From NCBI GenBank assembly GCA_022241785.1, contig JAKOMP010000002.1, positions 110,681-174,680 on the forward strand: DNA of 64,000 nucleotides, written 5' to 3'. Positions 1-64,000 of the stretch are shown piece after piece. Under the pieces are notes generated by a model. The model ran no database searches and was not told the origin of the DNA. It saw nothing but the letters and a program-made list of their open reading frames with translations. The stretch comes from Cyanocohniella sp. LLY (GTDB taxonomy: Bacteria; Cyanobacteriota; Cyanobacteriia; Cyanobacteriales; Nostocaceae). Within the stretch, counting starts at the first letter, position 1; every line of letters starts with the position of its first letter. A program made the translations under genes and the position numbers.

Positions 1-352
1 TATTAATTTTCTCATAAAACTTTCCAGTCAACTTTACACAATTGATTAGTATTACTAATTTAAGTTGAGCCGATCACTGAAATTCTTTTTTATAGAACAA
101 ATATACTACTGAATAGTGTAGGCGTAGCGCGCCGCAGGCATCGCCCTGTACCAGTTGCGTTAGTTACGTTAATACACATGTATTAAAATTTAGCGATCGC
201 CTGTGCCAGTTGCGTAAGTCCTGAATGAATAAAGGCTGGGGAAAATCCTGTATTCAGGTGGGCGATCGCCTGCACTGAAACCTAGCCAAAAGTCATGGTA
301 TTCTCAGCAATGAGCGCTGCATCTTCATGATCTAAACAGGGAGATACCAAAG
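1..352. other. Intergenic region with dispersed repeats
   Basis: No gene is seen. The stretch holds a piece of the GCGTAGCGCGCCGCAGGCAT-type repeat (about 120-147), two HIP1-like GCGATCGC sites, and a solo copy of the MITE terminus CCAGTTGCGTAAGTCCT at about 206-222, which also ends the elements at 39395, 50983 and 59638. An inverted repeat CCTGAAT (220-226) / ATTCAGG (252-258) sits between it and the permease gene. The ribosome binding site AGGGAG at about 338-343 belongs to the next gene. Confidence 0.6.
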
Positions 353-1636
353 ATGTCCGTTAGGAATCCACCGCCTCAACTGAAACGAGAATTAGGGGTG
401 TTTGCTGCCACCTTGATGGGATTAGGCTCAATTATCGGTACGGGAGTATTTGTCAGTATTGGTATCGCTACAGGAATTGCTGGCCCGGCGGTAATTTTAG
501 CCGTGGCAATTGCGGCAATGGTTGCTACCTGTAATGGACTGAATAGTGCCCAGCTAGCGGCTAATCATCCAGTTAGTGGTGGTACTTATGAATATGGCTA
601 TAAATATCTCACTCCGGCATTTGGCTTTACTGCGGGTTGGATGTTCTTGGTAGCCAAGACTGCTTCTGCTGCCACTGCTGCTTTGGGTTTTGCTGGGTAT
701 TTACTCAACATTGTGGGGTTAAATGCCGATTGGGTTGTTCCCATAGCAATCTTAATTGTAGTAATTATGACGTTGATTGTTTTAAGTGGCATTCGACGTT
801 CTAATGTTGCCAACACCTTGATTGTCTCGATAACCCTGCTATCTTTAGGATTTTTTATTATTATTTGTCTGCCGCGTGTTGCCGAGGTAGGCGTTGACAA
901 TTTGACACCATTCTTTGCTAGTTCCCCTGGGGCTATTCTTCATGCAAGTGCCTTGATGTTTGTCGCCTACACAGGTTATGGACGTATTGCCACAATGGGA
1001 GAAGAAGCACGTTCCCCCAGAAAGACCATTCCCAAAGCAATGATTGTCTGTTTGTTACTCACGATGACGCTTTACATAACAGTGGCAACAGTGGGTATTG
1101 GGGCTGTGGGAGTAGATGTATTAGGCATAGCCGCAGGACAAACACAGGCAGCCCCCTTGGAATTGGCAGCCCGTAGCATTGCAGGCGCAGGTGCTGGCTT
1201 TGTTTTAGCTGTTGGGGCGATGACAGCAATGTTGGGTGTGTTATTAAACTTGATTTTGGGCTTATCTCGTGTATTACTAGCAATGGGACGACGTGCTGAT
1301 GCCCCCAGATTTTTAGCGCGTCTGAATCGGCAAGAAACTGCACCACACTGGGCGGTGATAGTCGTTGGGGGTGCGATCGCTCTTTTGGTATTGTTAGGTA
1401 ATGTGAGAACTACTTGGTCATTTAGTGCCTTTAGTGTCTTAATTTACTACGCCGTCACTAATTTAGCTGCCTTAAAACTTCCTCAATCTGAGCGACTTTA
1501 TCCTTTATGGATAGGTTGGGTGGGTCTTTTGTCTTGTTTATTTCTCGCTTTCTGGGTTGATTCTGCGATTTGGCAAGTGGGTTTAGGGCTGATTGTGGCT
1601 GGGTTAATTTGGCATAAGGTTCGCCAAGCAACATAG
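353..1636 (+). CDS. APC-superfamily amino acid permease
   Basis: A 427-residue inner-membrane transporter, very probably for amino acids or amines, coupled to cation symport or antiport. The whole chain after residue 13 is hydrophobic, with about 12 predicted membrane spans. The first span carries GLGSIIGTGVF (residues 23-33), the substrate-binding glycine-rich motif of the amino acid-polyamine-organocation family. GYGRIATMGEEARSPRKTIP near the middle is the conserved cytoplasmic loop after TM6. The length is short but normal for the YfnA/cationic amino acid subgroup. The start is chosen because AGGGAG lies nine bases upstream of the ATG. It is a single gene with no operon partners. The substrate cannot be read from the sequence. 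Confidence 0.9.
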   Translation: MSVRNPPPQLKRELGVFAATLMGLGSIIGTGVFVSIGIATGIAGPAVILAVAIAAMVATCNGLNSAQLAANHPVSGGTYEYGYKYLTPAFGFTAGWMFLVAKTASAATAALGFAGYLLNIVGLNADWVVPIAILIVVIMTLIVLSGIRRSNVANTLIVSITLLSLGFFIIICLPRVAEVGVDNLTPFFASSPGAILHASALMFVAYTGYGRIATMGEEARSPRKTIPKAMIVCLLLTMTLYITVATVGIGAVGVDVLGIAAGQTQAAPLELAARSIAGAGAGFVLAVGAMTAMLGVLLNLILGLSRVLLAMGRRADAPRFLARLNRQETAPHWAVIVVGGAIALLVLLGNVRTTWSFSAFSVLIYYAVTNLAALKLPQSERLYPLWIGWVGLLSCLFLAFWVDSAIWQVGLGLIVAGLIWHKVRQAT

Positions 1637-1725
1637 TAGCTAGAGTGAGAATGCAATAGGTTAGTCCACAGTTTTGAGTAATTTTTTTATCTAACCAGAA
1701 ATTAATTAAGTTTATTTTTTAGAGT

Positions 1726-1749
1726 AGAGGCGCGAAATGTCGCGTCTCT
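1726..1749. repeat. Small inverted repeat after the permease gene
   Basis: AGAGGCGCG (1726-1734) pairs with CGCGTCTCT (1741-1749) across a six-base loop, with one G-T pair. No T-run follows, so it is a weak terminator candidate. It resembles the short GC-rich palindromes scattered through Nostoc genomes. Confidence 0.4.
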
Positions 1750-1870
1750 GTCATTTGGGTAGATCATAGGATTGAAGTAAACTGGTTAAGCAGCCTAATT
1801 TACTGATGTAGTAACACCCAGCATCACCAATAACTAAATGAATAAGTGTTAATACGAAGGAGTAAGAGCA

Positions 1871-3004
1871 GTGATAAACGAGAATAATTATAAAACAGAA
1901 TTAGCGGATGAGGAAAATTTATATGAAGAAGATAATGATGAAGAACAAGATGAAAAAGTTACGTTTCAGTATGATCCTGAAAAAATTAACATCGTTACCA
2001 GGGAGCCAACTATTGAACAATTACTCAGAAGAATTGACGAAGAAGCGCTTGATTTAGCACCGGAATTTCAACGACAAGCAAATATATGGACTCTAGAAGC
2101 AAAAGGTAAATTAATTGAATCTATTCTAATTAGAATTCCATTGCCTGCTTTTTATATTGATGCTACAAATGAAGATGAATGGGTAGTTGTAGATGGCTTA
2201 CAAAGATTGTCTGCACTCAAGCATTTTGTTATTGATAAAAGCCTTAAATTAGTTGGATTAGAATACTTGAAAGAGCTTAATAATAAAACCTATGACGAAT
2301 TAGAGCGCAGATATCAACGTCGGATATTAGAAACTCAAGTTACAGTATATTTAATTGAAAAAGGCACACCTTTAGAAGTTAAGTATAATATCTTCAAACG
2401 TATCAATACAGGAGGTGTACGTCTTTCAAATCAGGAACTGCGACATGCTTTGAACCCTGGGCAAGCTACAAAACTTTTGGCTAATCTAGCTTCTTTACCA
2501 GAGTTCAAACGTGTTGTTAATCTTAGCCCAGATAAAAAAAAGAGAATGGATGATAGAGAGTTTGTGCTAGGATTTATTGCTTTTTATTTAATTTCTTATA
2601 AAGAGTATCAAGATGAAACTAGAGATTCTTTTTTAAGTAAAGCTTTGTCGAAAATAAATAGTCTTTGTCAGGAAGAAATACAAAACTTAGAAGCGATGTT
2701 TAAAAAGGCGATGAGTGCAGCATTTGATATTTTCAATAATCTTGCTTTTCGGAAAATTTCTAAGAAAAATAAAAGAAAATTTCCACTAAATAAATCCTTG
2801 TTTGAAGTTTGGTCTGTAAATCTTGCAAAGCTAGATATTCAAAATATTGAAATATTAAAAGAGAGAAAAAAAGAACTAATAGATACTTTTGCTAAATATG
2901 TAGACAACGATACAGAATTTCTAGTATCAATATCTCAAGCAGCAAACAAAATAGAGCATAGATTTGAAACAGTTGAAAAAATTATCCAAGAAGTATTATT
3001 ATGA
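1871..3004 (+). CDS. DUF262 (GmrSD/ParB-like N-terminal) domain protein
   Basis: First gene of a tight three-gene cassette. The 377-residue product starts with a very acidic tail (residues 14-28), then carries a DUF262 domain: PEFQRQ at 64-69, DGLQRLSAL at 108-116 (the ParB-like DGxxR motif) and FKRINTGGVRLSNQELR at 175-191. DUF262 is the NTP-dependent N-terminal module of GmrSD modification-dependent nucleases and of SspE and BrxU. Unlike those, this protein has no recognisable C-terminal DUF1524 HNH nuclease. The C-terminal half is helical and Lys-rich. The start is GTG, preceded by GAAGGAGTAAGAGCA. The stop overlaps the next start (ATGA). Codons are visibly AT-richer than in the permease upstream, which hints at horizontal acquisition. 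A defence role is inference. Confidence 0.8.
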   Translation: MINENNYKTELADEENLYEEDNDEEQDEKVTFQYDPEKINIVTREPTIEQLLRRIDEEALDLAPEFQRQANIWTLEAKGKLIESILIRIPLPAFYIDATNEDEWVVVDGLQRLSALKHFVIDKSLKLVGLEYLKELNNKTYDELERRYQRRILETQVTVYLIEKGTPLEVKYNIFKRINTGGVRLSNQELRHALNPGQATKLLANLASLPEFKRVVNLSPDKKKRMDDREFVLGFIAFYLISYKEYQDETRDSFLSKALSKINSLCQEEIQNLEAMFKKAMSAAFDIFNNLAFRKISKKNKRKFPLNKSLFEVWSVNLAKLDIQNIEILKERKKELIDTFAKYVDNDTEFLVSISQAANKIEHRFETVEKIIQEVLL

Positions 3005-4122
3005 TTAATTCTCTAAAATTGACCAATTACAAAGCCTTTGAAAATCAGTTAATTGAATTTAAGCCACTAACTTTACTTTCTGGTCTAAATAGTACGGGAA
3101 AATCTTCTGTACTACAATCGCTACTTTTGCTGCGCCAATCTTATCAACAAGAATTATTACCAAATGTTGGTTTAGCATTGAATGGTGAATTAGTACGTAT
3201 TGGTACTGCTCAAGATGCATTTTGTGAAAGAGCCAAAGAAGATTATCTTGGTTTCGAGATTATTTGGAATGATGGAAAAAAAGGAATTTGGCATTTTAGC
3301 TATGACCTTATTAAGACAGGTGCAGATGTTTTAAATAATTTAGATTCAAAATCACCAATTGAAAATGTCTATAAATCAAGTCCTTTCAACAAAAGATTTC
3401 ACTATTTACAGGCTGAACGTCTCGGGCCACGAACATCTTATGATATGTCAGATTATCAAGCACGACGACTAGGACAGTTAGGTAGTAAGGGTGAATATAC
3501 TGCACATTTTTTAGCAATTAATCAAGATAAAGATGTTCTTCAAAGTAAACTAAGACATCCGATGGCAAAATCTAACGCCCTTAGCAGCCAGGTTGAAGGA
3601 TGGATGAGAGAAGTTAGTCCTGGTACAAGGATTAAAATTAACTCAAATTCAGATATCGGTTTGATGAGTTTGCAATATTTTTATGGGGATAGTAACCCCT
3701 ATCGTACTACTAATGTCGGATTTGGAATTAGTTACACATTACCGATTATCGTAGCAGTTTTATCATCTTCTCCGGGTACACTAATTATAATTGAAAATCC
3801 AGAGGCACATCTACATCCTAAAGGGCAAGTCAAGATGGGTGAATTATTATCGCTTGCAGCTACTTGTGGGATTCAAATACTAATAGAAACTCATAGTGAT
3901 CATGTGCTAAATGGTATTCGTCTTGCCGTTCATGGAGGCAAAATTAAGCCGTATGATGTTCAGCTACATTATTTTCAGCGACAAGAAAAAGAAGGACAAA
4001 CTGTTACAGAAGTAGTATCTCCACATATTGATCGCAATGGAAGAATTGATAAATGGCCTGATGGTTTCTTCGATGAATGGGAAAAAAGTTTAGATGTTTT
4101 ACTTGAGCCTGCGGGAGAGTAA
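3001..4122 (+). CDS. DUF3696-domain AAA/ABC-type ATPase
   Basis: A 373-residue ATPase of the OLD/RecF-like AAA_15 group. Walker A is GLNSTGKSS (28-36). The Walker B region reads LIIIENPEAHLHPKGQ, followed by ILIETHSDHVLNGIRLAV with the H-loop. The C-terminal segment with RIDKWPDGFFDEW matches the DUF3696 tail. No TOPRIM nuclease domain is present, so it differs from OLD proteins and probably acts as a sensor or motor for a partner. The start overlaps the stop of the DUF262 gene by four bases, and the next gene starts three bases after its stop, so all three genes should be translated as one unit. ATPases of this class are common in phage-defence modules. The family is secure; the role is inferred. 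Confidence 0.88.
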   Translation: MINSLKLTNYKAFENQLIEFKPLTLLSGLNSTGKSSVLQSLLLLRQSYQQELLPNVGLALNGELVRIGTAQDAFCERAKEDYLGFEIIWNDGKKGIWHFSYDLIKTGADVLNNLDSKSPIENVYKSSPFNKRFHYLQAERLGPRTSYDMSDYQARRLGQLGSKGEYTAHFLAINQDKDVLQSKLRHPMAKSNALSSQVEGWMREVSPGTRIKINSNSDIGLMSLQYFYGDSNPYRTTNVGFGISYTLPIIVAVLSSSPGTLIIIENPEAHLHPKGQVKMGELLSLAATCGIQILIETHSDHVLNGIRLAVHGGKIKPYDVQLHYFQRQEKEGQTVTEVVSPHIDRNGRIDKWPDGFFDEWEKSLDVLLEPAGE

Positions 4123-4125
4123 AAA

Positions 4126-5094
4126 GTGGATTTTGACTTAATATTAAATGAATTATCTCTGCGAAATCCGGCTCCGAATGAACAAGTAGCACAGCAAAGA
4201 ATGTCTGAGCTAATTAAGACAATAAAGGCAGTCAAATCTCAAGGAGTGAAAGTAAGTCTTCGTACTAAAGAGAATTTTCATACAACAATACTTGCACCTA
4301 ACTATCCTTTGCGCCGTTGGCTTAATGATGCAGATCAAGTTGAACGAATTTTTATCAAAACTCTTGCAACTAAAGCACCTTTCTCAACTGATATTGTAAA
4401 TTCTGAGATCCAAGATATTGAAAATAATGCTAGCTTGTTTGAATTTAGTTATCAAGGAGAAATGGCTATTGGGCTTGGTATTGCTTATGTACTTGAGACA
4501 ATCGCAATCAGCTTGCTCTCTGAAGAATGTTGGGATTGTACCCATTTAGAACTAGAATTTAGATGCCTGGATGAAGATGAAGCGATGGTACATAAACTTG
4601 TAAAAATTATCCATGCTAGTCGTAGCATTCATGTACAAGAACACGCCAATCTGATTCAGAAAATTCAAGAGCGTATTTATCAACAAGTCAGCAACGGAGT
4701 GGAAATTTGGAATCGCAGAGAAGAATTATTTCCCAATTTAAAATTTTGTAATGCTGTTAGAAGGCAGTTGGAAGATATCCGTACTGGACAATTGGAATTA
4801 CAGACTGTTGTGAGAATATTATTTGAGCTTCAAAAATGCTGTAAACACTGGAATAATGGCTATTTCAATCTCGACGGGTATCCTCTTGAAGAATCGGGAG
4901 AAAGTAAACCAACCCTTGATAAATATTTCAAAGAAAGAACTTTTTGTTGTCCTGATGGTAAAGAGCGTCTATTTGAACGACATATTAAATTAAGGGGTTG
5001 CAATTGGCGAATCCATTTCTTCGCAGAACAACCCGGAACAGTGATTATTGGTTATATTGGTCGGCATCTTCCTACAGTCAAGTATCGGACGTAA
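4126..5094 (+). CDS. Unknown protein, third gene of the DUF262-DUF3696 cassette
   Basis: A 322-residue soluble protein that I do not recognise. It starts at GTG three bases after the ATPase stop, so it is co-translated. The first 130 residues form a predicted alpha/beta region. Residues about 150-270 are helical and contain several Cys (CWDC, KCCKHW, FCC). The last 40 residues are distinctive: a LFERHIKL / NWRIHFF / VIIGYIGRHLPT pattern that resembles the beta-sheet core of RelE/HigB-like toxins (basic residue, WRI-hydrophobic strand, IG-HL end). It could be an effector whose activity is held in check by the ATPase and DUF262 proteins. The toxin-like fold is a visual guess and the catalytic residues are not established. 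Confidence 0.6.
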   Translation: MDFDLILNELSLRNPAPNEQVAQQRMSELIKTIKAVKSQGVKVSLRTKENFHTTILAPNYPLRRWLNDADQVERIFIKTLATKAPFSTDIVNSEIQDIENNASLFEFSYQGEMAIGLGIAYVLETIAISLLSEECWDCTHLELEFRCLDEDEAMVHKLVKIIHASRSIHVQEHANLIQKIQERIYQQVSNGVEIWNRREELFPNLKFCNAVRRQLEDIRTGQLELQTVVRILFELQKCCKHWNNGYFNLDGYPLEESGESKPTLDKYFKERTFCCPDGKERLFERHIKLRGCNWRIHFFAEQPGTVIIGYIGRHLPTVKYRT

Positions 5095-5290
5095 TATTTA
5101 AAATTCTTAGATAAAAAACTTGGTAGCTTATATCTAACTTTACAAAAATACTATCATTGTCCTTCTTACCCTTTAATTGCTACATTAAGAGAGAATCATT
5201 ACTCAGTATAAAAAGGGTTTTATACCTCTAGAAAAAAACGTCTTTTTCCTAAAGGTAAAATATTAAATTTAATTATATATGTCTGCCCAA

Positions 5291-8212
5291 TTATGATGTT
5301 GCCGTTGCCGGAACATTACCAATAATTTCCTCAAGAGTTTTGAGTAAATCCTGTTCGTTGTAAGGCTTAGAAAAATACGCCTGCGCTCCTAATTGCATGG
5401 CTAATTGTCGATGTTTATCACTGCTGCGGGAGGTCAACATGGCAACTGGAATATGTTTCATATCTATGTGGGAATTAATGCGACCTAAGAAGCCATAACC
5501 ATCAAGGCGCGGCATTTCAATATCACAAATTACTGCTGCGACTTTTATGCCAGTTTCTAGTTTTTCTAAGGCATCTTGACCGTCTTTGGCTTGTTCTACT
5601 TGATACCCGCCTTTTTCTAAAGTTAAGGCTAGGAAACGCCGCACGTTAATTGAGTCATCGATAATTAAAATCGTGCCTTTGTTATTAGTAGTAGGTGCTG
5701 GTAGTTTGTTGTTATCAAAGCATAAAAAAGGTGTTTTTAACCTGACTGATGGTAATTGCTTGTTTTTGGGAGTGCGTTGATTAGTGGCAATCCAATATAG
5801 TAATTCGTTGGTATTAACTAATGCTAATACTCGCCCATCGCCGAGAATTGTGCAGTTACTAAAGCCTTCGGGTAAAGGGATATTGCCCTCGATTTGGCGA
5901 ATGGCTACTTCTTGTTCACCCCAGCAACGGTCTACTTGGATGGCTACTGGCTGATTATTACCTTTAACTATTAAGACACTGCTGGCGTTGATGGCTGGGG
6001 GAGTTTCCCGTTCTGGGTTATCGTAGCGCGGACAATTAAACTCGAAGTAGCGACCAAGGCGAATCAATGGCAGCATGGTTCCTTGCCAGTTGAGGACTTC
6101 GCTACCTGCCATTGAAAATACTCGTTCGTTTTTCAGTAAAAATATTTCGGAAACGACTTCTGTGGGAAATGCCAAAAGCATTTTATTACTTTCTACTAGC
6201 AGTACTCGCGCCACGGAAAGTGTAAATGGGACTGAGAGGGTAAAGGTAGTTCCTACTCCTAATTCGGTGTCTACTGTAATGTCTCCTCGCACCGATTTGA
6301 GGTTATTGCGAACTACATCCATACCGACACCGCGACCAGATAAGGTGGTTACTTGGTCGGAGGTGGTAAACCCTGGTTCAAAAATTAGTGATAATAGTTC
6401 TTCGTCGCTAGCACTAGCTACTAAAGTAGTATCTAATCCCATAGCTGCGGCACGGGAGCGAATTTTTTCTAAAGAAATGCCCCGACCATCATCACGCATT
6501 GTCAGGATTGTGCGGTTACTGCGGTGGGTAGCAGTAATTTCAATTAATCCTTGTTCTGGTTTATTTAAAGTGCGGCGTGTGGCAGCATCTTCGATACCAT
6601 GATCAAAGGCATTTCTTAATAAATGCATCATCGGCTCATTTAAAGCTTCTAAAATGCTGCGTTCAATTAAGGTGTTACCACCTTCAACTTTCAGTTGGAC
6701 ATTTTTGCCGTATTCTACATTGAGGTCACGTAAAGCTCTCGGAAAACGCTCCACTAAATCGGAGATGGGACGCATCCGAATATGCGTGAGTTTTGTTTGT
6801 AATTGTTTCGATGTTTTATTCAGTTTGCGAGCGATTTGATCTGTATCGTCAACACTTAATTGAATATCTGTTGTGACTTCTTGTACCTGGACAATGGTTT
6901 CCATTACTTCCTGCGATCGCAGGTTTAATCCGTTGTAACGATCTAGTTCTAAGGTATCAAATTCTGGGATATGTTCTATATCAATTTCTGTAAGGGAACG
7001 CACGCCGGATGTTTTCACCAGCGGCATGGCAATTTTATCGTAGATTGTCCGCAGTTCATGGTTTTCTCTTTCGAGAATTTGCACACGCTGATTCAGATTA
7101 CGTACAAGTTTACGTAATTTTTCTAGTTGCGAATTTAAGCCATTGCGCTGGACAATTAGTTCGCCAAATAAATCATTAATTTGCTCCAGTTGTTTACTGG
7201 GAACTCGTACAGTATTGTCTGGTGTTTCCCAATCTTTACCAACGTTATTTAGCTCGTCTGTGTGTTCAATAAATGTATAGTCTGTGGTAGTATTTTCAGG
7301 AGCCAAAACCAGACTTTCTTCTGGAATGTCAACATCAGTTATTGGTGCATCCTCTAGGAATGATTCGGTGGCGAGAAACTCAGCAATAGCCTCTGCTTTG
7401 GACTGTTGATCATAAATTGCTGGAGTAGTAACTACTTCAGTTAACTCAATTTTGGTTGGTAAATTATCTCGTTGATTTGTTAAAACCAAAGCTTGCGATC
7501 GCCTCCATGCTTGTAAGGCTATTTGGGCGATTTCGGACACGCGATCGCTTGTGGTGTTGCTGATATGATGGGCTATGGACTCGCAAAGCCTGGTAAAAGC
7601 CGGCAACTGCAACATTTCTCCCAAACCGCCCAATTCAGCCGCCATGATGGTTACTTCTTCTTGTAAGCATGGCTGGGCGCTATCTGCAATTACAGCTTCT
7701 AGGCGTTGTAAACATCCTTCTACTTCAGTTTCAAACAGCAACGGGGTAATGTCTTGACCATCTTCTGGCGATAACATACTAGAAGCGTCTTCAGGGCTAG
7801 GTTCACCCAGGCGATCGCGTAGTTCGTCAAAGACGGGATAACAAAAGGTGGTTAACCACTGGTCTTCAATGACATTTCCTTGTGAGAGTAAGTCCACTAT
7901 CTGACGCAGCCAATCAACACCAGAAAGCAGTAAAGTTTGTAAATCTGTGTCAATTTCTAGAGAATTTTTGCGGGTTTTTAAAACTTTAAAAGAATCTTCC
8001 AAACGATGCGCCAAATCACTAAGCGCCCGAAATCCCATCATCCCCGCGCCGCCTTTGATGGAATGAGCAGCTCGCAGTGCCGCATTAATTCTATCTAAAT
8101 CAATGCGGTGAATAGTGTTGATTTCCAACAATACTGCTTCTAAGGTATTTAAGTAATCTGTGGCTTCTTCCAGAAATTGCATCTGGATTTCTAGTTCTTT
8201 ATCTTTTGACAT
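5291..8212 (-). CDS. CheA-type hybrid histidine kinase (Hpt-HATPase-CheW-REC)
   Basis: The last gene of a five-gene chemotaxis-like operon. It encodes 973 residues from the ATG at 8212; an in-frame ATG at 8317 would add 35 residues encoded by the tandem repeat upstream and is rejected. Domains in order: Hpt with phospho-acceptor His50 in AAHSIKGGAGMMG; an acidic linker; a dimerisation region; a CheA-type ATPase with LLRNAFDHGIED (N box), DDGRGIS (G1) and GRGVGMDVVR (G2); a CheW-like domain; and a C-terminal receiver with IIDDS and CDIEMPRLDG. This architecture is that of PixL/HmpE-like CheA proteins, which control type IV pilus motility or hormogonium development in cyanobacteria. No CheB or CheR is nearby. 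Confidence 0.92.
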   Translation of the reverse strand: MSKDKELEIQMQFLEEATDYLNTLEAVLLEINTIHRIDLDRINAALRAAHSIKGGAGMMGFRALSDLAHRLEDSFKVLKTRKNSLEIDTDLQTLLLSGVDWLRQIVDLLSQGNVIEDQWLTTFCYPVFDELRDRLGEPSPEDASSMLSPEDGQDITPLLFETEVEGCLQRLEAVIADSAQPCLQEEVTIMAAELGGLGEMLQLPAFTRLCESIAHHISNTTSDRVSEIAQIALQAWRRSQALVLTNQRDNLPTKIELTEVVTTPAIYDQQSKAEAIAEFLATESFLEDAPITDVDIPEESLVLAPENTTTDYTFIEHTDELNNVGKDWETPDNTVRVPSKQLEQINDLFGELIVQRNGLNSQLEKLRKLVRNLNQRVQILERENHELRTIYDKIAMPLVKTSGVRSLTEIDIEHIPEFDTLELDRYNGLNLRSQEVMETIVQVQEVTTDIQLSVDDTDQIARKLNKTSKQLQTKLTHIRMRPISDLVERFPRALRDLNVEYGKNVQLKVEGGNTLIERSILEALNEPMMHLLRNAFDHGIEDAATRRTLNKPEQGLIEITATHRSNRTILTMRDDGRGISLEKIRSRAAAMGLDTTLVASASDEELLSLIFEPGFTTSDQVTTLSGRGVGMDVVRNNLKSVRGDITVDTELGVGTTFTLSVPFTLSVARVLLVESNKMLLAFPTEVVSEIFLLKNERVFSMAGSEVLNWQGTMLPLIRLGRYFEFNCPRYDNPERETPPAINASSVLIVKGNNQPVAIQVDRCWGEQEVAIRQIEGNIPLPEGFSNCTILGDGRVLALVNTNELLYWIATNQRTPKNKQLPSVRLKTPFLCFDNNKLPAPTTNNKGTILIIDDSINVRRFLALTLEKGGYQVEQAKDGQDALEKLETGIKVAAVICDIEMPRLDGYGFLGRINSHIDMKHIPVAMLTSRSSDKHRQLAMQLGAQAYFSKPYNEQDLLKTLEEIIGNVPATATS

Positions 8213-8339
8213 AGTTTTTATAGAAAGGGAACGGGGAACAGGGAACAGGGAACAGGGAACAGTGGGGAAAGATGGGAGCAAGGGAAAAGACTTTCTACTA
8301 ATACCCCTACTCCCCACTCCCTACTCCCCACTCCCAATT
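8213..8339. repeat. Tandem heptamer repeats between receptor and cheA genes
   Basis: The plus strand shows four consecutive copies of GGGAACA (about 8231-8260), then CCCTACTCCCCACTCCC-type repeats near 8303-8336. These are the short tandemly repeated repetitive sequences (STRR) typical of heterocystous cyanobacteria. They separate the receptor stop (8340) from the CheA start (8212) without a clear terminator, so the operon probably reads through. Confidence 0.8.
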
Positions 8340-10595
8340 TCAATTAACTTTGAAAGTTTCCACTGTTTCTTGCAATTGCTGGGAAATTTCCACGGTTTGG
8401 TGTAGAGATTCGGAAACTGAGCGAGAAGAATCTCTGGTGCGTTGGGAAATGGCGGCGATATTTTGCATCAATTGGCTAACTGATTGAGATGTTTGTAACT
8501 GAGATGCCGTTGCTGTGGAAATTGACTGTACCAAGGAATCTATTTGTCGTGATACATCTAAAATCTCACCCAGGCTGTGCTTGGCTTCTTCGACAATTTG
8601 AGTACCTTGGACAACTTGGGTAGTGCCTATTTCCATAGCCTGCACCACTTCGCTGGTTTCCCGTTGGATGTTCTCCACAATTTGCTCGATTTCTTGGGTG
8701 GCGGCGGCACTACGTACTGCTAATTCGCCTACTTCTTCTGCAACTACCGCAAAACCTTGGCCTTCTTCACCGGCGCGGGCGGCTTCAATACCGGCGTTGA
8801 TGGCGAGTAAGTTGGTTTGGGTGGCAATTTGGTTAATTAAAGAAACTACGCGAGAAATTTGTTGCGAAGATTCTCCTAAGCGTTTGACTTTTTTGGCGGT
8901 GTCACCTACGGTTTCCCGCAAACACAGGATGTTTTGGACTGTCAAATCCATTGCTTGTCCACTCTTGGTGGCGGTTTGGGCAGCATGGTTAGCCACTACA
9001 GCGGCTTGTTGGGCGTTTTCAGCAACACTTTTCATGGAAGAAGTCATTTGGTCAACTGCATCTAAAGTGCGGTTAATTTCAGCAGCTTGGGTGAGTGCTT
9101 CTTCTGCTAATTGGCGAATTGCACCTTCGTTAGAACCAATTGCGCCGTTAACTTGGGTAGCAGCTTGTTTCACTTGGGTGACAATATCCCGGAGATTTTC
9201 GACAATGGAGTTGAAAAAGTCGGCAACAGTCCCAATTTCCCCAGCCGTCACGTCTGCGCGTACTGTCAAGTCTCCTCTGGCTGCACCTTCTACTTGATTG
9301 AGTAGTTCTAAAAGTTGCAGTTGCAGTGTTTGGTCAGAATTGAGTTCCCAATTATGTCTGGCTTGGTGTATGACTTCTTGTTCTTTGTGTAGGACTTGTA
9401 ATTGGGATGCTACTTGGTTAATGTCAGCATTCATTTGGCCTAACCCATCTGTTGTGGCTGTAGCCAAACGAGTATCCAGTTCGCCTTGATTGATTTTTGA
9501 TAAAGCCGTAGCGGCATTTAAAATTGGCTGAGTGGTACACTTGGCTAACCAAACTGCGATCGCAGCTGTGATGACTGCTGTTAGTAATGTACCAATTGCT
9601 ATTGTTTGGAGTAATTTTCTTTGGGGTGCAAAGGCTGTGGCGGTATCTGTAGTTAATAATACCTGCCAATTTAAACCAGGGAAGCCGTCGAGTCTGCCGG
9701 GTGGGATGTAACTAACTAGTTCTCGCTGTTGATAATTAACTGCTGTAAAACTATCTACTTTGTTGGCTTTGAGTAGTTGAGCCAAACCAGGATATTCCGT
9801 ACTTAATAATTCTGTTTGAGGAGTTAGGAAAACTTTTCCTGATGTATCGAGCAAATAATATTTACGCCCGTTGACTGTGTAGTTTTTCAGCGTATCTCCT
9901 AAGGATTTCATGGGGATACTTGCTCTGACTACAGCAATGGTTTCGCCAGAAACGTCATTTTTGACGGGTGCAGCGATTTCTATAACTGATTTTTCTAGCT
10001 TACTGATAAATGGAGTATCTTTTTTCAGAGTCTCCCAAAAGTAGTTACGGTCTTTACCATGATCCAAAGGTTTGCCGACAGATTGGACTATCAAGTTACC
10101 TTCAATATCAAAAACGGCGATACTACTATATGTTTTATAAGGCTCAACAAAGCGATTTAAAACTAACTGTTTTTCGGCAGCAGTGGTATTTCTACTAACT
10201 CTGGTATTGGTTAAAAATGGTAAACTGGAAATAATTTGAATATCTTCATACTTTCCCAACATAAAGCGGTTTACCTGATCTGATAGATTAGTAACTGCCG
10301 CTGTTTGAGATTGGGCGATTTGTTGAGTAATAGACTTATGAGCCAATTTATAGGCGATCGCACCCATGACCAAAGTTGGTAAAGTGCCAATAGCTATCGC
10401 TACAATCATCGCTTTTTTACTCAAGCTGAGTCGGTGTAAATATCCAACTACCTGATTTTTATCAGCATGATTATTCGTTGCCGGATGATTTTGCCTCGGC
10501 AAAGCTACTTGCTGATCAGTAATTTTTGTAAATGAAAAAAAGTTGGTCTGTTTTTGAGTATTACTACTCTTAGCTGTGTCAGTTTTATTAAACAT
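8340..10595 (-). CDS. Methyl-accepting chemotaxis protein
   Basis: A 751-residue transmembrane receptor that should bind CheW and CheA in a polar array or near pili. Residues 1-60 are cytoplasmic. TM1 lies near 62-85 and TM2 near 328-352, enclosing an extracellular Cache-like sensor of about 240 residues. Two HAMP-like segments follow (about 353-405 and 430-475), then the signalling domain, whose hairpin tip contains [20 protein letters not shown]. It lacks the GAF photoreceptor domains of PixJ/PtxD, so it resembles HmpD-like receptors of the hormogonium motility locus more than phototaxis receptors. The ligand is unknown. Confidence 0.93.
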
Positions 10596-10653
10596 AATCT
10601 AATTCGCTTGAATAGGTAAATGAGAACACTAAAAAGCTAGCTTTTAGTAGCAC

Positions 10654-11163
10654 CTAATCACTGCGGAAAATAGGAGAATGCACAATAGCTTGGGCATCCA
10701 ATGCCAGTAATATTTCCTCTTGTTGAACAACACATCCACGTAAATAAGGTACTAAACTAGATGCGACTTGTCCCACAGGAGACTGAATATCATCAGGCAT
10801 AAACTTAGTTATACCTTTTATTTCTTGCACAACTAAGCCTAAAAGCAGTGATTCCACCTTGATAACGATGACATTGTATTGTCTCAACCTATTATCTAAA
10901 GATTCTAAATTGAGCATTCTGGGTAGATCAATAGCCCAAATTATCCGACTCCGCCAATTCATTAAACCGAGTATACAAGGCAGCATATTCGGCATGGAAG
11001 TTATAGATTCAACAGGTACAATAACTGCTTCTTGCGTATAATTCATAGCTACAATAGCAGTGATTTGCTGATTTAGCTGAAACTTGAGATAACCATCTCC
11101 TAATTTATTTTTTTTAGGTTGTTTGTCAAGTGTTTGGTCAAGTATAATTTTAGAATTATTCAT
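10654..11163 (-). CDS. CheW-like adaptor protein
   Basis: A 169-residue single CheW domain that couples the receptor to the CheA kinase. After an extended N-terminus, residues about 30-160 carry the typical beta-rich core (KFQLNQQITAIVAMNYTQEA, PNMLPCILGLMNWRSRIIWAIDL, LLLGLVVQEIKGI). It lies between cheY (8-base gap) and the receptor gene (58-base gap) on the same strand. The homologous position in pix/hmp operons is held by pixI/hmpC. Family and role are clear from sequence and context. Confidence 0.9.
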   Translation of the reverse strand: MNNSKIILDQTLDKQPKKNKLGDGYLKFQLNQQITAIVAMNYTQEAVIVPVESITSMPNMLPCILGLMNWRSRIIWAIDLPRMLNLESLDNRLRQYNVIVIKVESLLLGLVVQEIKGITKFMPDDIQSPVGQVASSLVPYLRGCVVQQEEILLALDAQAIVHSPIFRSD

Positions 11164-11171
11164 TTATTTAT

Positions 11172-11549
11172 TTAAAGTACGACTGATTTAATGGCACGCA
11201 GTAACTGTTCGCGTGTATAAGGCTTGGTAATATAAATGTCTGCTCCTTGTTTCATCGCCCATAATCTATCAATTTCTAGATTTTTAGAACTGCAAATTAC
11301 TATGGGCAATTTTTGAGTCAGAGGATGTTTTTTGAGGGAACGACACAACTCAAATCCACTCATTCCCGGCATGACTACATCGGTAATAATTACGTCTGGC
11401 TGCTGTGATATGGCTTGTTCTAAGGCATCTTTTGCACTTACTGCCTTAATGATGTTATAACCACTTTCTTTGAGATAATAACTCATTAGTTCCAATTCAC
11501 TAGGCGAATCTTCTACAATTAAAATTGTGCCAACTAAAGTTAAGTTCAT
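11172..11549 (-). CDS. CheY-like single-domain response regulator
   Basis: A 125-residue receiver domain with acidic pocket E13-D14, phospho-acceptor Asp57 in ITDVVMPGMSG, a conserved signalling serine in VICSS and Lys in ITKPYTREQ. No output domain is present, so it should work by protein contact, as CheY/PixH/HmpB proteins do for pilus-driven motility. The ATG is preceded by a good GGAG (reverse strand, about 11561). It lies 118 bases after the PatA-type gene. Confidence 0.93.
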   Translation of the reverse strand: MNLTLVGTILIVEDSPSELELMSYYLKESGYNIIKAVSAKDALEQAISQQPDVIITDVVMPGMSGFELCRSLKKHPLTQKLPIVICSSKNLEIDRLWAMKQGADIYITKPYTREQLLRAIKSVVL

Positions 11550-11667
11550 GGTTTACTCTCCTGATAATATCAATTAGTAATTAATAAACTTGTATGCGAA
11601 CTATGGTGAGAATTATTTCAGATGCAAAAAACAATATTAAGCATGATTTTTTCTAGATTCATGAGAA

Positions 11668-12735
11668 TTAATCAAGGTATTTAAACACCATTTTCAGTAA
11701 CTCTGGTTGTGTGAAAGGTTTAGTTAAATAACCTGATGATCTGACCATTTTTGCTTTGGCTCTGTCAATAAATCCTGTCCTCCCAGTCACCATAATAATT
11801 GGGGTATTTTTAAACGCTGAATGTCTCCTTAATAAAGAACACAGTTCATAGCCATCTAAATTGGGCATTTCTACGTCTAGTAAAATTAAGTCTGGTTTAC
11901 TGCGGAGTATTTGCATTAAAGCTTTGACAGGATCGTTGATTGTAACCACTGAAAATGTCTTGCCGTCCAAAAACATTTTGATGGAATTCAACACTGTTTG
12001 ACTATCATCAATGCAAGCAATTGTATATAAAGTTTTTTTGATAACCTGCTGGTCATTTTTGTGATGAATATGTTCAGGCGACTCAAAACTTTTTGATGGC
12101 GAAAATTGTTGATTATGGGAAAATTTAGTCTGAATGGCAGGCGGCTTGATTTTAGATAAAAGTGAATAACCCTTACCTGGATTAACTTGTGACTGGACAT
12201 TTGTCCGATTTCTTAACTGCCTTTGACAATGTTCGACTAGTAAACGCAAATCCAAATAACAGAACTTTGGTAGTTCCTCCCAGGAGTTTTCTGGAGAAAA
12301 TTCATAATTCCCTTCGATTAAAGCCAGAAATGACTCCAGCACTTCTTTGGCTAATTCGTATATCAGAGTTTCTGCTTGGGTGGAGGTGATATATTCCTGA
12401 TTCACCAACCAACAAATTGCCTGATAATCTGCATATGGCATGGACTGATGTTCATTTTTCGGTTCAAACATCAACCGCATTTGCACACGAATGGCGCTGT
12501 TAAGAGTGGGAATTTGTTGACTGAGGCGCTGCAACTGGTAATCAAGCCGCTCAAATAGTCTATCTGAACAAGAGGCGTAAGTAAGTTTACCGTCTTCTAT
12601 ATTAATTGACCAAGAAGCTGTTTCAGTAAATATGCGTAAACAACCCGTAGCATGACGACCAGTTAGTTGAGCTAACAGAGATAAGGGATGTAGTTTTTGG
12701 GGTAACCGATAACTACTTATAGAAGTTGTACTCAT
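11668..12735 (-). CDS. PatA-type response regulator (PATAN/DUF4388 + receiver)
   Basis: First gene of the operon, 355 residues. The N-terminal half (about 15-200) is a PATAN/DUF4388 region (LHPLSLLAQLTGRHATGCLR and later helices). A disordered linker follows, and the C-terminal receiver (about 233-355) has CIDDSQ and LLDVEMPNLDGYE. PatA of Anabaena controls heterocyst position; its paralogues PixG and HmpA head motility operons of the order PatA-CheY-CheW-MCP-CheA, which is the order here. It is therefore more likely a motility paralogue than PatA itself. The start ATG at 12735 is supported by the conserved N-terminus. Confidence 0.88.
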   Translation of the reverse strand: MSTTSISSYRLPQKLHPLSLLAQLTGRHATGCLRIFTETASWSINIEDGKLTYASCSDRLFERLDYQLQRLSQQIPTLNSAIRVQMRLMFEPKNEHQSMPYADYQAICWLVNQEYITSTQAETLIYELAKEVLESFLALIEGNYEFSPENSWEELPKFCYLDLRLLVEHCQRQLRNRTNVQSQVNPGKGYSLLSKIKPPAIQTKFSHNQQFSPSKSFESPEHIHHKNDQQVIKKTLYTIACIDDSQTVLNSIKMFLDGKTFSVVTINDPVKALMQILRSKPDLILLDVEMPNLDGYELCSLLRRHSAFKNTPIIMVTGRTGFIDRAKAKMVRSSGYLTKPFTQPELLKMVFKYLD

Positions 12736-13385
12736 TTTGCTTTTACTTCAGCTAAATTTGTGCAGAAGCTTGGCCACAATTCCCCATAAATATGGGTTAA
12801 TAGCGTTTCGTTGTCACAGGTACAAAAATGTCACTGGGGAATTTGTGGTTAAACTTAAAGGCAGCAGTTGTGATTTTAAATCTCTCTTTGCAAAGTAAGT
12901 ATAAGCAAATTTACTTACTAACTAATCATGGGATTTTAGGCAAAGATAAAGACCAAATACAGCCATTTGGCTCTGATGGATTTTTCAGAAAAAGTCGGAG
13001 AAACAGTACTGCTAAATTAACAAAATTTTACTTGGCTTTTGACAGTATTTACACTTAGATTCCCTTGAGAGTAGGAATCTCAGATAGCTAATTAAGTAAA
13101 CTTACGGGAGATTTATATAAATTAACAATGAACTATACCTCAACTTCGTATTAGTGCAATTGTCTATATAATTCCCACTTAAGGAACTAATATTAATGTG
13201 ATGGGATAAAATTCTCTTCTCGATTTGAGATTTTCCTAAAAGCACAAATACCTGGCGACTCAAAGTCGCGGCTATACAAACTAAGTCCGCCTGCGCGGAC
13301 TAATTCTAGTTTTGAGCTTTTGCAGCAGCAGCCCCACCCTCTATCGAAGCATGAGCGGAGCGTCAAGAGTATGTGACTTTATCTG
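12736..13385. other. Intergenic region between the PatA-type gene and the WD40 gene
   Basis: No supported gene. The part next to 12735 should hold the promoter of the minus-strand motility operon. Near 13250-13310 there are palindromic repeats (GCGACTcaaAGTCGC and AGTCCGCctGCGCGGACT), a dispersed Nostoc-type element. An open frame at 12828-13058 has no ribosome site and no coding character, so it is not annotated. Confidence 0.6.
13254..13304. repeat. Paired short palindromes (dispersed repeat)
   Basis: GCGACT/AGTCGC and AGTCCGC/GCGGACT hairpins occur side by side downstream of the WD40 gene. They may also act as a crude transcription barrier. The type is common between genes of Nostocaceae. 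Confidence 0.6.
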
Positions 13386-16300
13386 TTATTCAATTGCACC
13401 CAACATGATTAAAGAAGACTTTTCAGCTTCTGTCATGCCGGTAACGCCAGTAATTTCCATCCGCTCATACAAACGATCAGATTGAAGCGATCGCAATCGA
13501 CTACACTTTTCTACATCCCAAAGCTGAATTTTTTCATCTTCGCTACCACTGGCCAATAACTTACCATCAGGACTAAAGGCTAAGGTACGAATTGCTTCTG
13601 TATGTCCACGCTTGAGAGTATCTAAACAAATATTGGTGCTGACTTGCCACAACTTCACGGTGTTATCGGCGCTACCACTGGCTAAAATCTGCCCATCAGG
13701 ATTAAATGCCACGGCATAAACTTGTTTTGTATGACCTGTGTAGGTTTGCCAGCATTTTCCTGTGCTGAGATTCCATAATTTAATCGTCTGGTCTTCGCTA
13801 CCACTAGCTAAAAATTTCCCATCGGGACTAAATGCTACTGACCAAATCATATTTTTATGGTCTACGAAGGTTTGAAGACATTCACCCGTAGCAACATCCC
13901 AAAGCTTAACCTGACTATCAGCCCCGCCACTAGCGAGAAATTTTCCATCGGGACTAAATGCTACCGTGCATACCCAGTGAGTGTGTCCTTTTAATTTCTG
14001 GAGACATTCTCCTGTATAAATATTCCACAGACGAATGCTGCGGTCTTCGCTGCTGCTGGCGAGTGTTTTCCCATTGGGACTGAATACAACTGTCCATACC
14101 CAATTACTGTGTCCTGCGAGCATCCGGATATATCGACTGTGGCAGATATCTTTAATATCCCAAAGTTTAATAGTATTATCGGCGCTGCCACTAGCAAGCA
14201 TTTGTCCATCTGGATGAAAAGCTACAGAACGAAGCCTACCTTGATGTTCTCTGATGATGTGGTGTTCACTTGTCTGTAAGTTCCACAGTACGATTGTATG
14301 GTCATCACGACCACTGGCAAGAATTTGGCTATTTTGGGGATGAAATGCCACGGAATAAACATCACGAGTGTAACCTTGTAGGACGTTCAAACAATTGCCT
14401 GTAGCTATATCCCAAAGCCTAGCTGTTTGGTCGTCACTACAGCTAATTAGTGTCCGTCCATCGGGACTAAAAGCGATGGCCCACACTTGGCTGTGATGTC
14501 CTGCTAAAATTCGCAAACATTCATTAATTTCGGTATTCCATAGTCTGATGGTGCGGTCTTCACCGCAACTAGCCAGAATTTTTTCATTGGGGCTAAAGCG
14601 GACAGAGTATACTTTTTTCGTATGTCCTAAAAATGTTTGCTCACATTCACCTGTATTGATATCCCACAGTTTGACAGTTTTATCTTCGCTGCCACTGGCT
14701 ATTTTTTGCCCATCTGGACTAAAGGCTACAGAGTCAACCACTTTGGTGTGACCTATGAAAGTTTTTTGGCATTTACCTGTATTGATATCCCACAGTTTGA
14801 TGGTGGTGTCGGCGCTACCACTAACTAAAAGTAAAGGTGTATTATCTATCGCTGGGGATGGTTGAAAGGTAACTGACCACACCCAATCAGTATGACCATG
14901 TAGTGTTTTCAGGCAATCACCTGTGTTCACATCCCAAAGCTTAATTGTCTGGTCTTGACTAGCGCTGGCTAAAATGCTGCCATCTGGACTAAAAGCCACA
15001 GAATAAACTTTATTAGTATGTTTTTGAAGTGTATGCAGACACTCACCAGTATGAATATTCCAGAGTTTAATGGTGTAGTCGGCACTAGCACTAGCAAGGA
15101 TGCGGGTATCTGGACTAAAGGCAAGTGTCCAAACCCAGACAGTGTGACCTTTGTAAATCCGCAGTTGCTGATTGTCGGCAGTTCGCCACAAGCGAATTTC
15201 GCCATTGATTAAACCTGTGGCGAAGAACTGGCCATCTGGGCTAAATCTTACTGACACCACACTGGACATAGTTTCAGTGAATACAGAACCAGTGAGGTCA
15301 GCGTTGGCAAAGCTAGTATTTTGGAGCTTGACATCTTTGAGATATGCTTGCCAAATAGTGAGATCCGAAAAATCACGCCCACTCAAATCAATTTGCGATT
15401 GATCTATTTGAAGTTGCCGCAGTAAATTAATTAAGTTACCAGCGGCATATCCTTTTTTCAACGTAGGCTCCTGCTGTAAAGCGGCTAATATGCGCCGTAA
15501 ATGAGACTCTAGTTCTTTGCCAAAAACATTTAGTAACTCTTTTTTGACTTGTTCTAAAATCAGTCTTTCTTGTGTATGGCGGATATAATCAAGCGATCGC
15601 GCTTTCATTAACGGATAGGTATTGACAATCTTCAACTTCCCTCCCGACTTAATTTCTTGAATTGCTTCTTCAATTAAGCGCTCGGTCACATATTCCATGA
15701 CAACAGACTGCTGACGAAATCTACTGGTATTGGCTGCTTTTTCAATTAGCGATCGCCGCAACAAAGATTCGACTACTTCTAAAATTTGAAAAACTGATTC
15801 TGTAGTTGCTAAATCTTCTTTTAGCTCTGTTAAAGAAACATATTCTCGATGAATCGCTAGCCAGTAGATTACCTTGGTTTCTAAGTCTGACAAGCGATTA
15901 AATTGCTGGTCTAATAAAGCGCGAATATCTCCATAAACGGCGCTAGATTGGTTAATTTGTTGTAAAAAATCTCTAATATTGTTACTAAATAAATCGTAAA
16001 CTGTGGTAGCAACAATTTTTAATGCTAAGGGATTGCCCGAGTATCTTTCTACTAGTTCTTTTAACTGTTGATCAGAACAAGAACATCCTTTATCATGTAA
16101 AATTTTTCTCGCCTCTGCTAAGTTTAAACTCGAAAGTTGTAACACTTTTACAGGTAAATTTTTACCTTCTAGTGCTGCTACTTCTTTTGGTTTTTCGCGG
16201 CTAGTCAATAGTAAACAACTCTGGTGGGCTGCTTCTGCTACCTTTTTGAATAAATAACCATAATTTTCATATCCTGGCTCATATTCTCCCGCCCGTTCGT

Positions 16301-16994
16301 GAGTTTTACCTTTACCACTACTGAGGATTGATTCCACATTATCTAAAATCACTAAACAACGATTTTTTCTTAAAGCATCAATTAAGCGCAAAATTTTGTT
16401 GTTATCACTATCTGCCGCATATGCTTCAGCGTCATTGGGCAAAAAGCGCAAAAGTTGTGTGAGAATGTCTCCCAGGGGTGGTGCATTACGCAGCGATCGC
16501 CAAATCAAGTAATCAAATTTGGGTTGAACTTTTTTGGCAATTTTGGCTGCTATCACTGTCTTCCCAATGCCACCAATTCCTAATATTGCCACTAACCGAC
16601 AGCGCAGGGAATGATCATCCACCATCCATTGCTCTAACTCTAAAAGCTCCTCTTTTCGACCTCGAAAACCTTCTACATCAACTGCTTCACCCCAGTCTTC
16701 ATGTACTGAGACGACATGATCGGGACTAGCTTGATATTGGGCCGATAGCTTTTGTTTGAGGTAATTGATTTTTTTGTTACCTCTCCCATCTATGCCCAAT
16801 TTACGGTAACTTTCTCCTAGTCTTTTTCTGACGGCTGGTTGAGAAATATTTAACTTATTAGCAATCTCCGCACCAGAGCAATCATTTAATGCCAGTATAA
16901 GCGCGTCTAACTCTGTTTGAGTAACACCATACTTGCTTGCTATTCCTGTAATAAAATCTTCAGGAAGCTGAGACATATCAGCAAGGCTTTTCAT
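13386..16994 (-). CDS. HTH / NB-ARC NTPase / WD40-repeat (STAND) protein
   Basis: A 1202-residue signal-transduction NTPase. Residues 15-75 form a LuxR-like helix-turn-helix (CSGAEIANKLNISQPAVRKR). The NB-ARC NTPase spans about 110-400, with P-loop GIGGIGKT (139-146), Walker B CLVILDNVES and sensor LLLTSREKP. A short pentapeptide-like segment (LSGRDFSDLTIWQAYLKDVK) precedes 14 WD40 repeats from about residue 570 to the end, enough for two seven-bladed propellers. STAND proteins usually stay autoinhibited until the repeat domain binds a ligand. The N-terminal HTH could bind DNA or act as an adaptor. No effector nuclease or protease domain is seen. The gene is a single transcription unit. Confidence 0.9.
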   Translation of the reverse strand: MKSLADMSQLPEDFITGIASKYGVTQTELDALILALNDCSGAEIANKLNISQPAVRKRLGESYRKLGIDGRGNKKINYLKQKLSAQYQASPDHVVSVHEDWGEAVDVEGFRGRKEELLELEQWMVDDHSLRCRLVAILGIGGIGKTVIAAKIAKKVQPKFDYLIWRSLRNAPPLGDILTQLLRFLPNDAEAYAADSDNNKILRLIDALRKNRCLVILDNVESILSSGKGKTHERAGEYEPGYENYGYLFKKVAEAAHQSCLLLTSREKPKEVAALEGKNLPVKVLQLSSLNLAEARKILHDKGCSCSDQQLKELVERYSGNPLALKIVATTVYDLFSNNIRDFLQQINQSSAVYGDIRALLDQQFNRLSDLETKVIYWLAIHREYVSLTELKEDLATTESVFQILEVVESLLRRSLIEKAANTSRFRQQSVVMEYVTERLIEEAIQEIKSGGKLKIVNTYPLMKARSLDYIRHTQERLILEQVKKELLNVFGKELESHLRRILAALQQEPTLKKGYAAGNLINLLRQLQIDQSQIDLSGRDFSDLTIWQAYLKDVKLQNTSFANADLTGSVFTETMSSVVSVRFSPDGQFFATGLINGEIRLWRTADNQQLRIYKGHTVWVWTLAFSPDTRILASASADYTIKLWNIHTGECLHTLQKHTNKVYSVAFSPDGSILASASQDQTIKLWDVNTGDCLKTLHGHTDWVWSVTFQPSPAIDNTPLLLVSGSADTTIKLWDINTGKCQKTFIGHTKVVDSVAFSPDGQKIASGSEDKTVKLWDINTGECEQTFLGHTKKVYSVRFSPNEKILASCGEDRTIRLWNTEINECLRILAGHHSQVWAIAFSPDGRTLISCSDDQTARLWDIATGNCLNVLQGYTRDVYSVAFHPQNSQILASGRDDHTIVLWNLQTSEHHIIREHQGRLRSVAFHPDGQMLASGSADNTIKLWDIKDICHSRYIRMLAGHSNWVWTVVFSPNGKTLASSSEDRSIRLWNIYTGECLQKLKGHTHWVCTVAFSPDGKFLASGGADSQVKLWDVATGECLQTFVDHKNMIWSVAFSPDGKFLASGSEDQTIKLWNLSTGKCWQTYTGHTKQVYAVAFNPDGQILASGSADNTVKLWQVSTNICLDTLKRGHTEAIRTLAFSPDGKLLASGSEDEKIQLWDVEKCSRLRSLQSDRLYERMEITGVTGMTEAEKSSLIMLGAIE

Positions 16995-17470
16995 CTCGTC
17001 CTAGCTCCACATAATCTATTAATTATCAGTATGTGAGATATTAATTTATAGCACGACTCACTAGTCTAGAAAAGAGTATTGATCTCTATTTCACAATAAC
17101 CATACATTTTGTTAGTTACTGTTAATCATGCCTTTTGGTTTTTTGTCCATGATTGCCCAGAGCAGGTAAGACTAAAATACAGGGTGAGATTTGTACGTGA
17201 TGCAGGAAAGATAGTTAAATTTGGCGTTTTTTAAACTATTTCTAATTTTTTGTATAAAAAAACACTAAATACTGTTTTTAGTATAGTTATGTGAGGAATA
17301 GCAGGTTAAATACTATACAAAATTTTATATATCCTGACTTTTGTTAAAAATTAGTTAAATTTATCTACTTGATAATTTTGAGCAAATGTGTGTATCTTAT
17401 ACCTATAGTATATGTGTGTGAGAGCAACAGATAGGTAAGGATACATGTAAACGGTCAGTCTTATGGAGCA
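16995..17470. other. Divergent intergenic region, AT-rich
   Basis: It separates the minus-strand WD40 gene from a plus-strand small gene and must contain both promoters. AT-rich tracts such as TATACCTATAGTATA (about 17399) occur, but no operator could be assigned. GGAG before 17471 is the ribosome site of the next gene. Confidence 0.5.
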
Positions 17471-17866
17471 ATGAATATGACCAACTTCTCACGATTGCCA
17501 GAGTTTATCAGGAATTCACACACCATCACCATGCATTTGAAGATAGGAGATCACTTTCTGGGAACCTCACCGATAGTTAAGCCAGCAGCTAAAGAGAAAC
17601 CGGAGTTTTTTCCACAACCCTTTTATTCAATTGAATTACCTCCAGTTTTCTGTCACATGAGTTTTTTATTGATTGAAACACTGGCAGAAACCCAACATGG
17701 TGAGTTCGTTACTCGCAGCAAGCAAGGCAAATACGAAACTATTGTGGAATTGTGTGGACATATTAGTCACCGTTACAAATTAAGTCCCCAGGAGGTGGAG
17801 GAAATGCAACAACTATACGACCGAATTTATAGAGTTTTTTGGCAACAATATCGTCACAAGGCCTGA
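17471..17866 (+). CDS. Conserved-looking hypothetical protein, 131 aa
   Basis: A soluble 131-residue protein that I do not recognise. ATG at 17471 follows TTATGGAGCA, a good ribosome site; a second ATG at 17477 is also possible. The middle has a proline-rich stretch (KPAAKEKPEFFPQPFYSIELPP), and the C-terminal 60 residues are helical (LSPQEVEEMQQLYDRIYRVFWQQY). A convincing rho-independent terminator follows at 17999-18035, which supports it as a real transcription unit. No function is proposed. Confidence 0.65.
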   Translation: MNMTNFSRLPEFIRNSHTITMHLKIGDHFLGTSPIVKPAAKEKPEFFPQPFYSIELPPVFCHMSFLLIETLAETQHGEFVTRSKQGKYETIVELCGHISHRYKLSPQEVEEMQQLYDRIYRVFWQQYRHKA

Positions 17867-17998
17867 TTAATTTAAGGCTGTCTAGGCTTTACAGCTACTT
17901 TAGGGTTGAGAAGATTGCTAGCTGATTAAAGTGTATTAGTACAACTCAATATTTACCTTTTTCTGGGACATTTGGCTTTCGATAAATGAGAAGTTTAC

Positions 17999-18035
17999 AA
18001 GCCGGAGGTGTAATTCAAGCACTTACCGGCTTTTT
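17999..18035 (+). terminator. Rho-independent terminator
   Basis: AAGCCGG (17999-18005) pairs with CCGGCTT (18026-18032), with a 20-base loop and a run of T after the stem. It ends the transcript of the 131-residue gene. Confidence 0.75.
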
Positions 18036-18085
18036 GCGTAAGTTTTTTTACTTCCATTAAGTACTCACACAACAGGAAAAAACCT

Positions 18086-18325
18086 ATGAAATCCAATCCT
18101 CAAGATAACCAAAATCTACTGTTCAATTTAGCTTGCAGAGGCCTCAAGTATTTTTTACTGTCACTGCTTGGTTTGACAATCGCCTTTATTTTATCCGGCG
18201 TTTTTGACTTTACCTGGATGATGAGGCTGCTGGAAGCTCCAATTTTTTGGGTATGGCTGGCAAGAATAGCCATCTCTCTGTTCTGTTTATTTGCGATCGC
18301 AATTGTAACTGAGTCCTGGAATTAA
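18086..18325 (+). CDS. Small two-span membrane protein, hypothetical
   Basis: A 79-residue protein with two hydrophobic segments (about 20-40 and 52-73) separated by a short polar turn with Trp and Met residues, so it probably forms a membrane hairpin. ACAGGAAAAA before the ATG is an acceptable ribosome site. It has no recognised domain. Together with the next small gene it may form a pair of small membrane proteins transcribed towards the terminator at 18670. Confidence 0.6.
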   Translation: MKSNPQDNQNLLFNLACRGLKYFLLSLLGLTIAFILSGVFDFTWMMRLLEAPIFWVWLARIAISLFCLFAIAIVTESWN

Positions 18326-18421
18326 TTTCTTGCCCGTTGACTCAGTAGAACCCTTAATTCATTGCCTTTGGCTAACTAATTACAACTTAGCTAAGGGCTT
18401 CACATCAGGAGATGATAATTC

Positions 18422-18625
18422 ATGTCAAAGAACAATGGCAACGGTTCTCCAGCAGAAGTTCTTTCGCCAATTTTGGTTATTTTAGTCGCTGGCTCGATAT
18501 ATTTGGCAGTGGTGAACCAAGACAACCACCCTGCATATTTCGACATTGTGAAAATGGTTATGGCCTACAGCTTCGGCTCCCTCAAGTCTCAAGGCAAAAG
18601 TAGGCAGTTAAAACAGCCAAAATGA
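18422..18625 (+). CDS. Small single-span hypothetical protein
   Basis: A 67-residue protein. The ATG at 18422 is preceded by CAGGAG with suitable spacing. Residues 14-31 (SPILVILVAGSIYLAVVN) form one membrane span, and the tail is basic (KSQGKSRQLKQPK). A start in another frame at 18412 is rejected, because it uses no better ribosome site and gives a non-hydrophobic product. The gene is followed by a terminator. Function unknown. Confidence 0.55.
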   Translation: MSKNNGNGSPAEVLSPILVILVAGSIYLAVVNQDNHPAYFDIVKMVMAYSFGSLKSQGKSRQLKQPK

Positions 18626-18669
18626 TTTCAAAACAAAAAGTAACTGTGGGTAAAGTACCAATATTTACC

Positions 18670-18700
18670 TACACTTACTCATCAGAGTGTACTTTTTATT
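18670..18700 (+). terminator. Rho-independent terminator
   Basis: TACACT (18670-18675) pairs with AGTGTA (18686-18691), followed by CTTTTTATTTT. It lies 45 bases after the 67-residue gene and just before the convergent tRNA gene. Confidence 0.65.
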
Positions 18701-18713
18701 TTGGCTTTGAAAG

Positions 18714-18795
18714 TGCGGATGAAAGGACTTGAACCTTCACTCCTTTCGGAACTAGAACCTAAATCTAGCGCGTCTGCCAATTTCGCCACATCCGC
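18714..18795 (-). tRNA. tRNA-Leu (anticodon UAG)
   Basis: On the minus strand the acceptor arms GCGGATG and CATCCGC pair perfectly, followed by discriminator A (18714). The anticodon stem CTAGA/TCTAG encloses TTTAGGT, giving anticodon UAG (plus-strand 18759-18761). A longer variable arm (TCCgaaaGGA) marks it as a class II tRNA, as expected for leucine. TTCAAGT is the T loop. CCA is not encoded and must be added after transcription. No intron is present. Confidence 0.95.
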
Positions 18796-18893
18796 ATCAG
18801 TCTTTTATCATAACACACGACATCTTGTATGGGAAGAGGGAATGAGGAAATAAGGCAATACTGTTCAGTTAAGGCTAAAAACTACAATTAGTG

Positions 18894-18969
18894 GTAGGTT
18901 GGGTTGACTTCAGGAAACCCAACATCCTCAAGACTTTGTTGGGTTGCGCTATCGCTTAACCCAACCTAC
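18894..18969. repeat. Inverted-repeat element GTAGGTTGGGTT
   Basis: GTAGGTTGGGTT (18894-18905) and AACCCAACCTAC (18958-18969) are perfect inverted repeats around an internal pair AACCCAAC/GTTGGGTT. This is a widespread cyanobacterial intergenic palindrome. A T-rich stretch follows, so it might also stop transcription. A related element near 60860-61108 is split by another insertion. Confidence 0.8.
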
Positions 18970-19076
18970 TTTTTCTCTTAAGTGAACCGTATTGTATTAT
19001 AAGGAAGATTTTCTCCAGTCCCCATTACCCCTTTTGCCTCTTATCCCCAGAGGGGCCCCGAGTTCCCCAATCCCCA

Positions 19077-20264
19077 TTACATAACGGCAACACGAGGTAA
19101 ACGATGCTTAAATCCGCAGAGAATTTCCCAAGAAATAGTATTTAGTTGTTCTGCCCAATCATTAGCTGAAATTTCTGCTTTTCCTTGTTCTCCCAGTAGG
19201 GTAACTACTTCACCTTCTTGTAAGTCGGGAATAGCGCTGACATCAAGCATTAATTGATCCATTGTAATGGTGCCAATTTGGGGTACGCGTTGACCGCGAA
19301 TTAATACTTGCATTTTGTGAGAAAGATTTCGCGGCACACCGTCAGCGTAACCAATGCCAACGACGGCGATGCGGAGTTCACGGGGGGCAATAAATTGTTG
19401 ACCGTAACTTACACCTGTGCCGGCGGCAATTGTTTTCACGTGGGTAATTCGTGCCTTCAACTGCAAAACGGGCTTGAGGTTAATTACATTTTGTAAATGA
19501 GTAGCTGGATATAGTCCGTAAATGGCTAAACCTGCGCGCACAATATCGTAGTGTAATGCTGGGTCGGCAAGAGTGGCGGCTGAGTTGGCTAAGTGTAAGC
19601 AGGGTGGCTCAATTCCCATGTCTTTGATTTGGGCGATCGCCTGCTCAAATCGTCTATGCTGTTCTTGCATGATTGCCGGATCGGGACTATCTGCTGTGGC
19701 TAGGTGTGAGTAAATGCTAGCAAGATTCAAGTATGGTAAGCGTTGGACTAACTGGACAAACTCACCTGCTTGTTGCCAATCAGTTCCCAATCTTGACATT
19801 CCCGTATCTAATTTGATGTGTACAGGTACGGACGAACCGTAATTGATGCTTTCTAAAACATTAGAGAACACAAAAGCTTGTTTGGGGCTGCACAAAGTTG
19901 GCTGTAGTTTCCAATGGGCGATCGCATGAATTTGTTCTGGCGTATGAGTTGCACCTAGAATCAATATTGGTGCTTTTATCCCACCTTCTCGTAACTGAAT
20001 GCCCTCTGGCACTGTAGCAACTCCTAACCAACTCGCTCCCGCTTGTAGTGCTGTTTGAGCTACTGTCACGGCGCCATGACCATAGGCATCAGCTTTAACT
20101 ACTGCCATCAACTGGGTACGTGGTGACAGCAACTTTACTAATTGCTGTACATTATGCGCTAACGCACCCAAATCAATTTCTACCCAAGCACGTTGCGAGA
20201 ACCAAGCGTAGGTGTCGCACTGTTGCTGATCACTAAAGGTAGGGGTTTGTTTGCCACTTAACAT
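19077..20264 (-). CDS. alr: Alanine racemase
   Basis: A 395-residue PLP enzyme that interconverts L- and D-alanine for peptidoglycan. The signature AVVKADAYGHG places the PLP-binding lysine at 57. The N-terminal TIM barrel is followed by the beta domain with catalytic Tyr in the GVSYGQQF region, GIGYADGVPR, and MDQLMLDV, where the other active-site residues lie. The 25-residue extension before WVEIDLGALAHNV is poorly conserved in general but is in frame from an ATG. It is a stand-alone gene, cytoplasmic, and full length. Confidence 0.96.
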   Translation of the reverse strand: MLSGKQTPTFSDQQQCDTYAWFSQRAWVEIDLGALAHNVQQLVKLLSPRTQLMAVVKADAYGHGAVTVAQTALQAGASWLGVATVPEGIQLREGGIKAPILILGATHTPEQIHAIAHWKLQPTLCSPKQAFVFSNVLESINYGSSVPVHIKLDTGMSRLGTDWQQAGEFVQLVQRLPYLNLASIYSHLATADSPDPAIMQEQHRRFEQAIAQIKDMGIEPPCLHLANSAATLADPALHYDIVRAGLAIYGLYPATHLQNVINLKPVLQLKARITHVKTIAAGTGVSYGQQFIAPRELRIAVVGIGYADGVPRNLSHKMQVLIRGQRVPQIGTITMDQLMLDVSAIPDLQEGEVVTLLGEQGKAEISANDWAEQLNTISWEILCGFKHRLPRVAVM

Positions 20265-20771
20265 TTTTATACACTCCTATCACACCACTCTTGCACTTCT
20301 AGATTGTCTATATATTCTTATGCACAGTATTAACAGCCACATCAGAGTTAATCAGGAAGTTTACCGTTGATTAGGGAATTTACACAAGATACTGAGGTGG
20401 CAGATGAGTTAATTCATCTTGGTTTTGGTTGTCAAAATGCTGTATTTTTCTTTGTTACCAACCCTTGTAGCTGATCATTTTTCAGCTACATCAGTTTGGC
20501 TAATACTGCTAGTACGAGAAAATTTGGCATTTGTTCACCAGCACTAATCAACTTTTTTTAAGACTGAGGGCTGATGACGACTACCCCACTATTTTTTCTA
20601 TGTCCCTAAAAAAACAGCTTAAACCTCTTCCCTGTCGGGATTTGCCAGAAATCATTAGTGGTTTGTAAATTTTAGTTCTTGAATTATTCCGAAAGTATAA
20701 TTTATTCTCATCTCCCAAGAAGAGTATCTTTGTGTTAATATATGTAAAACTAATACCTCGAGCGCTAACCA
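20265..20771. other. Divergent intergenic region between alr and the HNH gene
   Basis: It contains the promoters of the minus-strand alr and the plus-strand HNH gene. No gene is supported; a minus-strand open frame at 20581-20772 overlaps the HNH promoter and has no coding features. No operator was recognised. Confidence 0.5.
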
Positions 20772-21269
20772 ATGGGGAAGGTTTTAGTCCTAAACGCCTC
20801 TTACGAACCGCTCAATATTACGAGCTGGCGTCGCGCTGTGATTCTGTTAATTAAAGGCAAAGCAGAACGCATTGAACATAACGGTAAATTCTTGTACACA
20901 GATTTTCCGTTGCCGACTGTGATTCGGTTGCGTCATTATGTGCGCGTTCCCTACAAAGAAATTCCTCTAACTCGCCGAAATATTTTGCATCGTGACAGTC
21001 ATGCTTGTCAGTACTGCGGTTATACCGGAGATGAGTTGACACTTGACCACGTAATTCCGCGATCGCGTGGCGGAGGCGATACTTGGGAAAACATTGTTAC
21101 GGCTTGTGTGCGTTGCAATGTCAAAAAAGGAAATCGCACACCATATGAAGCGCATATGCCTTTGCGCCATCCGCCACGCCAACCTTACAGCAGCCTTTAT
21201 TTTGAGGTCAGTAAACATCTGAAAAGTGGACTGCATAACGAGTGGCAAAAATATGTGATCGGTCTTTGA
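20772..21269 (+). CDS. HNH endonuclease family protein
   Basis: A 165-residue protein of the small cyanobacterial HNH family. The zinc-ribbon and nuclease motif runs CQYCGYTGDELTLDHVIPRS...GGGDTWENIVTACVRCN, with CxxC pairs and the H-N-H core (His in LDHV, Asn in WENI, last position at CVRCNVKKG). The N-terminus MGKVLVLNASYEPLNITSW is characteristic of this housekeeping-like family, which is found in nearly every cyanobacterium and many other bacteria. Biochemical role unknown; there is no restriction or mobile-element context here. Confidence 0.9.
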   Translation: MGKVLVLNASYEPLNITSWRRAVILLIKGKAERIEHNGKFLYTDFPLPTVIRLRHYVRVPYKEIPLTRRNILHRDSHACQYCGYTGDELTLDHVIPRSRGGGDTWENIVTACVRCNVKKGNRTPYEAHMPLRHPPRQPYSSLYFEVSKHLKSGLHNEWQKYVIGL

Positions 21270-21779
21270 ACATCAGAAAATAACCCTAACAGAGCAAAAG
21301 CATTGTCACCTGTCATAGGTGTCATGTTTCTGTGTCTGCTGGATTTGTTGTGCCTACAAATAGTTAAATCTGTTTTTCGGCAATGGCCACAGCCATTTGC
21401 TCAATTTTTAGGCAAAATATATCCAAGCCTCTTATTGTACCTTAAGATATTGTAAAATAACTAAATACACTCCAAATTGTCCTAGAAACCCATGTTTCTA
21501 GAAAAATGTTGAATACAATGTTTTGTTTGTTAAAAATATTTAACAGATTTAGTTAAAAGTCACCTTATCAGCAGAAAACCTTCTTTTCAGCGTCTATATA
21601 CAATTTGGGGGAATTGAGCCGATATTTCACCCATTTAATTCACAAAAAATAGACCTATATAAGTATCCACATATCACTATATTTTTGCGAAGATCAAAAT
21701 ATGTCTCTAACTTTCTAAATTAATACAAGACTGGTTGTATTATTTTTCAACATATCAACGGAGGCTCGCACTTACAAAA
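21270..21779. other. Long leader before the DHH gene
   Basis: About 500 bases without a supported gene. A small hairpin CACCTgtcatAGGTG occurs near 21308. The AT-rich part near 21650-21700 probably contains the promoter. GGAGG at 21760-21764 is the likely ribosome site for the DHH gene. Confidence 0.5.
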
Positions 21780-23078
21780 ATGTCCCCTATGCAATTGAAT
21801 TCTTCCTTGAAGCAATCAGAAAGTTTTTTACTGCCCACAGAACATAGCCCAGAGGACGCTGACATAGATAAAAACGCAGTCGAAGTTGAACTCACCAAGC
21901 CAATCTTGCCACCATCGAATGCTGAAGGAGGAAATGGCAAATATTTAGGTAAACGGGTAAATTCAGTGGCTGTTCAGAAATCTGAAGAACTGCAAAGAAC
22001 CCTCTTAGCCCACCAAAATGAGCGTCATTTAGTAATTCTGCAAGATTTTCCTGACCCTGATGCCCTCTCTTGTGCTTGGGCCTACCAGTTGATTGTGCAG
22101 CAATACGATATTAAATGTGAAATCATTTATGCTGGTACCCTCAGCCATCAAGAAAATATCGCCTTAGTCAAACTCACTGGTTTACCTGCCCAGCGTTGGG
22201 CAGCACAAACAGCCAAGAGTCGTGACTTTTCATCTTACCAAGGTTTCGTATTAATCGATAACCAAGGAACTACAAGTCAGCTACTATCAGCAGTGCAACA
22301 GGCAGGAATTCCCCTAGTTGCAGTCATTGACCATCACAGTTTACAAGCGGAACTCAAAGGAGAGTTTATTGATGTCCGTCCAAATGTGCGGGCAACCTCC
22401 ACGATTTTTACTCAGTACCTACAATCGGGTTTACTGACCTTAGATAGCAGCATCAGTCAACACGTCAAATGTGCCACTGCCTTAATGCACGGTTTGCGGT
22501 CAGATACCAATCGGCTGATGCAAGCCCAAGAAGAAGATTTCATGGCCGCGGCATATCTGAGTCGGTTTTATGATGCCCAGCTACTGAACGCCATTTTACA
22601 GGCGAATCGTTCCAAACGGGTGATGGATGTGATCGAGCGATCGCTCAAAAATCGCGTCGTCCAAAATAACTTTTCTATTGCTGGTGTTGGTTATCTCCGC
22701 TACGAAGACAGAGATGCTATTCCCCAAGCAGCGGATTTTCTAGTCACTGAAGAAAACGTCCACACTGCACTAGTTTATGGCATCGTTCACGATGAAGATG
22801 ACGAATTAGAAGTAGTCATTGGTTCCTTGAGAACCGCCAAACTCACCCTAGACCCTGACGAATTTATCAAAGAAGCCTTTGGGCAAGATAGTACAGGGCG
22901 CTTTTTCGGTGGCGGACGCACAGGTGCCGGTGGTTTTGAAGTTCCTATGGGTTTCTTGTCCGGTAGTAACGAAAATCCTACTTACGCCAAAATGAAATGG
23001 GAAGTGTATGATTCTCAAATCAAACAAAAACTATTGAAGTTAGTCAATCCTAAAGATAGCCCCATTGACTCAGAGTGA
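21780..23078 (+). CDS. DHH/DHHA1 phosphoesterase (NrnA-like)
   Basis: A 432-residue soluble enzyme from the ATG at 21780. An upstream in-frame TTG at 21735 lies before the GGAGG and is rejected. After about 70 divergent residues come the DHH motifs: FPDPDALSCAW, VLIDNQG, VIDHHSLQAE. The C-terminal DHHA1 domain has RFFGGGRTGAGGFEVPMG, the substrate-binding glycine loop. Proteins of this type act as nano-RNases, 3'-phosphoadenosine phosphate phosphatases or cyclic dinucleotide phosphodiesterases; which substrate applies here cannot be decided from sequence. The Asp and His metal ligands all appear intact. A terminator follows at 23147. Confidence 0.88.
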   Translation: MSPMQLNSSLKQSESFLLPTEHSPEDADIDKNAVEVELTKPILPPSNAEGGNGKYLGKRVNSVAVQKSEELQRTLLAHQNERHLVILQDFPDPDALSCAWAYQLIVQQYDIKCEIIYAGTLSHQENIALVKLTGLPAQRWAAQTAKSRDFSSYQGFVLIDNQGTTSQLLSAVQQAGIPLVAVIDHHSLQAELKGEFIDVRPNVRATSTIFTQYLQSGLLTLDSSISQHVKCATALMHGLRSDTNRLMQAQEEDFMAAAYLSRFYDAQLLNAILQANRSKRVMDVIERSLKNRVVQNNFSIAGVGYLRYEDRDAIPQAADFLVTEENVHTALVYGIVHDEDDELEVVIGSLRTAKLTLDPDEFIKEAFGQDSTGRFFGGGRTGAGGFEVPMGFLSGSNENPTYAKMKWEVYDSQIKQKLLKLVNPKDSPIDSE

Positions 23079-23146
23079 TTAATTACCCAGGAAATCGTAA
23101 GTAAAAGTCCGTTACAACTAACTTAAAGACAACATTTATTTATTGG

Positions 23147-23175
23147 GGGTTTAGCATTGCTAAACCCTTATTAAT
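23147..23175 (+). terminator. Rho-independent terminator after the DHH gene
   Basis: GGGTTTAGC (23147-23155) pairs with GCTAAACCC (23159-23167) with a three-base loop, followed by TTATTAATTTT. The rest of the 23079-23414 gap holds only short repeats such as TACTCCCTACTCCC near 23300. Confidence 0.75.
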
Positions 23176-23414
23176 TTTCATCATTTAATTTCGTAACGGA
23201 GAAACTTCATTTTTTCTCCTCAAACTAATACATAATAACCTATAGGACTCCTATTTAATTATTGAAAAAACTCTGTATATTCAAAAAATCTTCTTTCCTA
23301 CTCCCTACTCCCAGCCTACGCAAATAATTTTAGGAATCAAACCGGATTCCTAATAGATGTAATTGGTATGAATTTGGTATAACTAAAATAATTCCACTAA
23401 TTAAGGAGTTAGTT

Positions 23415-23651
23415 GTGAAAACTGCTATTTCTCTTCCAGACCCCATTTTTGAAGAAGCTGAAGCACTTGCCAAACAATTAGGAATGTCTCGTAGTGAACT
23501 CTACACCCAAGCCTTAAAGGCGTATTTGCAGCGATATAACCGAGAGCAAATTTTATCGAAACTCAACGAAGTTTACTCTCAGGAATCTTCAGAATTAGAT
23601 CCAGTGGTGGCAAAAATGCAATTTATCTCTCTACCTCATGAGGATTGGTAG
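23415..23651 (+). CDS. Ribbon-helix-helix antitoxin (MazE-like)
   Basis: A 78-residue antitoxin partner for the MazF-type toxin that follows. The N-terminal strand MKTAISLPDPIFEEAEALAK and the helix GMSRSELYTQALKAYL are those of a ribbon-helix-helix DNA-binding protein, so it should also repress the operon. The C-terminal tail (residues 55-78) is acidic and would bind the toxin. GTG start with AAGGAG seven bases upstream. Its TAG stop shares a base with the toxin start. Confidence 0.88.
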   Translation: MKTAISLPDPIFEEAEALAKQLGMSRSELYTQALKAYLQRYNREQILSKLNEVYSQESSELDPVVAKMQFISLPHEDW

Positions 23652-23989
23652 TGTATCGCGGAGAAATTTGGTGGGCAAATTTACCTGATCCGATAGGTTC
23701 AGAACCTGGCTATCGTCGACCTGTCCTGATTATTCAAGATGATACATTTAGCCAAAGTCGTCTTAGGACAGTGATTGTTGTCATTGTTACTTCTAATATT
23801 GAACTTGCCAATGCACCAGGGAATGTTTTATTAGCACGTGAAAAAACTAGTTTACCAAGAGATTCAGTGGCAAACGTCTCTCAAATATTGACTATAGACA
23901 AATCATTTTTGAGTGAGCGTATTGGTTCCTTACCAATGGATTTACAAGAAAAAGTGGATGAAGGTCTACGGACAGTTTTATACCTATAA
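23651..23989 (+). CDS. mazF: MazF/PemK family mRNA interferase toxin
   Basis: A 112-residue endoribonuclease toxin that cleaves single-stranded mRNA. The start GTG at 23651 overlaps the antitoxin stop (TAGTG), the usual coupling; a TTG two codons earlier is less likely. Conserved blocks are YRGEIWWANL, GSEPGYRRPVLIIQDD (catalytic Arg), VVIVTSN and LPRDSVANVSQI. The sequence is complete, with all conserved blocks intact, so the module looks functional. Confidence 0.92.
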   Translation: MYRGEIWWANLPDPIGSEPGYRRPVLIIQDDTFSQSRLRTVIVVIVTSNIELANAPGNVLLAREKTSLPRDSVANVSQILTIDKSFLSERIGSLPMDLQEKVDEGLRTVLYL

Positions 23990-24040
23990 CTTCAGAAAAA
24001 ACTCGGTTAAATTCTAATTGATAGATTCAGTAAGCAAATT

Positions 24041-24535
24041 ATGGAATTATACTTAATTCGTCATGGCATAGCCGAAGAAAGGCAACCAGATACCCAAGAT
24101 GAAGAGCGATCGCTCACCAAAGAAGGAAAGCAAAAAACCCAGAAAGTTGCCCAGAGAATTAAACAACTGGGTTTACAGTTTGATGTGATTGTCACTAGTC
24201 CATTAGTACGGGCGTACCAAACATCAGAAATTCTGGTAGCAACCGGACTAAGTACCCAATTGGAAAAATCTCCTCATCTTGCCCCCAACGGTAATATTTC
24301 CAGTTGGCTAAATTATTGGCTAGAACCGAAAAATTATCCCCAAAAAGCCCAAATAGCCTTAGTTGGACATGAACCTTGTTTGAGTAATTGGGCAGAAATT
24401 CTGCTTTGGGGAGAAGCCAAAGACAGTTTAGTCTTGAAAAAAGCAGGTATGATTGGGATAAAACTACCAGAAATAGGTTCACCTCTGGGTCGGAGTCAAA
24501 TGTTTTGGTTGACACCGCCCAAGTACCTGCTGTAA
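24041..24535 (+). CDS. sixA: Phosphohistidine phosphatase SixA
   Basis: A 164-residue histidine phosphatase. The catalytic RHG is at residues 7-9 (LIRHGIAEE), the second arginine is in TSPLVRAYQTSEIL, and the second histidine is in LVGHEPCLSNW. SixA-type enzymes remove phosphate from His of phosphotransfer proteins; in cyanobacteria the substrate is not established. The gene begins 51 bases after mazF and may be read from its own promoter. Full length. Confidence 0.92.
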   Translation: MELYLIRHGIAEERQPDTQDEERSLTKEGKQKTQKVAQRIKQLGLQFDVIVTSPLVRAYQTSEILVATGLSTQLEKSPHLAPNGNISSWLNYWLEPKNYPQKAQIALVGHEPCLSNWAEILLWGEAKDSLVLKKAGMIGIKLPEIGSPLGRSQMFWLTPPKYLL

Positions 24536-24658
24536 CAGCTTTTCAACATTTCTTGCAAAAATGTTGTGAGATTAGCTACTGTTATGACGACATTGATTTC
24601 TGGTAAGTTAGCGTGTGCTTTGCACAATCAGATATTTCAATAAGCAAATGGTGTTGCC

Positions 24659-25795
24659 ATGATGGTGTGCGAATACAAGCCTGGTTTAGAAGGCATTCCC
24701 GCAGCCCAATCGAGTATTAGTCATGTTGATGGGCAAAAGGGAATTCTAGAATATCGTGGCATCCGGATTGAGGAACTAGCAGAAAAAAGTTCCTTTTTGG
24801 AGACTGCTTATCTCTTGATCTGGGGTGAACTGCCAAGTAAAGAAGAATTAGAAGCGTTTGAGTATGAGGTGCGCTACCACAGGCGGATCAAATACCGCAT
24901 TCGGGACATGATGAAATGCTTTCCGGAAAGCGGTCACCCAATGGATGCTCTACAAGCCTCTGCTGCGGCTTTAGGCTTGTTTTATTCGCGTCGGGATTTA
25001 CATAATCCTGCGTACATTCGGGATTCTGTAGTGCGCCTGTTAGCCACTATTCCGACAATGGTAGCGGCATTCCAGTTAATGCGAAAAGGCAATGACCCTG
25101 TAAGGCCTCGCGATGACTTAGATTATTCTGCCAATTTTCTCTACATGCTCAACGAGAAAGAACCGGATGCATTAGCAGCTAAAATTTTTGACATCTGCTT
25201 GATACTGCATGTTGAGCATACAATGAATGCTTCCACCTTTAGTGCCAGGGTAACAGCGTCAACGTTAACTGATCCCTATGCTGTAGTTGCCAGTGCTGTA
25301 GGAACCTTGGGAGGGCCTCTGCACGGTGGAGCTAACGAAGAAGTCATTCAGATGTTAGAAGAAATCGGCTCTGTAGAAAATGTGCGCCCATATGTAGACA
25401 ATCTTCTGCAACGCAAAGCGAAGATTATGGGTTTTGGACATCGTGTTTACAAAGTCAAAGATCCACGCGCCACAGTTTTGCAAAACCTAGCAGAACAGTT
25501 GTTTGCCAAGTTTGGGCATGACAAATACTATGACATTGCCCTAGAGATGGAACAGGTGGTCGCCGAGAAACTTTCTGGCAAAGGGATTTATCCCAATGTT
25601 GACTTTTACTCTGGTTTGGTGTATGGGAAAATGGGAATTCCTACAGACTTATTTACACCAATCTTTGCGATCGCTCGTGTTGCTGGTTGGCTAGCTCACT
25701 GGAAAGAACAACTAGCAGAAAACCGTATCTTCAGGCCTACCCAGATTTATAACGGTAGACACGAAATTCCATATATTCCCATCGATCAACGTTAA
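24659..25795 (+). CDS. gltA: Citrate synthase
   Basis: A 378-residue cytoplasmic enzyme that condenses acetyl-CoA and oxaloacetate. It supplies 2-oxoglutarate for nitrogen assimilation in cyanobacteria. Catalytic residues are present: His222 in GGPLHGGANEE, His261 in GFGHRVYKVKDPR, and Asp315 in NVDFYSGLVY. HVEHTMNASTF (184-194) is the conserved substrate loop. The length matches the short type-I bacterial form. The start ATG-ATG at 24659 has no strong ribosome site. It precedes the ndh operon, an order common in cyanobacteria, but 454 bases of repeats separate them. Confidence 0.96.
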   Translation: MMVCEYKPGLEGIPAAQSSISHVDGQKGILEYRGIRIEELAEKSSFLETAYLLIWGELPSKEELEAFEYEVRYHRRIKYRIRDMMKCFPESGHPMDALQASAAALGLFYSRRDLHNPAYIRDSVVRLLATIPTMVAAFQLMRKGNDPVRPRDDLDYSANFLYMLNEKEPDALAAKIFDICLILHVEHTMNASTFSARVTASTLTDPYAVVASAVGTLGGPLHGGANEEVIQMLEEIGSVENVRPYVDNLLQRKAKIMGFGHRVYKVKDPRATVLQNLAEQLFAKFGHDKYYDIALEMEQVVAEKLSGKGIYPNVDFYSGLVYGKMGIPTDLFTPIFAIARVAGWLAHWKEQLAENRIFRPTQIYNGRHEIPYIPIDQR

Positions 25796-26249
25796 CTGGC
25801 AACTTGTTTGTTAGTTAGACTTGACCAAGCCATAAGCTAGGAAACCGTTGCCACAATGGAGGCGGGAGTTTTGTGGTGACTTAATAGCGGGGCAAGGGGA
25901 CTAGGGATTAGGGACTGAGAAGATTGTGGTAGCCCGAAGTATTCCCCCTGCACCCTGCCCCCCTGCACCCTGCCTCCCTGCCTCCCTGTTGGGCTGCTCC
26001 CCATCTCCCTACTTCCTACTTCTAAAAAATCCTAATCCTGACCATAAGTAGAAGTTCTTGTATAGCTTCAAGGGCCTAAAACCATCCAACGATATACTAG
26101 GCATGGGAATTGGCAAAAATCTATGGCTACGCCACGCAAGCTATCAATCAAGCGTCTTCATCAAAGCATAAAGGATGAAGCCTGAAGGCTGAAATTTTAT
26201 ATTTCATAACTTCACACTTCATACTTCAGTTGACCTAAAGAGCGGAAAC
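25796..26249. other. Repeat-rich gap between gltA and ndhA
   Basis: It contains a run of CCCTGCACCCTGCC / CTCCCTGCCTCCCTG units near 25950-25990 and several other STRR-like fragments. The promoter of the ndh operon should lie in the last 200 bases. No small gene was recognised. Confidence 0.6.
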
Positions 26250-27368
26250 ATGAATTCAGGAATTGATCTCCAAGGAACTTTTATTAAATCCCTCATAGAT
26301 TTAGGGATACCAGCGGGCACAGCCAAAGCTATTTGGATGCCCTTGCCCATGATACTGATGCTGATTGGAGCAACAGTAGGGGTGCTGGTCTGTGTTTGGC
26401 TAGAACGAAAGATTTCCGCATCAGCACAACAGCGGATTGGGCCTGAATTTATTGGACCTTTTGGCTTACTAGCTCCGGTAGCGGATGGCTTGAAGCTGGT
26501 ATTTAAAGAAGATATCGTGCCAGCTAAAGCTGATGCCTGGCTATTTACCATCGGCCCCATTTTGGTTGTATTGCCAGTATTTCTGTCTTATTTGATTGTT
26601 CCTTTTGGACAGAATATTGTCATTACAAATGTCGGCATGGGAATTTTCTTGTGGATTGCTTTCTCTAGCATTGCCCCCATTGGGCTATTAATGGCTGGCT
26701 ACGCATCCAATAACAAGTACTCCCTCTTAGGCGGCTTACGGGCAGCAGCACAATCCATTAGCTACGAAATTCCTCTGTCGTTGAGCGTGCTGGCAGTCGT
26801 CATGATGTCTAATAGCCTCAGCACTATTGATATTGTTAACCAGCAATCTGGCTATGGTATCCTCGGCTGGAACATTTGGCGGCAACCAATAGGGTTCCTA
26901 ATTTTTTGGATAGCAGCCCTAGCGGAATGCGAACGCTTACCCTTTGACTTACCCGAAGCGGAAGAGGAAATCGTAGCTGGTTATCAAACCGAATACTCTG
27001 GCATGAAATTCGCTCTGTTTTACCTAAGTTCTTATGTAAACCTAGTGCTTTCTGCCCTACTGGTAGCAGTTCTGTATCTCGGTGGTTGGGACTTTCCCAT
27101 TCCTGTTAGTCTGATAGCTAGTTGGCTGGGAATTAGTGAATTAAATCCCGTGTTGCAGGTAGTAACTGCTACGTTGGGTATCTTCATGACCCTCATCAAA
27201 GCCTATGTGCTAGTGTTTATCGCCATCTTGTTGCGTTGGACAGTACCACGGGTGCGGATTGACCAATTGTTAGATTTAGGATGGAAGTTTTTGTTACCAG
27301 TTGCTTTGGTTAATCTTCTGTTAACCGCAGCTTTGAAACTTGCCTTTCCGATCGCCTTTGGTGGATAA
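26250..27368 (+). CDS. ndhA: NAD(P)H dehydrogenase subunit 1 (NdhA)
   Basis: A 372-residue integral membrane subunit of the thylakoid NDH-1 complex, which takes electrons from ferredoxin to plastoquinone in respiration and cyclic electron flow. It has about eight or nine hydrophobic spans. Family motifs are [35 protein letters not shown] and the acidic quinone-site loop [20 protein letters not shown]. First gene of the ndhA-ndhI-ndhG-ndhE operon. Full length. Confidence 0.97.
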
Positions 27369-27449
27369 ACCAATTTTAGATTTTAGATTTTAGATGGACT
27401 CTGAAATCTAAAATCCGAAATCCGAAATTGAAAAGAGAGAGACACAACA
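27369..27449. repeat. Tandem repeat between ndhA and ndhI
   Basis: Three tandem ATTTTAG units (about 27372-27392) face inverted TCTAAAATCCGAAATCCGAAAT units (27406-27428). It is a typical STRR array that could form a hairpin in the operon message. Confidence 0.75.
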
Positions 27450-28052
27450 ATGCTAAAGTTCCTAAAACAAGTTGGTGATTACGCCAAAGAAGCAGTACAA
27501 GCTGGTCGTTATATTGGTCAAGGGTTAGCCGTAACTTTTGACCACATGCAGCGTCGTCCTGTGACGGTACAGTACCCCTACGAAAAATTAATTCCTGGGG
27601 AACGATTTCGCGGCAGAATTCACTTCGAGTTTGATAAGTGTATTGCTTGCGAAGTCTGTGTGCGAGTTTGTCCTATCAATCTACCTGTAGTGGATTGGGA
27701 ATTTGAAAAAGCCAACAAAAAGAAAAAACTCAACCACTACAGCATTGACTTTGGAGTTTGTATCTTCTGCGGTAACTGTGTGGAATATTGCCCGACTAAC
27801 TGTTTATCGATGACAGAAGAGTATGAGCTATCCACTTACGATCGCCATGAATTGAACTATGATAACGTGGCACTTGGTCGTCTGCCTTACAAAGTGACCG
27901 ATGATCCGATGGTGACGCCACTGCGCGAACTAGTTTACTTGCCCAAGGGTGTCATGGAACCCCACGACCTACCTGCTGATGCACCCCGCGCTGGTTCGCG
28001 TCCAGAAGACCTTGTAGAACAAAACAGTGAAGAATCAACAGTTAACAGTTAA
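27450..28052 (+). CDS. ndhI: NAD(P)H dehydrogenase subunit I (NdhI), 2x[4Fe-4S]
   Basis: A 200-residue peripheral iron-sulphur subunit. Two ferredoxin-type clusters: Cys64/67/70/74 ([12 protein letters not shown]) and Cys104/107/110/114 ([12 protein letters not shown]). It carries electrons from ferredoxin towards the quinone site. The C-terminal 30 residues are low-complexity and acidic, partly encoded by repeat-like DNA. The operon position between ndhA and ndhG is conserved. Confidence 0.97.
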
Positions 28053-28125
28053 CTAACTAATAACTGAAAACTGATCACTGAAAATTGAATAACTAATAAC
28101 TGACAATTGACTAAGGACAAAAACA

Positions 28126-28740
28126 GTGAATCTAGCAGAAGGAGTACAGGTTGTTTCTTTTGGCATACTGGGCGCGATGATGATTGGGGCAGCATTAGGT
28201 GTAGTGCTGTTTTCTAACATTGTCTATTCTGCCTTTATGCTGGGGGGAGTGTTTATCAGCATGGCGGGGCTTTACCTGTTGCTAAATGGTGATTTTGTCG
28301 CCGCAGCGCAGGTACTGGTTTATGTTGGGGCAGTGAACGTGTTGATTTTGTTTGCCATTATGTTGGTGAACAAGCGTCAAGATTTCGCTCCCTATCCTAG
28401 CGCTGGGCTGCGGAAAGTCATCACAGCCATAGTCAGTCTCGGATTATTTGGTCTGTTGAGTACGATGGTATTGGCAACTCCTTGGGCATACTCTACAACT
28501 GCGGCTGTAGCACCAGAAAGTTCTATAGTTGTTATTGGTGAGCATTTCTTCACTGACTTTTTACTACCTTTTGAACTGGCTTCAATTTTATTGTTGATAG
28601 CGATGGTGGGAGCGATTATTTTGGCACGTCGCGAGTATTTGCCGGAAAAACCCACACCTTCCGAGTCACAACAAACTGTTTTGACTTTACCAGAACGCCC
28701 CAGAGACTTGGTATCGGCAGGCAGCGAAACAAAAGAGTAA
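28126..28740 (+). CDS. ndhG: NAD(P)H dehydrogenase subunit 6 (NdhG)
   Basis: A 204-residue membrane subunit with five hydrophobic spans. It starts at GTG (28126) after CTAAGGACAAAAACA. Conserved FSNIVYSAFMLGGVFISMAG and VYVGAVNVLILFAIML are the NuoJ/NDH6 signature. The polar C-terminus has no conserved function. The preceding 73 bases contain AACTAATAACTGA repeats. Confidence 0.95.
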   Translation: MNLAEGVQVVSFGILGAMMIGAALGVVLFSNIVYSAFMLGGVFISMAGLYLLLNGDFVAAAQVLVYVGAVNVLILFAIMLVNKRQDFAPYPSAGLRKVITAIVSLGLFGLLSTMVLATPWAYSTTAAVAPESSIVVIGEHFFTDFLLPFELASILLLIAMVGAIILARREYLPEKPTPSESQQTVLTLPERPRDLVSAGSETKE

Positions 28741-28981
28741 AAAGGCAAGGGGGCAGGGGGCAGGGGAGAAAAACCACCCACAAGGAGGAGCCACTGTGGT
28801 CTTGGCTTGTAGCCAAGGGGAGCAACTGGCGTTGGGGCTTCAACCAAGAGAGCAAGGGAGCTATTGCCCACAATTCCACTCGGCTTTAAACCTTATCTTT
28901 TGGTAAAATTTGCGATATATTTCGCAGGTAAAAAGCCAGTTTTTATGGCCACGCAAGCTATCAGAAGGGATACAAAAATCC
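28741..28981. repeat. Repeat insertion separating ndhG and ndhE
   Basis: The gap of 241 bases, unusually long for this operon, contains GGGGGCAGGGGGCAGGGG units (28747-28767) and a hairpin CTTGGcttgtagCCAAGG near 28801. No gene is present. Confidence 0.65.
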
Positions 28982-29287
28982 ATGCAACTCCAGTACTTTT
29001 TATTACTAGCAGCAGCTTTGTTTTGTATCGGCATTTATGGCTTAATTACCAGTCGGAATGCCGTGCGTGTGTTGATGTCAATTGAGTTACTGCTGAATGC
29101 TGTTAATCTGAATTTAATGGCATTTTCCAACTTTCTCGATTCAACTTTAATTAAGGGCCAAGTATTCACCGTGTTTGTGATTACCGTGGCAGCTGCTGAA
29201 GCGGCGGTAGGGTTAGCGATCGTACTTGCGATTTATCGCAACCGTGATACCGTCGACATGGAGCAGTTTAATCTCCTGAAGTGGTAA
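28982..29287 (+). CDS. ndhE: NAD(P)H dehydrogenase subunit 4L (NdhE)
   Basis: A 101-residue, three-span membrane subunit. The ATG at 28982 ([17 protein letters not shown]) gives the family's usual length; an upstream in-frame ATG at 28910 would add 24 polar residues and is rejected. Conserved [17 protein letters not shown] and [20 protein letters not shown] carry the membrane glutamates of the NuoK/NDH4L proton path. Last ndh gene here; NAD kinase follows within seven bases. Confidence 0.96.
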
Positions 29288-29293
29288 TTGTGC

Positions 29294-30214
29294 GTGCAAC
29301 TCAAGCAGGTAATCATTGCTTATAAAGCTACAGATTCCCAGAGTAAACGCTGGGCAGAACTCTGTGCTAAACAACTAGAAAATCGCCATTGCCAGGTGTT
29401 GATGGGGCCTAGCGGGCCCAAAGATAACCCTTATCCGGTGTTTTTGGCTTCGGCTACTCAACCCATCGATCTGGCTTTGGTACTCGGTGGTGATGGCACT
29501 GTCTTAACTAGTGCTAGACATTTAGCCCCAGCTGGTATACCTATTCTGGGAGTGAATGTAGGCGGTCATCTAGGCTTCTTAACCGAGTCGGTAGATGAGT
29601 TTCAAGATACAGAGAAAGTTTGGGATCGGCTATTTGAAGATCGCTATGCTATCCAGCGGCGGATGATGTTACAAGCGGCGGTATATGAAGGTCATCGGAC
29701 AAATTTGGAACCTGTGACTGAACGCTACCTCGCTTTGAATGAATTTTGTGTCAAACCCGCTTCCGCTGACCGCATGATCACTTCCATTCTGGAAATGGAA
29801 ATTGACAGTGAGGTAGTCGATCAATATGTGGGGGATGGTTTGATTATTTCCACTCCCACAGGTTCCACAGGTTATACAGTTTCCGCTAGTGGCCCCATTA
29901 TGCACGATGGTATGGAGGCAATTACCATCACTCCTATTTGCCCCATGAGTCTTTCTAGCCGTCCCTTAGTTTTACCCGCTGGTTCTGTGGTCAGCATCTG
30001 GCCTTTGGGAGACTATGATTTGAGTACCAAGCTGTGGATGGATGGGGTATTGTCTACGTCGATTTGGCCAGGACATCGCGTTGATGTGCGGATGGCTGAT
30101 TCTCTGGCTAAATTTATTATTTTGCGGGAGAACAATTCATATTATCAGACACTCCGAGAGAAGCTGCTTTGGGCAGGGACAAGGGTTCGCTACAGTAACA
30201 ATCACCGTAATTGA
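29294..30214 (+). CDS. nadK: NAD(+) kinase
   Basis: A 306-residue ATP-dependent kinase that makes NADP from NAD. The GGDGT motif is at 65-69 and NVGGHLGFLTE follows. GDGLIISTPTGSTGYTVSASGPI is the second substrate-binding region. Start GTG at 29294 is preferred over TTG at 29288, because the conserved strand MQLKQVIIAYK begins there; neither has a clear ribosome site, so translation may be coupled to ndhE. Placement next to ndh genes links pyridine nucleotide supply with NDH-1. A terminator follows at 30275. Confidence 0.93.
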   Translation: MQLKQVIIAYKATDSQSKRWAELCAKQLENRHCQVLMGPSGPKDNPYPVFLASATQPIDLALVLGGDGTVLTSARHLAPAGIPILGVNVGGHLGFLTESVDEFQDTEKVWDRLFEDRYAIQRRMMLQAAVYEGHRTNLEPVTERYLALNEFCVKPASADRMITSILEMEIDSEVVDQYVGDGLIISTPTGSTGYTVSASGPIMHDGMEAITITPICPMSLSSRPLVLPAGSVVSIWPLGDYDLSTKLWMDGVLSTSIWPGHRVDVRMADSLAKFIILRENNSYYQTLREKLLWAGTRVRYSNNHRN

Positions 30215-30274
30215 TTTATCAGGTTTCTGCCGCAGTCTTTTGCTTGAAGTTTTGTGTGAACAGAAAATTATATC

Positions 30275-30302
30275 AGCCCCCGATAATATCTGGGGGCTTT
30301 TC
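30275..30302 (+). terminator. Rho-independent terminator of the ndh-nadK operon
   Basis: AGCCCCC (30275-30281) pairs with GGGGGCT (30292-30298), followed by TTTT. The position 60 bases after the NAD kinase stop fits the end of the operon. Confidence 0.85.
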
Positions 30303-30461
30303 CGCAGTTGTTGTCTTTAATTGCCGAAAATGCTTTTTTGTGACGCCTTCAGTTATTAGCAATATAAACGTGAGTTCGACAAATATCAAAATACCCCATT
30401 TATTCCGGACTTTACTAGGATATCTGGCTTTATTAATTACGAATTTATCAAAAACATAGCT

Positions 30462-32099
30462 ATGCGGAACCTTGCACTCGTTCCGAGTTGGTTGCGGTTT
30501 TTAATTATTTTTGTGTTGACAATGGGTATATTATTTCGCTTTGTCAACCTTGAAGGCAAAATATACTCCCATGATGAAACTTATACGTCATTGCGAATTT
30601 CTGGTTACACAGTCAGTGAAGTCAAACAGCAAATATTTAATGGTCGTATAATTAGTAGAGAAAATTTTGCTAAATTCCAAAGTCGTAATGAAGAAAAAAA
30701 CTTCAGTGACACAATTATGTCTTTGGCTACAGAAGACCCGCAGCATCCGCCAGTTTATTATTTAATAGCCAGATTTTGGTTAGGAATTTTTGGTAATTCA
30801 ATCACAGCTATTAGAAGTTTATCTGCTGTTATTAGCTTGTTGGTGTTTCCTGGTATTTATTGGCTATGTCGTGAATTATTTAATGTGCCATTATCGGTTC
30901 CTGGGTTAGCGATCGCTCTGATGGCTATCTCTCCTATTCATCTAGTATATGCTCAAGAAGCACGAGAATATATCCTTTGGTTAGTTACCATCATATTATG
31001 TAGCGCTTCACTGCTACTAGCGATACGGCTGCAATCAAAAAATCACAATGAATTAGACCGAGGACAGCAAATTTCTGATAGTTTTACTCCCTGGGGAATT
31101 TATGTAGTTACTTTAACATTAAGTCTTTATACGTGTTTGTGGAGTGTATTGATAGCAGTTGCTCACGGAATTTATGTCATTATAATTTCCAGATTTCAAT
31201 TAACTGAAAGTGTCAGGGCTTATTTAATAGCATCATCGCTGGCATTTCTAGCTTTTTTGCCTTGGATGATGATTGTTGCGGCTAGTTTTTTGGAGTTTAT
31301 ATTAACCGCAGATGTGACACAATCTCAATCTTCAATTAGTCCTTTAATTCAAGTTTTGCTAATACAAATAAGTAGAATTTTTTTTGATTTAAATTTAGAT
31401 ATAGGCAATTTATTTAGTTACTTGATTGCACCTTTTTTTTTGACATTAGTGGGATATGCAATTTATTTTCTGTGTCGCACAACTAACTATCAAGTTTGGT
31501 TGTTGATTCTGATGTTGATGATAATTATGTCTATCCCCCTTAAGCTACCAAATTTAAATGATGGGGGCATAGTTTTTAGTCAAGAAGCATATTTAATACC
31601 TGCATACTTAGGTATTCAACTTGCTGTGGCTTATCTTTTAGCTACACAATTATACAATGGAATTATATCTCGCCGCCGAATTTGGCAGATGGTTTTGATA
31701 TTAGTAATTGTTTGTGGTTTAATTTCTTGTAGGGTAAGTTACGAGGCTGAAACTTGGTGGCATAAAGGCGTCAGTTTTGGAAATGCACAAGTTGCTAGAA
31801 TTATTAATGAGACTGAAAACCCACTTTTAATTAGTGATGGTGAGAATATTAATTATGGTAATGTTTTTTCACTAAGTTATCTGGTTCAGCCAAATGTCAG
31901 GTTTCAATTGATAGGAAATCAAGCTGTTCCTGATATTCCTGATAGTTTTAGCGATATTTTTTTACTCAATCCTTCAGATTCCTGGCGTAGCCAAATAATT
32001 ATGAAGTACAAATCTAATATGAATATTGTTTATCGAGATGAGTATTATTATCTTTGGAAATTAGCTAAACCGCAAAGTACGCAAAGTTCACTAAGGTAA
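30462..32099 (+). CDS. GT39/PMT-like membrane glycosyltransferase
   Basis: A 545-residue polytopic membrane protein with about 11 spans. The first external loop after TM1 has Asp38-Glu39 (YSHDETYTSLR), the acidic pair typical of the GT-C family of lipid-linked sugar transferases (dolichyl-phosphate mannosyltransferase/ArnT type). QHPPVYYLIARFW and HLVYAQEAREY are further family blocks. It would transfer a sugar from a polyprenyl carrier to a lipid, protein or polysaccharide on the periplasmic side. The substrate is unknown. It is a single gene with an AT-rich promoter region. Confidence 0.82.
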   Translation: MRNLALVPSWLRFLIIFVLTMGILFRFVNLEGKIYSHDETYTSLRISGYTVSEVKQQIFNGRIISRENFAKFQSRNEEKNFSDTIMSLATEDPQHPPVYYLIARFWLGIFGNSITAIRSLSAVISLLVFPGIYWLCRELFNVPLSVPGLAIALMAISPIHLVYAQEAREYILWLVTIILCSASLLLAIRLQSKNHNELDRGQQISDSFTPWGIYVVTLTLSLYTCLWSVLIAVAHGIYVIIISRFQLTESVRAYLIASSLAFLAFLPWMMIVAASFLEFILTADVTQSQSSISPLIQVLLIQISRIFFDLNLDIGNLFSYLIAPFFLTLVGYAIYFLCRTTNYQVWLLILMLMIIMSIPLKLPNLNDGGIVFSQEAYLIPAYLGIQLAVAYLLATQLYNGIISRRRIWQMVLILVIVCGLISCRVSYEAETWWHKGVSFGNAQVARIINETENPLLISDGENINYGNVFSLSYLVQPNVRFQLIGNQAVPDIPDSFSDIFLLNPSDSWRSQIIMKYKSNMNIVYRDEYYYLWKLAKPQSTQSSLR

Positions 32100-32241
32100 G
32101 AGAGTTGTATAGGTTTTGGTATCAGTTCCATGAATTTGGAAAAAGTTGGCATATTTTTATGAAATTCTCAGCTTAAATTAATTTAGATGATGAGATAAAG
32201 CTTTAAATTGTTCTTATTCATCAATTTGAGAATATCAAGCT

Positions 32242-32691
32242 ATGAAATTTCAGCATTTAGTCATTTTATTTATATTTACCGCTGTGACAATAGGCTGCAC
32301 AAAAGAAGTAACCTCCAATCAACCCGCCACGCAAACACCAAGTGCAACCACCGTCGCCAGCCCAATTGCTGAACCTGGGAACTTTCAAGCTGCGGAACAC
32401 CCAACTCAAGGAAAAGTTAGCGTCATCACTGAACAAGGTAAACGCTACCTGGAGTTTGATCAGAATTTTAAAACTGATAAAGGGCCTGACTTATTTGTGA
32501 TTTTGCATAATTCTGATATGCCGCCAGTGTCTGGTATTCAAGAAAAAGATTATGTGAATATTGCCCCCTTGCAAAAAATAAGCGGTACTCAACGTTATGC
32601 TTTACCTGATAATGTAAATTTGGTAGACTTCAAGTCTGTGGCAATCTGGTGTCGCCAATTTAATGCCACTTTTGGCTATGCCGTTTTATAA
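32242..32691 (+). CDS. DM13-domain lipoprotein
   Basis: A 149-residue lipoprotein. The signal peptide ends in the lipobox AVTIGC (Cys19), so it is membrane-anchored after export. A Thr/Pro-rich linker (20-48) leads to a DM13 domain (about 50-149) with KGPDLFVILHNS, YVNIAPLQKISGTQRYALP and the conserved CRQFNATFGYAVL, whose Cys is thought to be redox- or haem-related in the family. It begins a DM13-DUF4079-histidine kinase string on one strand. Confidence 0.88.
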   Translation: MKFQHLVILFIFTAVTIGCTKEVTSNQPATQTPSATTVASPIAEPGNFQAAEHPTQGKVSVITEQGKRYLEFDQNFKTDKGPDLFVILHNSDMPPVSGIQEKDYVNIAPLQKISGTQRYALPDNVNLVDFKSVAIWCRQFNATFGYAVL

Positions 32692-32707
32692 AAGCAATAA
32701 GTAAAAG

Positions 32708-32738
32708 GCAAAAGTAATATTACTCTCTTTTGCTTTTT
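32708..32738 (+). terminator. Terminator after the DM13 gene
   Basis: GCAAAAG (32708-32714) and CTTTTGC (32727-32733) pair and are followed by TTTTTAT. It partly separates the lipoprotein gene from the next two genes. Confidence 0.65.
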
Positions 32739-32766
32739 ATATTCCTCATTTAGTGAAAATTGACCT

Positions 32767-33492
32767 ATGCAAACAGCAGATTTTTTGCGTCTGATACATC
32801 CAGTAATCGCAGTTATCTTTATCTATCCACTGATTGGGATTGTGGTAAATTTTGCCTGGCAAACACGCCAGCGACGCTTACAAAATAGAAAGGTTGCTGA
32901 AAATAAAAGTAGAATTAACCCAGGAGTGGGAAAAGAACATAAACAGTTTGGTAACTGGTTGACAAGTGCAATTGTGGGGTTGTCTTTAATCGGTTTAGCC
33001 TATCCCATTGGTAAGAATATTATCAGAAATCAATTATGGAATGAAGGGCGGTTTCAAGTTGGATTCATTATATTGATGTTTATTTTAACTATTACTTCTC
33101 TCATATTTCTTTATTTATCAAGACAAAGTTTGTGGCGGGGAATTTTTGCCACTTTAACTGGTGCAGGGTTAGTGATTCTCGGTTGCCAAGATGGCGTGTT
33201 TCGGCGAACCAATGAGTGGTACTGGTCACATTATTATATTGGGATTGTCGCATCATTATTGATGATTTTTTCTGTGGCGATCGTCCAAGATATTTATCAG
33301 GATAAGTCACATCGCTGGCGGCTGATCCATCTCATTTTAAACTGTATTGCTTTATTACTATTTATAGGTCAGGGATTTACAGGAACCAGAGACTTATTAG
33401 AATTACCTCTGAGTTGGCAAGAACCCTACATTTATCAGTGTGATTTTGCCAATAAAACCTGTCCGACACCAAATCCACAAGCATCAGAATGA
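32767..33492 (+). CDS. DUF4079 family membrane protein
   Basis: A 241-residue inner-membrane protein with about six spans (near 10-28, 64-84, 98-116, 122-140, 155-175, 188-206). His11 (RLIHPVIAV), HYYIGI and HLILNC supply histidines in membrane segments, a cytochrome b561-like arrangement that is suggestive only. Its stop overlaps the kinase start (ATGA), so the two are co-translated and may form a sensing pair. Function is not established. Confidence 0.78.
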   Translation: MQTADFLRLIHPVIAVIFIYPLIGIVVNFAWQTRQRRLQNRKVAENKSRINPGVGKEHKQFGNWLTSAIVGLSLIGLAYPIGKNIIRNQLWNEGRFQVGFIILMFILTITSLIFLYLSRQSLWRGIFATLTGAGLVILGCQDGVFRRTNEWYWSHYYIGIVASLLMIFSVAIVQDIYQDKSHRWRLIHLILNCIALLLFIGQGFTGTRDLLELPLSWQEPYIYQCDFANKTCPTPNPQASE

Positions 33493-34943
33493 ATCAAATG
33501 AGGAAACTTTGGACAAGAATTTATCCTCATTCATTACAGGTGCGATTAACAATTGGGATTGCTTTAGTTTCAGCTTTAGGATTAGGTAGTCTAGCTATCT
33601 GGACAAGCTGGAAAATGAAGGAATTATTAATTAACAGTCACAAATATAATATCCAAAGAATTGCTCAACGCCTACCAAATGATGTGCAACTTTATAGTGA
33701 AATATTGCCATCAGAAATTGGTTTACAAAAGGCAATTAACAATTTGACTACTACTCATACATTTTTATGGATTAAAAGTCCTGAAAATGATATTTTAGCA
33801 AAATCTAGCAACTGGGAGCAGCTATCCGATGGGGCAGCAACTAAATTAATGTCTCTAACGGAGATGTCAATTAAACCCCAAGTCAAACAAGTGGATAAAC
33901 ACTACTTTGTTGTGTGTGGGGCTGCGTTACCATTACAAGGAACAACTTTAGGAAATTTGTTTGTGGTACAAGATGTTACCAACGAACAAAAAATGTTGTT
34001 AGTAATTGTGCGGAGTTTGGGAATTGGCAGTGTTTTTGTGATTACAGCAATTTCTGTAGCGATCGCACTTTATATTCAGCGTTCTCTGCAACCTCTGCGC
34101 CAGTTAAGTCAAATGACAGAAGTTATTTCTATTGAAGATTTAGGCAAAGCGCAACTTTATTTAGATAATGCACCCAGTGAAGTTAAAGAATTAGCTCAAA
34201 CCTGCAACATGATGTTATCGCGTCTCTCCCAATCTTGGGAGCAAGAGCGACAATTTGTGAGTAATGCTTCCCATGAGTTACGTACACCGTTAACTATAGT
34301 ACATGGTTACTTGCAAAGTGTCTTACGTCGGCAGCATAATTTAACCCCAACCCAAAAAGAAGCTTTAGAAACTGCTGCATCAGAAGCAGAACGCACCATC
34401 CGGCTTTTACAGGATTTACTTGATTTAGCGCGAGCAGATAGTGGTTATTTGCATCTTTGCATGGAACCCTGCGTGTTAAATGACTTAGTTGCAGAAGTTG
34501 TGGGTATGGCTCAAAAGTATAGCGATCGCCCGATTAAAATAGAGTCAACAACTCAGATAATTGAGGTGAAAGCCGACTATAATCGCTTAACTCAAGTATT
34601 GCTCAACTTAATTGATAATGCTGTGAAATATTCCCCAGCAGATACACCCGTGACTATAAAATTAAGTCAACAAAACCAAGAAGTATTGATTCAAGTTTGT
34701 GATCAAGGTTATGGCATACCTTTACAACACCAGTCACGAATTTTTGAGCGATTTTACCGCATAGATGAAGCTCGCACCAGTTCTACTGGAGGTTGCGGAT
34801 TAGGACTGTCAATTGTTAAGACACTGGTAGAAAGTATGGGTGGTAATGTGACCGTGCGTAGCCGTTCAGCAGATGGTCTTCAGACATTGCATTTGGATAC
34901 AGGAACTGTATTTACTATCACTTTGTCATCCTATCAACTATAG
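33489..34943 (+). CDS. Sensor histidine kinase (HAMP-HisKA-HATPase)
   Basis: A 484-residue membrane kinase. TM1 is near 20-38, a periplasmic sensor spans 40-170, TM2 is near 173-194, and a HAMP domain spans about 195-247. HisKA has His262 (VSNASHELRTPLTIVHGY). The ATPase domain has QVLLNLIDNAVKYSP (N box), VCDQGYGIP (G1) and GGCGLGLSIVK (G2). No response regulator is next to it. Four-base overlap with the DUF4079 gene. Confidence 0.93.
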   Translation: MNQMRKLWTRIYPHSLQVRLTIGIALVSALGLGSLAIWTSWKMKELLINSHKYNIQRIAQRLPNDVQLYSEILPSEIGLQKAINNLTTTHTFLWIKSPENDILAKSSNWEQLSDGAATKLMSLTEMSIKPQVKQVDKHYFVVCGAALPLQGTTLGNLFVVQDVTNEQKMLLVIVRSLGIGSVFVITAISVAIALYIQRSLQPLRQLSQMTEVISIEDLGKAQLYLDNAPSEVKELAQTCNMMLSRLSQSWEQERQFVSNASHELRTPLTIVHGYLQSVLRRQHNLTPTQKEALETAASEAERTIRLLQDLLDLARADSGYLHLCMEPCVLNDLVAEVVGMAQKYSDRPIKIESTTQIIEVKADYNRLTQVLLNLIDNAVKYSPADTPVTIKLSQQNQEVLIQVCDQGYGIPLQHQSRIFERFYRIDEARTSSTGGCGLGLSIVKTLVESMGGNVTVRSRSADGLQTLHLDTGTVFTITLSSYQL

Positions 34944-35040
34944 TAGGGAACAGGCTGGAAAATTTATTAATTTCTCTGCTTTTCCTCTTTCTTAGCGCGT
35001 CTATGTGTTCTTTATGGTTAACTATGTGGCAACAGATTTG

Positions 35041-36234
35041 CTAAGATAAGGCAACATAATTTAATGGCAACGTAACTATTACAGTTGTACCAACATCTTG
35101 CTGGCTTTCTATTTGGATTGTGCCGCCATGTATCTCCACACACTGTTTGACAATAGCCAATCCTAATCCAGTTCCTTGAATTCGGCGCACATTACTGGCG
35201 CGATAGAAAGTTTGAAATAAACGAGGTTGGTCTTTTAAAGGAATGCCCCTTCCTTGGTCTGTGACTTTGAAGGTTGCCACTCCATCTTGGCAGCTTAAAT
35301 CAAACTGAATATGGCTATGTTCAGGAGAATACTTAATAGCATTAGAGAGCAAATTCGTAAAGATACAATTTAGCAAATCCTCATCCATTTCCGATTGGGA
35401 GCATTCGCCTTGAGAAGTAAACGTAATTATATGCTGGTTACCTGCACCACACTGAAAACCTTCTGTTAATTCATTACAAAAAGACTCTAGATTCAAAGAT
35501 ACAGGGTTATATTCAAATTTTGTTGCTTCCGTTTTACTTAAAAATAATATTTCATCTAACAGTTGTAACATCTGTTTAATAGCATTTTGCACCCGTTCAA
35601 AGTATTTAATTCTTTGTTCTTGAGTGAGTTTATCATTGTTATATTCAATAATCTCTAAAGCCGTTCTAATGGTAGTCATGGGGTTGCGAAACTCATGAGA
35701 AACCATAGCCACAAAGTTTGATTTTAGCTCGTTGAGTTCCTGTTCCTTTAACAAAGCTTGACGGCTACGTTCTTCGGTTTCACGTAGTTTGTTGAGAATT
35801 TCTTCCCGTTCCATAGCGTAGCGAACCGAACGCATTAATAGTTGAATTGTAATTTGATCTTTAACCAGATAATCCTGTGCGCCTTCTGCTAAGGCTCTTA
35901 ATGCCAATTCTTCATCATCAAGCCCCGTTAACACCACAACTGGGATATCTGGCACTGCTGCTCGATATGCTTTTAAAGTTTCTATTCCCGTAGAATCTGG
36001 CAAACTCAAGTCTAACAAGACTACATTGAATCTGCGTTGCGGGAAACTTGCCGTATGAGAACTATTAGATATTACTTCAGGGTTTTCTAAGCTCAAATGA
36101 ATCGCTTCAGATAGCCGTTCCACATGCGTCATCTGCCACTTTTCTTGTTGTGTACGCAAAAATATCTGACGTAGAAGTCTGGCATCAGTAGGGCTATCTT
36201 CTACAAGTAGAATGTGAATCATTATCTTTTGCAT
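35041..36234 (-). CDS. Receiver-histidine kinase hybrid (REC-HisKA-HATPase)
   Basis: A 397-residue soluble protein; an in-frame ATG at 36222 would shorten it by four residues. The N-terminal receiver has VEDSP and phospho-Asp75 (VVLLDLSLPDSTG). A short coiled coil leads to HisKA with MVSHEFRNPMTTIR and a full ATPase domain (IFTNLLSNAIKYSP, VTDQGRGIP, GTGLGLAIVK). The REC-first arrangement makes it a likely second step in a relay from the upstream kinase. Downstream gene of a three-gene minus-strand cluster. Confidence 0.92.
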   Translation of the reverse strand: MQKIMIHILLVEDSPTDARLLRQIFLRTQQEKWQMTHVERLSEAIHLSLENPEVISNSSHTASFPQRRFNVVLLDLSLPDSTGIETLKAYRAAVPDIPVVVLTGLDDEELALRALAEGAQDYLVKDQITIQLLMRSVRYAMEREEILNKLRETEERSRQALLKEQELNELKSNFVAMVSHEFRNPMTTIRTALEIIEYNNDKLTQEQRIKYFERVQNAIKQMLQLLDEILFLSKTEATKFEYNPVSLNLESFCNELTEGFQCGAGNQHIITFTSQGECSQSEMDEDLLNCIFTNLLSNAIKYSPEHSHIQFDLSCQDGVATFKVTDQGRGIPLKDQPRLFQTFYRASNVRRIQGTGLGLAIVKQCVEIHGGTIQIESQQDVGTTVIVTLPLNYVALS

Positions 36235-36337
36235 ACAATATAGTTGTATAAATTTGCCTGATAATTGATCAATTTCTCATCTGTTTAGAAAGCGTTGAAA
36301 CAGTGAATTTTGCCAGTACCGGTAAAAATTATTTCCT

Positions 36338-36787
36338 TTATATCTTTCTTGGTAGTGCTACCGCTGCCAGCCAGAAATCTTTGATTAATTGCACAACTTG
36401 GATAAACTGGTAAACATCTAAGGGTTTTGTCACATAACAATTAGCACTGAGATTATAAGAACGTAGTATATCCTCCTCATCCGCTGAGGTCGTAAGTATA
36501 ACTACGGGGATAAGCTTGAGATTGGGGTCTGATTTAATTTCTGTTAGGACTTCGCGCCCATCCATTCCGGGAAGATTCAAATCGAGCAAAATTAAGTCTG
36601 GACGGGGGGAATTAGCAAATTCACCTTGCTGCCATAAATAGTTCATAGCAGTTTCACCATCTTCCACCCAATGCAAATTATTGGCGATTCTGGCATTGAC
36701 AAAGCCTTTGATGGTGAGATTAGCATCGCTAGGAGAATCTTCAACTAGCAAAATTTCAATATGACGGAATGCCTGATGATAATCCAT
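36338..36787 (-). CDS. Rcp1-like response regulator
   Basis: A 149-residue single receiver. Acidic residues in LLVEDSPSD, phospho-Asp69 in [15 protein letters not shown], Thr in VILTTS and Lys in YVTKPLDV. The long alpha4/beta5 region and the N-terminal [15 protein letters not shown] are those of Rcp1/RcpA-type regulators that serve cyanobacterial phytochromes and PAS kinases. Located 44 bases after the CHASE3 kinase gene and 103 bases before the hybrid. Confidence 0.92.
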
Positions 36788-36831
36788 GCGGTTATTAAAT
36801 GCATATAAGGCTCATACTTTAATAAAATAAC

Positions 36832-39012
36832 TTAATTATCATTCAAGGTAATGTAAAAAATTGTTCCCACTCCCGGCTGAGATTCAGCCCAGATTTGACC
36901 ATTATGTCTCTCGACAATTTTTTTACAGATGGCTAAACCAATACCTGTTCCGGAAAATTCCCTTCGAGTATGCAGCCGTCGAAACACCTCAAAAATACGC
37001 TCAAGATACTGGGGTTTGATACCAATGCCATTATCTTTGACTGAGAATAGCCAGGTTAAGGACTGAAAAAATTCTTCTCCATCTCCCTGATCTTTTTTAA
37101 CTGCGCCAATGTGAATTTGTGGTGGTTCTTGTTTGCGAAACTTAATAGCGTTGCCAATGAGATTTTGAAATAACTGCACTAGTTGGGTTTTATCTGCGAG
37201 GATCTCAGGTAAAGGATCGTGAGTAATGATGGCATTGCTTTGGGCGATCGCTACGTGTAAATTACTAAGAGCTATATTGAGTACAGCATTGCAGTCAACA
37301 TGGGAAAATTCTTGCCCACGAGTTGCCACACGCGAATAAGCCAACAAGTCTTGAATTAATTGCTGCATCCGCTTTGCTCCATCAACAATGTAAGCAAAGT
37401 ATTCTTGAGCAGATTCATCAAAAAGTTCTTGATATTCTTGCCCTAACAGTTGGCTATAGCCTGTCACGGCTCTTAATGGTTCTTGCAAATCGTGGGAAGC
37501 TACATAAGCAAACTGTTCTAATTCTTGGTTAGAGCGTTTTAACTCCTGATTCAGCTTTTGTAATTCTGCTGTTCGTTCCTCAACTTTCATTTCTAATTCT
37601 GCCTTAGCCTGTTTTAGTGCTTCCTCCGCTAGTTTGCGGTTAGTGATATCAGTGTTAGCACCAACCCATTCTTGAACTTCACCATGAGCATCTAAAACGG
37701 GAACTGCACGGGCGGCAAAAAATCGATAACTACCATCAGCTACTCGCACACGATGTTCAATCTGATAAAGACTTTTGGTTTCCAGGTCCCGATTCCACAA
37801 TAACTGTGTTAACTCTCTGTCTTCGGGATGAATTGCATTCAGTTGCCCCCATCCTTGGACGTCTAACTCAGTTTGCCCAGTTAAATCTCTCCAAGATGGA
37901 ATATCTTCTACCACAGTACCGTGAGCATCAGTAATCCAAATAGCTTGAGAAGTGGCAATTACTAGTGAGCGATAGGGTCTTTCATTCTTTTCTAGAGCAA
38001 TTTCTGCTAATTTTCGGCGAGTGATATCTTGAAAGAAAATTGATAGCCCCTCTGGGGATGGATAGATGCGATTTTCAAACCAGCGATTCCACGGTAGATA
38101 ATATCCCTCCATCTGAATTACTCGTTGTTCTGCCACAGCCTGGTAATATTTGTGATAAAACGTTTGTCCCACGCCTTCGGGGAATTCTTCCCAGATGTTT
38201 TTGCCAATCAAATCAGTAGGATTGCGGTTGAAAAGTTGTCCGGCTTTCTGATTGATGTAGGTATAACACCAATTGTTATCAAGAGCAACAAAGGCATCTG
38301 TTACAGTTTCTAAAATATTTGCCAGTTGCGCTTTTGCAGCTTGCTGTTCTAAAGAAATGGCTTCTTTGGATAATGTTTGATTAATCCGAATTTGCTGCCG
38401 GAGGAGTGTATAAACAACTATTAGCAGAATAATACTCAAACCGTGACCTAAACTGATCACAATGATAATTTGTTGAAGCAGAGCGTCTGTAAGTTCTGTC
38501 CGGTTTTTTAATAAAATTTTCTCCTCATTCTTCATGGACTGGGTGATTGTCTGAATTTGTTGATTAGCCTCTATCGCTGGTTGAATAAAAGCTATTTTAT
38601 TAGCTGCATTTAAATTATTTTGCTCAAATAAATCTATTGATTGGTCAAGCAAAACCAGTTGCTGGTCAATTACAGGTTGAAGTTGTTTCAGTCGGCTTTG
38701 TTGCTCAAGATTATCACTAGTTAATTGCCACACAGCTTGCAGTAATTGAGATACTTTTTGTTTCTCGTCTTGATAATTATTTTTGTACCCTACATTGCCA
38801 GTCAGAATGTAACTATTGCTTCCACTTTTGGCATCACTAAGACTAGCCCTGATTTCATCTAAGGTGTCGATAACTTCATAAGTATGAATTACCCATTCTT
38901 TTTCCTTATTCAATCTTTGGATACTAAAATAGGAAATTAAACTCACACCACACAGTAGTAATAGTGCCAAAATAAAACCACTCGCCACAACTTTTCCTGA
39001 CTGTTTATGCAT
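36832..39012 (-). CDS. CHASE3-PAS-PAS histidine kinase
   Basis: A 726-residue membrane kinase. TM1 is at about 12-32. The CHASE3-like extracellular helical domain spans 33-185 (RASLSDAKSGSNSYILTGN). TM2 is near 186-206. Two PAS/PAC modules follow (about 228-340 and 342-462; AVAEQRVIQMEGYYLPWNRW, EWVGANTDIT), then a coiled coil (465-505), HisKA (YVASHDLQEPLRAVTGYSQ) and an ATPase domain with LIGNAIKFRKQ and GTGIGLAICKK. The stimulus is unknown. First gene of the three-gene signalling cluster. Confidence 0.92.
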   Translation of the reverse strand: MHKQSGKVVASGFILALLLLCGVSLISYFSIQRLNKEKEWVIHTYEVIDTLDEIRASLSDAKSGSNSYILTGNVGYKNNYQDEKQKVSQLLQAVWQLTSDNLEQQSRLKQLQPVIDQQLVLLDQSIDLFEQNNLNAANKIAFIQPAIEANQQIQTITQSMKNEEKILLKNRTELTDALLQQIIIVISLGHGLSIILLIVVYTLLRQQIRINQTLSKEAISLEQQAAKAQLANILETVTDAFVALDNNWCYTYINQKAGQLFNRNPTDLIGKNIWEEFPEGVGQTFYHKYYQAVAEQRVIQMEGYYLPWNRWFENRIYPSPEGLSIFFQDITRRKLAEIALEKNERPYRSLVIATSQAIWITDAHGTVVEDIPSWRDLTGQTELDVQGWGQLNAIHPEDRELTQLLWNRDLETKSLYQIEHRVRVADGSYRFFAARAVPVLDAHGEVQEWVGANTDITNRKLAEEALKQAKAELEMKVEERTAELQKLNQELKRSNQELEQFAYVASHDLQEPLRAVTGYSQLLGQEYQELFDESAQEYFAYIVDGAKRMQQLIQDLLAYSRVATRGQEFSHVDCNAVLNIALSNLHVAIAQSNAIITHDPLPEILADKTQLVQLFQNLIGNAIKFRKQEPPQIHIGAVKKDQGDGEEFFQSLTWLFSVKDNGIGIKPQYLERIFEVFRRLHTRREFSGTGIGLAICKKIVERHNGQIWAESQPGVGTIFYITLNDN

Positions 39013-39394
39013 CTCATTCGGTTGAGTACTAATCGCAGGTGACTATTGACATACCTCTGTAGCTTGGGGAACAAGCAAGAGATAAGTCTGAATTAAATGA
39101 TACAACTGGTTGGTAACCTGCTGCTTGATATACTACATATCTTCAAAAACAGCCAACGCTTTTGTAAACTATTTTTGAAAAATGAGAAGCTCAATATCTC
39201 CGGTATCTCCGAGATACAGGTCTGATAACTTCATTTATAGCTAACTTTTCACGGTATCTGGAAAACCTCTCTCTAAATCTCTCTCCTGCGAGGAGAGAGA
39301 CTTTGACTTCTCCCCATTCCCTCGTAGGGAAGGGGGGTGGGGGGTTAGGTTTTGCGTTACCTTTTCCACATGACGTGAAAAGTCAGCCATTTAT
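39013..39394. other. Intergenic region with GC-rich palindrome
   Basis: Upstream region of the CHASE3 kinase gene. Between 39263 and 39356 it contains the palindromic AAAACCTCTCTC...GGGGGTTAGGTTTT type repeat (CTCTCTCCtgcGAGGAGAGAG core at about 39281-39300). No gene was recognised. Confidence 0.6.
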
Positions 39395-39565
39395 AGGACT
39401 TACTCAACTGGCATATTATTTTAAGTTTGTAGTGAGGACTTTAGTCCTCTCTGCGAGACGCTGCGCTTACCGTGCAGCTATGCCCGCAGGGCTTTACAAG
39501 ATAAGGGCTAAAGCCCTTACTACGAGCAAAAAATTTTTATTTTTTGTGACACTTGCGTAATTCCT
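39395..39565. mobile_element. MITE-like element, copy A
   Basis: 171 bases bounded by AGGACTTACTCAACTG and CACTTGCGTAATTCCT, which are imperfect inverted termini. Inside are palindromes GTAGTGAGGACTTTAGTCCTC and AAGGGCTAAAGCCCTTACTAC. The same termini and interior appear in opposite orientation at 50983-51127. There is no coding capacity. No clear target duplication. Confidence 0.75.
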
Positions 39566-39594
39566 GATTTATAGTATCCATACCTACGTAACAA

Positions 39595-40059
39595 CTACCA
39601 TTGGGAAAATGGGTGTGTTACCAAATTGCTGTTAAAATACCGATAGTCATGGGAAACTTCTTGCCCAATCCACGTAGGTATGTCAAACACTTGGTTGGCA
39701 TCACTGAGTTCGACTTCTGCTAAAATCAAACCTTTATTGATACCGTCAAACTCGTCTATTTCCCAAATCAAACCGCCCCACTCTATTTTGTATCTAATTT
39801 TTTCGATAAAAGGACGACGGCATAATGTATCAAGCATTATTTGAGCATCTACCACAGGAATTGGGTACTCAAATTCTAATCGAGTCACATTGACAACAGG
39901 CCCTTTAATTGTTAAGTAAGCTTGTTCCCCGATGATCCGTACACGTACAGTAACTTTGTCTTGAGTAGCAATGTATCCTTGACGATATATACTTCCCTTA
40001 GCTAATTCTCGCCAACCATCTCCCATAACTAAAAACTTACGTTCTATTTCTTTTGCCAT
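39595..40059 (-). CDS. CYTH domain protein
   Basis: A 154-residue soluble protein of the CYTH (triphosphate tunnel) superfamily. The signature EIERKFLV sits at residues 4-11. Alternating acidic/basic strands TVRVRIIGEQAYLTIKG, LEFEYPI, IRYKIEWGG, WEIDEFDG and LAEVEL supply the tunnel. Bacterial members with this short length are usually inorganic triphosphatases, so hydrolysis of tripolyphosphate is the best guess. It is a single gene. Confidence 0.9.
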   Translation of the reverse strand: MAKEIERKFLVMGDGWRELAKGSIYRQGYIATQDKVTVRVRIIGEQAYLTIKGPVVNVTRLEFEYPIPVVDAQIMLDTLCRRPFIEKIRYKIEWGGLIWEIDEFDGINKGLILAEVELSDANQVFDIPTWIGQEVSHDYRYFNSNLVTHPFSQW

Positions 40060-40446
40060 TTTGTTAAATTATTATTTAATAGGGTTTAGAGGTTAGGGGC
40101 TAGAGGAAATTACCTCATCTAGATAAACAATTCTGTATATTCAGGGAAATATCTTAATCTTTTTAGCAACTAAATATTGATTTTAAGATACTTTAGATAC
40201 TGTTAAAAATCTAAAATTGGTAAAATTTTATAATAAGTCTAGCTCTGCTGTCTACATAAAAATATTACCAGTTATCAACTAGCAAATAACTGGAGATAGA
40301 ATTAATTATGATTTAGTGCGATCGCTATTAATGATTCTGGCTGCTCATCAGATTGCCAGAACAGAGTATTGGCGATCGCACTGCTTAATTTCCCTCATGA
40401 ATATTGACAATGAGAGAATATTTAACTTAATCAAGTGAAAACCAAC
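40060..40446. other. Intergenic region, nothing recognised
   Basis: AT-rich, with two HIP1 GCGATCGC sites (near 40319 and 40372). No open frame with a ribosome site was found. It lies downstream of the 55-residue ORF and upstream of the CYTH gene. Confidence 0.5.
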
Positions 40447-40614
40447 TTAATAACCGCATCCAATACGTCCAGATCCACGGTCAAAGTTAAGTTCACTATC
40501 ATCCACATAGTTAGTGATAGGTAAGCGTTGAGCAGTAGCGGTTTTCTGAGCCATAGCCAGAGATGACACAGATTCCTGCCAACCTACAAACAATTCTGAG
40601 GTGAAGCGGTTCAT
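40447..40614 (-). CDS. 55-residue ORF with an RGSGR pentapeptide
   Basis: ATG at 40614 (reverse strand) to TAA at 40447. The product has a hydrophobic/aromatic N-terminus (MNRFTSELFVGWQES), a Thr/Ala/Gln middle, an acidic patch (NYVDDSELNFD) and the ending DRGSGRIGCGY; RGSGR is at residues 46-50. RGSGR is the pentapeptide of PatS and HetN, which inhibits HetR and sets heterocyst spacing, and PatX carries a similar one. Here the motif is followed by five more residues and preceded by Asp instead of Glu. The ribosome site (AAAG) is weak. The regulatory role is inference. It could instead be a small conserved protein in which RGSGR is coincidental. Confidence 0.55.
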   Translation of the reverse strand: MNRFTSELFVGWQESVSSLAMAQKTATAQRLPITNYVDDSELNFDRGSGRIGCGY

Positions 40615-40797
40615 AATCTTTAGTTTGGTAAGTTGATGGTAATTTCTACAAGCGCAGGAAGTTTACGAAGAGAAGATTCCACGAAGCTTTGAATATATTC
40701 TAGCAAAAATATTAGTTGTGAAACAGTCCACTATATATGCCATATGATAGTTACCTGACGCAGCACAATCAGAAAAAATTTTCCAGTCAATCTTAAT

Positions 40798-40825
40798 TAA
40801 AAAAGCTCCTTTTGCAGGGAGCTAT
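40798..40825 (-). terminator. Terminator of the TPR gene
   Basis: Reading the minus strand, AGCTCC and GGAGCT (plus 40818-40823 and 40804-40809) form a stem followed by T residues (plus-strand A at 40798-40803). It lies 40 bases after the TPR gene stop, so the RGSGR ORF is probably transcribed independently. Confidence 0.75.
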
Positions 40826-40866
40826 ACCAGCAAATATAAAAACATATCTTCCCTAACCCACGCTAC

Positions 40867-42498
40867 CTAGAGAAATAATTTACTAAGTGTCAACTGAGTA
40901 TCTGCATGTTTCCATGCTGCGGCTAATTCAGTTTGTACAAGTTTCCCAGCGTTATTTTTACCCTGTGCTTGCAAACTGGTCTGTAAACCAAACAAAGAAC
41001 GTCCGTTGTGGGGGTACTGCTTCAAATCATCTCGAAAAACTTGTTCGGCTGCGGCATAATCACCCTTAGCTAATAGCGCACCTCCTAACGCTTCCCGTGT
41101 GGGAAAGTACCAGTCTGGTGGTTCCACATAATCAAGAGCATCTTCGGCTACCACTGCTTGTTGGAGTAATTTAATTGCCGATTCATAGTCATGCTGAGAC
41201 TTGGCAATTTTAGCATCGAGTAATTTGGCAGCGATGTTGAGAATGCGACTAGCGGGAGTAAAACCAATGGTAGCCTCGGCGGGAATTTGCTGAGTAGCAG
41301 TTAGCAAAGCTTGACTTTCATTGGTGGCATCTTCTAAGTTACCCTTAGCGGCATGAGCCATACCACGAGCAAAATGCCACAGTGCATTAGTAGTAGGTAA
41401 TTTGGCATCGGGAGTTGGTGTCTGCAAAACGGCATCCCAGTCACCAAATCGCAATTGAATCAACATTTTATTGCCTAAGAAGCCCTCAAGCATGGGTAAA
41501 TATGGGTCAATGGCCGCTGCATTGGTGACTAATTTCTCCGCAGCTTGCAAAGCATCCTGATATCTTCCTGCCATACTGCTGGCTACCATGAGAAAATGCA
41601 CGTTGTGGTTGTAATACATCTGAGGATAAATACCCTCTACTAGATGATTACGCAAATAGATATCATCTTGAGCGATCGCTTGCTGATTTGAACGCATGGC
41701 TTTTTCATAATCTCCCACCCGAAAATAAATATGTGCAGGCATATGTACCAAGTGTCCAGCAGCGGGAACTAAAGTTTCTAGTCGTTTAGCACTCTGGAGT
41801 CCAAGTTCTGGGTGTAGTGATGCTTCTACTGCATGAATGTAGTAATGATTAGCTCCTGGATGCTGAGGATCACGTTGCATGACTGATTCTAAAACAGCCA
41901 CAATTTCTTCTGTATCTCCCTGGGGTTGGCCATCTTTAGACCACATTTGCCAAGGATGCAAATCCATGAGACTTTCTGCGTATAGTGTCGCCGCATCTAA
42001 ATCATCAGGATAGCATTTGACTAAGTGACCCATTGCTTGGGCATAGTCCACCGCCAATTGATACAAATCTGCATCGGGTTTATTAGAGTAACGCTTGGCT
42101 AGGGCAGCAATATAAGCTTGTTCTGGGGCTGATGCTTGGGGAGCCAGTGCCAAAGCCTTTTGTATGGCTTCATAGGCAACTTGTTCTCGTTCGGGGTCGA
42201 TATCTAAGTTAATGTTTGCACCGACACCCAAGGCCATACCCCAATATGCCATTGCCATTGTTGGATCTAGTTTGGCAGCGTGTTGAAAAGAACGCACCGC
42301 TTCGTCATGATTAAAGGCGTAAATTAAATTTAGCCCCTGGTCGAAAAACGTTTGTGCTGCTGGGCTAGTGGTAGTCACAGCATGGTGGTGTGTTCCCAGT
42401 CCAGATATCACATCATCGGGCTGTTTGGTTTGAGCCAGTGCTGTGCTGGGAATTACTAAGGATAGTATCAGTACCCAAATTATTAATAAGTACTTCAT
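40867..42498 (-). CDS. Exported TPR-repeat protein
   Basis: A 543-residue protein from ATG at 42498, which has GGAG at the correct distance. An in-frame ATG at 42594 would add 32 residues before the signal peptide and is rejected. The signal peptide is MKYLLIIWVLILSLVIPSTALA, so it is periplasmic or secreted. Helical TPR-like units cover the rest (TFFDQGLNLIYAFNHDEAVR, AMAYWGMALGVGANINLD, HYYIHAVEASLHPELGLQSA, HMPAHIYFRVGDYEKAM). Related bacterial proteins are annotated only as tetratricopeptide proteins. No enzyme motif was recognised. The terminator at 40798 ends it. Confidence 0.85.
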   Translation of the reverse strand: MKYLLIIWVLILSLVIPSTALAQTKQPDDVISGLGTHHHAVTTTSPAAQTFFDQGLNLIYAFNHDEAVRSFQHAAKLDPTMAMAYWGMALGVGANINLDIDPEREQVAYEAIQKALALAPQASAPEQAYIAALAKRYSNKPDADLYQLAVDYAQAMGHLVKCYPDDLDAATLYAESLMDLHPWQMWSKDGQPQGDTEEIVAVLESVMQRDPQHPGANHYYIHAVEASLHPELGLQSAKRLETLVPAAGHLVHMPAHIYFRVGDYEKAMRSNQQAIAQDDIYLRNHLVEGIYPQMYYNHNVHFLMVASSMAGRYQDALQAAEKLVTNAAAIDPYLPMLEGFLGNKMLIQLRFGDWDAVLQTPTPDAKLPTTNALWHFARGMAHAAKGNLEDATNESQALLTATQQIPAEATIGFTPASRILNIAAKLLDAKIAKSQHDYESAIKLLQQAVVAEDALDYVEPPDWYFPTREALGGALLAKGDYAAAEQVFRDDLKQYPHNGRSLFGLQTSLQAQGKNNAGKLVQTELAAAWKHADTQLTLSKLFL

Positions 42499-42596
42499 AC
42501 TCAATACTCCGTTTCCAACTTTTTGATCTTGTTTAAGTAAGTCGGCGAGAAAAAATCCAACTATGTTAAGCAATGTAAAATAATTAAAATTCATTT

Positions 42597-42699
42597 CGTA
42601 GTAAGGGCTACCCTACGGGTTCTGCGAAGCAGTACAGCCCTTATTTGAGGACTAAAGTCCTCACTACAAACCTTTAATTATTTACTTCGTCCTACTTAT
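42597..42699. mobile_element. MITE-like element, copy B
   Basis: Contains GTAGTAAGGGCTACC, AGGGCT/AGCCCT and GAGGACTAAAGTCCTCACTACAAACC and ends with TTACTTCGTCCTACTTA. Apart from orientation it matches copy D at 59501. It shares the interior palindromes with copies A and C but has different ends, so it is a second subfamily. Non-coding. Confidence 0.65.
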
Positions 42700-42862
42700 C
42701 TACATAACAGTTACGGAAAAAGAAGATATGCATCTCTCAAAAGGTGGACGTATGTGGTGGTAGTTGTCAGATATCCCAGGTGGAAAGTTACCAAATTGCT
42801 TGAGAAAATTGACACATCGCGTTAAGCTTCCTTAGCGTAACCGCACGCTGTAAACTTAGGCG

Positions 42863-45274
42863 ATGACAAATCAGCCCTCTTCCGTAATTCCCTCTTGCAC
42901 TTGGAGTCGTCCCATTGGTTTAGGTTGGGACAAGCCATACACTGTTCGCTACGCGAGTAATATTGATGACGGCCCCTGGCATGGAATGCCGTTAGGTGGC
43001 TTTGGTGCAGGTTGTATCGGTCGGTCTTCTCGGGGAGACTTTAATCTGTGGCACATTGACGGTGGTGAACATACTTTCCAAAATATTCCGGCTTGCCAAT
43101 TCAGTGTGTTTGAATCCAATCACACAGGTTCCCAAGCTTATGCTTTGTCTACGGAATCACCGACAGATGGAAGTCTAGCAAGTTGGCAGTGGTATCCAGC
43201 ATCCACAGCTACACAACAGACAGGAACTTATCACGCCTTATACCCGCGTAGTTGGTTTGTCTACGAAAACGTTTTACAAGCCCAATTAACCTGTGAGCAG
43301 TTTTCGCCTATCTGGGCCCATAATTATCAAGAAACTAGCTATCCTGTGGCTATGTTTGTCTGGAATGCTCACAACCCCACAGATGCACCAATTACTCTGA
43401 GTATTATGCTCACTTGGCAAAATATGGTGGGCTGGTTTACTAATGCTTTGAAATCACCCCAGGTGCAAATTCGGGATGATGGTAGTCCGGTTTATGAATA
43501 TCAGCCGCGTTTAGGTGAAAGTCAAGATAATTACAATTATTTAGTTGATAATATCCAACACGTTGGTTGCATTTTAGGTCGGGTTGGTAGAGATGAATCA
43601 GTAGCAGAGGGTGACGGCAGTTGGTGTATTGCCACAATTAACCATCCCGGTGTGGAAGTATTTCATCATACTCGCTGGAATCCTGCGGGAACAGGGGAAG
43701 ATATCTGGCCAAGCTTTGCTGCTGATGGTTCTTTACCTAATTATCAAGATGTCAATCCAGCGTCAGAAAATACACAAATTGGGGCGGCGATCGCAGTGCG
43801 TTTTACTCTCCAACCAGGGGAAAGTTTAGCCATTCCCTTCGTGCTGTCTTGGGACTTCCCGGTAACAGAATTTGCTGCCGGAATTAATTACTACCGCAGA
43901 TATACAGACTTTTTTGGTAGGGGTGGTAATCAGGCTTGGGCGATCGCTTCTACTGCCTTAGAACAATACCAAAGTTGGCAACAACAAATCCAAAGTTGGC
44001 AACAGCCGATTCTGGAACGGGAAGATTTACCCAATTGGTTCAAGATGGCACTATTTAATGAACTGTATGACTTAACTAGTGGTGGTACTCTCTGGAGTGC
44101 AGCATCAGAAATTAACCCCATTGGGCAGTTTGCAGTGTTGGAGTGCTTAGATTATCGCTGGTATGAAAGTTTAGATGTGCGGTTGTATGGTTCCTTTGGG
44201 CTGTTAATGCTGTTTCCGGAACTAGAAAAGTCGGTCATGCGGGCATTTGCGAGGGCGATTCCCCACAGTGATGATCATCAGCGGGTGATTGGCTATTACT
44301 ACACCATCGGGGCAGAAACAACAACAGCAGCCCGCAAGATTGCCGGTGCAACACCCCACGATTTGGGCGCACCTAATGAACATGTGTGGGAAAAAACCAA
44401 CTACACCTGCTATCAAGACTGCAACTTATGGAAAGATTTGGGTAGTGATTTTGTATTGCAAGTATACAGAGATTTTTTACTCACTGGTGCGGATGATGTG
44501 CAATTTTTAGCAGACTGCTGGGAGGCGATCGCCCAAACTCTCAGCTATCTAAAAACTTTTGATTTAGATAACGATGGCATTCCCGAAAATTCTGGCGCAC
44601 CAGACCAAACCTTTGATGATTGGCGGTTACAGGGTGTGAGTGCTTATTGTGGGGGGTTGTGGTTGGCGGCTTTGGAGGCGGCGATCGCTATTGGTGAGGT
44701 TTTGTTAACGAACCACAGAGGCACGGAGAACACGGAGGAGTTAGTATCTATTTATCAAGGTTGGCTGGTACAGTCTCGTCCCGTCTATGAAGAGAAACTT
44801 TGGAATGGGCAATATTACCGTTTAGATAGTGGTAGCGGTTCTGATGTGGTGATGGCGGATCAATTGTGTGGCCAATTTTACGCCCGACTTTTGGGTTTAC
44901 CGGATATTGTCTCAGGCGATCGCGCTTTATCTGCTCTAAAAACTGTTTATAATGCTTGCTTCCTCAAATTCTGCAATGGTCAATTTGGTGCTGCTAACGG
45001 TGTTCGTCCCGATGGTTCACCAGAAAACCCCAAAGCTACCCATCCTCTGGAAGTTTGGACAGGAATTAACTTCGGACTAGCCGCATTTCTCGTACAGATG
45101 GGGATGAAGGATGAAGCTTTACAGTTAACGGGCGCTGTGGTGGAGCAAATTTATGACAATGGGCTACAATTTCGCACACCTGAAGCTATTACCGCCTCTG
45201 GAACTTTCCGCGCTAGTACTTATTTGCGGGCGATGGCGATTTGGGCAATTTATCGAGAAATATGTATTGAATAA
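42863..45274 (+). CDS. GH116 family beta-glucosidase/glucosylceramidase-like protein
   Basis: An 803-residue glycoside hydrolase related to GBA2. The N-terminal beta domain begins GMPLGGFGAGCIGRSSRGDF. The catalytic (alpha/alpha)6 domain follows from about residue 360. Glu427 in FAVLECLDYRWYESLD matches the position of the family nucleophile, and the PDQTFDDW segment (residues 580-587) supplies the acid/base aspartate. No signal peptide, so cytoplasmic. Residues 617-626 (NHRGTENTEE) are encoded by a dispersed DNA repeat (44711-44740), so the insertion lies in a tolerant loop. Likely substrates are beta-glucosides or beta-xylosides; lipid or glycolipid use is unproven. Confidence 0.88.
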   Translation: MTNQPSSVIPSCTWSRPIGLGWDKPYTVRYASNIDDGPWHGMPLGGFGAGCIGRSSRGDFNLWHIDGGEHTFQNIPACQFSVFESNHTGSQAYALSTESPTDGSLASWQWYPASTATQQTGTYHALYPRSWFVYENVLQAQLTCEQFSPIWAHNYQETSYPVAMFVWNAHNPTDAPITLSIMLTWQNMVGWFTNALKSPQVQIRDDGSPVYEYQPRLGESQDNYNYLVDNIQHVGCILGRVGRDESVAEGDGSWCIATINHPGVEVFHHTRWNPAGTGEDIWPSFAADGSLPNYQDVNPASENTQIGAAIAVRFTLQPGESLAIPFVLSWDFPVTEFAAGINYYRRYTDFFGRGGNQAWAIASTALEQYQSWQQQIQSWQQPILEREDLPNWFKMALFNELYDLTSGGTLWSAASEINPIGQFAVLECLDYRWYESLDVRLYGSFGLLMLFPELEKSVMRAFARAIPHSDDHQRVIGYYYTIGAETTTAARKIAGATPHDLGAPNEHVWEKTNYTCYQDCNLWKDLGSDFVLQVYRDFLLTGADDVQFLADCWEAIAQTLSYLKTFDLDNDGIPENSGAPDQTFDDWRLQGVSAYCGGLWLAALEAAIAIGEVLLTNHRGTENTEELVSIYQGWLVQSRPVYEEKLWNGQYYRLDSGSGSDVVMADQLCGQFYARLLGLPDIVSGDRALSALKTVYNACFLKFCNGQFGAANGVRPDGSPENPKATHPLEVWTGINFGLAAFLVQMGMKDEALQLTGAVVEQIYDNGLQFRTPEAITASGTFRASTYLRAMAIWAIYREICIE
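44711..44740 (+). repeat. Dispersed repeat inserted inside the GH116 reading frame
   Basis: AACCACAGAGGCACGGAGAA followed by CACGGAGGAG is the 'ACCACAGAGGCACAGAGAACACAGAGG' type repeat common in intergenic DNA of cyanobacteria and other bacteria. Here it is read in frame as NHRGTENTEE without disrupting the gene. Confidence 0.7.
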
Positions 45275-45820
45275 TACATAAACTTAGTTTCTAACTTTAG
45301 GGTGTACACACAAGTCGAAAAACCTCACCCCTGTTTGTTTTTAACTGGTAGTGGACTAACAAGCCTAAAATAGTGCATAAGCATAAATATTGTGGGGTGG
45401 GCTTCTAGCCCGCCCAGAACAGGCATCTTGCCTTTTCCACAAGAGAAATATAATGCATCATTTTCAGCTTGTCACGCCACTACTTGTGAAGCGTCTACCA
45501 TAGAAAAATTTGTAATCAAAGATACATAATAGATGGCACAAATGCTTGAAAGTTGCCGTTCTGATTGATATTGTGCCTAAAACTGAGAAACTTCGAGATT
45601 TTTAATTTTATTTTCCGGGTGTATCAATAACTCCAGGAAAATGTAACTAGGGTTAAAAAAGATTTCAAATACTGACAAATTAAAATTGCATTGTTTAATC
45701 AAAATATTATTCATGCTAGCCATAAATATTACTAATATTAATGAGCTTATGTTTGCCATTAACTAATTTATTGTTCAAATTGATAATTAAACATTTTAGA
45801 AACCAACCAAAAGTTAAACT
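45275..45820. other. Upstream region of hetC
   Basis: 546 bases without a gene. An NtcA-like half-conserved box, GTA-N8-TAA, is at 45643-45656. The consensus is GTA-N8-TAC, and hetC in Anabaena is activated by NtcA, so this could be the site, but one base differs. The downstream 120 bases are very AT-rich and would hold the promoter core. Confidence 0.4.
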
Positions 45821-48800
45821 ATGAACCTCTCGTTGTCGTTCAGAGTTCAAGGAGATATGAACAAAGATATTAGTAACGAACAATCTCCTACTCGAGAAGC
45901 GGCTATTCTCAAACTTGTGCAAATAATTGCAGGAGATATAAGTCTCGCATCAGAGTTTAGCCAATATTGGGTGATGCGTGAGTTTAAACTGGGTGATGAA
46001 TTGAGTAGTGCTGCTCTCAATGAAGACAGTTTTCTACATTTTGTTTGTCAAGGTCGCGTGCGTTTGTTGAGTTTTGATGTAACTCTCAAGCGAGAAGTTT
46101 CGACACAATTAATATTAGCAGAACAAACTTTTGGGGCAGATCATTTATTTTGTCATCAACCTTTACCATACCGGGCGATCGCAGCGAGTGCGGGTTATGT
46201 AGCCAGCATAGCCATTGCTGATTTAAAACAGTGGTTAGAGCGTTTACCTAGTCTCGAAAGTTATTTACAGCATTTTACAGGTGAACAGCAAGCATTAATT
46301 TTCTTTAAAACTTATACTGAGTTGCGATCGCTTACCAGTAACACTGTGCGTGAATTGCTCCCCTACTTTGTAGCCACTAAGATAACGGCTGGCTCATCTT
46401 TAGCAGAAGTCACTGCACTAGTAAAGGGGCATTTTTGGTTAGTCAGTGGCAAAATTGCAAGTTCACAACAGATAGGAGATAGCTGGGGATATGCCGATAC
46501 CGCACCGAATGATGGTATTGCCCAAACTGATTTGTTAGTTTACCACCTATCTCCAACACACTGGGAAACAGTCAGAGCGATCGCACCGCAGTTATTGGCT
46601 GGTGGTGAACCAGTAGCAGAAGTCTTGGAAGTTGCCCAAATACCACTTCCTGCGCCATCAGAAACTAGTATCGAAACTATTTACCCTTCTCCAGAGGAAC
46701 CTCTAGCAGAGATTGCAGAAATTGATTTTCTGGAAACAGATGACCAGCTACCATCAAAAGCTAAGTCTTGGCGTGACTATCCATTTATTCAACAACAAAG
46801 TTCATCAGATTGTGGTGCGGCGTGTTTGGCAATGATTAGCCAATATTGGGGTAAGTACTTGCGCCTCTATACTCTGCGGAATTTAGCCCAAGTAGACCGC
46901 ATGGGTGCATCTCTCCAGGACTTAGCCGCAGCGGCGGAAACCTTAGGATATGATGTGCTACCAGTAAGGGCAAGTTTAGATAAGTTTGATACTTATGCCC
47001 ATCCTTGGATTGCCCACTGGCAAGGCATTCACTATATAGTTGTCTGGCAAGTTAAAAGCGATCGCTTGTTGATTTCTGACCCAGCTTTAGGTAAACAATG
47101 GATGTCACGTCCAGAATTTATCGCGAGTTGGACAGGGTATGCTTTACTATTAAATCCCACTGAGCGTTTTCACACCCTCAAAAGCGAAAAAGTTTCTTGG
47201 GGTCGTTATGGGGATACCTTGTGGAATTACCGAAAATTAATTGGGCCGATTATTCTTTCTTTAATGTTGGTGCAATTATTTGAGTTAGCAACGCCTTTAT
47301 TTACCCAAATAGTCATTGACCAAATAATTCCCCGACAAGATTTTGAAACCCTAAATATTTTTGTTCTCAGCTTTCTGGGTTTAGGTATCTGGCGCACTGT
47401 CTTAACAGCACAGCGTCAATACCTCTTGGAGTATATTGCTAACCGCATCGACTTGAATTTGATTGGTAGTTTTATTAACTATACTTTGCAGTTACCGTTG
47501 CAATTTTTTGCATCGCGTCAAGTAGAAGACATTCTCAGCCGTGTCCCAGAAAATAGCAAGATTCAGTTGTTTCTCACCCGACAAGCTGTCAGCGCAATTA
47601 TCGACGTTTTCATGGTGGTGATTTATCTGGGGTTGATCACTTATTACAACTGGCAATTAACTTGTGTGGTGCTGGGTTGGCTGTTATTAATTGTGATTTT
47701 GACTCTCGCCACAACGCCATCTCTAAAAAAAGCTGCCCAGGAAATTATCAAAGAATCAGCAGGACATAATTCTGCAATGCTGGAAATGATGACTGGTATT
47801 GTCACAGTTAAAACCACAGCAGCGGAGTACCCTGTGCAAATGCATTGGGAAGAGCGTTTTCAGAAAATGCTCAAGGTGCGGTTACGGGGGCGAAAGTTAG
47901 CTAGTAACTGGCAATTAATTAGGGGTTTGATTAATCAAATTGGCATTACCTTGGTTTTGTGGTTCGGTGTCAATATGGTGATTAATGGGCAAATGTCCCT
48001 GGGTAAGTTTATCGCTTTTAATTTACTCATTAGTAATATCACAATGGCAGTGTTGGCATTGGTGAGTTTTTGGCATGAGTTACCAGAAATTCAGATTTCT
48101 CTAGAGAAGTTGGCAGATATTTTTGCCTCCCAGCCAGAAGATAATTCCCCCACACCTTTACTAGTAATGCCCGCAATTCGCGGTGAAGTCCATTTTGAAA
48201 ATGTTTCTTTTGGATACAACCCTGGTAAATATCACAACACCTTGCACAATATTTCTTTTCAGGTGCAACCCCAGCAGACCATTGGTATTATCGGTCGCAG
48301 TGGTTCAGGTAAAAGTACATTAATGAATTTGCTGGCTGGTTTATATCGTCCCGACACAGGCCGGATATTAATTGATGGACAAGATATTGCCCTAGTTTCG
48401 CCGCAGTCGTTACGCAGTCAATTAATTTTGGTACCCCAGGAGTGTTGTTTATTTTCCGGAACCATTTTAGAAAACATTACCCTGTATAGTTCAGAGTTTA
48501 GTTTAGAACAGGCGATCGCCTCTGCCAAAGTAGCAGAAGCACACAGCTTTATTCAGTCATTGCCTTTGGGGTATAACACCCAAGTCGGAGAACGGGGGAT
48601 GATGTTATCTAGTGGACAAAAACAAAAAATTGCCATCGCCAGGGCATTAATTAGGAATCCCCGGATTTTAATTTTGGATGAAGCGACTAGCGGCCTAGAT
48701 GCAGAGTCAGAACGCTGTCTACAAAAAAACTTAACACGCTTCAGTAGCGATCGTACTACTTTTATCATTTCTCATCGTCTCTCTAGCGTCCGTCATGCAG

Positions 48801-48904
48801 ACTGTATATTCGTCCTAGACAGAGGTGTTTTAGTAGAACAAGGCACTCATCAACAATTAATGGCCACAGCTAGTCTTTATCACCACTTAGCCCAACTGCA
48901 ATGA
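45821..48904 (+). CDS. hetC: HetC-like peptidase-containing ABC exporter
   Basis: A 1027-residue membrane protein matching HetC, the heterocyst-differentiation exporter, in domain order and in lying upstream of hetP. Residues 1-270 hold two cyclic-nucleotide-binding-like beta folds. A C39 peptidase follows (about 318-440) with the triad Cys331 (SSSDCGAACLAMI), His404 (GIHYIVVW) and Asp420 (LLISDPA), all present. Six spans come next, then the ATPase with GRSGSGKST and the unusual signature LSSGQKQ, Walker B LILDEATSGLD. C39 exporters cleave double-glycine leaders while exporting peptides; a HetC cargo has not been defined. The start is uncertain: ATG at 45821 lacks a ribosome site, while ATG at 45857 follows AAGGAG too closely. 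Confidence 0.88.
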   Translation: MNLSLSFRVQGDMNKDISNEQSPTREAAILKLVQIIAGDISLASEFSQYWVMREFKLGDELSSAALNEDSFLHFVCQGRVRLLSFDVTLKREVSTQLILAEQTFGADHLFCHQPLPYRAIAASAGYVASIAIADLKQWLERLPSLESYLQHFTGEQQALIFFKTYTELRSLTSNTVRELLPYFVATKITAGSSLAEVTALVKGHFWLVSGKIASSQQIGDSWGYADTAPNDGIAQTDLLVYHLSPTHWETVRAIAPQLLAGGEPVAEVLEVAQIPLPAPSETSIETIYPSPEEPLAEIAEIDFLETDDQLPSKAKSWRDYPFIQQQSSSDCGAACLAMISQYWGKYLRLYTLRNLAQVDRMGASLQDLAAAAETLGYDVLPVRASLDKFDTYAHPWIAHWQGIHYIVVWQVKSDRLLISDPALGKQWMSRPEFIASWTGYALLLNPTERFHTLKSEKVSWGRYGDTLWNYRKLIGPIILSLMLVQLFELATPLFTQIVIDQIIPRQDFETLNIFVLSFLGLGIWRTVLTAQRQYLLEYIANRIDLNLIGSFINYTLQLPLQFFASRQVEDILSRVPENSKIQLFLTRQAVSAIIDVFMVVIYLGLITYYNWQLTCVVLGWLLLIVILTLATTPSLKKAAQEIIKESAGHNSAMLEMMTGIVTVKTTAAEYPVQMHWEERFQKMLKVRLRGRKLASNWQLIRGLINQIGITLVLWFGVNMVINGQMSLGKFIAFNLLISNITMAVLALVSFWHELPEIQISLEKLADIFASQPEDNSPTPLLVMPAIRGEVHFENVSFGYNPGKYHNTLHNISFQVQPQQTIGIIGRSGSGKSTLMNLLAGLYRPDTGRILIDGQDIALVSPQSLRSQLILVPQECCLFSGTILENITLYSSEFSLEQAIASAKVAEAHSFIQSLPLGYNTQVGERGMMLSSGQKQKIAIARALIRNPRILILDEATSGLDAESERCLQKNLTRFSSDRTTFIISHRLSSVRHADCIFVLDRGVLVEQGTHQQLMATASLYHHLAQLQ

Positions 48905-49732
48905 CAAATGTAAATAAAGGCTCGTAGTAAGTCTTTTCTAAAATCCTACGGGTATACCTGTGCTTTACCACCGCAGACGTGCCAAATCATCTTCTCGCAG
49001 AGTAGGGTGTAAAGCCCCTCTAAAAAGCTGATGTCATATATCAGCAGTTGCCTCATAAGTATAGGTTAGGAAATAAATTAATCATAAAACTCAGGACATC
49101 CAGAAACTTTCAAGCCTGTACTCTTCTAGCCCCTAGTACTCCTAACCATTCTAAATAAGTAAAAAGCCTATTCTATAAGCATTAAGACAGCGCTAATATT
49201 TCTAGCTGTATGAATATAATAAATTTCCATGTAGGGTGTGTTACCGCGTAGCGCAACGCACCGTCAACTACGGCATCACAGACCCTACGGACTATAGGTA
49301 ATGTTTGTGGGTTAAAAAAGTTAGTAGAGCATCGCAATTCTAAATTTTCTATAAGGACCTGCTATATTTCTACTCCCAATTATCTTGGTACTAATTAAAA
49401 AGTAACGATACATACCACAAAGCATCAAGGATTACAACCTAAGAGTTGCAATTATCTGCTGAATATCCGGCAAAATCCCAAACAATTTTGCCGTAAAGTT
49501 ACTATCCATACTATGTCTAGAACTCTTGAATATTAAGCAATTTAGCCGCATTAACCCACTTAAACAATGCATAGCAGGTAAAAATAATTTTCAATAACTC
49601 AACCTCAAACCTATTAACTTAACGTTTTAATGATATTTATCTCGTTCTTTTTATTAGTTATTTATCAACTCATTGAGTGGTAAAGTTTTCTAGTATACTG
49701 ATAAAAGATAAAGCTTCAAATGCGGAGCTACT
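48905..49732. other. hetC-hetP intergenic region, upstream part
   Basis: No gene. It contains fragments of dispersed palindromes, for example GTAGGGTGTGTTACCGCGTAGCGC near 49231, and nothing else recognised. The hetP control elements begin at 49733. Confidence 0.6.
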
Positions 49733-49749
49733 GAGGGGTTTAACCCCCC
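49733..49749. promoter_or_regulatory. HetR-type 17-bp inverted repeat upstream of hetP
   Basis: GAGGGGTTTAACCCCCC differs at two positions from the 17-base inverted repeat GAGGGGTCTAACCCCTC reported upstream of hetP in Anabaena PCC 7120 and bound by HetR. It lies 52 bases before the DIF-type promoter. Seen in sequence; HetR binding is inferred from the published homologue. Confidence 0.85.
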
Positions 49750-49800
49750 ATTACTTAGTAAAAAGGGGACAAAAACCAAAGTTGCACAGCATACTAGGAA

Positions 49801-49829
49801 TCCGGAAAAATGTTCAGTAAATTTAATTT
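49801..49829 (+). promoter_or_regulatory. DIF-type promoter of hetP (TCCGGA-N17-TAATTT)
   Basis: TCCGGA (49801-49806) and TAATTT (49824-49829) are separated by 17 bases. TCCGGA in the -35 position is the DIF motif of promoters induced in differentiating cells (for example nsiR1). Transcription should start near 49836, giving a leader of nearly 700 nt before hetP, comparable to the distal hetP start in Anabaena. Confidence 0.75.
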
Positions 49830-50162
49830 ATGATCATGTTAGAATAGCTGATGACATTAAAGATAAAACGTAGTATAAATACTAAAGTAGTCATTAATGT
49901 TTTAGGAGTAACAGTTTTTATCTTCTAGCCTAAAACAAATAAATTTCTCTAGAAATACCTTGATTTTAGAGCCAAAAAATATACAATAAAGTTATCAGGT
50001 CAGAGATTAAACTAGGGTTTCAATCTTTCCAAATAGGTAAAAACTGCATCTACCGCGAGCCAAATAAAGACTTGTTTCTGCTAGTCAAATTCCATACAAA
50101 ATGTGGATTTTATACCGTTATTTCGCTGTCAAGCAAAACTTACAAATGAACAATCAGCAGTA

Positions 50163-50231
50163 ATGGCTACTTCTATTAACGCCGCAGGCAGTCTCAAAAA
50201 CTACGGCACAGCAGTAAACAGACTTGATTAA
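50163..50231 (+). CDS. Possible 22-codon leader ORF in the hetP message
   Basis: ATG at 50163, TAA at 50229-50231; product MATSINAAGSLKNYGTAVNR plus two residues. It has no ribosome site, and part of the DNA (GCCGCAGGCAGTCTC) resembles a dispersed repeat, so coding is doubtful. Its stop codon lies in and next to the first arm of the terminator-like hairpin at 50222-50247, an arrangement seen in attenuators. Confidence 0.2.
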   Translation: MATSINAAGSLKNYGTAVNRLD

Positions 50232-50247
50232 ACACAGTCAAGTTTTT
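50222..50247 (+). terminator. Terminator-like hairpin within the hetP leader
   Basis: ACTTGA (50222-50227) and TCAAGT (50238-50243) form a short stem followed by TTTTT. The stem is weak (six pairs), so termination would be partial. It would split the long leader from the small ORF and hetP. Confidence 0.4.
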
Positions 50248-50311
50248 CATTAAAAGTCAAATCATCAGGTCAAATGCAGTTGCAACCTCACATCAAGGAG
50301 GAAGGTTAGAG

Positions 50312-50413
50312 ATGACGCTCTATGATTTTTATTTTTACTACTATCTAAAAAGATTTTTGTACACAGTTGTGGATGTAGCTAATAAATTTGCTCAACATCC
50401 GCTCAATATCTAA
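50312..50413 (+). CDS. 33-residue aromatic small ORF upstream of hetP
   Basis: ATG at 50312 follows AAGGAGG (50295-50301) with a 10-base spacer, one of the strongest ribosome sites in the window. The peptide starts MTLYDFYFYYYLKRFLYTVV and ends NKFAQHPLNI; nine of the first 17 residues are aromatic, and the middle could associate with membrane. It lies 98 bases before hetP within the same predicted transcript, while hetP itself has no Shine-Dalgarno. It could be a real small protein or a leader peptide that controls hetP. I do not recognise a family. Confidence 0.55.
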   Translation: MTLYDFYFYYYLKRFLYTVVDVANKFAQHPLNI

Positions 50414-50511
50414 TATGTTTTTTGGACTCACTAAGTAATTAACAGCCAACAGTAACCCTAATAACCAACGAAACTCAGCCAGTTTCATTAACAACAACAA
50501 CACCTAACACT

Positions 50512-50925
50512 ATGAATCAAGATATTCCTGGAATTAGTAGCAACTTCAATAAAGCCATGAATCCTCAACAATTTGACCAAATAGTGGAAGCAATTCTTGC
50601 TGGAAAGTATTCCTGGGCATGTGTTTTAATGCTACGCATAGTTGGTTACAACCCTTTGCATTACATTCCCTACCGCACTTATAACCGACTACTGAAAGAA
50701 AATACCCAAAACAGAACACATCAACAGCATCACGAAAATAAGAATGCTGCTAAACCATCAATTAACCAAAAATCTCATTCTCAGGCTTCTACCAGTTGTT
50801 TAAGTAAAATCAAAGACCTGGCGTATCTAGAAGTGGTAGGAAAACAAAAAGCAGAAATTCGTGGTGCTGGTATGGATAATTACTCAGCGCAGTCAAACCA
50901 AGACTCTCAAACCTTAGCATCTTAA
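50512..50925 (+). CDS. hetP: Heterocyst differentiation protein HetP
   Basis: A 137-residue regulator of commitment to heterocyst development. Residues about 14-62 ([51 protein letters not shown]) are the conserved HetP domain. The remainder is polar and disordered, rich in His, Asn, Gln and Ser. HetP acts downstream of HetR and interacts with its paralogues and HetR in Anabaena. It sits about 1.6 kb after hetC, as in other heterocyst formers. The start has no ribosome site; an AC-rich unstructured leader (ACAACAACAACACC) precedes the ATG. It is shorter than the Anabaena protein, mainly in the tail. Confidence 0.92.
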
Positions 50926-50982
50926 TTAAAACCGGGAAGCACTCACAATTTATCCGGCAAAAGTTGTGAATTCAATTAAAAC
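50926..50982. other. Short spacer after hetP
   Basis: No terminator is visible immediately after hetP; a MITE-like element follows at once. Confidence 0.4.
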
Positions 50983-51127
50983 AGGACTTACGCAAGTGTA
51001 ACAAAAAATAAAAATTTTTTGCTTGTAGTAAGGGCTACCCTACGGGAACGCTGCGCGAACAGCCCTTATCTTGAGGACTAAAGTCCTCACTACAAACTTA
51101 AAATAATATGCCAGTTGCGTAAGTCCT
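50983..51127. mobile_element. MITE-like element, copy C
   Basis: 145 bases bounded by AGGACTTACGCAAGTG and CCAGTTGCGTAAGTCCT (about 13 matching terminal bases). Internal GTAGTAAGGGCT and GAGGACTAAAGTCCTCACTAC palindromes are shared with copies A, B and D. It is non-autonomous with no coding capacity. It sits right after hetP and may provide transcription-blocking structure. Confidence 0.8.
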
Positions 51128-52105
51128 ATAAAAAATCTATTGCATCGATAGATTCTGCTTTACAGTTGTAGGGAACATTGCTGTCTCCCTACAGCTTGGT
51201 CTATCTACTTAAAAATATTGCAACTAATGACGAAAATAATTGCCAAAATCTGCCAAAATGGCAAATATTATTGCCTAAAATCAGATAAATTATAAATAAC
51301 TACTCAACAAGAGGTGTTTGAAGCAAAATTCATTTACAACGATAAAATCAAACATTATCTGATTATGAAACACCTCTAATTGATTGCTATTGCTGAAGCA
51401 GTCAATATTTTAGGGAGTAAATAACTCCTAACCCAAAACTAACGATTCTAGTGTTGCTATTGGTGGTTCTTTTTCCTAGAGAATTTAAGCAGAATAAGTT
51501 AGAGTAGCGTCTCCCCGTAATCCTAATTTTGAATGCCTGTTATCAAGTTTTCAGACGTGGGGAAACTAGATAAAGATTCTTAACTGAAGTTAATGTTATT
51601 TGAGCCTGAACCACTCATATGTAACAGTATTAACATCAGTGGAAAAAGAAAAGTGACAAATTAATCGTTGTTATGGCTGATAGAACTTATAGCTCTTACG
51701 CTTTTTGGCTAACATAATAATCCTCTTCTCCCAACTAGGATTATTTATGCTTGATAAGCTTACAATTTATATAGCTAATACTGGAAGCTCAAACATTTGA
51801 ACAGCTTCCAGTTTTTTTATAGTTTTTAGTTAATTTTAGTAACTATAGGAATCCTGTTTCCTGTTTGTTGGTGTATCCTTCCCTATGCGCTTAAAAACTC
51901 AATACAACTTGAATAGTCTGAGGCTTATTACCTTACCTGGGTCAGCAAGCTATAGGACTCCTATGTGATTTTTGCATTACACGTAGGGTAGGCTTCGGCC
52001 ACAGTATCCAGATTTTGTGGGACTGAAGTTTTTTCAGATATCATTTAGTATTCCTCGATCAAAAATCAACACCGACTACTAAATATCCTCTAGCCCCTAT
52101 CACCC
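51128..52105. other. Non-coding region between hetP and the parvulin-like gene
   Basis: Nearly 1 kb without a supported gene. A very strong terminator stands at 51780-51820 with no ORF before it, so a small RNA may end there. A 14-codon frame ATGGCTGATAGAACTTATAG... at about 51674 is too short to judge. Repeat fragments occur near 51983. Confidence 0.5.
51780..51820 (+). terminator. Strong orphan rho-independent terminator
   Basis: ACTGGAAGCT (51780-51789) pairs perfectly with AGCTTCCAGT (51803-51812), followed by seven T. It lies 860 bases after hetP and 286 bases before the next gene, so it ends a transcript that is not explained by a coding gene. Confidence 0.8.
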
Positions 52106-52855
52106 ATGAGTGACCTTTCTAAGATAGTAATTACATCAGAAGAAATTATCGACTTCCTCAAAAAAGAAATGAATTTGCAGGAAGTATATCAAAAAATCTT
52201 ATTTAATAAAATTATCTGGCGGGTAGCCGCAGAAAAAGGAATAATTGTTACCAATGAAGAAATTGAAGCTGAAGCTAATCGCCAACGACGGGAACAGCGC
52301 TTAGAGAAAGCAACAGACACCCTAGCATGGTTAACTGACCAATTAATTACTCCTAGTGACTGGGAAATGGGAATACGCGATCGCCTATTAGCACAAAAAC
52401 TAGCTCAGGCATTATTTTCTCAAGAAATAGAACAGTTATTTATGCAAAAGCGTTTGGAGTTTGAGCAAGTTATTCTCTATCAAATTATTGTTGATTCTGA
52501 AAAATTGGCTCAAGAAATATATTATCAAATAGGAGATGGGGAAATCAGTTTTTATGATGCTGCTCATATTTATAATATTCATCCTTCATCCAGACAGAAT
52601 TTCGGTTTTGCGGGAATAAAGTATCGATTTTCTCTGCAAATAGAGATAGCTGCTCTTGTATTTCAAACACCACCCAAACAGTTGATAGGTCCTTTAAAAA
52701 CCGAGCAAGGTTATCACCTGTTGATGGTAGAAGAGTTTCTGCCAGCTGAGTTAACATCGGCAAAATATCAAGAACTGATCAATAGTATGTTTCATAATTG
52801 GCTAATGACCGAGTTAGATTATTTACTTAATTCCCAGACTGGGGAAATTTCATAA
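52106..52855 (+). CDS. Parvulin/SurA-like peptidyl-prolyl isomerase family protein
   Basis: A 249-residue soluble protein. The N-terminal two thirds are helical, SurA/PrsA-like (ITSEEIIDFLKKEMNLQEVY, NEEIEAEANRQRREQR). The C-terminal part (about 120-225) has a degenerate PpiC fold ending GPLKTEQGYHLLMVEEF, where a parvulin normally has G-P-x-x-T-x-x-G-x-H. No signal peptide, so it should act in the cytoplasm. It is paralogous to 60042-60824, and both flank the peptidase-ABC/HlyD genes, as in many cyanobacterial exporter clusters. A chaperone or maturation factor for the exported substrate is inferred. Confidence 0.8.
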   Translation: MSDLSKIVITSEEIIDFLKKEMNLQEVYQKILFNKIIWRVAAEKGIIVTNEEIEAEANRQRREQRLEKATDTLAWLTDQLITPSDWEMGIRDRLLAQKLAQALFSQEIEQLFMQKRLEFEQVILYQIIVDSEKLAQEIYYQIGDGEISFYDAAHIYNIHPSSRQNFGFAGIKYRFSLQIEIAALVFQTPPKQLIGPLKTEQGYHLLMVEEFLPAELTSAKYQELINSMFHNWLMTELDYLLNSQTGEIS

Positions 52856-54136
52856 ACTCAATACATCATATCAAATTCTTTTTTATATTTCTCATGGTTT
52901 TCATAATTATATAAAATCAATAAATTTCATTCTCAAGATAGATACTTGTAAGTTTTAAAACCATGATTTTTAGACATATTTTTATCATTCCGGCGATAGA
53001 TGTAGGGGTATTATTAATTTTATATCATAATTTTTTGGTAATCAAATATCTGGAATAAAGTCTTATTTATATATAAACAATTATGGTTAATCAGATAAAA
53101 TTAATTGTTACAAATTTGCGTTTAAGTAAAGTCAACAACTCCGCAGACTTATGACCAATGAAATTAATCATTAATTTCTAATAAAGATATAATCAATATT
53201 GAGTAAAGATTTCATGTTTTTTCTCAAAACCCTTGACTCAATGCCAAAAAATTTCTAAAAGAAGAACAGTAGGTTAAGACAACAAAGTGAAAAACTGTCA
53301 CTTGCTCGTTGAACTTGTTTTCCCAATAATTCCAGATTTATCGAAATCTGCTGATGAAATAATAACTAGTTTTAGGCTAGTCTAGGAAGTAGATTTGTAT
53401 TCATACCTGACCTTAGCTGCTTCTAAGTTCCAATTTGTTTGGAACACGTTTTGGCATCTTTTTGGTAATCCAAACATAACCAGGCTAAATATTTTGAGGT
53501 TTAACTATAAACTTGTATTAGATAGTTAAATAACATCCTCAAAATAGGAGTCATCAAAAGACTCCATATCACTTCCCTGTGATCATCAACCAAGATCAAT
53601 GGTTGAAAGCACTACCAACATCAAACCAGGCTGCGGGGAAGTCTATCAAATTTTTGGCGTTAATCAGTGAGTAGTTCACTGGTTTAAGGTGTTTTACCAG
53701 AAATCGCTGTTTATGAGAGTAGACAACAGCTATGTTTGCTGCATATTTTGTCAGGTTTGCTTACTACTACTTATTGACTATTGGCGCTTCTATCTTGGGA
53801 GCGCGCTCTTCAACGAAGAATTTGCTAACTGGGAAAAATAGAAAAGTCCCGTGATTTTATACGAGCTTTTTAATTACTCCTCTCATTTCCGCCCTGGCTA
53901 CAAAGATGCTGGAGTGTTGAGGCTAAAAGGCAAGTATAAACCGGGTATATATCCCCTAGATCCTCATAATACTAGGGGTAAACACCAAGCATTATCCACG
54001 CATGATTTCAATACTTAGTTAGTCTGACAAGGCTGATTAACTTTGTAATGGCAAAACCTAATTTATCAAGGTTTTTGCCATAGCTGCAACGGATAAATTT
54101 GCCCACATTTTCAGTAAATGGCAATTGGTAATTTAT
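52856..54136. other. 1.3-kb region rich in hairpins and tiny ORFs
   Basis: No clear gene. Hairpins: GTTCCA/TGGAAC (53427-53445), GGAGTC/GACTCC (53547-53565), CCCCTAG/CTAGGGG (53953-53978) and ATGGCAAAACCT/AGGTTTTTGCCAT (54048-54081). Tiny frames: 53599-53670 (23 aa), 53713-53841 (42 aa, Cys-rich start, hydrophobic middle) and 53732-53854 (40 aa, hydrophobic with GASILGA). None has a good ribosome site. This is the natural place to look for an exporter substrate, but none shows a standard double-glycine leader. Confidence 0.45.
54048..54081. promoter_or_regulatory. Inverted repeat just upstream of the HTH gene
   Basis: ATGGCAAAACCT and AGGTTTTTGCCAT are near-perfect inverted repeats with a nine-base spacer, ending 55 bases before the ATG of the HTH gene. 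It may be an operator for the HTH protein or a terminator for upstream transcription; no T-run supports the latter. Confidence 0.45.
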
Positions 54137-54718
54137 ATGTCACACTCTTTTGAAAACTACAACATGCAAGAAAGTAAGTTTTTAACGCCTTTTCAAAAAA
54201 AGGCTTTGCTGAAAAGCTTGCAGGCTAATTTACAACCAGAATATCGGCGGCGCATTGAAATTATGTTATTAGCCGATGTGGGTAAATCTCAAAGCCAAAT
54301 CTGTGAAACATTAGGTTGTTCGCAAGAAATGGCGCGCTACTGGATTGGTTTAGCAGAAGCAGGTTTGGCACACAAATGGAATGAGCGTCCAATTGGTAGA
54401 CCAAAGATTGTTAATGATCAATATTTGGCAAGGTTGAAGGAATTAGTTAGCCATAGTCCCCGTGATTATGGTTACGCATTTACCTATTGGACAGCCCAAT
54501 GGTTAAGCAAACATTTAGCCAATGAGTTTAATATTCAAATCAGCGATCGCCACGTTAATCGCCTACTTAAACAAATGGGACTATCAACCAAACGTAAAAG
54601 TTCCAGCCCACCGGAAACTGACCAAATCAAAGATGCTGGAATTACGATTTGTGACTTGCAATCTACCTCCGAGCCGAATTTTAACTGGTCATTAAATCTT
54701 ATTCAGGCCAATAAATAA
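54137..54718 (+). CDS. Helix-turn-helix protein derived from an IS630-type transposase
   Basis: A 193-residue protein from ATG 54137; a TTG at 54125 is less likely. Residues about 20-75 contain a homeodomain-like HTH (RRRIEIMLLADVGKSQSQIC followed by ETLGCSQEMARYWI). A linker GRPKIVND leads to a winged-helix-like second half (WLSKHLANEFNIQISDRHVN, RLLKQMGLS), the N-terminal DNA-binding arrangement of IS630 transposases. The DDE catalytic domain is absent and no terminal repeats flank the gene, so it looks domesticated as a regulator. Its stop is 21 bases before the exporter gene, which suggests co-transcription and control of that operon. Confidence 0.8.
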   Translation: MSHSFENYNMQESKFLTPFQKKALLKSLQANLQPEYRRRIEIMLLADVGKSQSQICETLGCSQEMARYWIGLAEAGLAHKWNERPIGRPKIVNDQYLARLKELVSHSPRDYGYAFTYWTAQWLSKHLANEFNIQISDRHVNRLLKQMGLSTKRKSSSPPETDQIKDAGITICDLQSTSEPNFNWSLNLIQANK

Positions 54719-54739
54719 TTTTGTCTTGGAGGACAGGTA

Positions 54740-57700
54740 ATGACATCAGCGTTTTCCCAGGAACAACTAGCTCAACAACTGATCCAAGTTTTAGGTGAGT
54801 CGCTATCAGAGCGAGAAATTGAAAGGTGCTTGGTAGGGGTAGAAGTTGTGGAACCACCAGTAGCCAAACAATTTTGGCAAGCCGCAACCGCGCCTAATGG
54901 CATTTATATTGTCCTCAAGGGTAAAGTCAGACTGTTAGATGCTTCTAATAACTTAATCACCACCCTGACAACCGGAGGCTGTTTTGGTGAACTGACTTTA
55001 TTTCCCGAAGCCAAGTTTAGCCCTTATGTCGCTAGAGCTTCTGTCAATCTCAAACTTGCCTATTTTCCCCAAGCCGCCTTACAAGAAGTGATCCGCAAAC
55101 ATGCGAGTATCTGCGATCGCCTCAAACAACGTGCCCAATTGTGGGACTTACTATTATTATGTTGCCAAAGCACCCTGATTCCTCACAACGGCTCTGTAGA
55201 AGGGGTTCTCAAAGCATTGTCTTTATTTGAACGACACACATTAGACAGTGGCCCACCCCCATCTGAGTTATTTCCAGATACCAAACTTTGGTTACTACAC
55301 CAGGGAGAACTATTACACACTGATGGACGCATATTAACACCGGGAAACATCTATGTGTATCCCCAACAAGATAGTTGGCAAGCGACACAAGCATCAACTG
55401 TTTACAGCCTGAGAAATGCTAATTGGCAAAGAGCTATAGAATACTGGCCCCAATTGGCACAGTTAGCTAACTTGCAAGAACGCCAAGATGCTGCTGATAA
55501 TTCTCTGGCGGTAGAAATTAAATCCCCCAAAATCAGCCAATTACCCCTACCAGATCCAGAACCCCAAAAGAAGCAAAAACGGGCTTATTTTCCTAGCCCC
55601 AAAGTTAAAGCAGGGCATTGGTGGGGACGTTTAACTAAACGGTATCCCTTCTTTGAACAACAAAGTGCCTCAGATTGTGGTGCGGCTTGCTTAGTGATGA
55701 TTAGTCGCTATTGGGGCAAGCGTTTGAGTGTCAATCGACTGCGAGATTTAGCCAATATTAATCGTACTGGGGCATCACTACGGGGTTTAACAACGGCGGC
55801 GGAAAGTATTGGTTTTACCACCCGTCCGGTAAAAGCAAGCCTAGATAAATTAGCCCAACAAACTCTACCAGCCATCGCCCACTGGGAAGGCAAACATTAT
55901 ATCGTCGTTTACGAAGTCAGCAAAAAACATGTGATTGTGGGTGATCCTGCCATTAGTCAACGCACCCTCACCCATGATGAATTTAAAACTGGTTGGACTG
56001 GTTATGCGTTGTTATTGCAACCCACAGCCCTCCTCAAAGAAACCGCAGAAACGAGTACACAATTCTGGCAGTTCTTTGATTTAATCAAACCCCACTCCAA
56101 AGTTTTGCTAGAAGTCTTCATGGCTTCAGTATTAATTCAAATCTTTGGACTAGTTACACCTTTATTTACCCAGTTGCTATTAGACCGGGTAGTGGTGCAG
56201 GGAAGTACCCTAACATTAAACGCTGTGGGTTTAGGGTTACTAATATTTGGCTTGTTCAGTGTGGTCATGAACGGACTGCGACAATATCTACTAGACCACA
56301 CAGCCAACCGCGTTAGCGTAGCCTTGTTGGTAGGTTTTATTAAACACACCTTCCGTTTACCTTTAGCTTTTTTTGAGTCACGTTATGTAGGGGATATTAT
56401 TTCCCGTGTCCAAGAAAACTATAAAATCCAGCGATTTCTCACCGGAGAAGCTTTATCCATCACCTTGGATTTGTTGACAGTTTTTATCTACGTGGGATTG
56501 ATGTTTTGGTACAGTGCATCAATGGCGTTGCTGAGTTTAGCTATCGTCCCACCATTTTTTATTCTGGCAGTTGTCGCCACACCGTTTTTTCGCCGCATTA
56601 ACCGCGAAGCTTTTAACGCCACAGCCAGCGAAAATAGTTATCTGATTCAATCCCTCTCAGGTATTAGCTCAATTCGCTCAATGGCAATTGAACAGACAGT
56701 CCGCTGGCATTGGGAAGAGTTACTGAACAATGTGATCAAGAAAACCTTTATGGGTCAAATAATCAGTAACCAAATGCAACTTTTTAGCTCCGCCATTGAG
56801 ACTTTAGCAACTACAGGATTACTGTGGTTTGGAGCTTGGTTAGTCATTCAAAACGAACTCACCATTGGACAATTAGTTGCTTTCAATATGTTATTGGGCA
56901 ATATTATTCGTCCTTTTCAAAGATTAGTAGTTTTGTGGAATCAATTTCAGGAGATAGTAATTTCTACTGAGCGCATCAATGATGTTTTAGAAGCCGAACC
57001 AGAAGAAGATTTACACCATAAACCTAGGCAGTTCATCACTAGATTAGAAGGTCATATTAAATTTGAAAATGTCACTTTTCGCTATCACCCAGAAAGTGAT
57101 ATTAATGTCCTAGAAAATCTTAGTTTTGAAATTCTGCCTGAGCAAACTGTAGCAGTGGTAGGGCGTAGCGGTTCCGGGAAAACTACCCTCTCCAAACTAA
57201 TTTTAGGACTATATCTGCCGACAGATGGCAGAGTATTAATTGACGCTCAAGATGTGACTAGTATTTCCTTGCGATCGCTACGTTCACAAATTGGTGTAGT
57301 TGACCAAGATACCTTTTTGTTTGGTGGAACCATCCGCGAAAACATCAACATCGCCCATCCAGAAGCCTCCTTAGAAGAAATCATGGAAGCTGCACGGTTA
57401 GCAGGAGCAGATGAATTCATCAAACTCATGCCCAGCGGCTACGAAACCCAAATTGGTGAAGGTGGGGGGATGTTATCGGGAGGACAACGCCAACGCCTAG
57501 CCATCGCCCGCGCTTTACTGGGTAATCCCCGCTTACTACTTTTAGACGAAGCAACCAGCCACCTCGATGCCGAATCTGAGCGGATTATCCAAAATAACCT
57601 GAAAACAATTCTCAAAGGGCGCACAAGTTTGATTATTGCCCATCGCCTGTCCACAGTGCGTCATGCCGACCTCATTCTGGTATTAGATCGTGGCTTACTT

Positions 57701-57787
57701 GTCGAAAGCGGCACTCACGATGAATTAATTGCCAGCAGAGGTCATTATTATTACCTCAACCAGCAACAACTGGCACCAACCGCTTAA
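54740..57787 (+). CDS. C39 peptidase-containing ABC exporter, HetC paralogue
   Basis: A 1015-residue exporter with the same architecture as HetC: an N-terminal cyclic-nucleotide-binding-like domain (about 40-125), a second degenerate one (155-240), and a C39 peptidase with Cys313 (SASDCGAACLVMI), His386 (GKHYIVVYEV) and Asp402 (IVGDPAI). Six spans follow (about 440-720), then an ATPase with GRSGSGKTT, signature LSGGQRQRLAIARALL and Walker B LLLDEATSHLD. The start follows GGAGGACAGGTA. HlyD follows 133 bases later, so it is a complete type I system apart from a TolC. It probably processes and exports a peptide or small protein. Confidence 0.93.
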   Translation: MTSAFSQEQLAQQLIQVLGESLSEREIERCLVGVEVVEPPVAKQFWQAATAPNGIYIVLKGKVRLLDASNNLITTLTTGGCFGELTLFPEAKFSPYVARASVNLKLAYFPQAALQEVIRKHASICDRLKQRAQLWDLLLLCCQSTLIPHNGSVEGVLKALSLFERHTLDSGPPPSELFPDTKLWLLHQGELLHTDGRILTPGNIYVYPQQDSWQATQASTVYSLRNANWQRAIEYWPQLAQLANLQERQDAADNSLAVEIKSPKISQLPLPDPEPQKKQKRAYFPSPKVKAGHWWGRLTKRYPFFEQQSASDCGAACLVMISRYWGKRLSVNRLRDLANINRTGASLRGLTTAAESIGFTTRPVKASLDKLAQQTLPAIAHWEGKHYIVVYEVSKKHVIVGDPAISQRTLTHDEFKTGWTGYALLLQPTALLKETAETSTQFWQFFDLIKPHSKVLLEVFMASVLIQIFGLVTPLFTQLLLDRVVVQGSTLTLNAVGLGLLIFGLFSVVMNGLRQYLLDHTANRVSVALLVGFIKHTFRLPLAFFESRYVGDIISRVQENYKIQRFLTGEALSITLDLLTVFIYVGLMFWYSASMALLSLAIVPPFFILAVVATPFFRRINREAFNATASENSYLIQSLSGISSIRSMAIEQTVRWHWEELLNNVIKKTFMGQIISNQMQLFSSAIETLATTGLLWFGAWLVIQNELTIGQLVAFNMLLGNIIRPFQRLVVLWNQFQEIVISTERINDVLEAEPEEDLHHKPRQFITRLEGHIKFENVTFRYHPESDINVLENLSFEILPEQTVAVVGRSGSGKTTLSKLILGLYLPTDGRVLIDAQDVTSISLRSLRSQIGVVDQDTFLFGGTIRENINIAHPEASLEEIMEAARLAGADEFIKLMPSGYETQIGEGGGMLSGGQRQRLAIARALLGNPRLLLLDEATSHLDAESERIIQNNLKTILKGRTSLIIAHRLSTVRHADLILVLDRGLLVESGTHDELIASRGHYYYLNQQQLAPTA

Positions 57788-57920
57788 AAACCTGGGAAGT
57801 TTCTGAAGTGATTAGGGACTGGGGACAAATCAATTCAAAATTCAAAATTCAAAATCGAGACTTTTAATTACGAATTACGAATTGTCCCAATTCCCTTGCA
57901 ATTAAATTGTTGAATTACTC
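57788..57920. repeat. Tandem repeats between exporter and adaptor genes
   Basis: ATTCAAAATTCAAAATTCAAAATC (about 57834-57856) and AATTACGAATTACGAATTG (57866-57884) are STRR-type arrays. There is no terminator, so the two genes are probably one operon. Confidence 0.75.
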
Positions 57921-59468
57921 ATGCCAAATTTATCTCAACATTTATCATCTGTAGTTGCGATACCAAAGCAAGATCAGCCTCCCCAGGTTGAAGATTCTCG
58001 TGCTGTTGTTGATTATCAAACCCAGGTAGAAACTGAGGCCAATGATTGGTTTTACGGTACAGAAGAACTGTTAGATGCTTTACCAAGGGTCTGGACACGT
58101 TCTATGTTGTACTTTTTGGTAGCATTCGCTGCCATCGTTTTACCTTGGTCGATGCTCACCAAAATTGATGAAACAGGTAGTGCTAGAGGGCGTTTAGAAC
58201 CCCAAGGAGCAACCCATCAATTGGGGATTGCTGTTCCTGGGAGTGTGAAAACTGTGAATGTGCAAGAAGGCTCGACGGTGCAAGCCGGACAGGTTTTGAT
58301 GGAATTAGACTCTGATATTCTGCAAACAGAGTTGCAACAAGCCCAGACACAACTAAAAGGATTAGGCGATCGCCAAGCGCAACTCAAGCTACTGCAAAAC
58401 CAATTAATGCTGGCGATTAACATTCAAGAGCAACAAAACCAAGCTCAAGAATTAGAAAAACTGTCTCAAGTGAATCAGGCCCAGCAACAACTTGATGCTA
58501 GACAAAGTGCCTATAATTTACAGAGATTAGAAAGACAGGCTTTAGTTGATCAAGCTAGACAAAACATTAATTCTAGCCAAACTGCCGAAAAGTTAGTTCA
58601 GAGTCGTTTTAACCGAGATTTCGCTGAAATTGACCGCTATCGTCAATTATATGAGCAAGGTGCAATTCCCCAAATTCAAGTTGTGGAACTAGAAAAAACG
58701 GCAGAGGAAAGCCAACGTTTACACTTCCAGGCGCAATCTGAAGTTACCCAAGCTCAACTGCGTTTAAGGGAAGAAACGAGCCGTTATCAAGCGACGATGA
58801 GCCAAATTGTTGCAGATATTCAACAAGCCAAACTACGCCTCCAAGAGCAGCAAAGCAGTTATCAAGGGGTCGTCCAAGCAGGCAAACTGGCTCTACTGAG
58901 AACCCAGGAACAACTCAAAGACATGGAACGGCAAATTAGTACCATCAACTCAGAAATAGCTCAAACTCAAAGTCAGATTCAGGGTTTACAGATTCAGCTA
59001 CAACAACGAATAGTGCGATCGCCTGTTGATGGCATTGTGTTTGAAATGCCTGTGCAAAAACCAGGCCCTGTGGTGGAACCAGGACAAATAGTTGCCCACA
59101 TAGCACCTAAGGGTAGTAAATTAATCCTCAAAGCCCAGATACCCAGCCAAAATAGTGGTTTCTTAGAAGTAGGAATGCCAGTCAAAATCAAATTTGATGC
59201 GTATCCTTTCCAAGATTATGGAGTGCTTGAGGGACGTGTTAGTTGGATTTCACCTAACTCCAGAGTTCAAACTAGTAATCAAGGTAGCGTAGATACTTAT
59301 GAGTTAGATATCACCCTAGATCAGCCTTATATGGAAGCTGGTAACAGACAAATCGCTCTCACACCTGGTCAAACAGCAACCGCAGAGGTGATTATTCGTC
59401 AACGTCGAGTCATTGACTTCATCTTAGATCCGTTCAAGAAATTACAAAAAGGCGGTCTGGAACTGTAG
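57921..59468 (+). CDS. HlyD family membrane fusion protein
   Basis: A 515-residue periplasmic adaptor anchored by one span (about 57-78, SMLYFLVAFAAIVLPWSM). A split lipoyl domain (VPGSVKTVNVQEGSTVQAGQ and the part beginning RIVRSPVDGIVFEM) encloses a very long Gln-rich coiled coil (about 125-350) that would reach a TolC channel. A beta-barrel follows (VGMPVKIKFDAYPFQDYGVL). It works with the peptidase-ABC protein encoded just upstream. HetC has no HlyD gene of its own nearby, so this adaptor could in principle serve both. Confidence 0.94.
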   Translation: MPNLSQHLSSVVAIPKQDQPPQVEDSRAVVDYQTQVETEANDWFYGTEELLDALPRVWTRSMLYFLVAFAAIVLPWSMLTKIDETGSARGRLEPQGATHQLGIAVPGSVKTVNVQEGSTVQAGQVLMELDSDILQTELQQAQTQLKGLGDRQAQLKLLQNQLMLAINIQEQQNQAQELEKLSQVNQAQQQLDARQSAYNLQRLERQALVDQARQNINSSQTAEKLVQSRFNRDFAEIDRYRQLYEQGAIPQIQVVELEKTAEESQRLHFQAQSEVTQAQLRLREETSRYQATMSQIVADIQQAKLRLQEQQSSYQGVVQAGKLALLRTQEQLKDMERQISTINSEIAQTQSQIQGLQIQLQQRIVRSPVDGIVFEMPVQKPGPVVEPGQIVAHIAPKGSKLILKAQIPSQNSGFLEVGMPVKIKFDAYPFQDYGVLEGRVSWISPNSRVQTSNQGSVDTYELDITLDQPYMEAGNRQIALTPGQTATAEVIIRQRRVIDFILDPFKKLQKGGLEL

Positions 59469-59500
59469 TCAAGATCTAGTTGTACTTAAAGATAGTAACT

Positions 59501-59575
59501 TAAGTAGGACGGCGTAAATAATTAAAGGTTTGTAGTGAGGACTTTAGTCCTCAAATAAGGGCTGTTCGCCGACTT
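59501..59575. mobile_element. MITE-like element, copy D (partial)
   Basis: TAAGTAGGACGGCGTAAATA, then TTTGTAGTGAGGACTTTAGTCCTCAAATAAGGGCTGTTCGCC. It matches the reverse complement of copy B (42597-42699) but is truncated at the AAGGGCT side. Confidence 0.65.
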
Positions 59576-59637
59576 ACTTAGACTGGGAGTAGAAAATAGG
59601 GACTAGGATTCTTTTTGAATGCAAATTTAACGTAAGC

Positions 59638-59729
59638 AGGACTTACGTAACCAACCACGTATTTCCGTCATTGCGACTGTAGGGAAGCAATCTCAAAGCC
59701 TTAATTTTCGTGGCGAGTGCGTAAGTCCT
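59638..59729. mobile_element. MITE-like element with AGGACTTACG ends, copy E
   Basis: 92 bases with terminal repeats AGGACTTACG (59638-59647) and CGTAAGTCCT (59720-59729). The interior differs from copies A-D (TTCCGTCATTGCGACTGTAGGGAAGC type). Sharing termini but not interiors suggests one transposase mobilises several elements. Confidence 0.7.
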
Positions 59730-60041
59730 AGTAAGTTTGATGAACCCCTCGCCGACACGGAAAGGGGCAAAAATCTCCTTAATTACCAACGAAAGTTAAA
59801 CATTACCCCTCTTTTAATACTTTTTTAAAGCTGATAAAAGAGGGGGCGTATGTAATTGTTATTTATCTAATTAATAAAAAATAATTGCTTATATAATAGT
59901 CTTAACTTTAAATATTAAAACTATCATCAGATAGAGACAATAAAAGATATATCAAGTGAAGATGATGAATACAATACTGATTTGTCTGTAAACCATCAGC
60001 AACCAATGTTTAATTAGTTGGTTAATTGGAGGAATTTAACT
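59730..60041. other. Upstream region of the second parvulin-like gene
   Basis: It begins with a decayed copy of the GATGAACCCCTC...GGGGCAAA element (compare 60910) and then an AT-rich stretch that probably holds the promoter. GGAGG at 60028-60032 is the ribosome site for the gene at 60042. Confidence 0.5.
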
Positions 60042-60824
60042 ATGCCAAATATTTTAAAAGTGTCTAGTGAAGACATTATTTACTATATAAAACTAGCTTG
60101 CCAAATACCTGGAGTGTTAGAGGCGATCGCTACTCAAAAAATCATTGCTGATGCTGCCGATAAAGCAGGAATTGAAATCACCACAGAAGAACTCCAAAAA
60201 GCCGCAGACGGACTCCGTTTAGCTAATAGACTGCTCAAAGCCGAAGATACTTGGGCTTGGTTAGAGAAACATCATCTATCTCTAGATGAATTAGAAGAAA
60301 TAGCCAAAATTAACCTGTTATCGTCCAAATTAGCTAATCATTTATTTGCAGATAAAATTGAACCATTTTTTTATGCACATCAACGCAACTATTCTGGAGC
60401 AGTCACTTACGAAGTTGTTTTAGATGATGAAGATTTGGCTTTAGAACTATTTTATGCCCTCCAAGAAGGCGAAATCAGTTTCCAAGAAATTGCTCGCCAA
60501 TACATCCAACAGCCAGAAATTCGTCGTGCTGGTGGCTACCAGGGAATCCGCCGTCGTGTTGATTTCCGACCTGAGGTAGCAGCCGCCGTTTTTGCCGCTA
60601 CTCCCCCACAAATTTTGAAGCCACTAATTACACCAAAAGGAGTGCATATTATTGCAGTTGAGGAAATCATTAAACCAGAATTAGATGAAAACCTGCGTAT
60701 GCAAATTATGGGAGATTTTTTTACAAATTGGTTACAGCAACAAATCGCTACGATAGAAGTTGTGGCGCATCTTCCAGAGAATAGTAATTCTTTGATACCA
60801 CAAAATCTGCTCAAACCAGCTTAA
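60042..60824 (+). CDS. Parvulin-like peptidyl-prolyl isomerase, paralogue of 52106-52855
   Basis: A 260-residue soluble protein. The ATG at 60042 follows GGAGG with a nine-base spacer; an upstream TTG at 60018 is rejected. The N-terminal SurA-like helices (GIEITTEELQKAADGLRLAN) are followed by a PpiC-like region with GGYQGIRRRVDFRPEVAAAV and LKPLITPKGVHIIAVEEI, closer to the parvulin consensus than its paralogue. No signal peptide. It lies 573 bases downstream of the HlyD gene. Such proteins accompany type I exporters in cyanobacteria and may assist cargo before export. Confidence 0.85.
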   Translation: MPNILKVSSEDIIYYIKLACQIPGVLEAIATQKIIADAADKAGIEITTEELQKAADGLRLANRLLKAEDTWAWLEKHHLSLDELEEIAKINLLSSKLANHLFADKIEPFFYAHQRNYSGAVTYEVVLDDEDLALELFYALQEGEISFQEIARQYIQQPEIRRAGGYQGIRRRVDFRPEVAAAVFAATPPQILKPLITPKGVHIIAVEEIIKPELDENLRMQIMGDFFTNWLQQQIATIEVVAHLPENSNSLIPQNLLKPA

Positions 60825-60854
60825 TTTCCGAATAAAATTTAAGTCATCTCAGTT

Positions 60855-61110
60855 CAGTAAGTTGGTTTGTTCGCGTCAGCGTTGCAAAGCAATAGAAGGA
60901 AACCCAACATTACGTGAGTTCGATGAACCTCTCCCCAACCCCTCTCCGACGCGGAGAGGGGCAGATATATTTCGCATTTTCAACAAAAAATAGGCATTTC
61001 AAAGCCTCTCTCCTTCTAGGGGAGAGGTTTGGAGAGGGGTTTTTAAAATTCGTCGAACTGACGTAACATTTTGCGGGGTTTGTTGGGTTTCACTATTGCT
61101 CAACCTACAT
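60855..61110. repeat. GTTGGGTT-type repeat interrupted by a second element
   Basis: The arms of an AACCCAAC/GTTGGGTT element (AGTTGGTTTG...GGAAACCCAACA and GTTGGGTTTCACTATTGCTC followed by AACCTAC) are split by the element at 60911-61065. Confidence 0.65.
60911..61065. mobile_element. MITE-like element flanked by ACAT duplications
   Basis: Ends TACGTGAGTTCGA (60911-60923) and TCGAACTGACGTA (61053-61065) are inverted with one mismatch. The sequence ACAT precedes the left end and follows the right end, consistent with a 4-bp target duplication. The interior has large CTCTCCCC/GGGGAGAG palindromes. No coding capacity. Confidence 0.7.
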
Positions 61111-61139
61111 TCATTGAGTAATTTATTTTTCGGTAATCT

Positions 61140-62366
61140 CTAAGCAGTGAACCATTCTGGGCCAAATCTGTCTTCTTCAGCTACGAAAGACTCAGTGGCT
61201 GTTGTGCCATCCACAGACCAAATTCTATCTACACCTGTTTGTTGGTCACGCCAGTAGATGTCGGTTTTGCCATCACCATTGAAGTCGCCCAATGATGCCG
61301 TTAAAGTAGGATCATTGCTGGGAAGAAAAGCTTCAGCAGCTATTGTTGAGCCATTCATCAACCAAGCAGTGTTTTCACCAGTTACCTGATTGCGCCAGAA
61401 GATATCAGTTTGACCATCACCATTGAAATCACCAATAGAAGATGTCCAAGATGAGTCTAGTGTAGGTAGCACACCTTCAGTAGCAAAGATACCGTTCATT
61501 GTCCAAATCTTGTTTTCACCTGTTGCTACGTTGCGCCATAGCAAATCAGTTCTCAAGTCACCGTTGAAATCACCAACAGTAAAGTCCCAACCTACTTCTT
61601 GTGATTGCAGCGCAAACTCGGTTTTGTTGGTGCCATTCATAAACCAAGCTTTATTTTCACCTGTGGTTTCATTGCGCCAGAAAATGTCACTTCTGCCATT
61701 AGCGGTGAAATCAACAATGGTGGGAGCGAATGCTGTATCAGTAGTTTCTAGAACAGTGGCGTCGACAACTCTGGTGCCATCCATTGTCCAAATTGCATTT
61801 TGACCAGTTTGTGCATTATGCCAGAAGATATCGGTCTTGCGATCGCCATTGAAATCGGCAATTTTAGCATTCCAGTTGGGGTCAACGGTTTCCAGTGCTA
61901 CTGTATCAGCAACTCTGGTGCCATCCATTAATACAATACGATTCTCACCTGTTAATTCATTTCGTAACAAGAAATCAGTCTTACCATCTCCATTGAAATC
62001 GGCAATTGTATAACTCATGGCTGATAAGTCAAATTGACCTAAAGAAGCCTGCTCAACTACTCTGGTACCATCCATTAAGCGAACAACAATTTCACCAGTT
62101 TCAGCATTAACCCAAAGTTTATCTGTTTTGCCGTCACCATTGAAATCAGGTACAATCGCCGCACTAGTTAAGTAAGGATTGGGATTGGGATTGGCTCCTC
62201 CAAATAAATTTTGAGGTGTTGGTGAGGAACTACTACTTGTTCGTGGTAACTCTGTATTTAAATCTGTGGAAGAATTTCCCACCAAAGATGCTGATATATC
62301 CAAAGATTCATAAAATGAACTTTTTACTTTTTGCTGAAGTCCAGAAGAGTTTGACTGTGAGAACAT
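61140..62366 (-). CDS. FG-GAP/VCBS repeat protein (seven-bladed propeller)
   Basis: A 408-residue protein. After a Ser-rich N-terminal 60 residues come seven repeats with the calcium-binding core DFNGDGKTD and the pattern W-R-N-x-x-T-G-E-N-x-x-W-x-M-N-G-T, about 46 residues each. Seven repeats would close one integrin-like beta-propeller. The fourth repeat (DFTANGRSD) is the least canonical. There is no classical signal peptide, so export, if any, would use another route, possibly the neighbouring type I exporter. Such proteins are common and variable in Nostoc; the ligand is unknown. Confidence 0.88.
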   Translation of the reverse strand: MFSQSNSSGLQQKVKSSFYESLDISASLVGNSSTDLNTELPRTSSSSSPTPQNLFGGANPNPNPYLTSAAIVPDFNGDGKTDKLWVNAETGEIVVRLMDGTRVVEQASLGQFDLSAMSYTIADFNGDGKTDFLLRNELTGENRIVLMDGTRVADTVALETVDPNWNAKIADFNGDRKTDIFWHNAQTGQNAIWTMDGTRVVDATVLETTDTAFAPTIVDFTANGRSDIFWRNETTGENKAWFMNGTNKTEFALQSQEVGWDFTVGDFNGDLRTDLLWRNVATGENKIWTMNGIFATEGVLPTLDSSWTSSIGDFNGDGQTDIFWRNQVTGENTAWLMNGSTIAAEAFLPSNDPTLTASLGDFNGDGKTDIYWRDQQTGVDRIWSVDGTTATESFVAEEDRFGPEWFTA

Positions 62367-62835
62367 AATGTATTTTATGACTGGTTGTCTTCTCAGTTTT
62401 ACCTCTTGCGTTTAGTTAAATTCTGTACTCAAAAAACATTTATTGTGATTTAAATGTTTTGCTTACAAACATTTTCTTTTTATAAATATCATGTTCTCCC
62501 TACATTCATTTAGCGGGTAAATTGTTTCTATAATGTCAAGATATGCCTATATTGTTTTGAACTTTAGATATAAATTATCAAATCGCTAAGATGCTAATAA
62601 CGCCAAGAGAATCAACCAATAATTTCAGGAATCATTTAGAAGTGCTAGCTAGAAAAATCCACATATTGTCATTGGATAGCGCACTTAAAATACTCAAGTG
62701 ATGAATATGTGATAATTGATAATTGGAGATAAAATAAGGATTTGCCTAAATAATTTAAATTAGAAATTACAAAAAGGCATAATCTACAATTATCAAAAGT
62801 GTAAACTAATACTAAAATTGACAATTTGATTGACT
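62367..62835. other. Divergent AT-rich intergenic region
   Basis: It contains the promoters of the FG-GAP gene (minus) and the aminopeptidase gene (plus). No gene or repeat array was recognised. Confidence 0.5.
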
Positions 62836-64000
62836 ATGCAAGCAGAATATCGGCAGCGTCGCGAACAGTTAATGGCAAAAATTGGTAACAGCACAGCCAT
62901 TTTTCGGAGTGCGCCAATGGCAGTGATGCACAACGATGTCGAATACACTTATCGCCAAGACAGTGATTTTTTCTATCTGACTGGGTTTAATGAACCGCAA
63001 GCAGTAGCAGTTTTAGCACCGCATCATCCAGAACATCGGTTTGTGCTGTTTGTGCAACCAAAGGATCGAGAAAAGGAAGTTTGGACTGGTTATCTTTGTG
63101 GGGTAGATGCAGCCAAGGAAATTTATGGTGCAGATGCAGCTTACCCTATTGCCGAACTAGACGAAAAGTTGCCCCAGTATTTGGAAAAAGGCGATCGCAT
63201 TTATTATCATTTAGGACGCGATCGCAATTTTAATGACAAAATTCTCGGACATTACCAAAACTTACTGCGGACTTATCCTAAGCGGGGTACAGGGCCAATT
63301 GCTATTCAAGATCCTGGTAGCATCCTCCACAGTATGAGATTGGTGAAAAGCGATGCTGAATTAGACTTGATGCGCCAAGCTGCTGCAATTGCGGTAGAAG
63401 CACATAACCGCGCTATGGAATTTACTGCACCCGGACGTTATGAGTATGAAGTCCAGGCAGAAATTGAGCATATCTTTAGGCTCCGGGGTGGAATGGGACC
63501 AGCTTATCCTTCAATTGTGGCTTCTGGTGCCAATGCCTGTGTATTACATTACATTGAAAATAATCGGCAAATGCAGGATCAGGAATTGCTGCTGATTGAT
63601 GCTGGTTGTGCTTATGGTTATTACAATTCAGATATTACCAGGACATTTCCTGTAGGTGGTAAGTTTACACCAGAGCAAAAGACATTATATGAGATTGTCT
63701 TAGAAGCACAAAAACAGGCGATCGCTCAAGTACAACCAGGTAATAGTTTTAACGCGGTTCATGATACTGCCGTACGAGTTATCACAGAAGGTTTAGTAGC
63801 ACTTGGCATCCTCAAGGGCGAAATTGACAAGTTAATTGAAGAAGAAAAATATAAACCTTATTATATGCATCGTACCAGCCATTGGTTAGGCTTAGATGTT
63901 CATGATGTGGGTGTTTATCAACATGGTGAAGATAAACCGCAGATTTTACAACCCGGTCAAGTGCTGACGGTGGAACCAGGAATTTATATTGTCCCAGATA
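62836..64000 (+). CDS. pepP: Xaa-Pro aminopeptidase (aminopeptidase P), 3' end outside the window
   Basis: 388 codons of an open gene that runs off the window end. It is a metallopeptidase that removes N-terminal residues before proline. The N-terminal creatinase-like domain (YTYRQDSDFFYLTGFNEPQA) is followed by a pita-bread catalytic domain. Metal ligands seen are Asp in LLLIDAGC, Asp in NSDITRTFPVGG, His in HRTSHWLGLDVHDVG and Glu in TVEPGIY; the last glutamate lies beyond the edge. ATG at 62836 begins with the conserved MQAEYRQRREQLM. Confidence 0.95.
   Translation, partial: MQAEYRQRREQLMAKIGNSTAIFRSAPMAVMHNDVEYTYRQDSDFFYLTGFNEPQAVAVLAPHHPEHRFVLFVQPKDREKEVWTGYLCGVDAAKEIYGADAAYPIAELDEKLPQYLEKGDRIYYHLGRDRNFNDKILGHYQNLLRTYPKRGTGPIAIQDPGSILHSMRLVKSDAELDLMRQAAAIAVEAHNRAMEFTAPGRYEYEVQAEIEHIFRLRGGMGPAYPSIVASGANACVLHYIENNRQMQDQELLLIDAGCAYGYYNSDITRTFPVGGKFTPEQKTLYEIVLEAQKQAIAQVQPGNSFNAVHDTAVRVITEGLVALGILKGEIDKLIEEEKYKPYYMHRTSHWLGLDVHDVGVYQHGEDKPQILQPGQVLTVEPGIYIVPD

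Follow-up and report, generated by a model that had tools for sequence, protein, structure and literature searches.

The minus strand of the window, the term used here for the whole 64,000-nt stretch of Cyanocohniella sp. LLY DNA that was analysed, carries a 55-codon open reading frame (ORF), window:40447-40614:-, that reads MNRFTSELFVGWQESVSSLAMAQKTATAQRLPITNYVDDSELNFDRGSGRIGCGY* in translation, as an earlier note on this DNA had it. The C-terminus is ..DRGSGRIGCGY: the motif is internal and is followed by a 5-residue tail and, because it is not C-terminal, would have to be trimmed free. Over all six reading frames (127,996 codons in the window) RG[ST]GR occurs a single time, in this ORF. Such an occurrence is weak evidence by itself and unremarkable at genome scale, RGSGR being present in 12 of 200 first-order-Markov random windows of the same composition (mean 0.06); the ORF is regarded as a real gene because its homologues conserve DRGSGR, not because of the presence of the motif alone, and it is very likely to be one. 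The 55-residue peptide has no match in Pfam or NCBIfam up to E 10, and AlphaFold2 predicts no fold for it (mean pLDDT 54, no usable model), with a helix placed at residues 4-22 of the low-confidence model. The features of the locus are collected in Table 1.

Table 1. Features in and around the 55-codon ORF (positions within the window)
Feature	Position	Strand	Basis
CYTH-domain gene, constant downstream neighbour	39595..40059	-	Pfam PF01928
Terminator-like hairpin after the ORF, ahead of CYTH	40268..40293	-	hairpin scan
3' hairpin TTCTCTCAT...ATGAGGGAA after the ORF	40390..40418	-	arm patterns in members
55-codon ORF, ATG to TAA, candidate precursor of a DRGSGR peptide	40447..40614	-	homologues, open frame, neutral simulation
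DRGSGR motif, residues 45-50, candidate HetR-binding hexapeptide	40465..40482	-	codon counts, permutation, simulation
Weakened Sec-signal-like N-terminus (residues 1-22), similar to the signal peptides of proteins exported in Nostocaceae, MNRFTSILLAGLIASASALAIS..	40549..40614	-	sequence matches, hydropathy
5' leader/promoter region, conserved above the level of the ORF	40615..40714	-	alignment; pairwise difference
Terminator-like hairpin separating the TPR gene upstream from the ORF	40804..40823	-	hairpin scan
TPR protein gene upstream, context only	40867..42594	-	domain match
hetC: C39 peptidase, ABC membrane and ATPase domains	45821..48904	+	domain match

The neighbour that stays with the ORF is CYTH, which adjoins it on the same strand in the window and at the 10 other member loci examined, at a gap of 275-387 nt in six loci and of about 780 nt in G079. 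The earlier note had drawn attention to hetC and hetP instead. Both are close by, hetC at a distance of 5.2 kb and, beyond it, an ORF at 50512-50925 that we take by eye to be HetP-like. Nonetheless, hetC is found at none of the 10 other member loci in 3.5-9.9 kb of upstream sequence (the 5.2-kb distance being covered in the nine with at least 6 kb); its proximity to the ORF is incidental, and the weight put on it is not supported. C39 peptidase domains cut after a double glycine elsewhere. Such a pair (YDGG-LNFDRGSGR) precedes the motif in four of 10 distinct members (G193, G079, G194 and G192; loci L062, L063, L064 and L012) and is absent from the window copy. With this count, and with a linkage that is not conserved, the ORF as a substrate of the C39 exporter HetC was dropped and is a weak lead; the substrate of HetC is left open in the excerpted text of PMC4133259.

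A -10-like TAGAAT at 40697-40702 on the minus strand, picked out by eye in the alignment, would place the transcription start near 40690 and make the leader ~75 nt long. The box was not picked up in a scan for consensus promoters, which gave a single site, at another place in the region, where 3.5 were expected; and by eye the alignment offers no clear Shine-Dalgarno sequence ahead of the ORF. Two terminator-like hairpins were found in the region, against 0.3 expected in shuffles; since they flank the ORF on the minus strand, the gene looks monocistronic. Divergence among five genomes is lowest in the leader and next lowest in the ORF and early 3' region, and rises outside the transcript region. 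Exact DIF1 (TCCGGA) is absent from the 330 nt upstream of the ORF in 10 members, the single site at one mismatch being that of G016 at -238. In the same 10 sequences GTAN8TAC is present in G010 only, at -323, the looser TGTN9-10ACA is present in four, always beyond -220, and no NtcA-like site lies within 220 nt upstream of the ORF.

Homologues that conserve the frame and keep RGSGR, on which the earlier note had staked its case, do exist. Searched with the single sequence, 149 genomes (that of the window counted in) yield seven others at E 0.007 or better, two weaker matches being taken as chance. With a profile built on alignment A1 (eight rows, one partial), 125 of the 217 family genomes give a match at E up to 1, and 11 stand apart at 2.8e-18 or better, the next match coming only at 3e-4. 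The 11 strong homologues are spread over five of 56 genera, and every one of these genomes has DRGSGR. Many of the weaker profile matches cover the N-terminus alone, within signal peptides of longer exported proteins; the remainder look like chance. One short pattern, run over 84,980 species, matched 13 stretches, six of which were confirmed as relatives: Nodularia sp. LCM1.Bin15 (whose coding sequence, identical to that of G192, is counted once), an uncultured Nodularia, Nostocales LEGE 11386, 'Nostoc sp. RI_552', Chrysosporum bergii and Anabaenopsis elenkinii. The frame is open in 10 of 11 distinct sequences. The exception is the Anabaenopsis copy of G080 (L065, G080:C1:3869053-3869221; omitted from the codon counts), in which a 1-nt insertion, conceivably an assembly error, splits the ORF ahead of the motif; downstream of the insertion the motif is intact, its changes synonymous. 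A tree of CYTH proteins from 30 genomes places the six members that it contains together (support value not taken into account), in line with a single origin. The gene was not found in the titles and abstract openings listed for RGSGR, PatX, HetR, heterocysts and Nodularia; Elhai and Khudyakov 2018 may list the ORF.

Conservation of the motif also emerges from searches that start elsewhere. With the leader DNA and first codons as the query and the motif unused, the six best matches in 120 genomes, counting the window's own, all belong to the ORF family and all have DRGSGR. A second route, through CYTH, matched 51 of 110 genomes; the sequence upstream was scanned in 30, and the ORF was found in six, all with DRGSGR, on a scan that recognised ORFs by the motif, DRG or the N-terminus, so that a member with none of the three could be missed in the other 24. 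The earlier note had suggested a dN/dS analysis, and this separates the motif from the rest of the ORF. Over 10 distinct intact sequences, the whole ORF has a dN/dS of 0.755; dN is 0 and dS 0.46 in the motif's six codons, and the non-motif codons have dN 0.222 and dS 0.233, a ratio of 0.95 that, being near 1, may overstate neutrality. The caveat comes from CYTH: in 10 genomes, synonymous change in the ORF runs at half the CYTH rate (pS 0.219 vs 0.432; pN 0.172 vs 0.092), and some of the constraint therefore lies on the nucleic acid, conservation being in part at the RNA level. In the motif codons variation is synonymous only (pS 0.346, pN 0), and DRGSGR is the longest invariant residue run in the family (permutation p 0.007); as a control, six of 148 six-codon windows in CYTH are likewise without amino-acid change. 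A neutral simulation with a tree and rates taken from the ORF's own non-motif codons keeps DRGSGR in 0 of 5000 runs and leaves all 10 tips stop-free in 49. A tightly constrained peptide in an otherwise drifting protein is what the codons suggest, and this would be the pattern of a precursor.

The N-terminus and leader point to relatives of another kind. Judged by hydropathy, the signal-like segment is weak: its best 12-residue value is 0.67-2.02 in the family vs 2.1-2.4 for a set of four paralogues plus the PatX of the host (2.15). The window copy stands at the bottom of this range (0.67), with E and Q inside the hydrophobic stretch, and its export is therefore doubtful. The leader has a mean pairwise difference of 0.05-0.16 per 15-nt bin (five genomes), and its sequence, GTGGAATCTTCTCTTCGTAAACTTCCTGCGCTTGTAGAAATTA, is common to Nostocaceae genes for small exported proteins and is conserved above the level of those proteins. 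A search that reported one match per genome and scored at most seven candidates finds, in seven other genomes (L168-L174), a similar leader ahead of genes whose exported products are Arg/Tyr-rich or have YDRDNN repeats, and RGSGR is absent from these loci. Such proteins share the 5' leader and the signal-peptide sequence with the ORF; unlike it, they have a more hydrophobic signal peptide, a long basic mature part and no RGSGR, and no CYTH was found adjoining the four of their loci that were examined with wide flanks. YDRDNNRR-type repeat proteins with a signal peptide occur in many genomes of genus g7 and in G037 (L020-L022, L026-L028, L030-L032, L034-L038), their length following the repeat number. 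The leader and signal segment of the ORF may thus derive from a gene of the exported Arg/Tyr-rich type. The shared leader is possibly a regulatory RNA or a short upstream ORF; a specific upstream ORF (G/TTG..ESSLRKLP(A/V)LVEITINLPN, its stop right ahead of the ATG) was not established, G010 being without the stop among the eight of 10 members examined.

Separateness from PatS and PatX is plain from the genomes themselves. PatX was located with a degenerate HRG(S/T)GR pattern, a composite PatX peptide query having given no convincing match, and is a separate gene in every one of the 11 member genomes, truncated by a contig end in one. It has a signal peptide and HRGSGR, or, in G079, DRGSGR (L116), so that a D ahead of the motif occurs in a clear PatX. 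Elhai and Khudyakov (2018) are said to have defined PatX by a DIF1 motif no more than about 69 nt upstream. Nine of the 11 PatX genes have TCCGGA at -62/-63; the exceptions are the one truncated by the contig end and that of G080, which has none within 200 nt. In the window's genome hetR, patX (~11 kb from hetR) and patS are together on contig C147, and the ORF is on C149. A gene ending ..ERGSGR*, presumably patS-like from its likeness to PatS, is present in all 10 member genomes searched; one example reads MKTTMLVNFLDERGSGR*, ending at the motif. PatS is thought to stay inside the cell. The ORF is accordingly neither PatX, which is elsewhere in the same genomes and mostly has the DIF1 that the ORF lacks, nor PatS, for which a gene likewise exists elsewhere and which ends at the motif; here the earlier note was right to set the ORF apart from PatS by the IGCGY that follows its motif. 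Nor is it HetN, which also has RGSGR internally and is a ketoacyl-reductase-type enzyme (PMC4649674), the ORF having 55 residues and no Pfam or NCBIfam match. Among the close parallels is PatX of the asl2332 type: as the product of the ORF would be, it is a small precursor with a linker, XRG(S/T)GR and a tail to be trimmed, perhaps with a hydrophobic N-terminus in common, and it is co-resident with hetR; the ORF differs in a weaker signal-like segment, a different leader, the lack of DIF1, and (F/Y)DRGSGR with a 5-residue tail. PatS of the asl2301 type shares with the ORF a small gene and the RGSGR pentapeptide, but is very short and ends in ERGSGR. PMC5812504, whose table includes Nodularia spumigena, also describes an 'alternative' PatS, the second of its kind, with Y/HRGSGR as its motif; this is probably PatX, and the excerpted text of that paper has nothing on the gene described here.

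What remains is the relation to HetR. A hetR query finds the gene in 11 of 11 host genomes at 89-91% identity, one partial at a contig end, a result that, with members alone scored, discriminates little. RGSGR is under selection here in hosts with hetR, which makes the ORF a candidate for the functional class of RGSGR inhibitors of HetR. XRGSGR binds the HetR hood, any residue X serving through its free amino group, and longer N-terminal extensions hinder binding; R223 of HetR is close to the C-terminal carboxylate of the peptide (PMC4649674). The peptide-contact residues named in the same paper (R223, E253, E254, D256, D270 and D278) are intact in eight of eight parsed sequences from the 11 hosts. 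For PatX, which is exported and processed by PatP, the hexapeptide HRGTGR binds HetR with a KD of 88 nM (PMC12756182). Since DRGSGR fits the XRGSGR rule and the contact residues are intact, trimmed DRGSGR should bind HetR.

These facts suffice for a proposal, which we hold to be rather probable: the ORF is a small gene for a further, independently evolved XRGSGR precursor that inhibits HetR. The gene, probably monocistronic, would be translated into a precursor of DRGSGR, and proteolytic trimming on both sides would free the hexapeptide, which would bind the HetR hood domain and release HetR from DNA; that release would restrain heterocyst differentiation and add an inhibitor source to PatS and PatX. 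The ORF lacks DIF1 and nearby NtcA-like sites and would therefore probably set a baseline of inhibitor rather than deliver a step-down pulse. The gene may have originated in one Nostocaceae group, when a module of leader and signal peptide, such as the exported Arg/Tyr-rich protein has, was placed ahead of a short segment ending in DRGSGR. The earlier note's suggestion of a further HetR-targeting peptide thus stands as to the separate gene and to RGSGR as its sole strictly conserved long segment, and falls as to hetC linkage as support.

Three other accounts have to be set against this one. The product may be a small protein that is exported or sits in the membrane and serves some other task, its DRGSGR being kept for a reason unrelated to HetR, such as binding of a wall component or of another protein. 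The leader and N-terminus, so like those of exported proteins without RGSGR, would fit, as would the lack of DIF1 and nearby NtcA-like sites and a constant neighbour, CYTH, that is not a heterocyst gene; we nevertheless think it unlikely, because the one long segment under strict conservation is the exact known HetR ligand, in hosts that keep the HetR peptide site, while the remaining residues vary freely.

That the locus acts mainly as RNA, as a regulatory transcript in which the ORF has a secondary place or a dual function, strikes us as quite improbable. The leader is conserved beyond the ORF, the ORF has half the pS of CYTH, and both arm patterns of the 3' hairpin are matched in eight of 10 members (the second arm is imperfect in G016). 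Against these stand the motif codons, which do vary, and only synonymously; a leader whose folding does not surpass that of shuffled sequences (z 0.65; 144 of 200 equally or more stable), on which ground a structured leader RNA was rejected; the presence of the same leader ahead of genes with good signal peptides; and an Rfam scan whose one match in the region, PYLIS_3, lies inside the TPR gene below the gathering score and was taken as chance. Decay of a paralogue of the exported Arg/Tyr-rich protein, with RGSGR a chance leftover, is already disfavoured and hardly credible: the near-neutral non-motif part, the weakened hydrophobic stretch and the frameshift in G080 would suit it, but neutral runs never keep DRGSGR and seldom stay stop-free, the leader is strongly conserved and all but one of the distinct sequences are open.

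Pattern searches in 10-11 member genomes (D, E or H, then RG(S/T)GR) brought up further small ORFs, which, having been found through the motif itself, offer no independent evidence of its conservation. A short hydrophobic group with QFL(D/E)RGSGR or the like is found in G000, G010, G039, G041, G063, G079, G080, G192, G194 and the non-member G015 (L104, at G000:C15:29348, L124, L126, L128, L092, L078, L200, L213, L219 and L223); a G006 match, QFLDRGTGR without the hydrophobic start, was left out of it. An upstream block is partly common among the eight that were aligned, and the frame extends in G000, G079, G192 and G015, with a Pfam assignment to DUF4174 in G000 only. A PatS-like group, MNN.FF...FSNY.NC.K.H...LDRGSGR*, is present in G039, G079 and G193, with a diverged relative in G010 whose motif is internal (L106, L127, L212, L101). 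L095 (G010:C52:11692), in one genome, is a frame of 75 residues whose N-terminal part is long and hydrophobic and which ends ..EVNERGSGR*. Shared flanks suggest common descent for most ORFs of the two groups, with less assurance for the diverged G063, G080 and G194.

A multi-gene RGSGR repertoire in the member genomes is plausible. More tentatively, there may be several non-homologous RGSGR precursors (PatS, PatX, the FDRGSGR gene, the QFL-DRGSGR group and the LDRGSGR* group), some of them a HetR ligand attached to existing leader and signal modules; if so, inhibition of HetR would be shared among genes that differ in promoter and export route, and a ligand of six residues would be the core around which morphogen genes emerge de novo. 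The patterning of heterocysts is a textbook example of a Turing-type system, with PatS, HetN and PatX as its known inhibitors. One more precursor, lacking a heterocyst-type promoter, would help to explain redundant inhibition, would add a possible nitrogen-independent baseline, and would show that repeated invention of morphogen genes around one six-residue ligand can happen.
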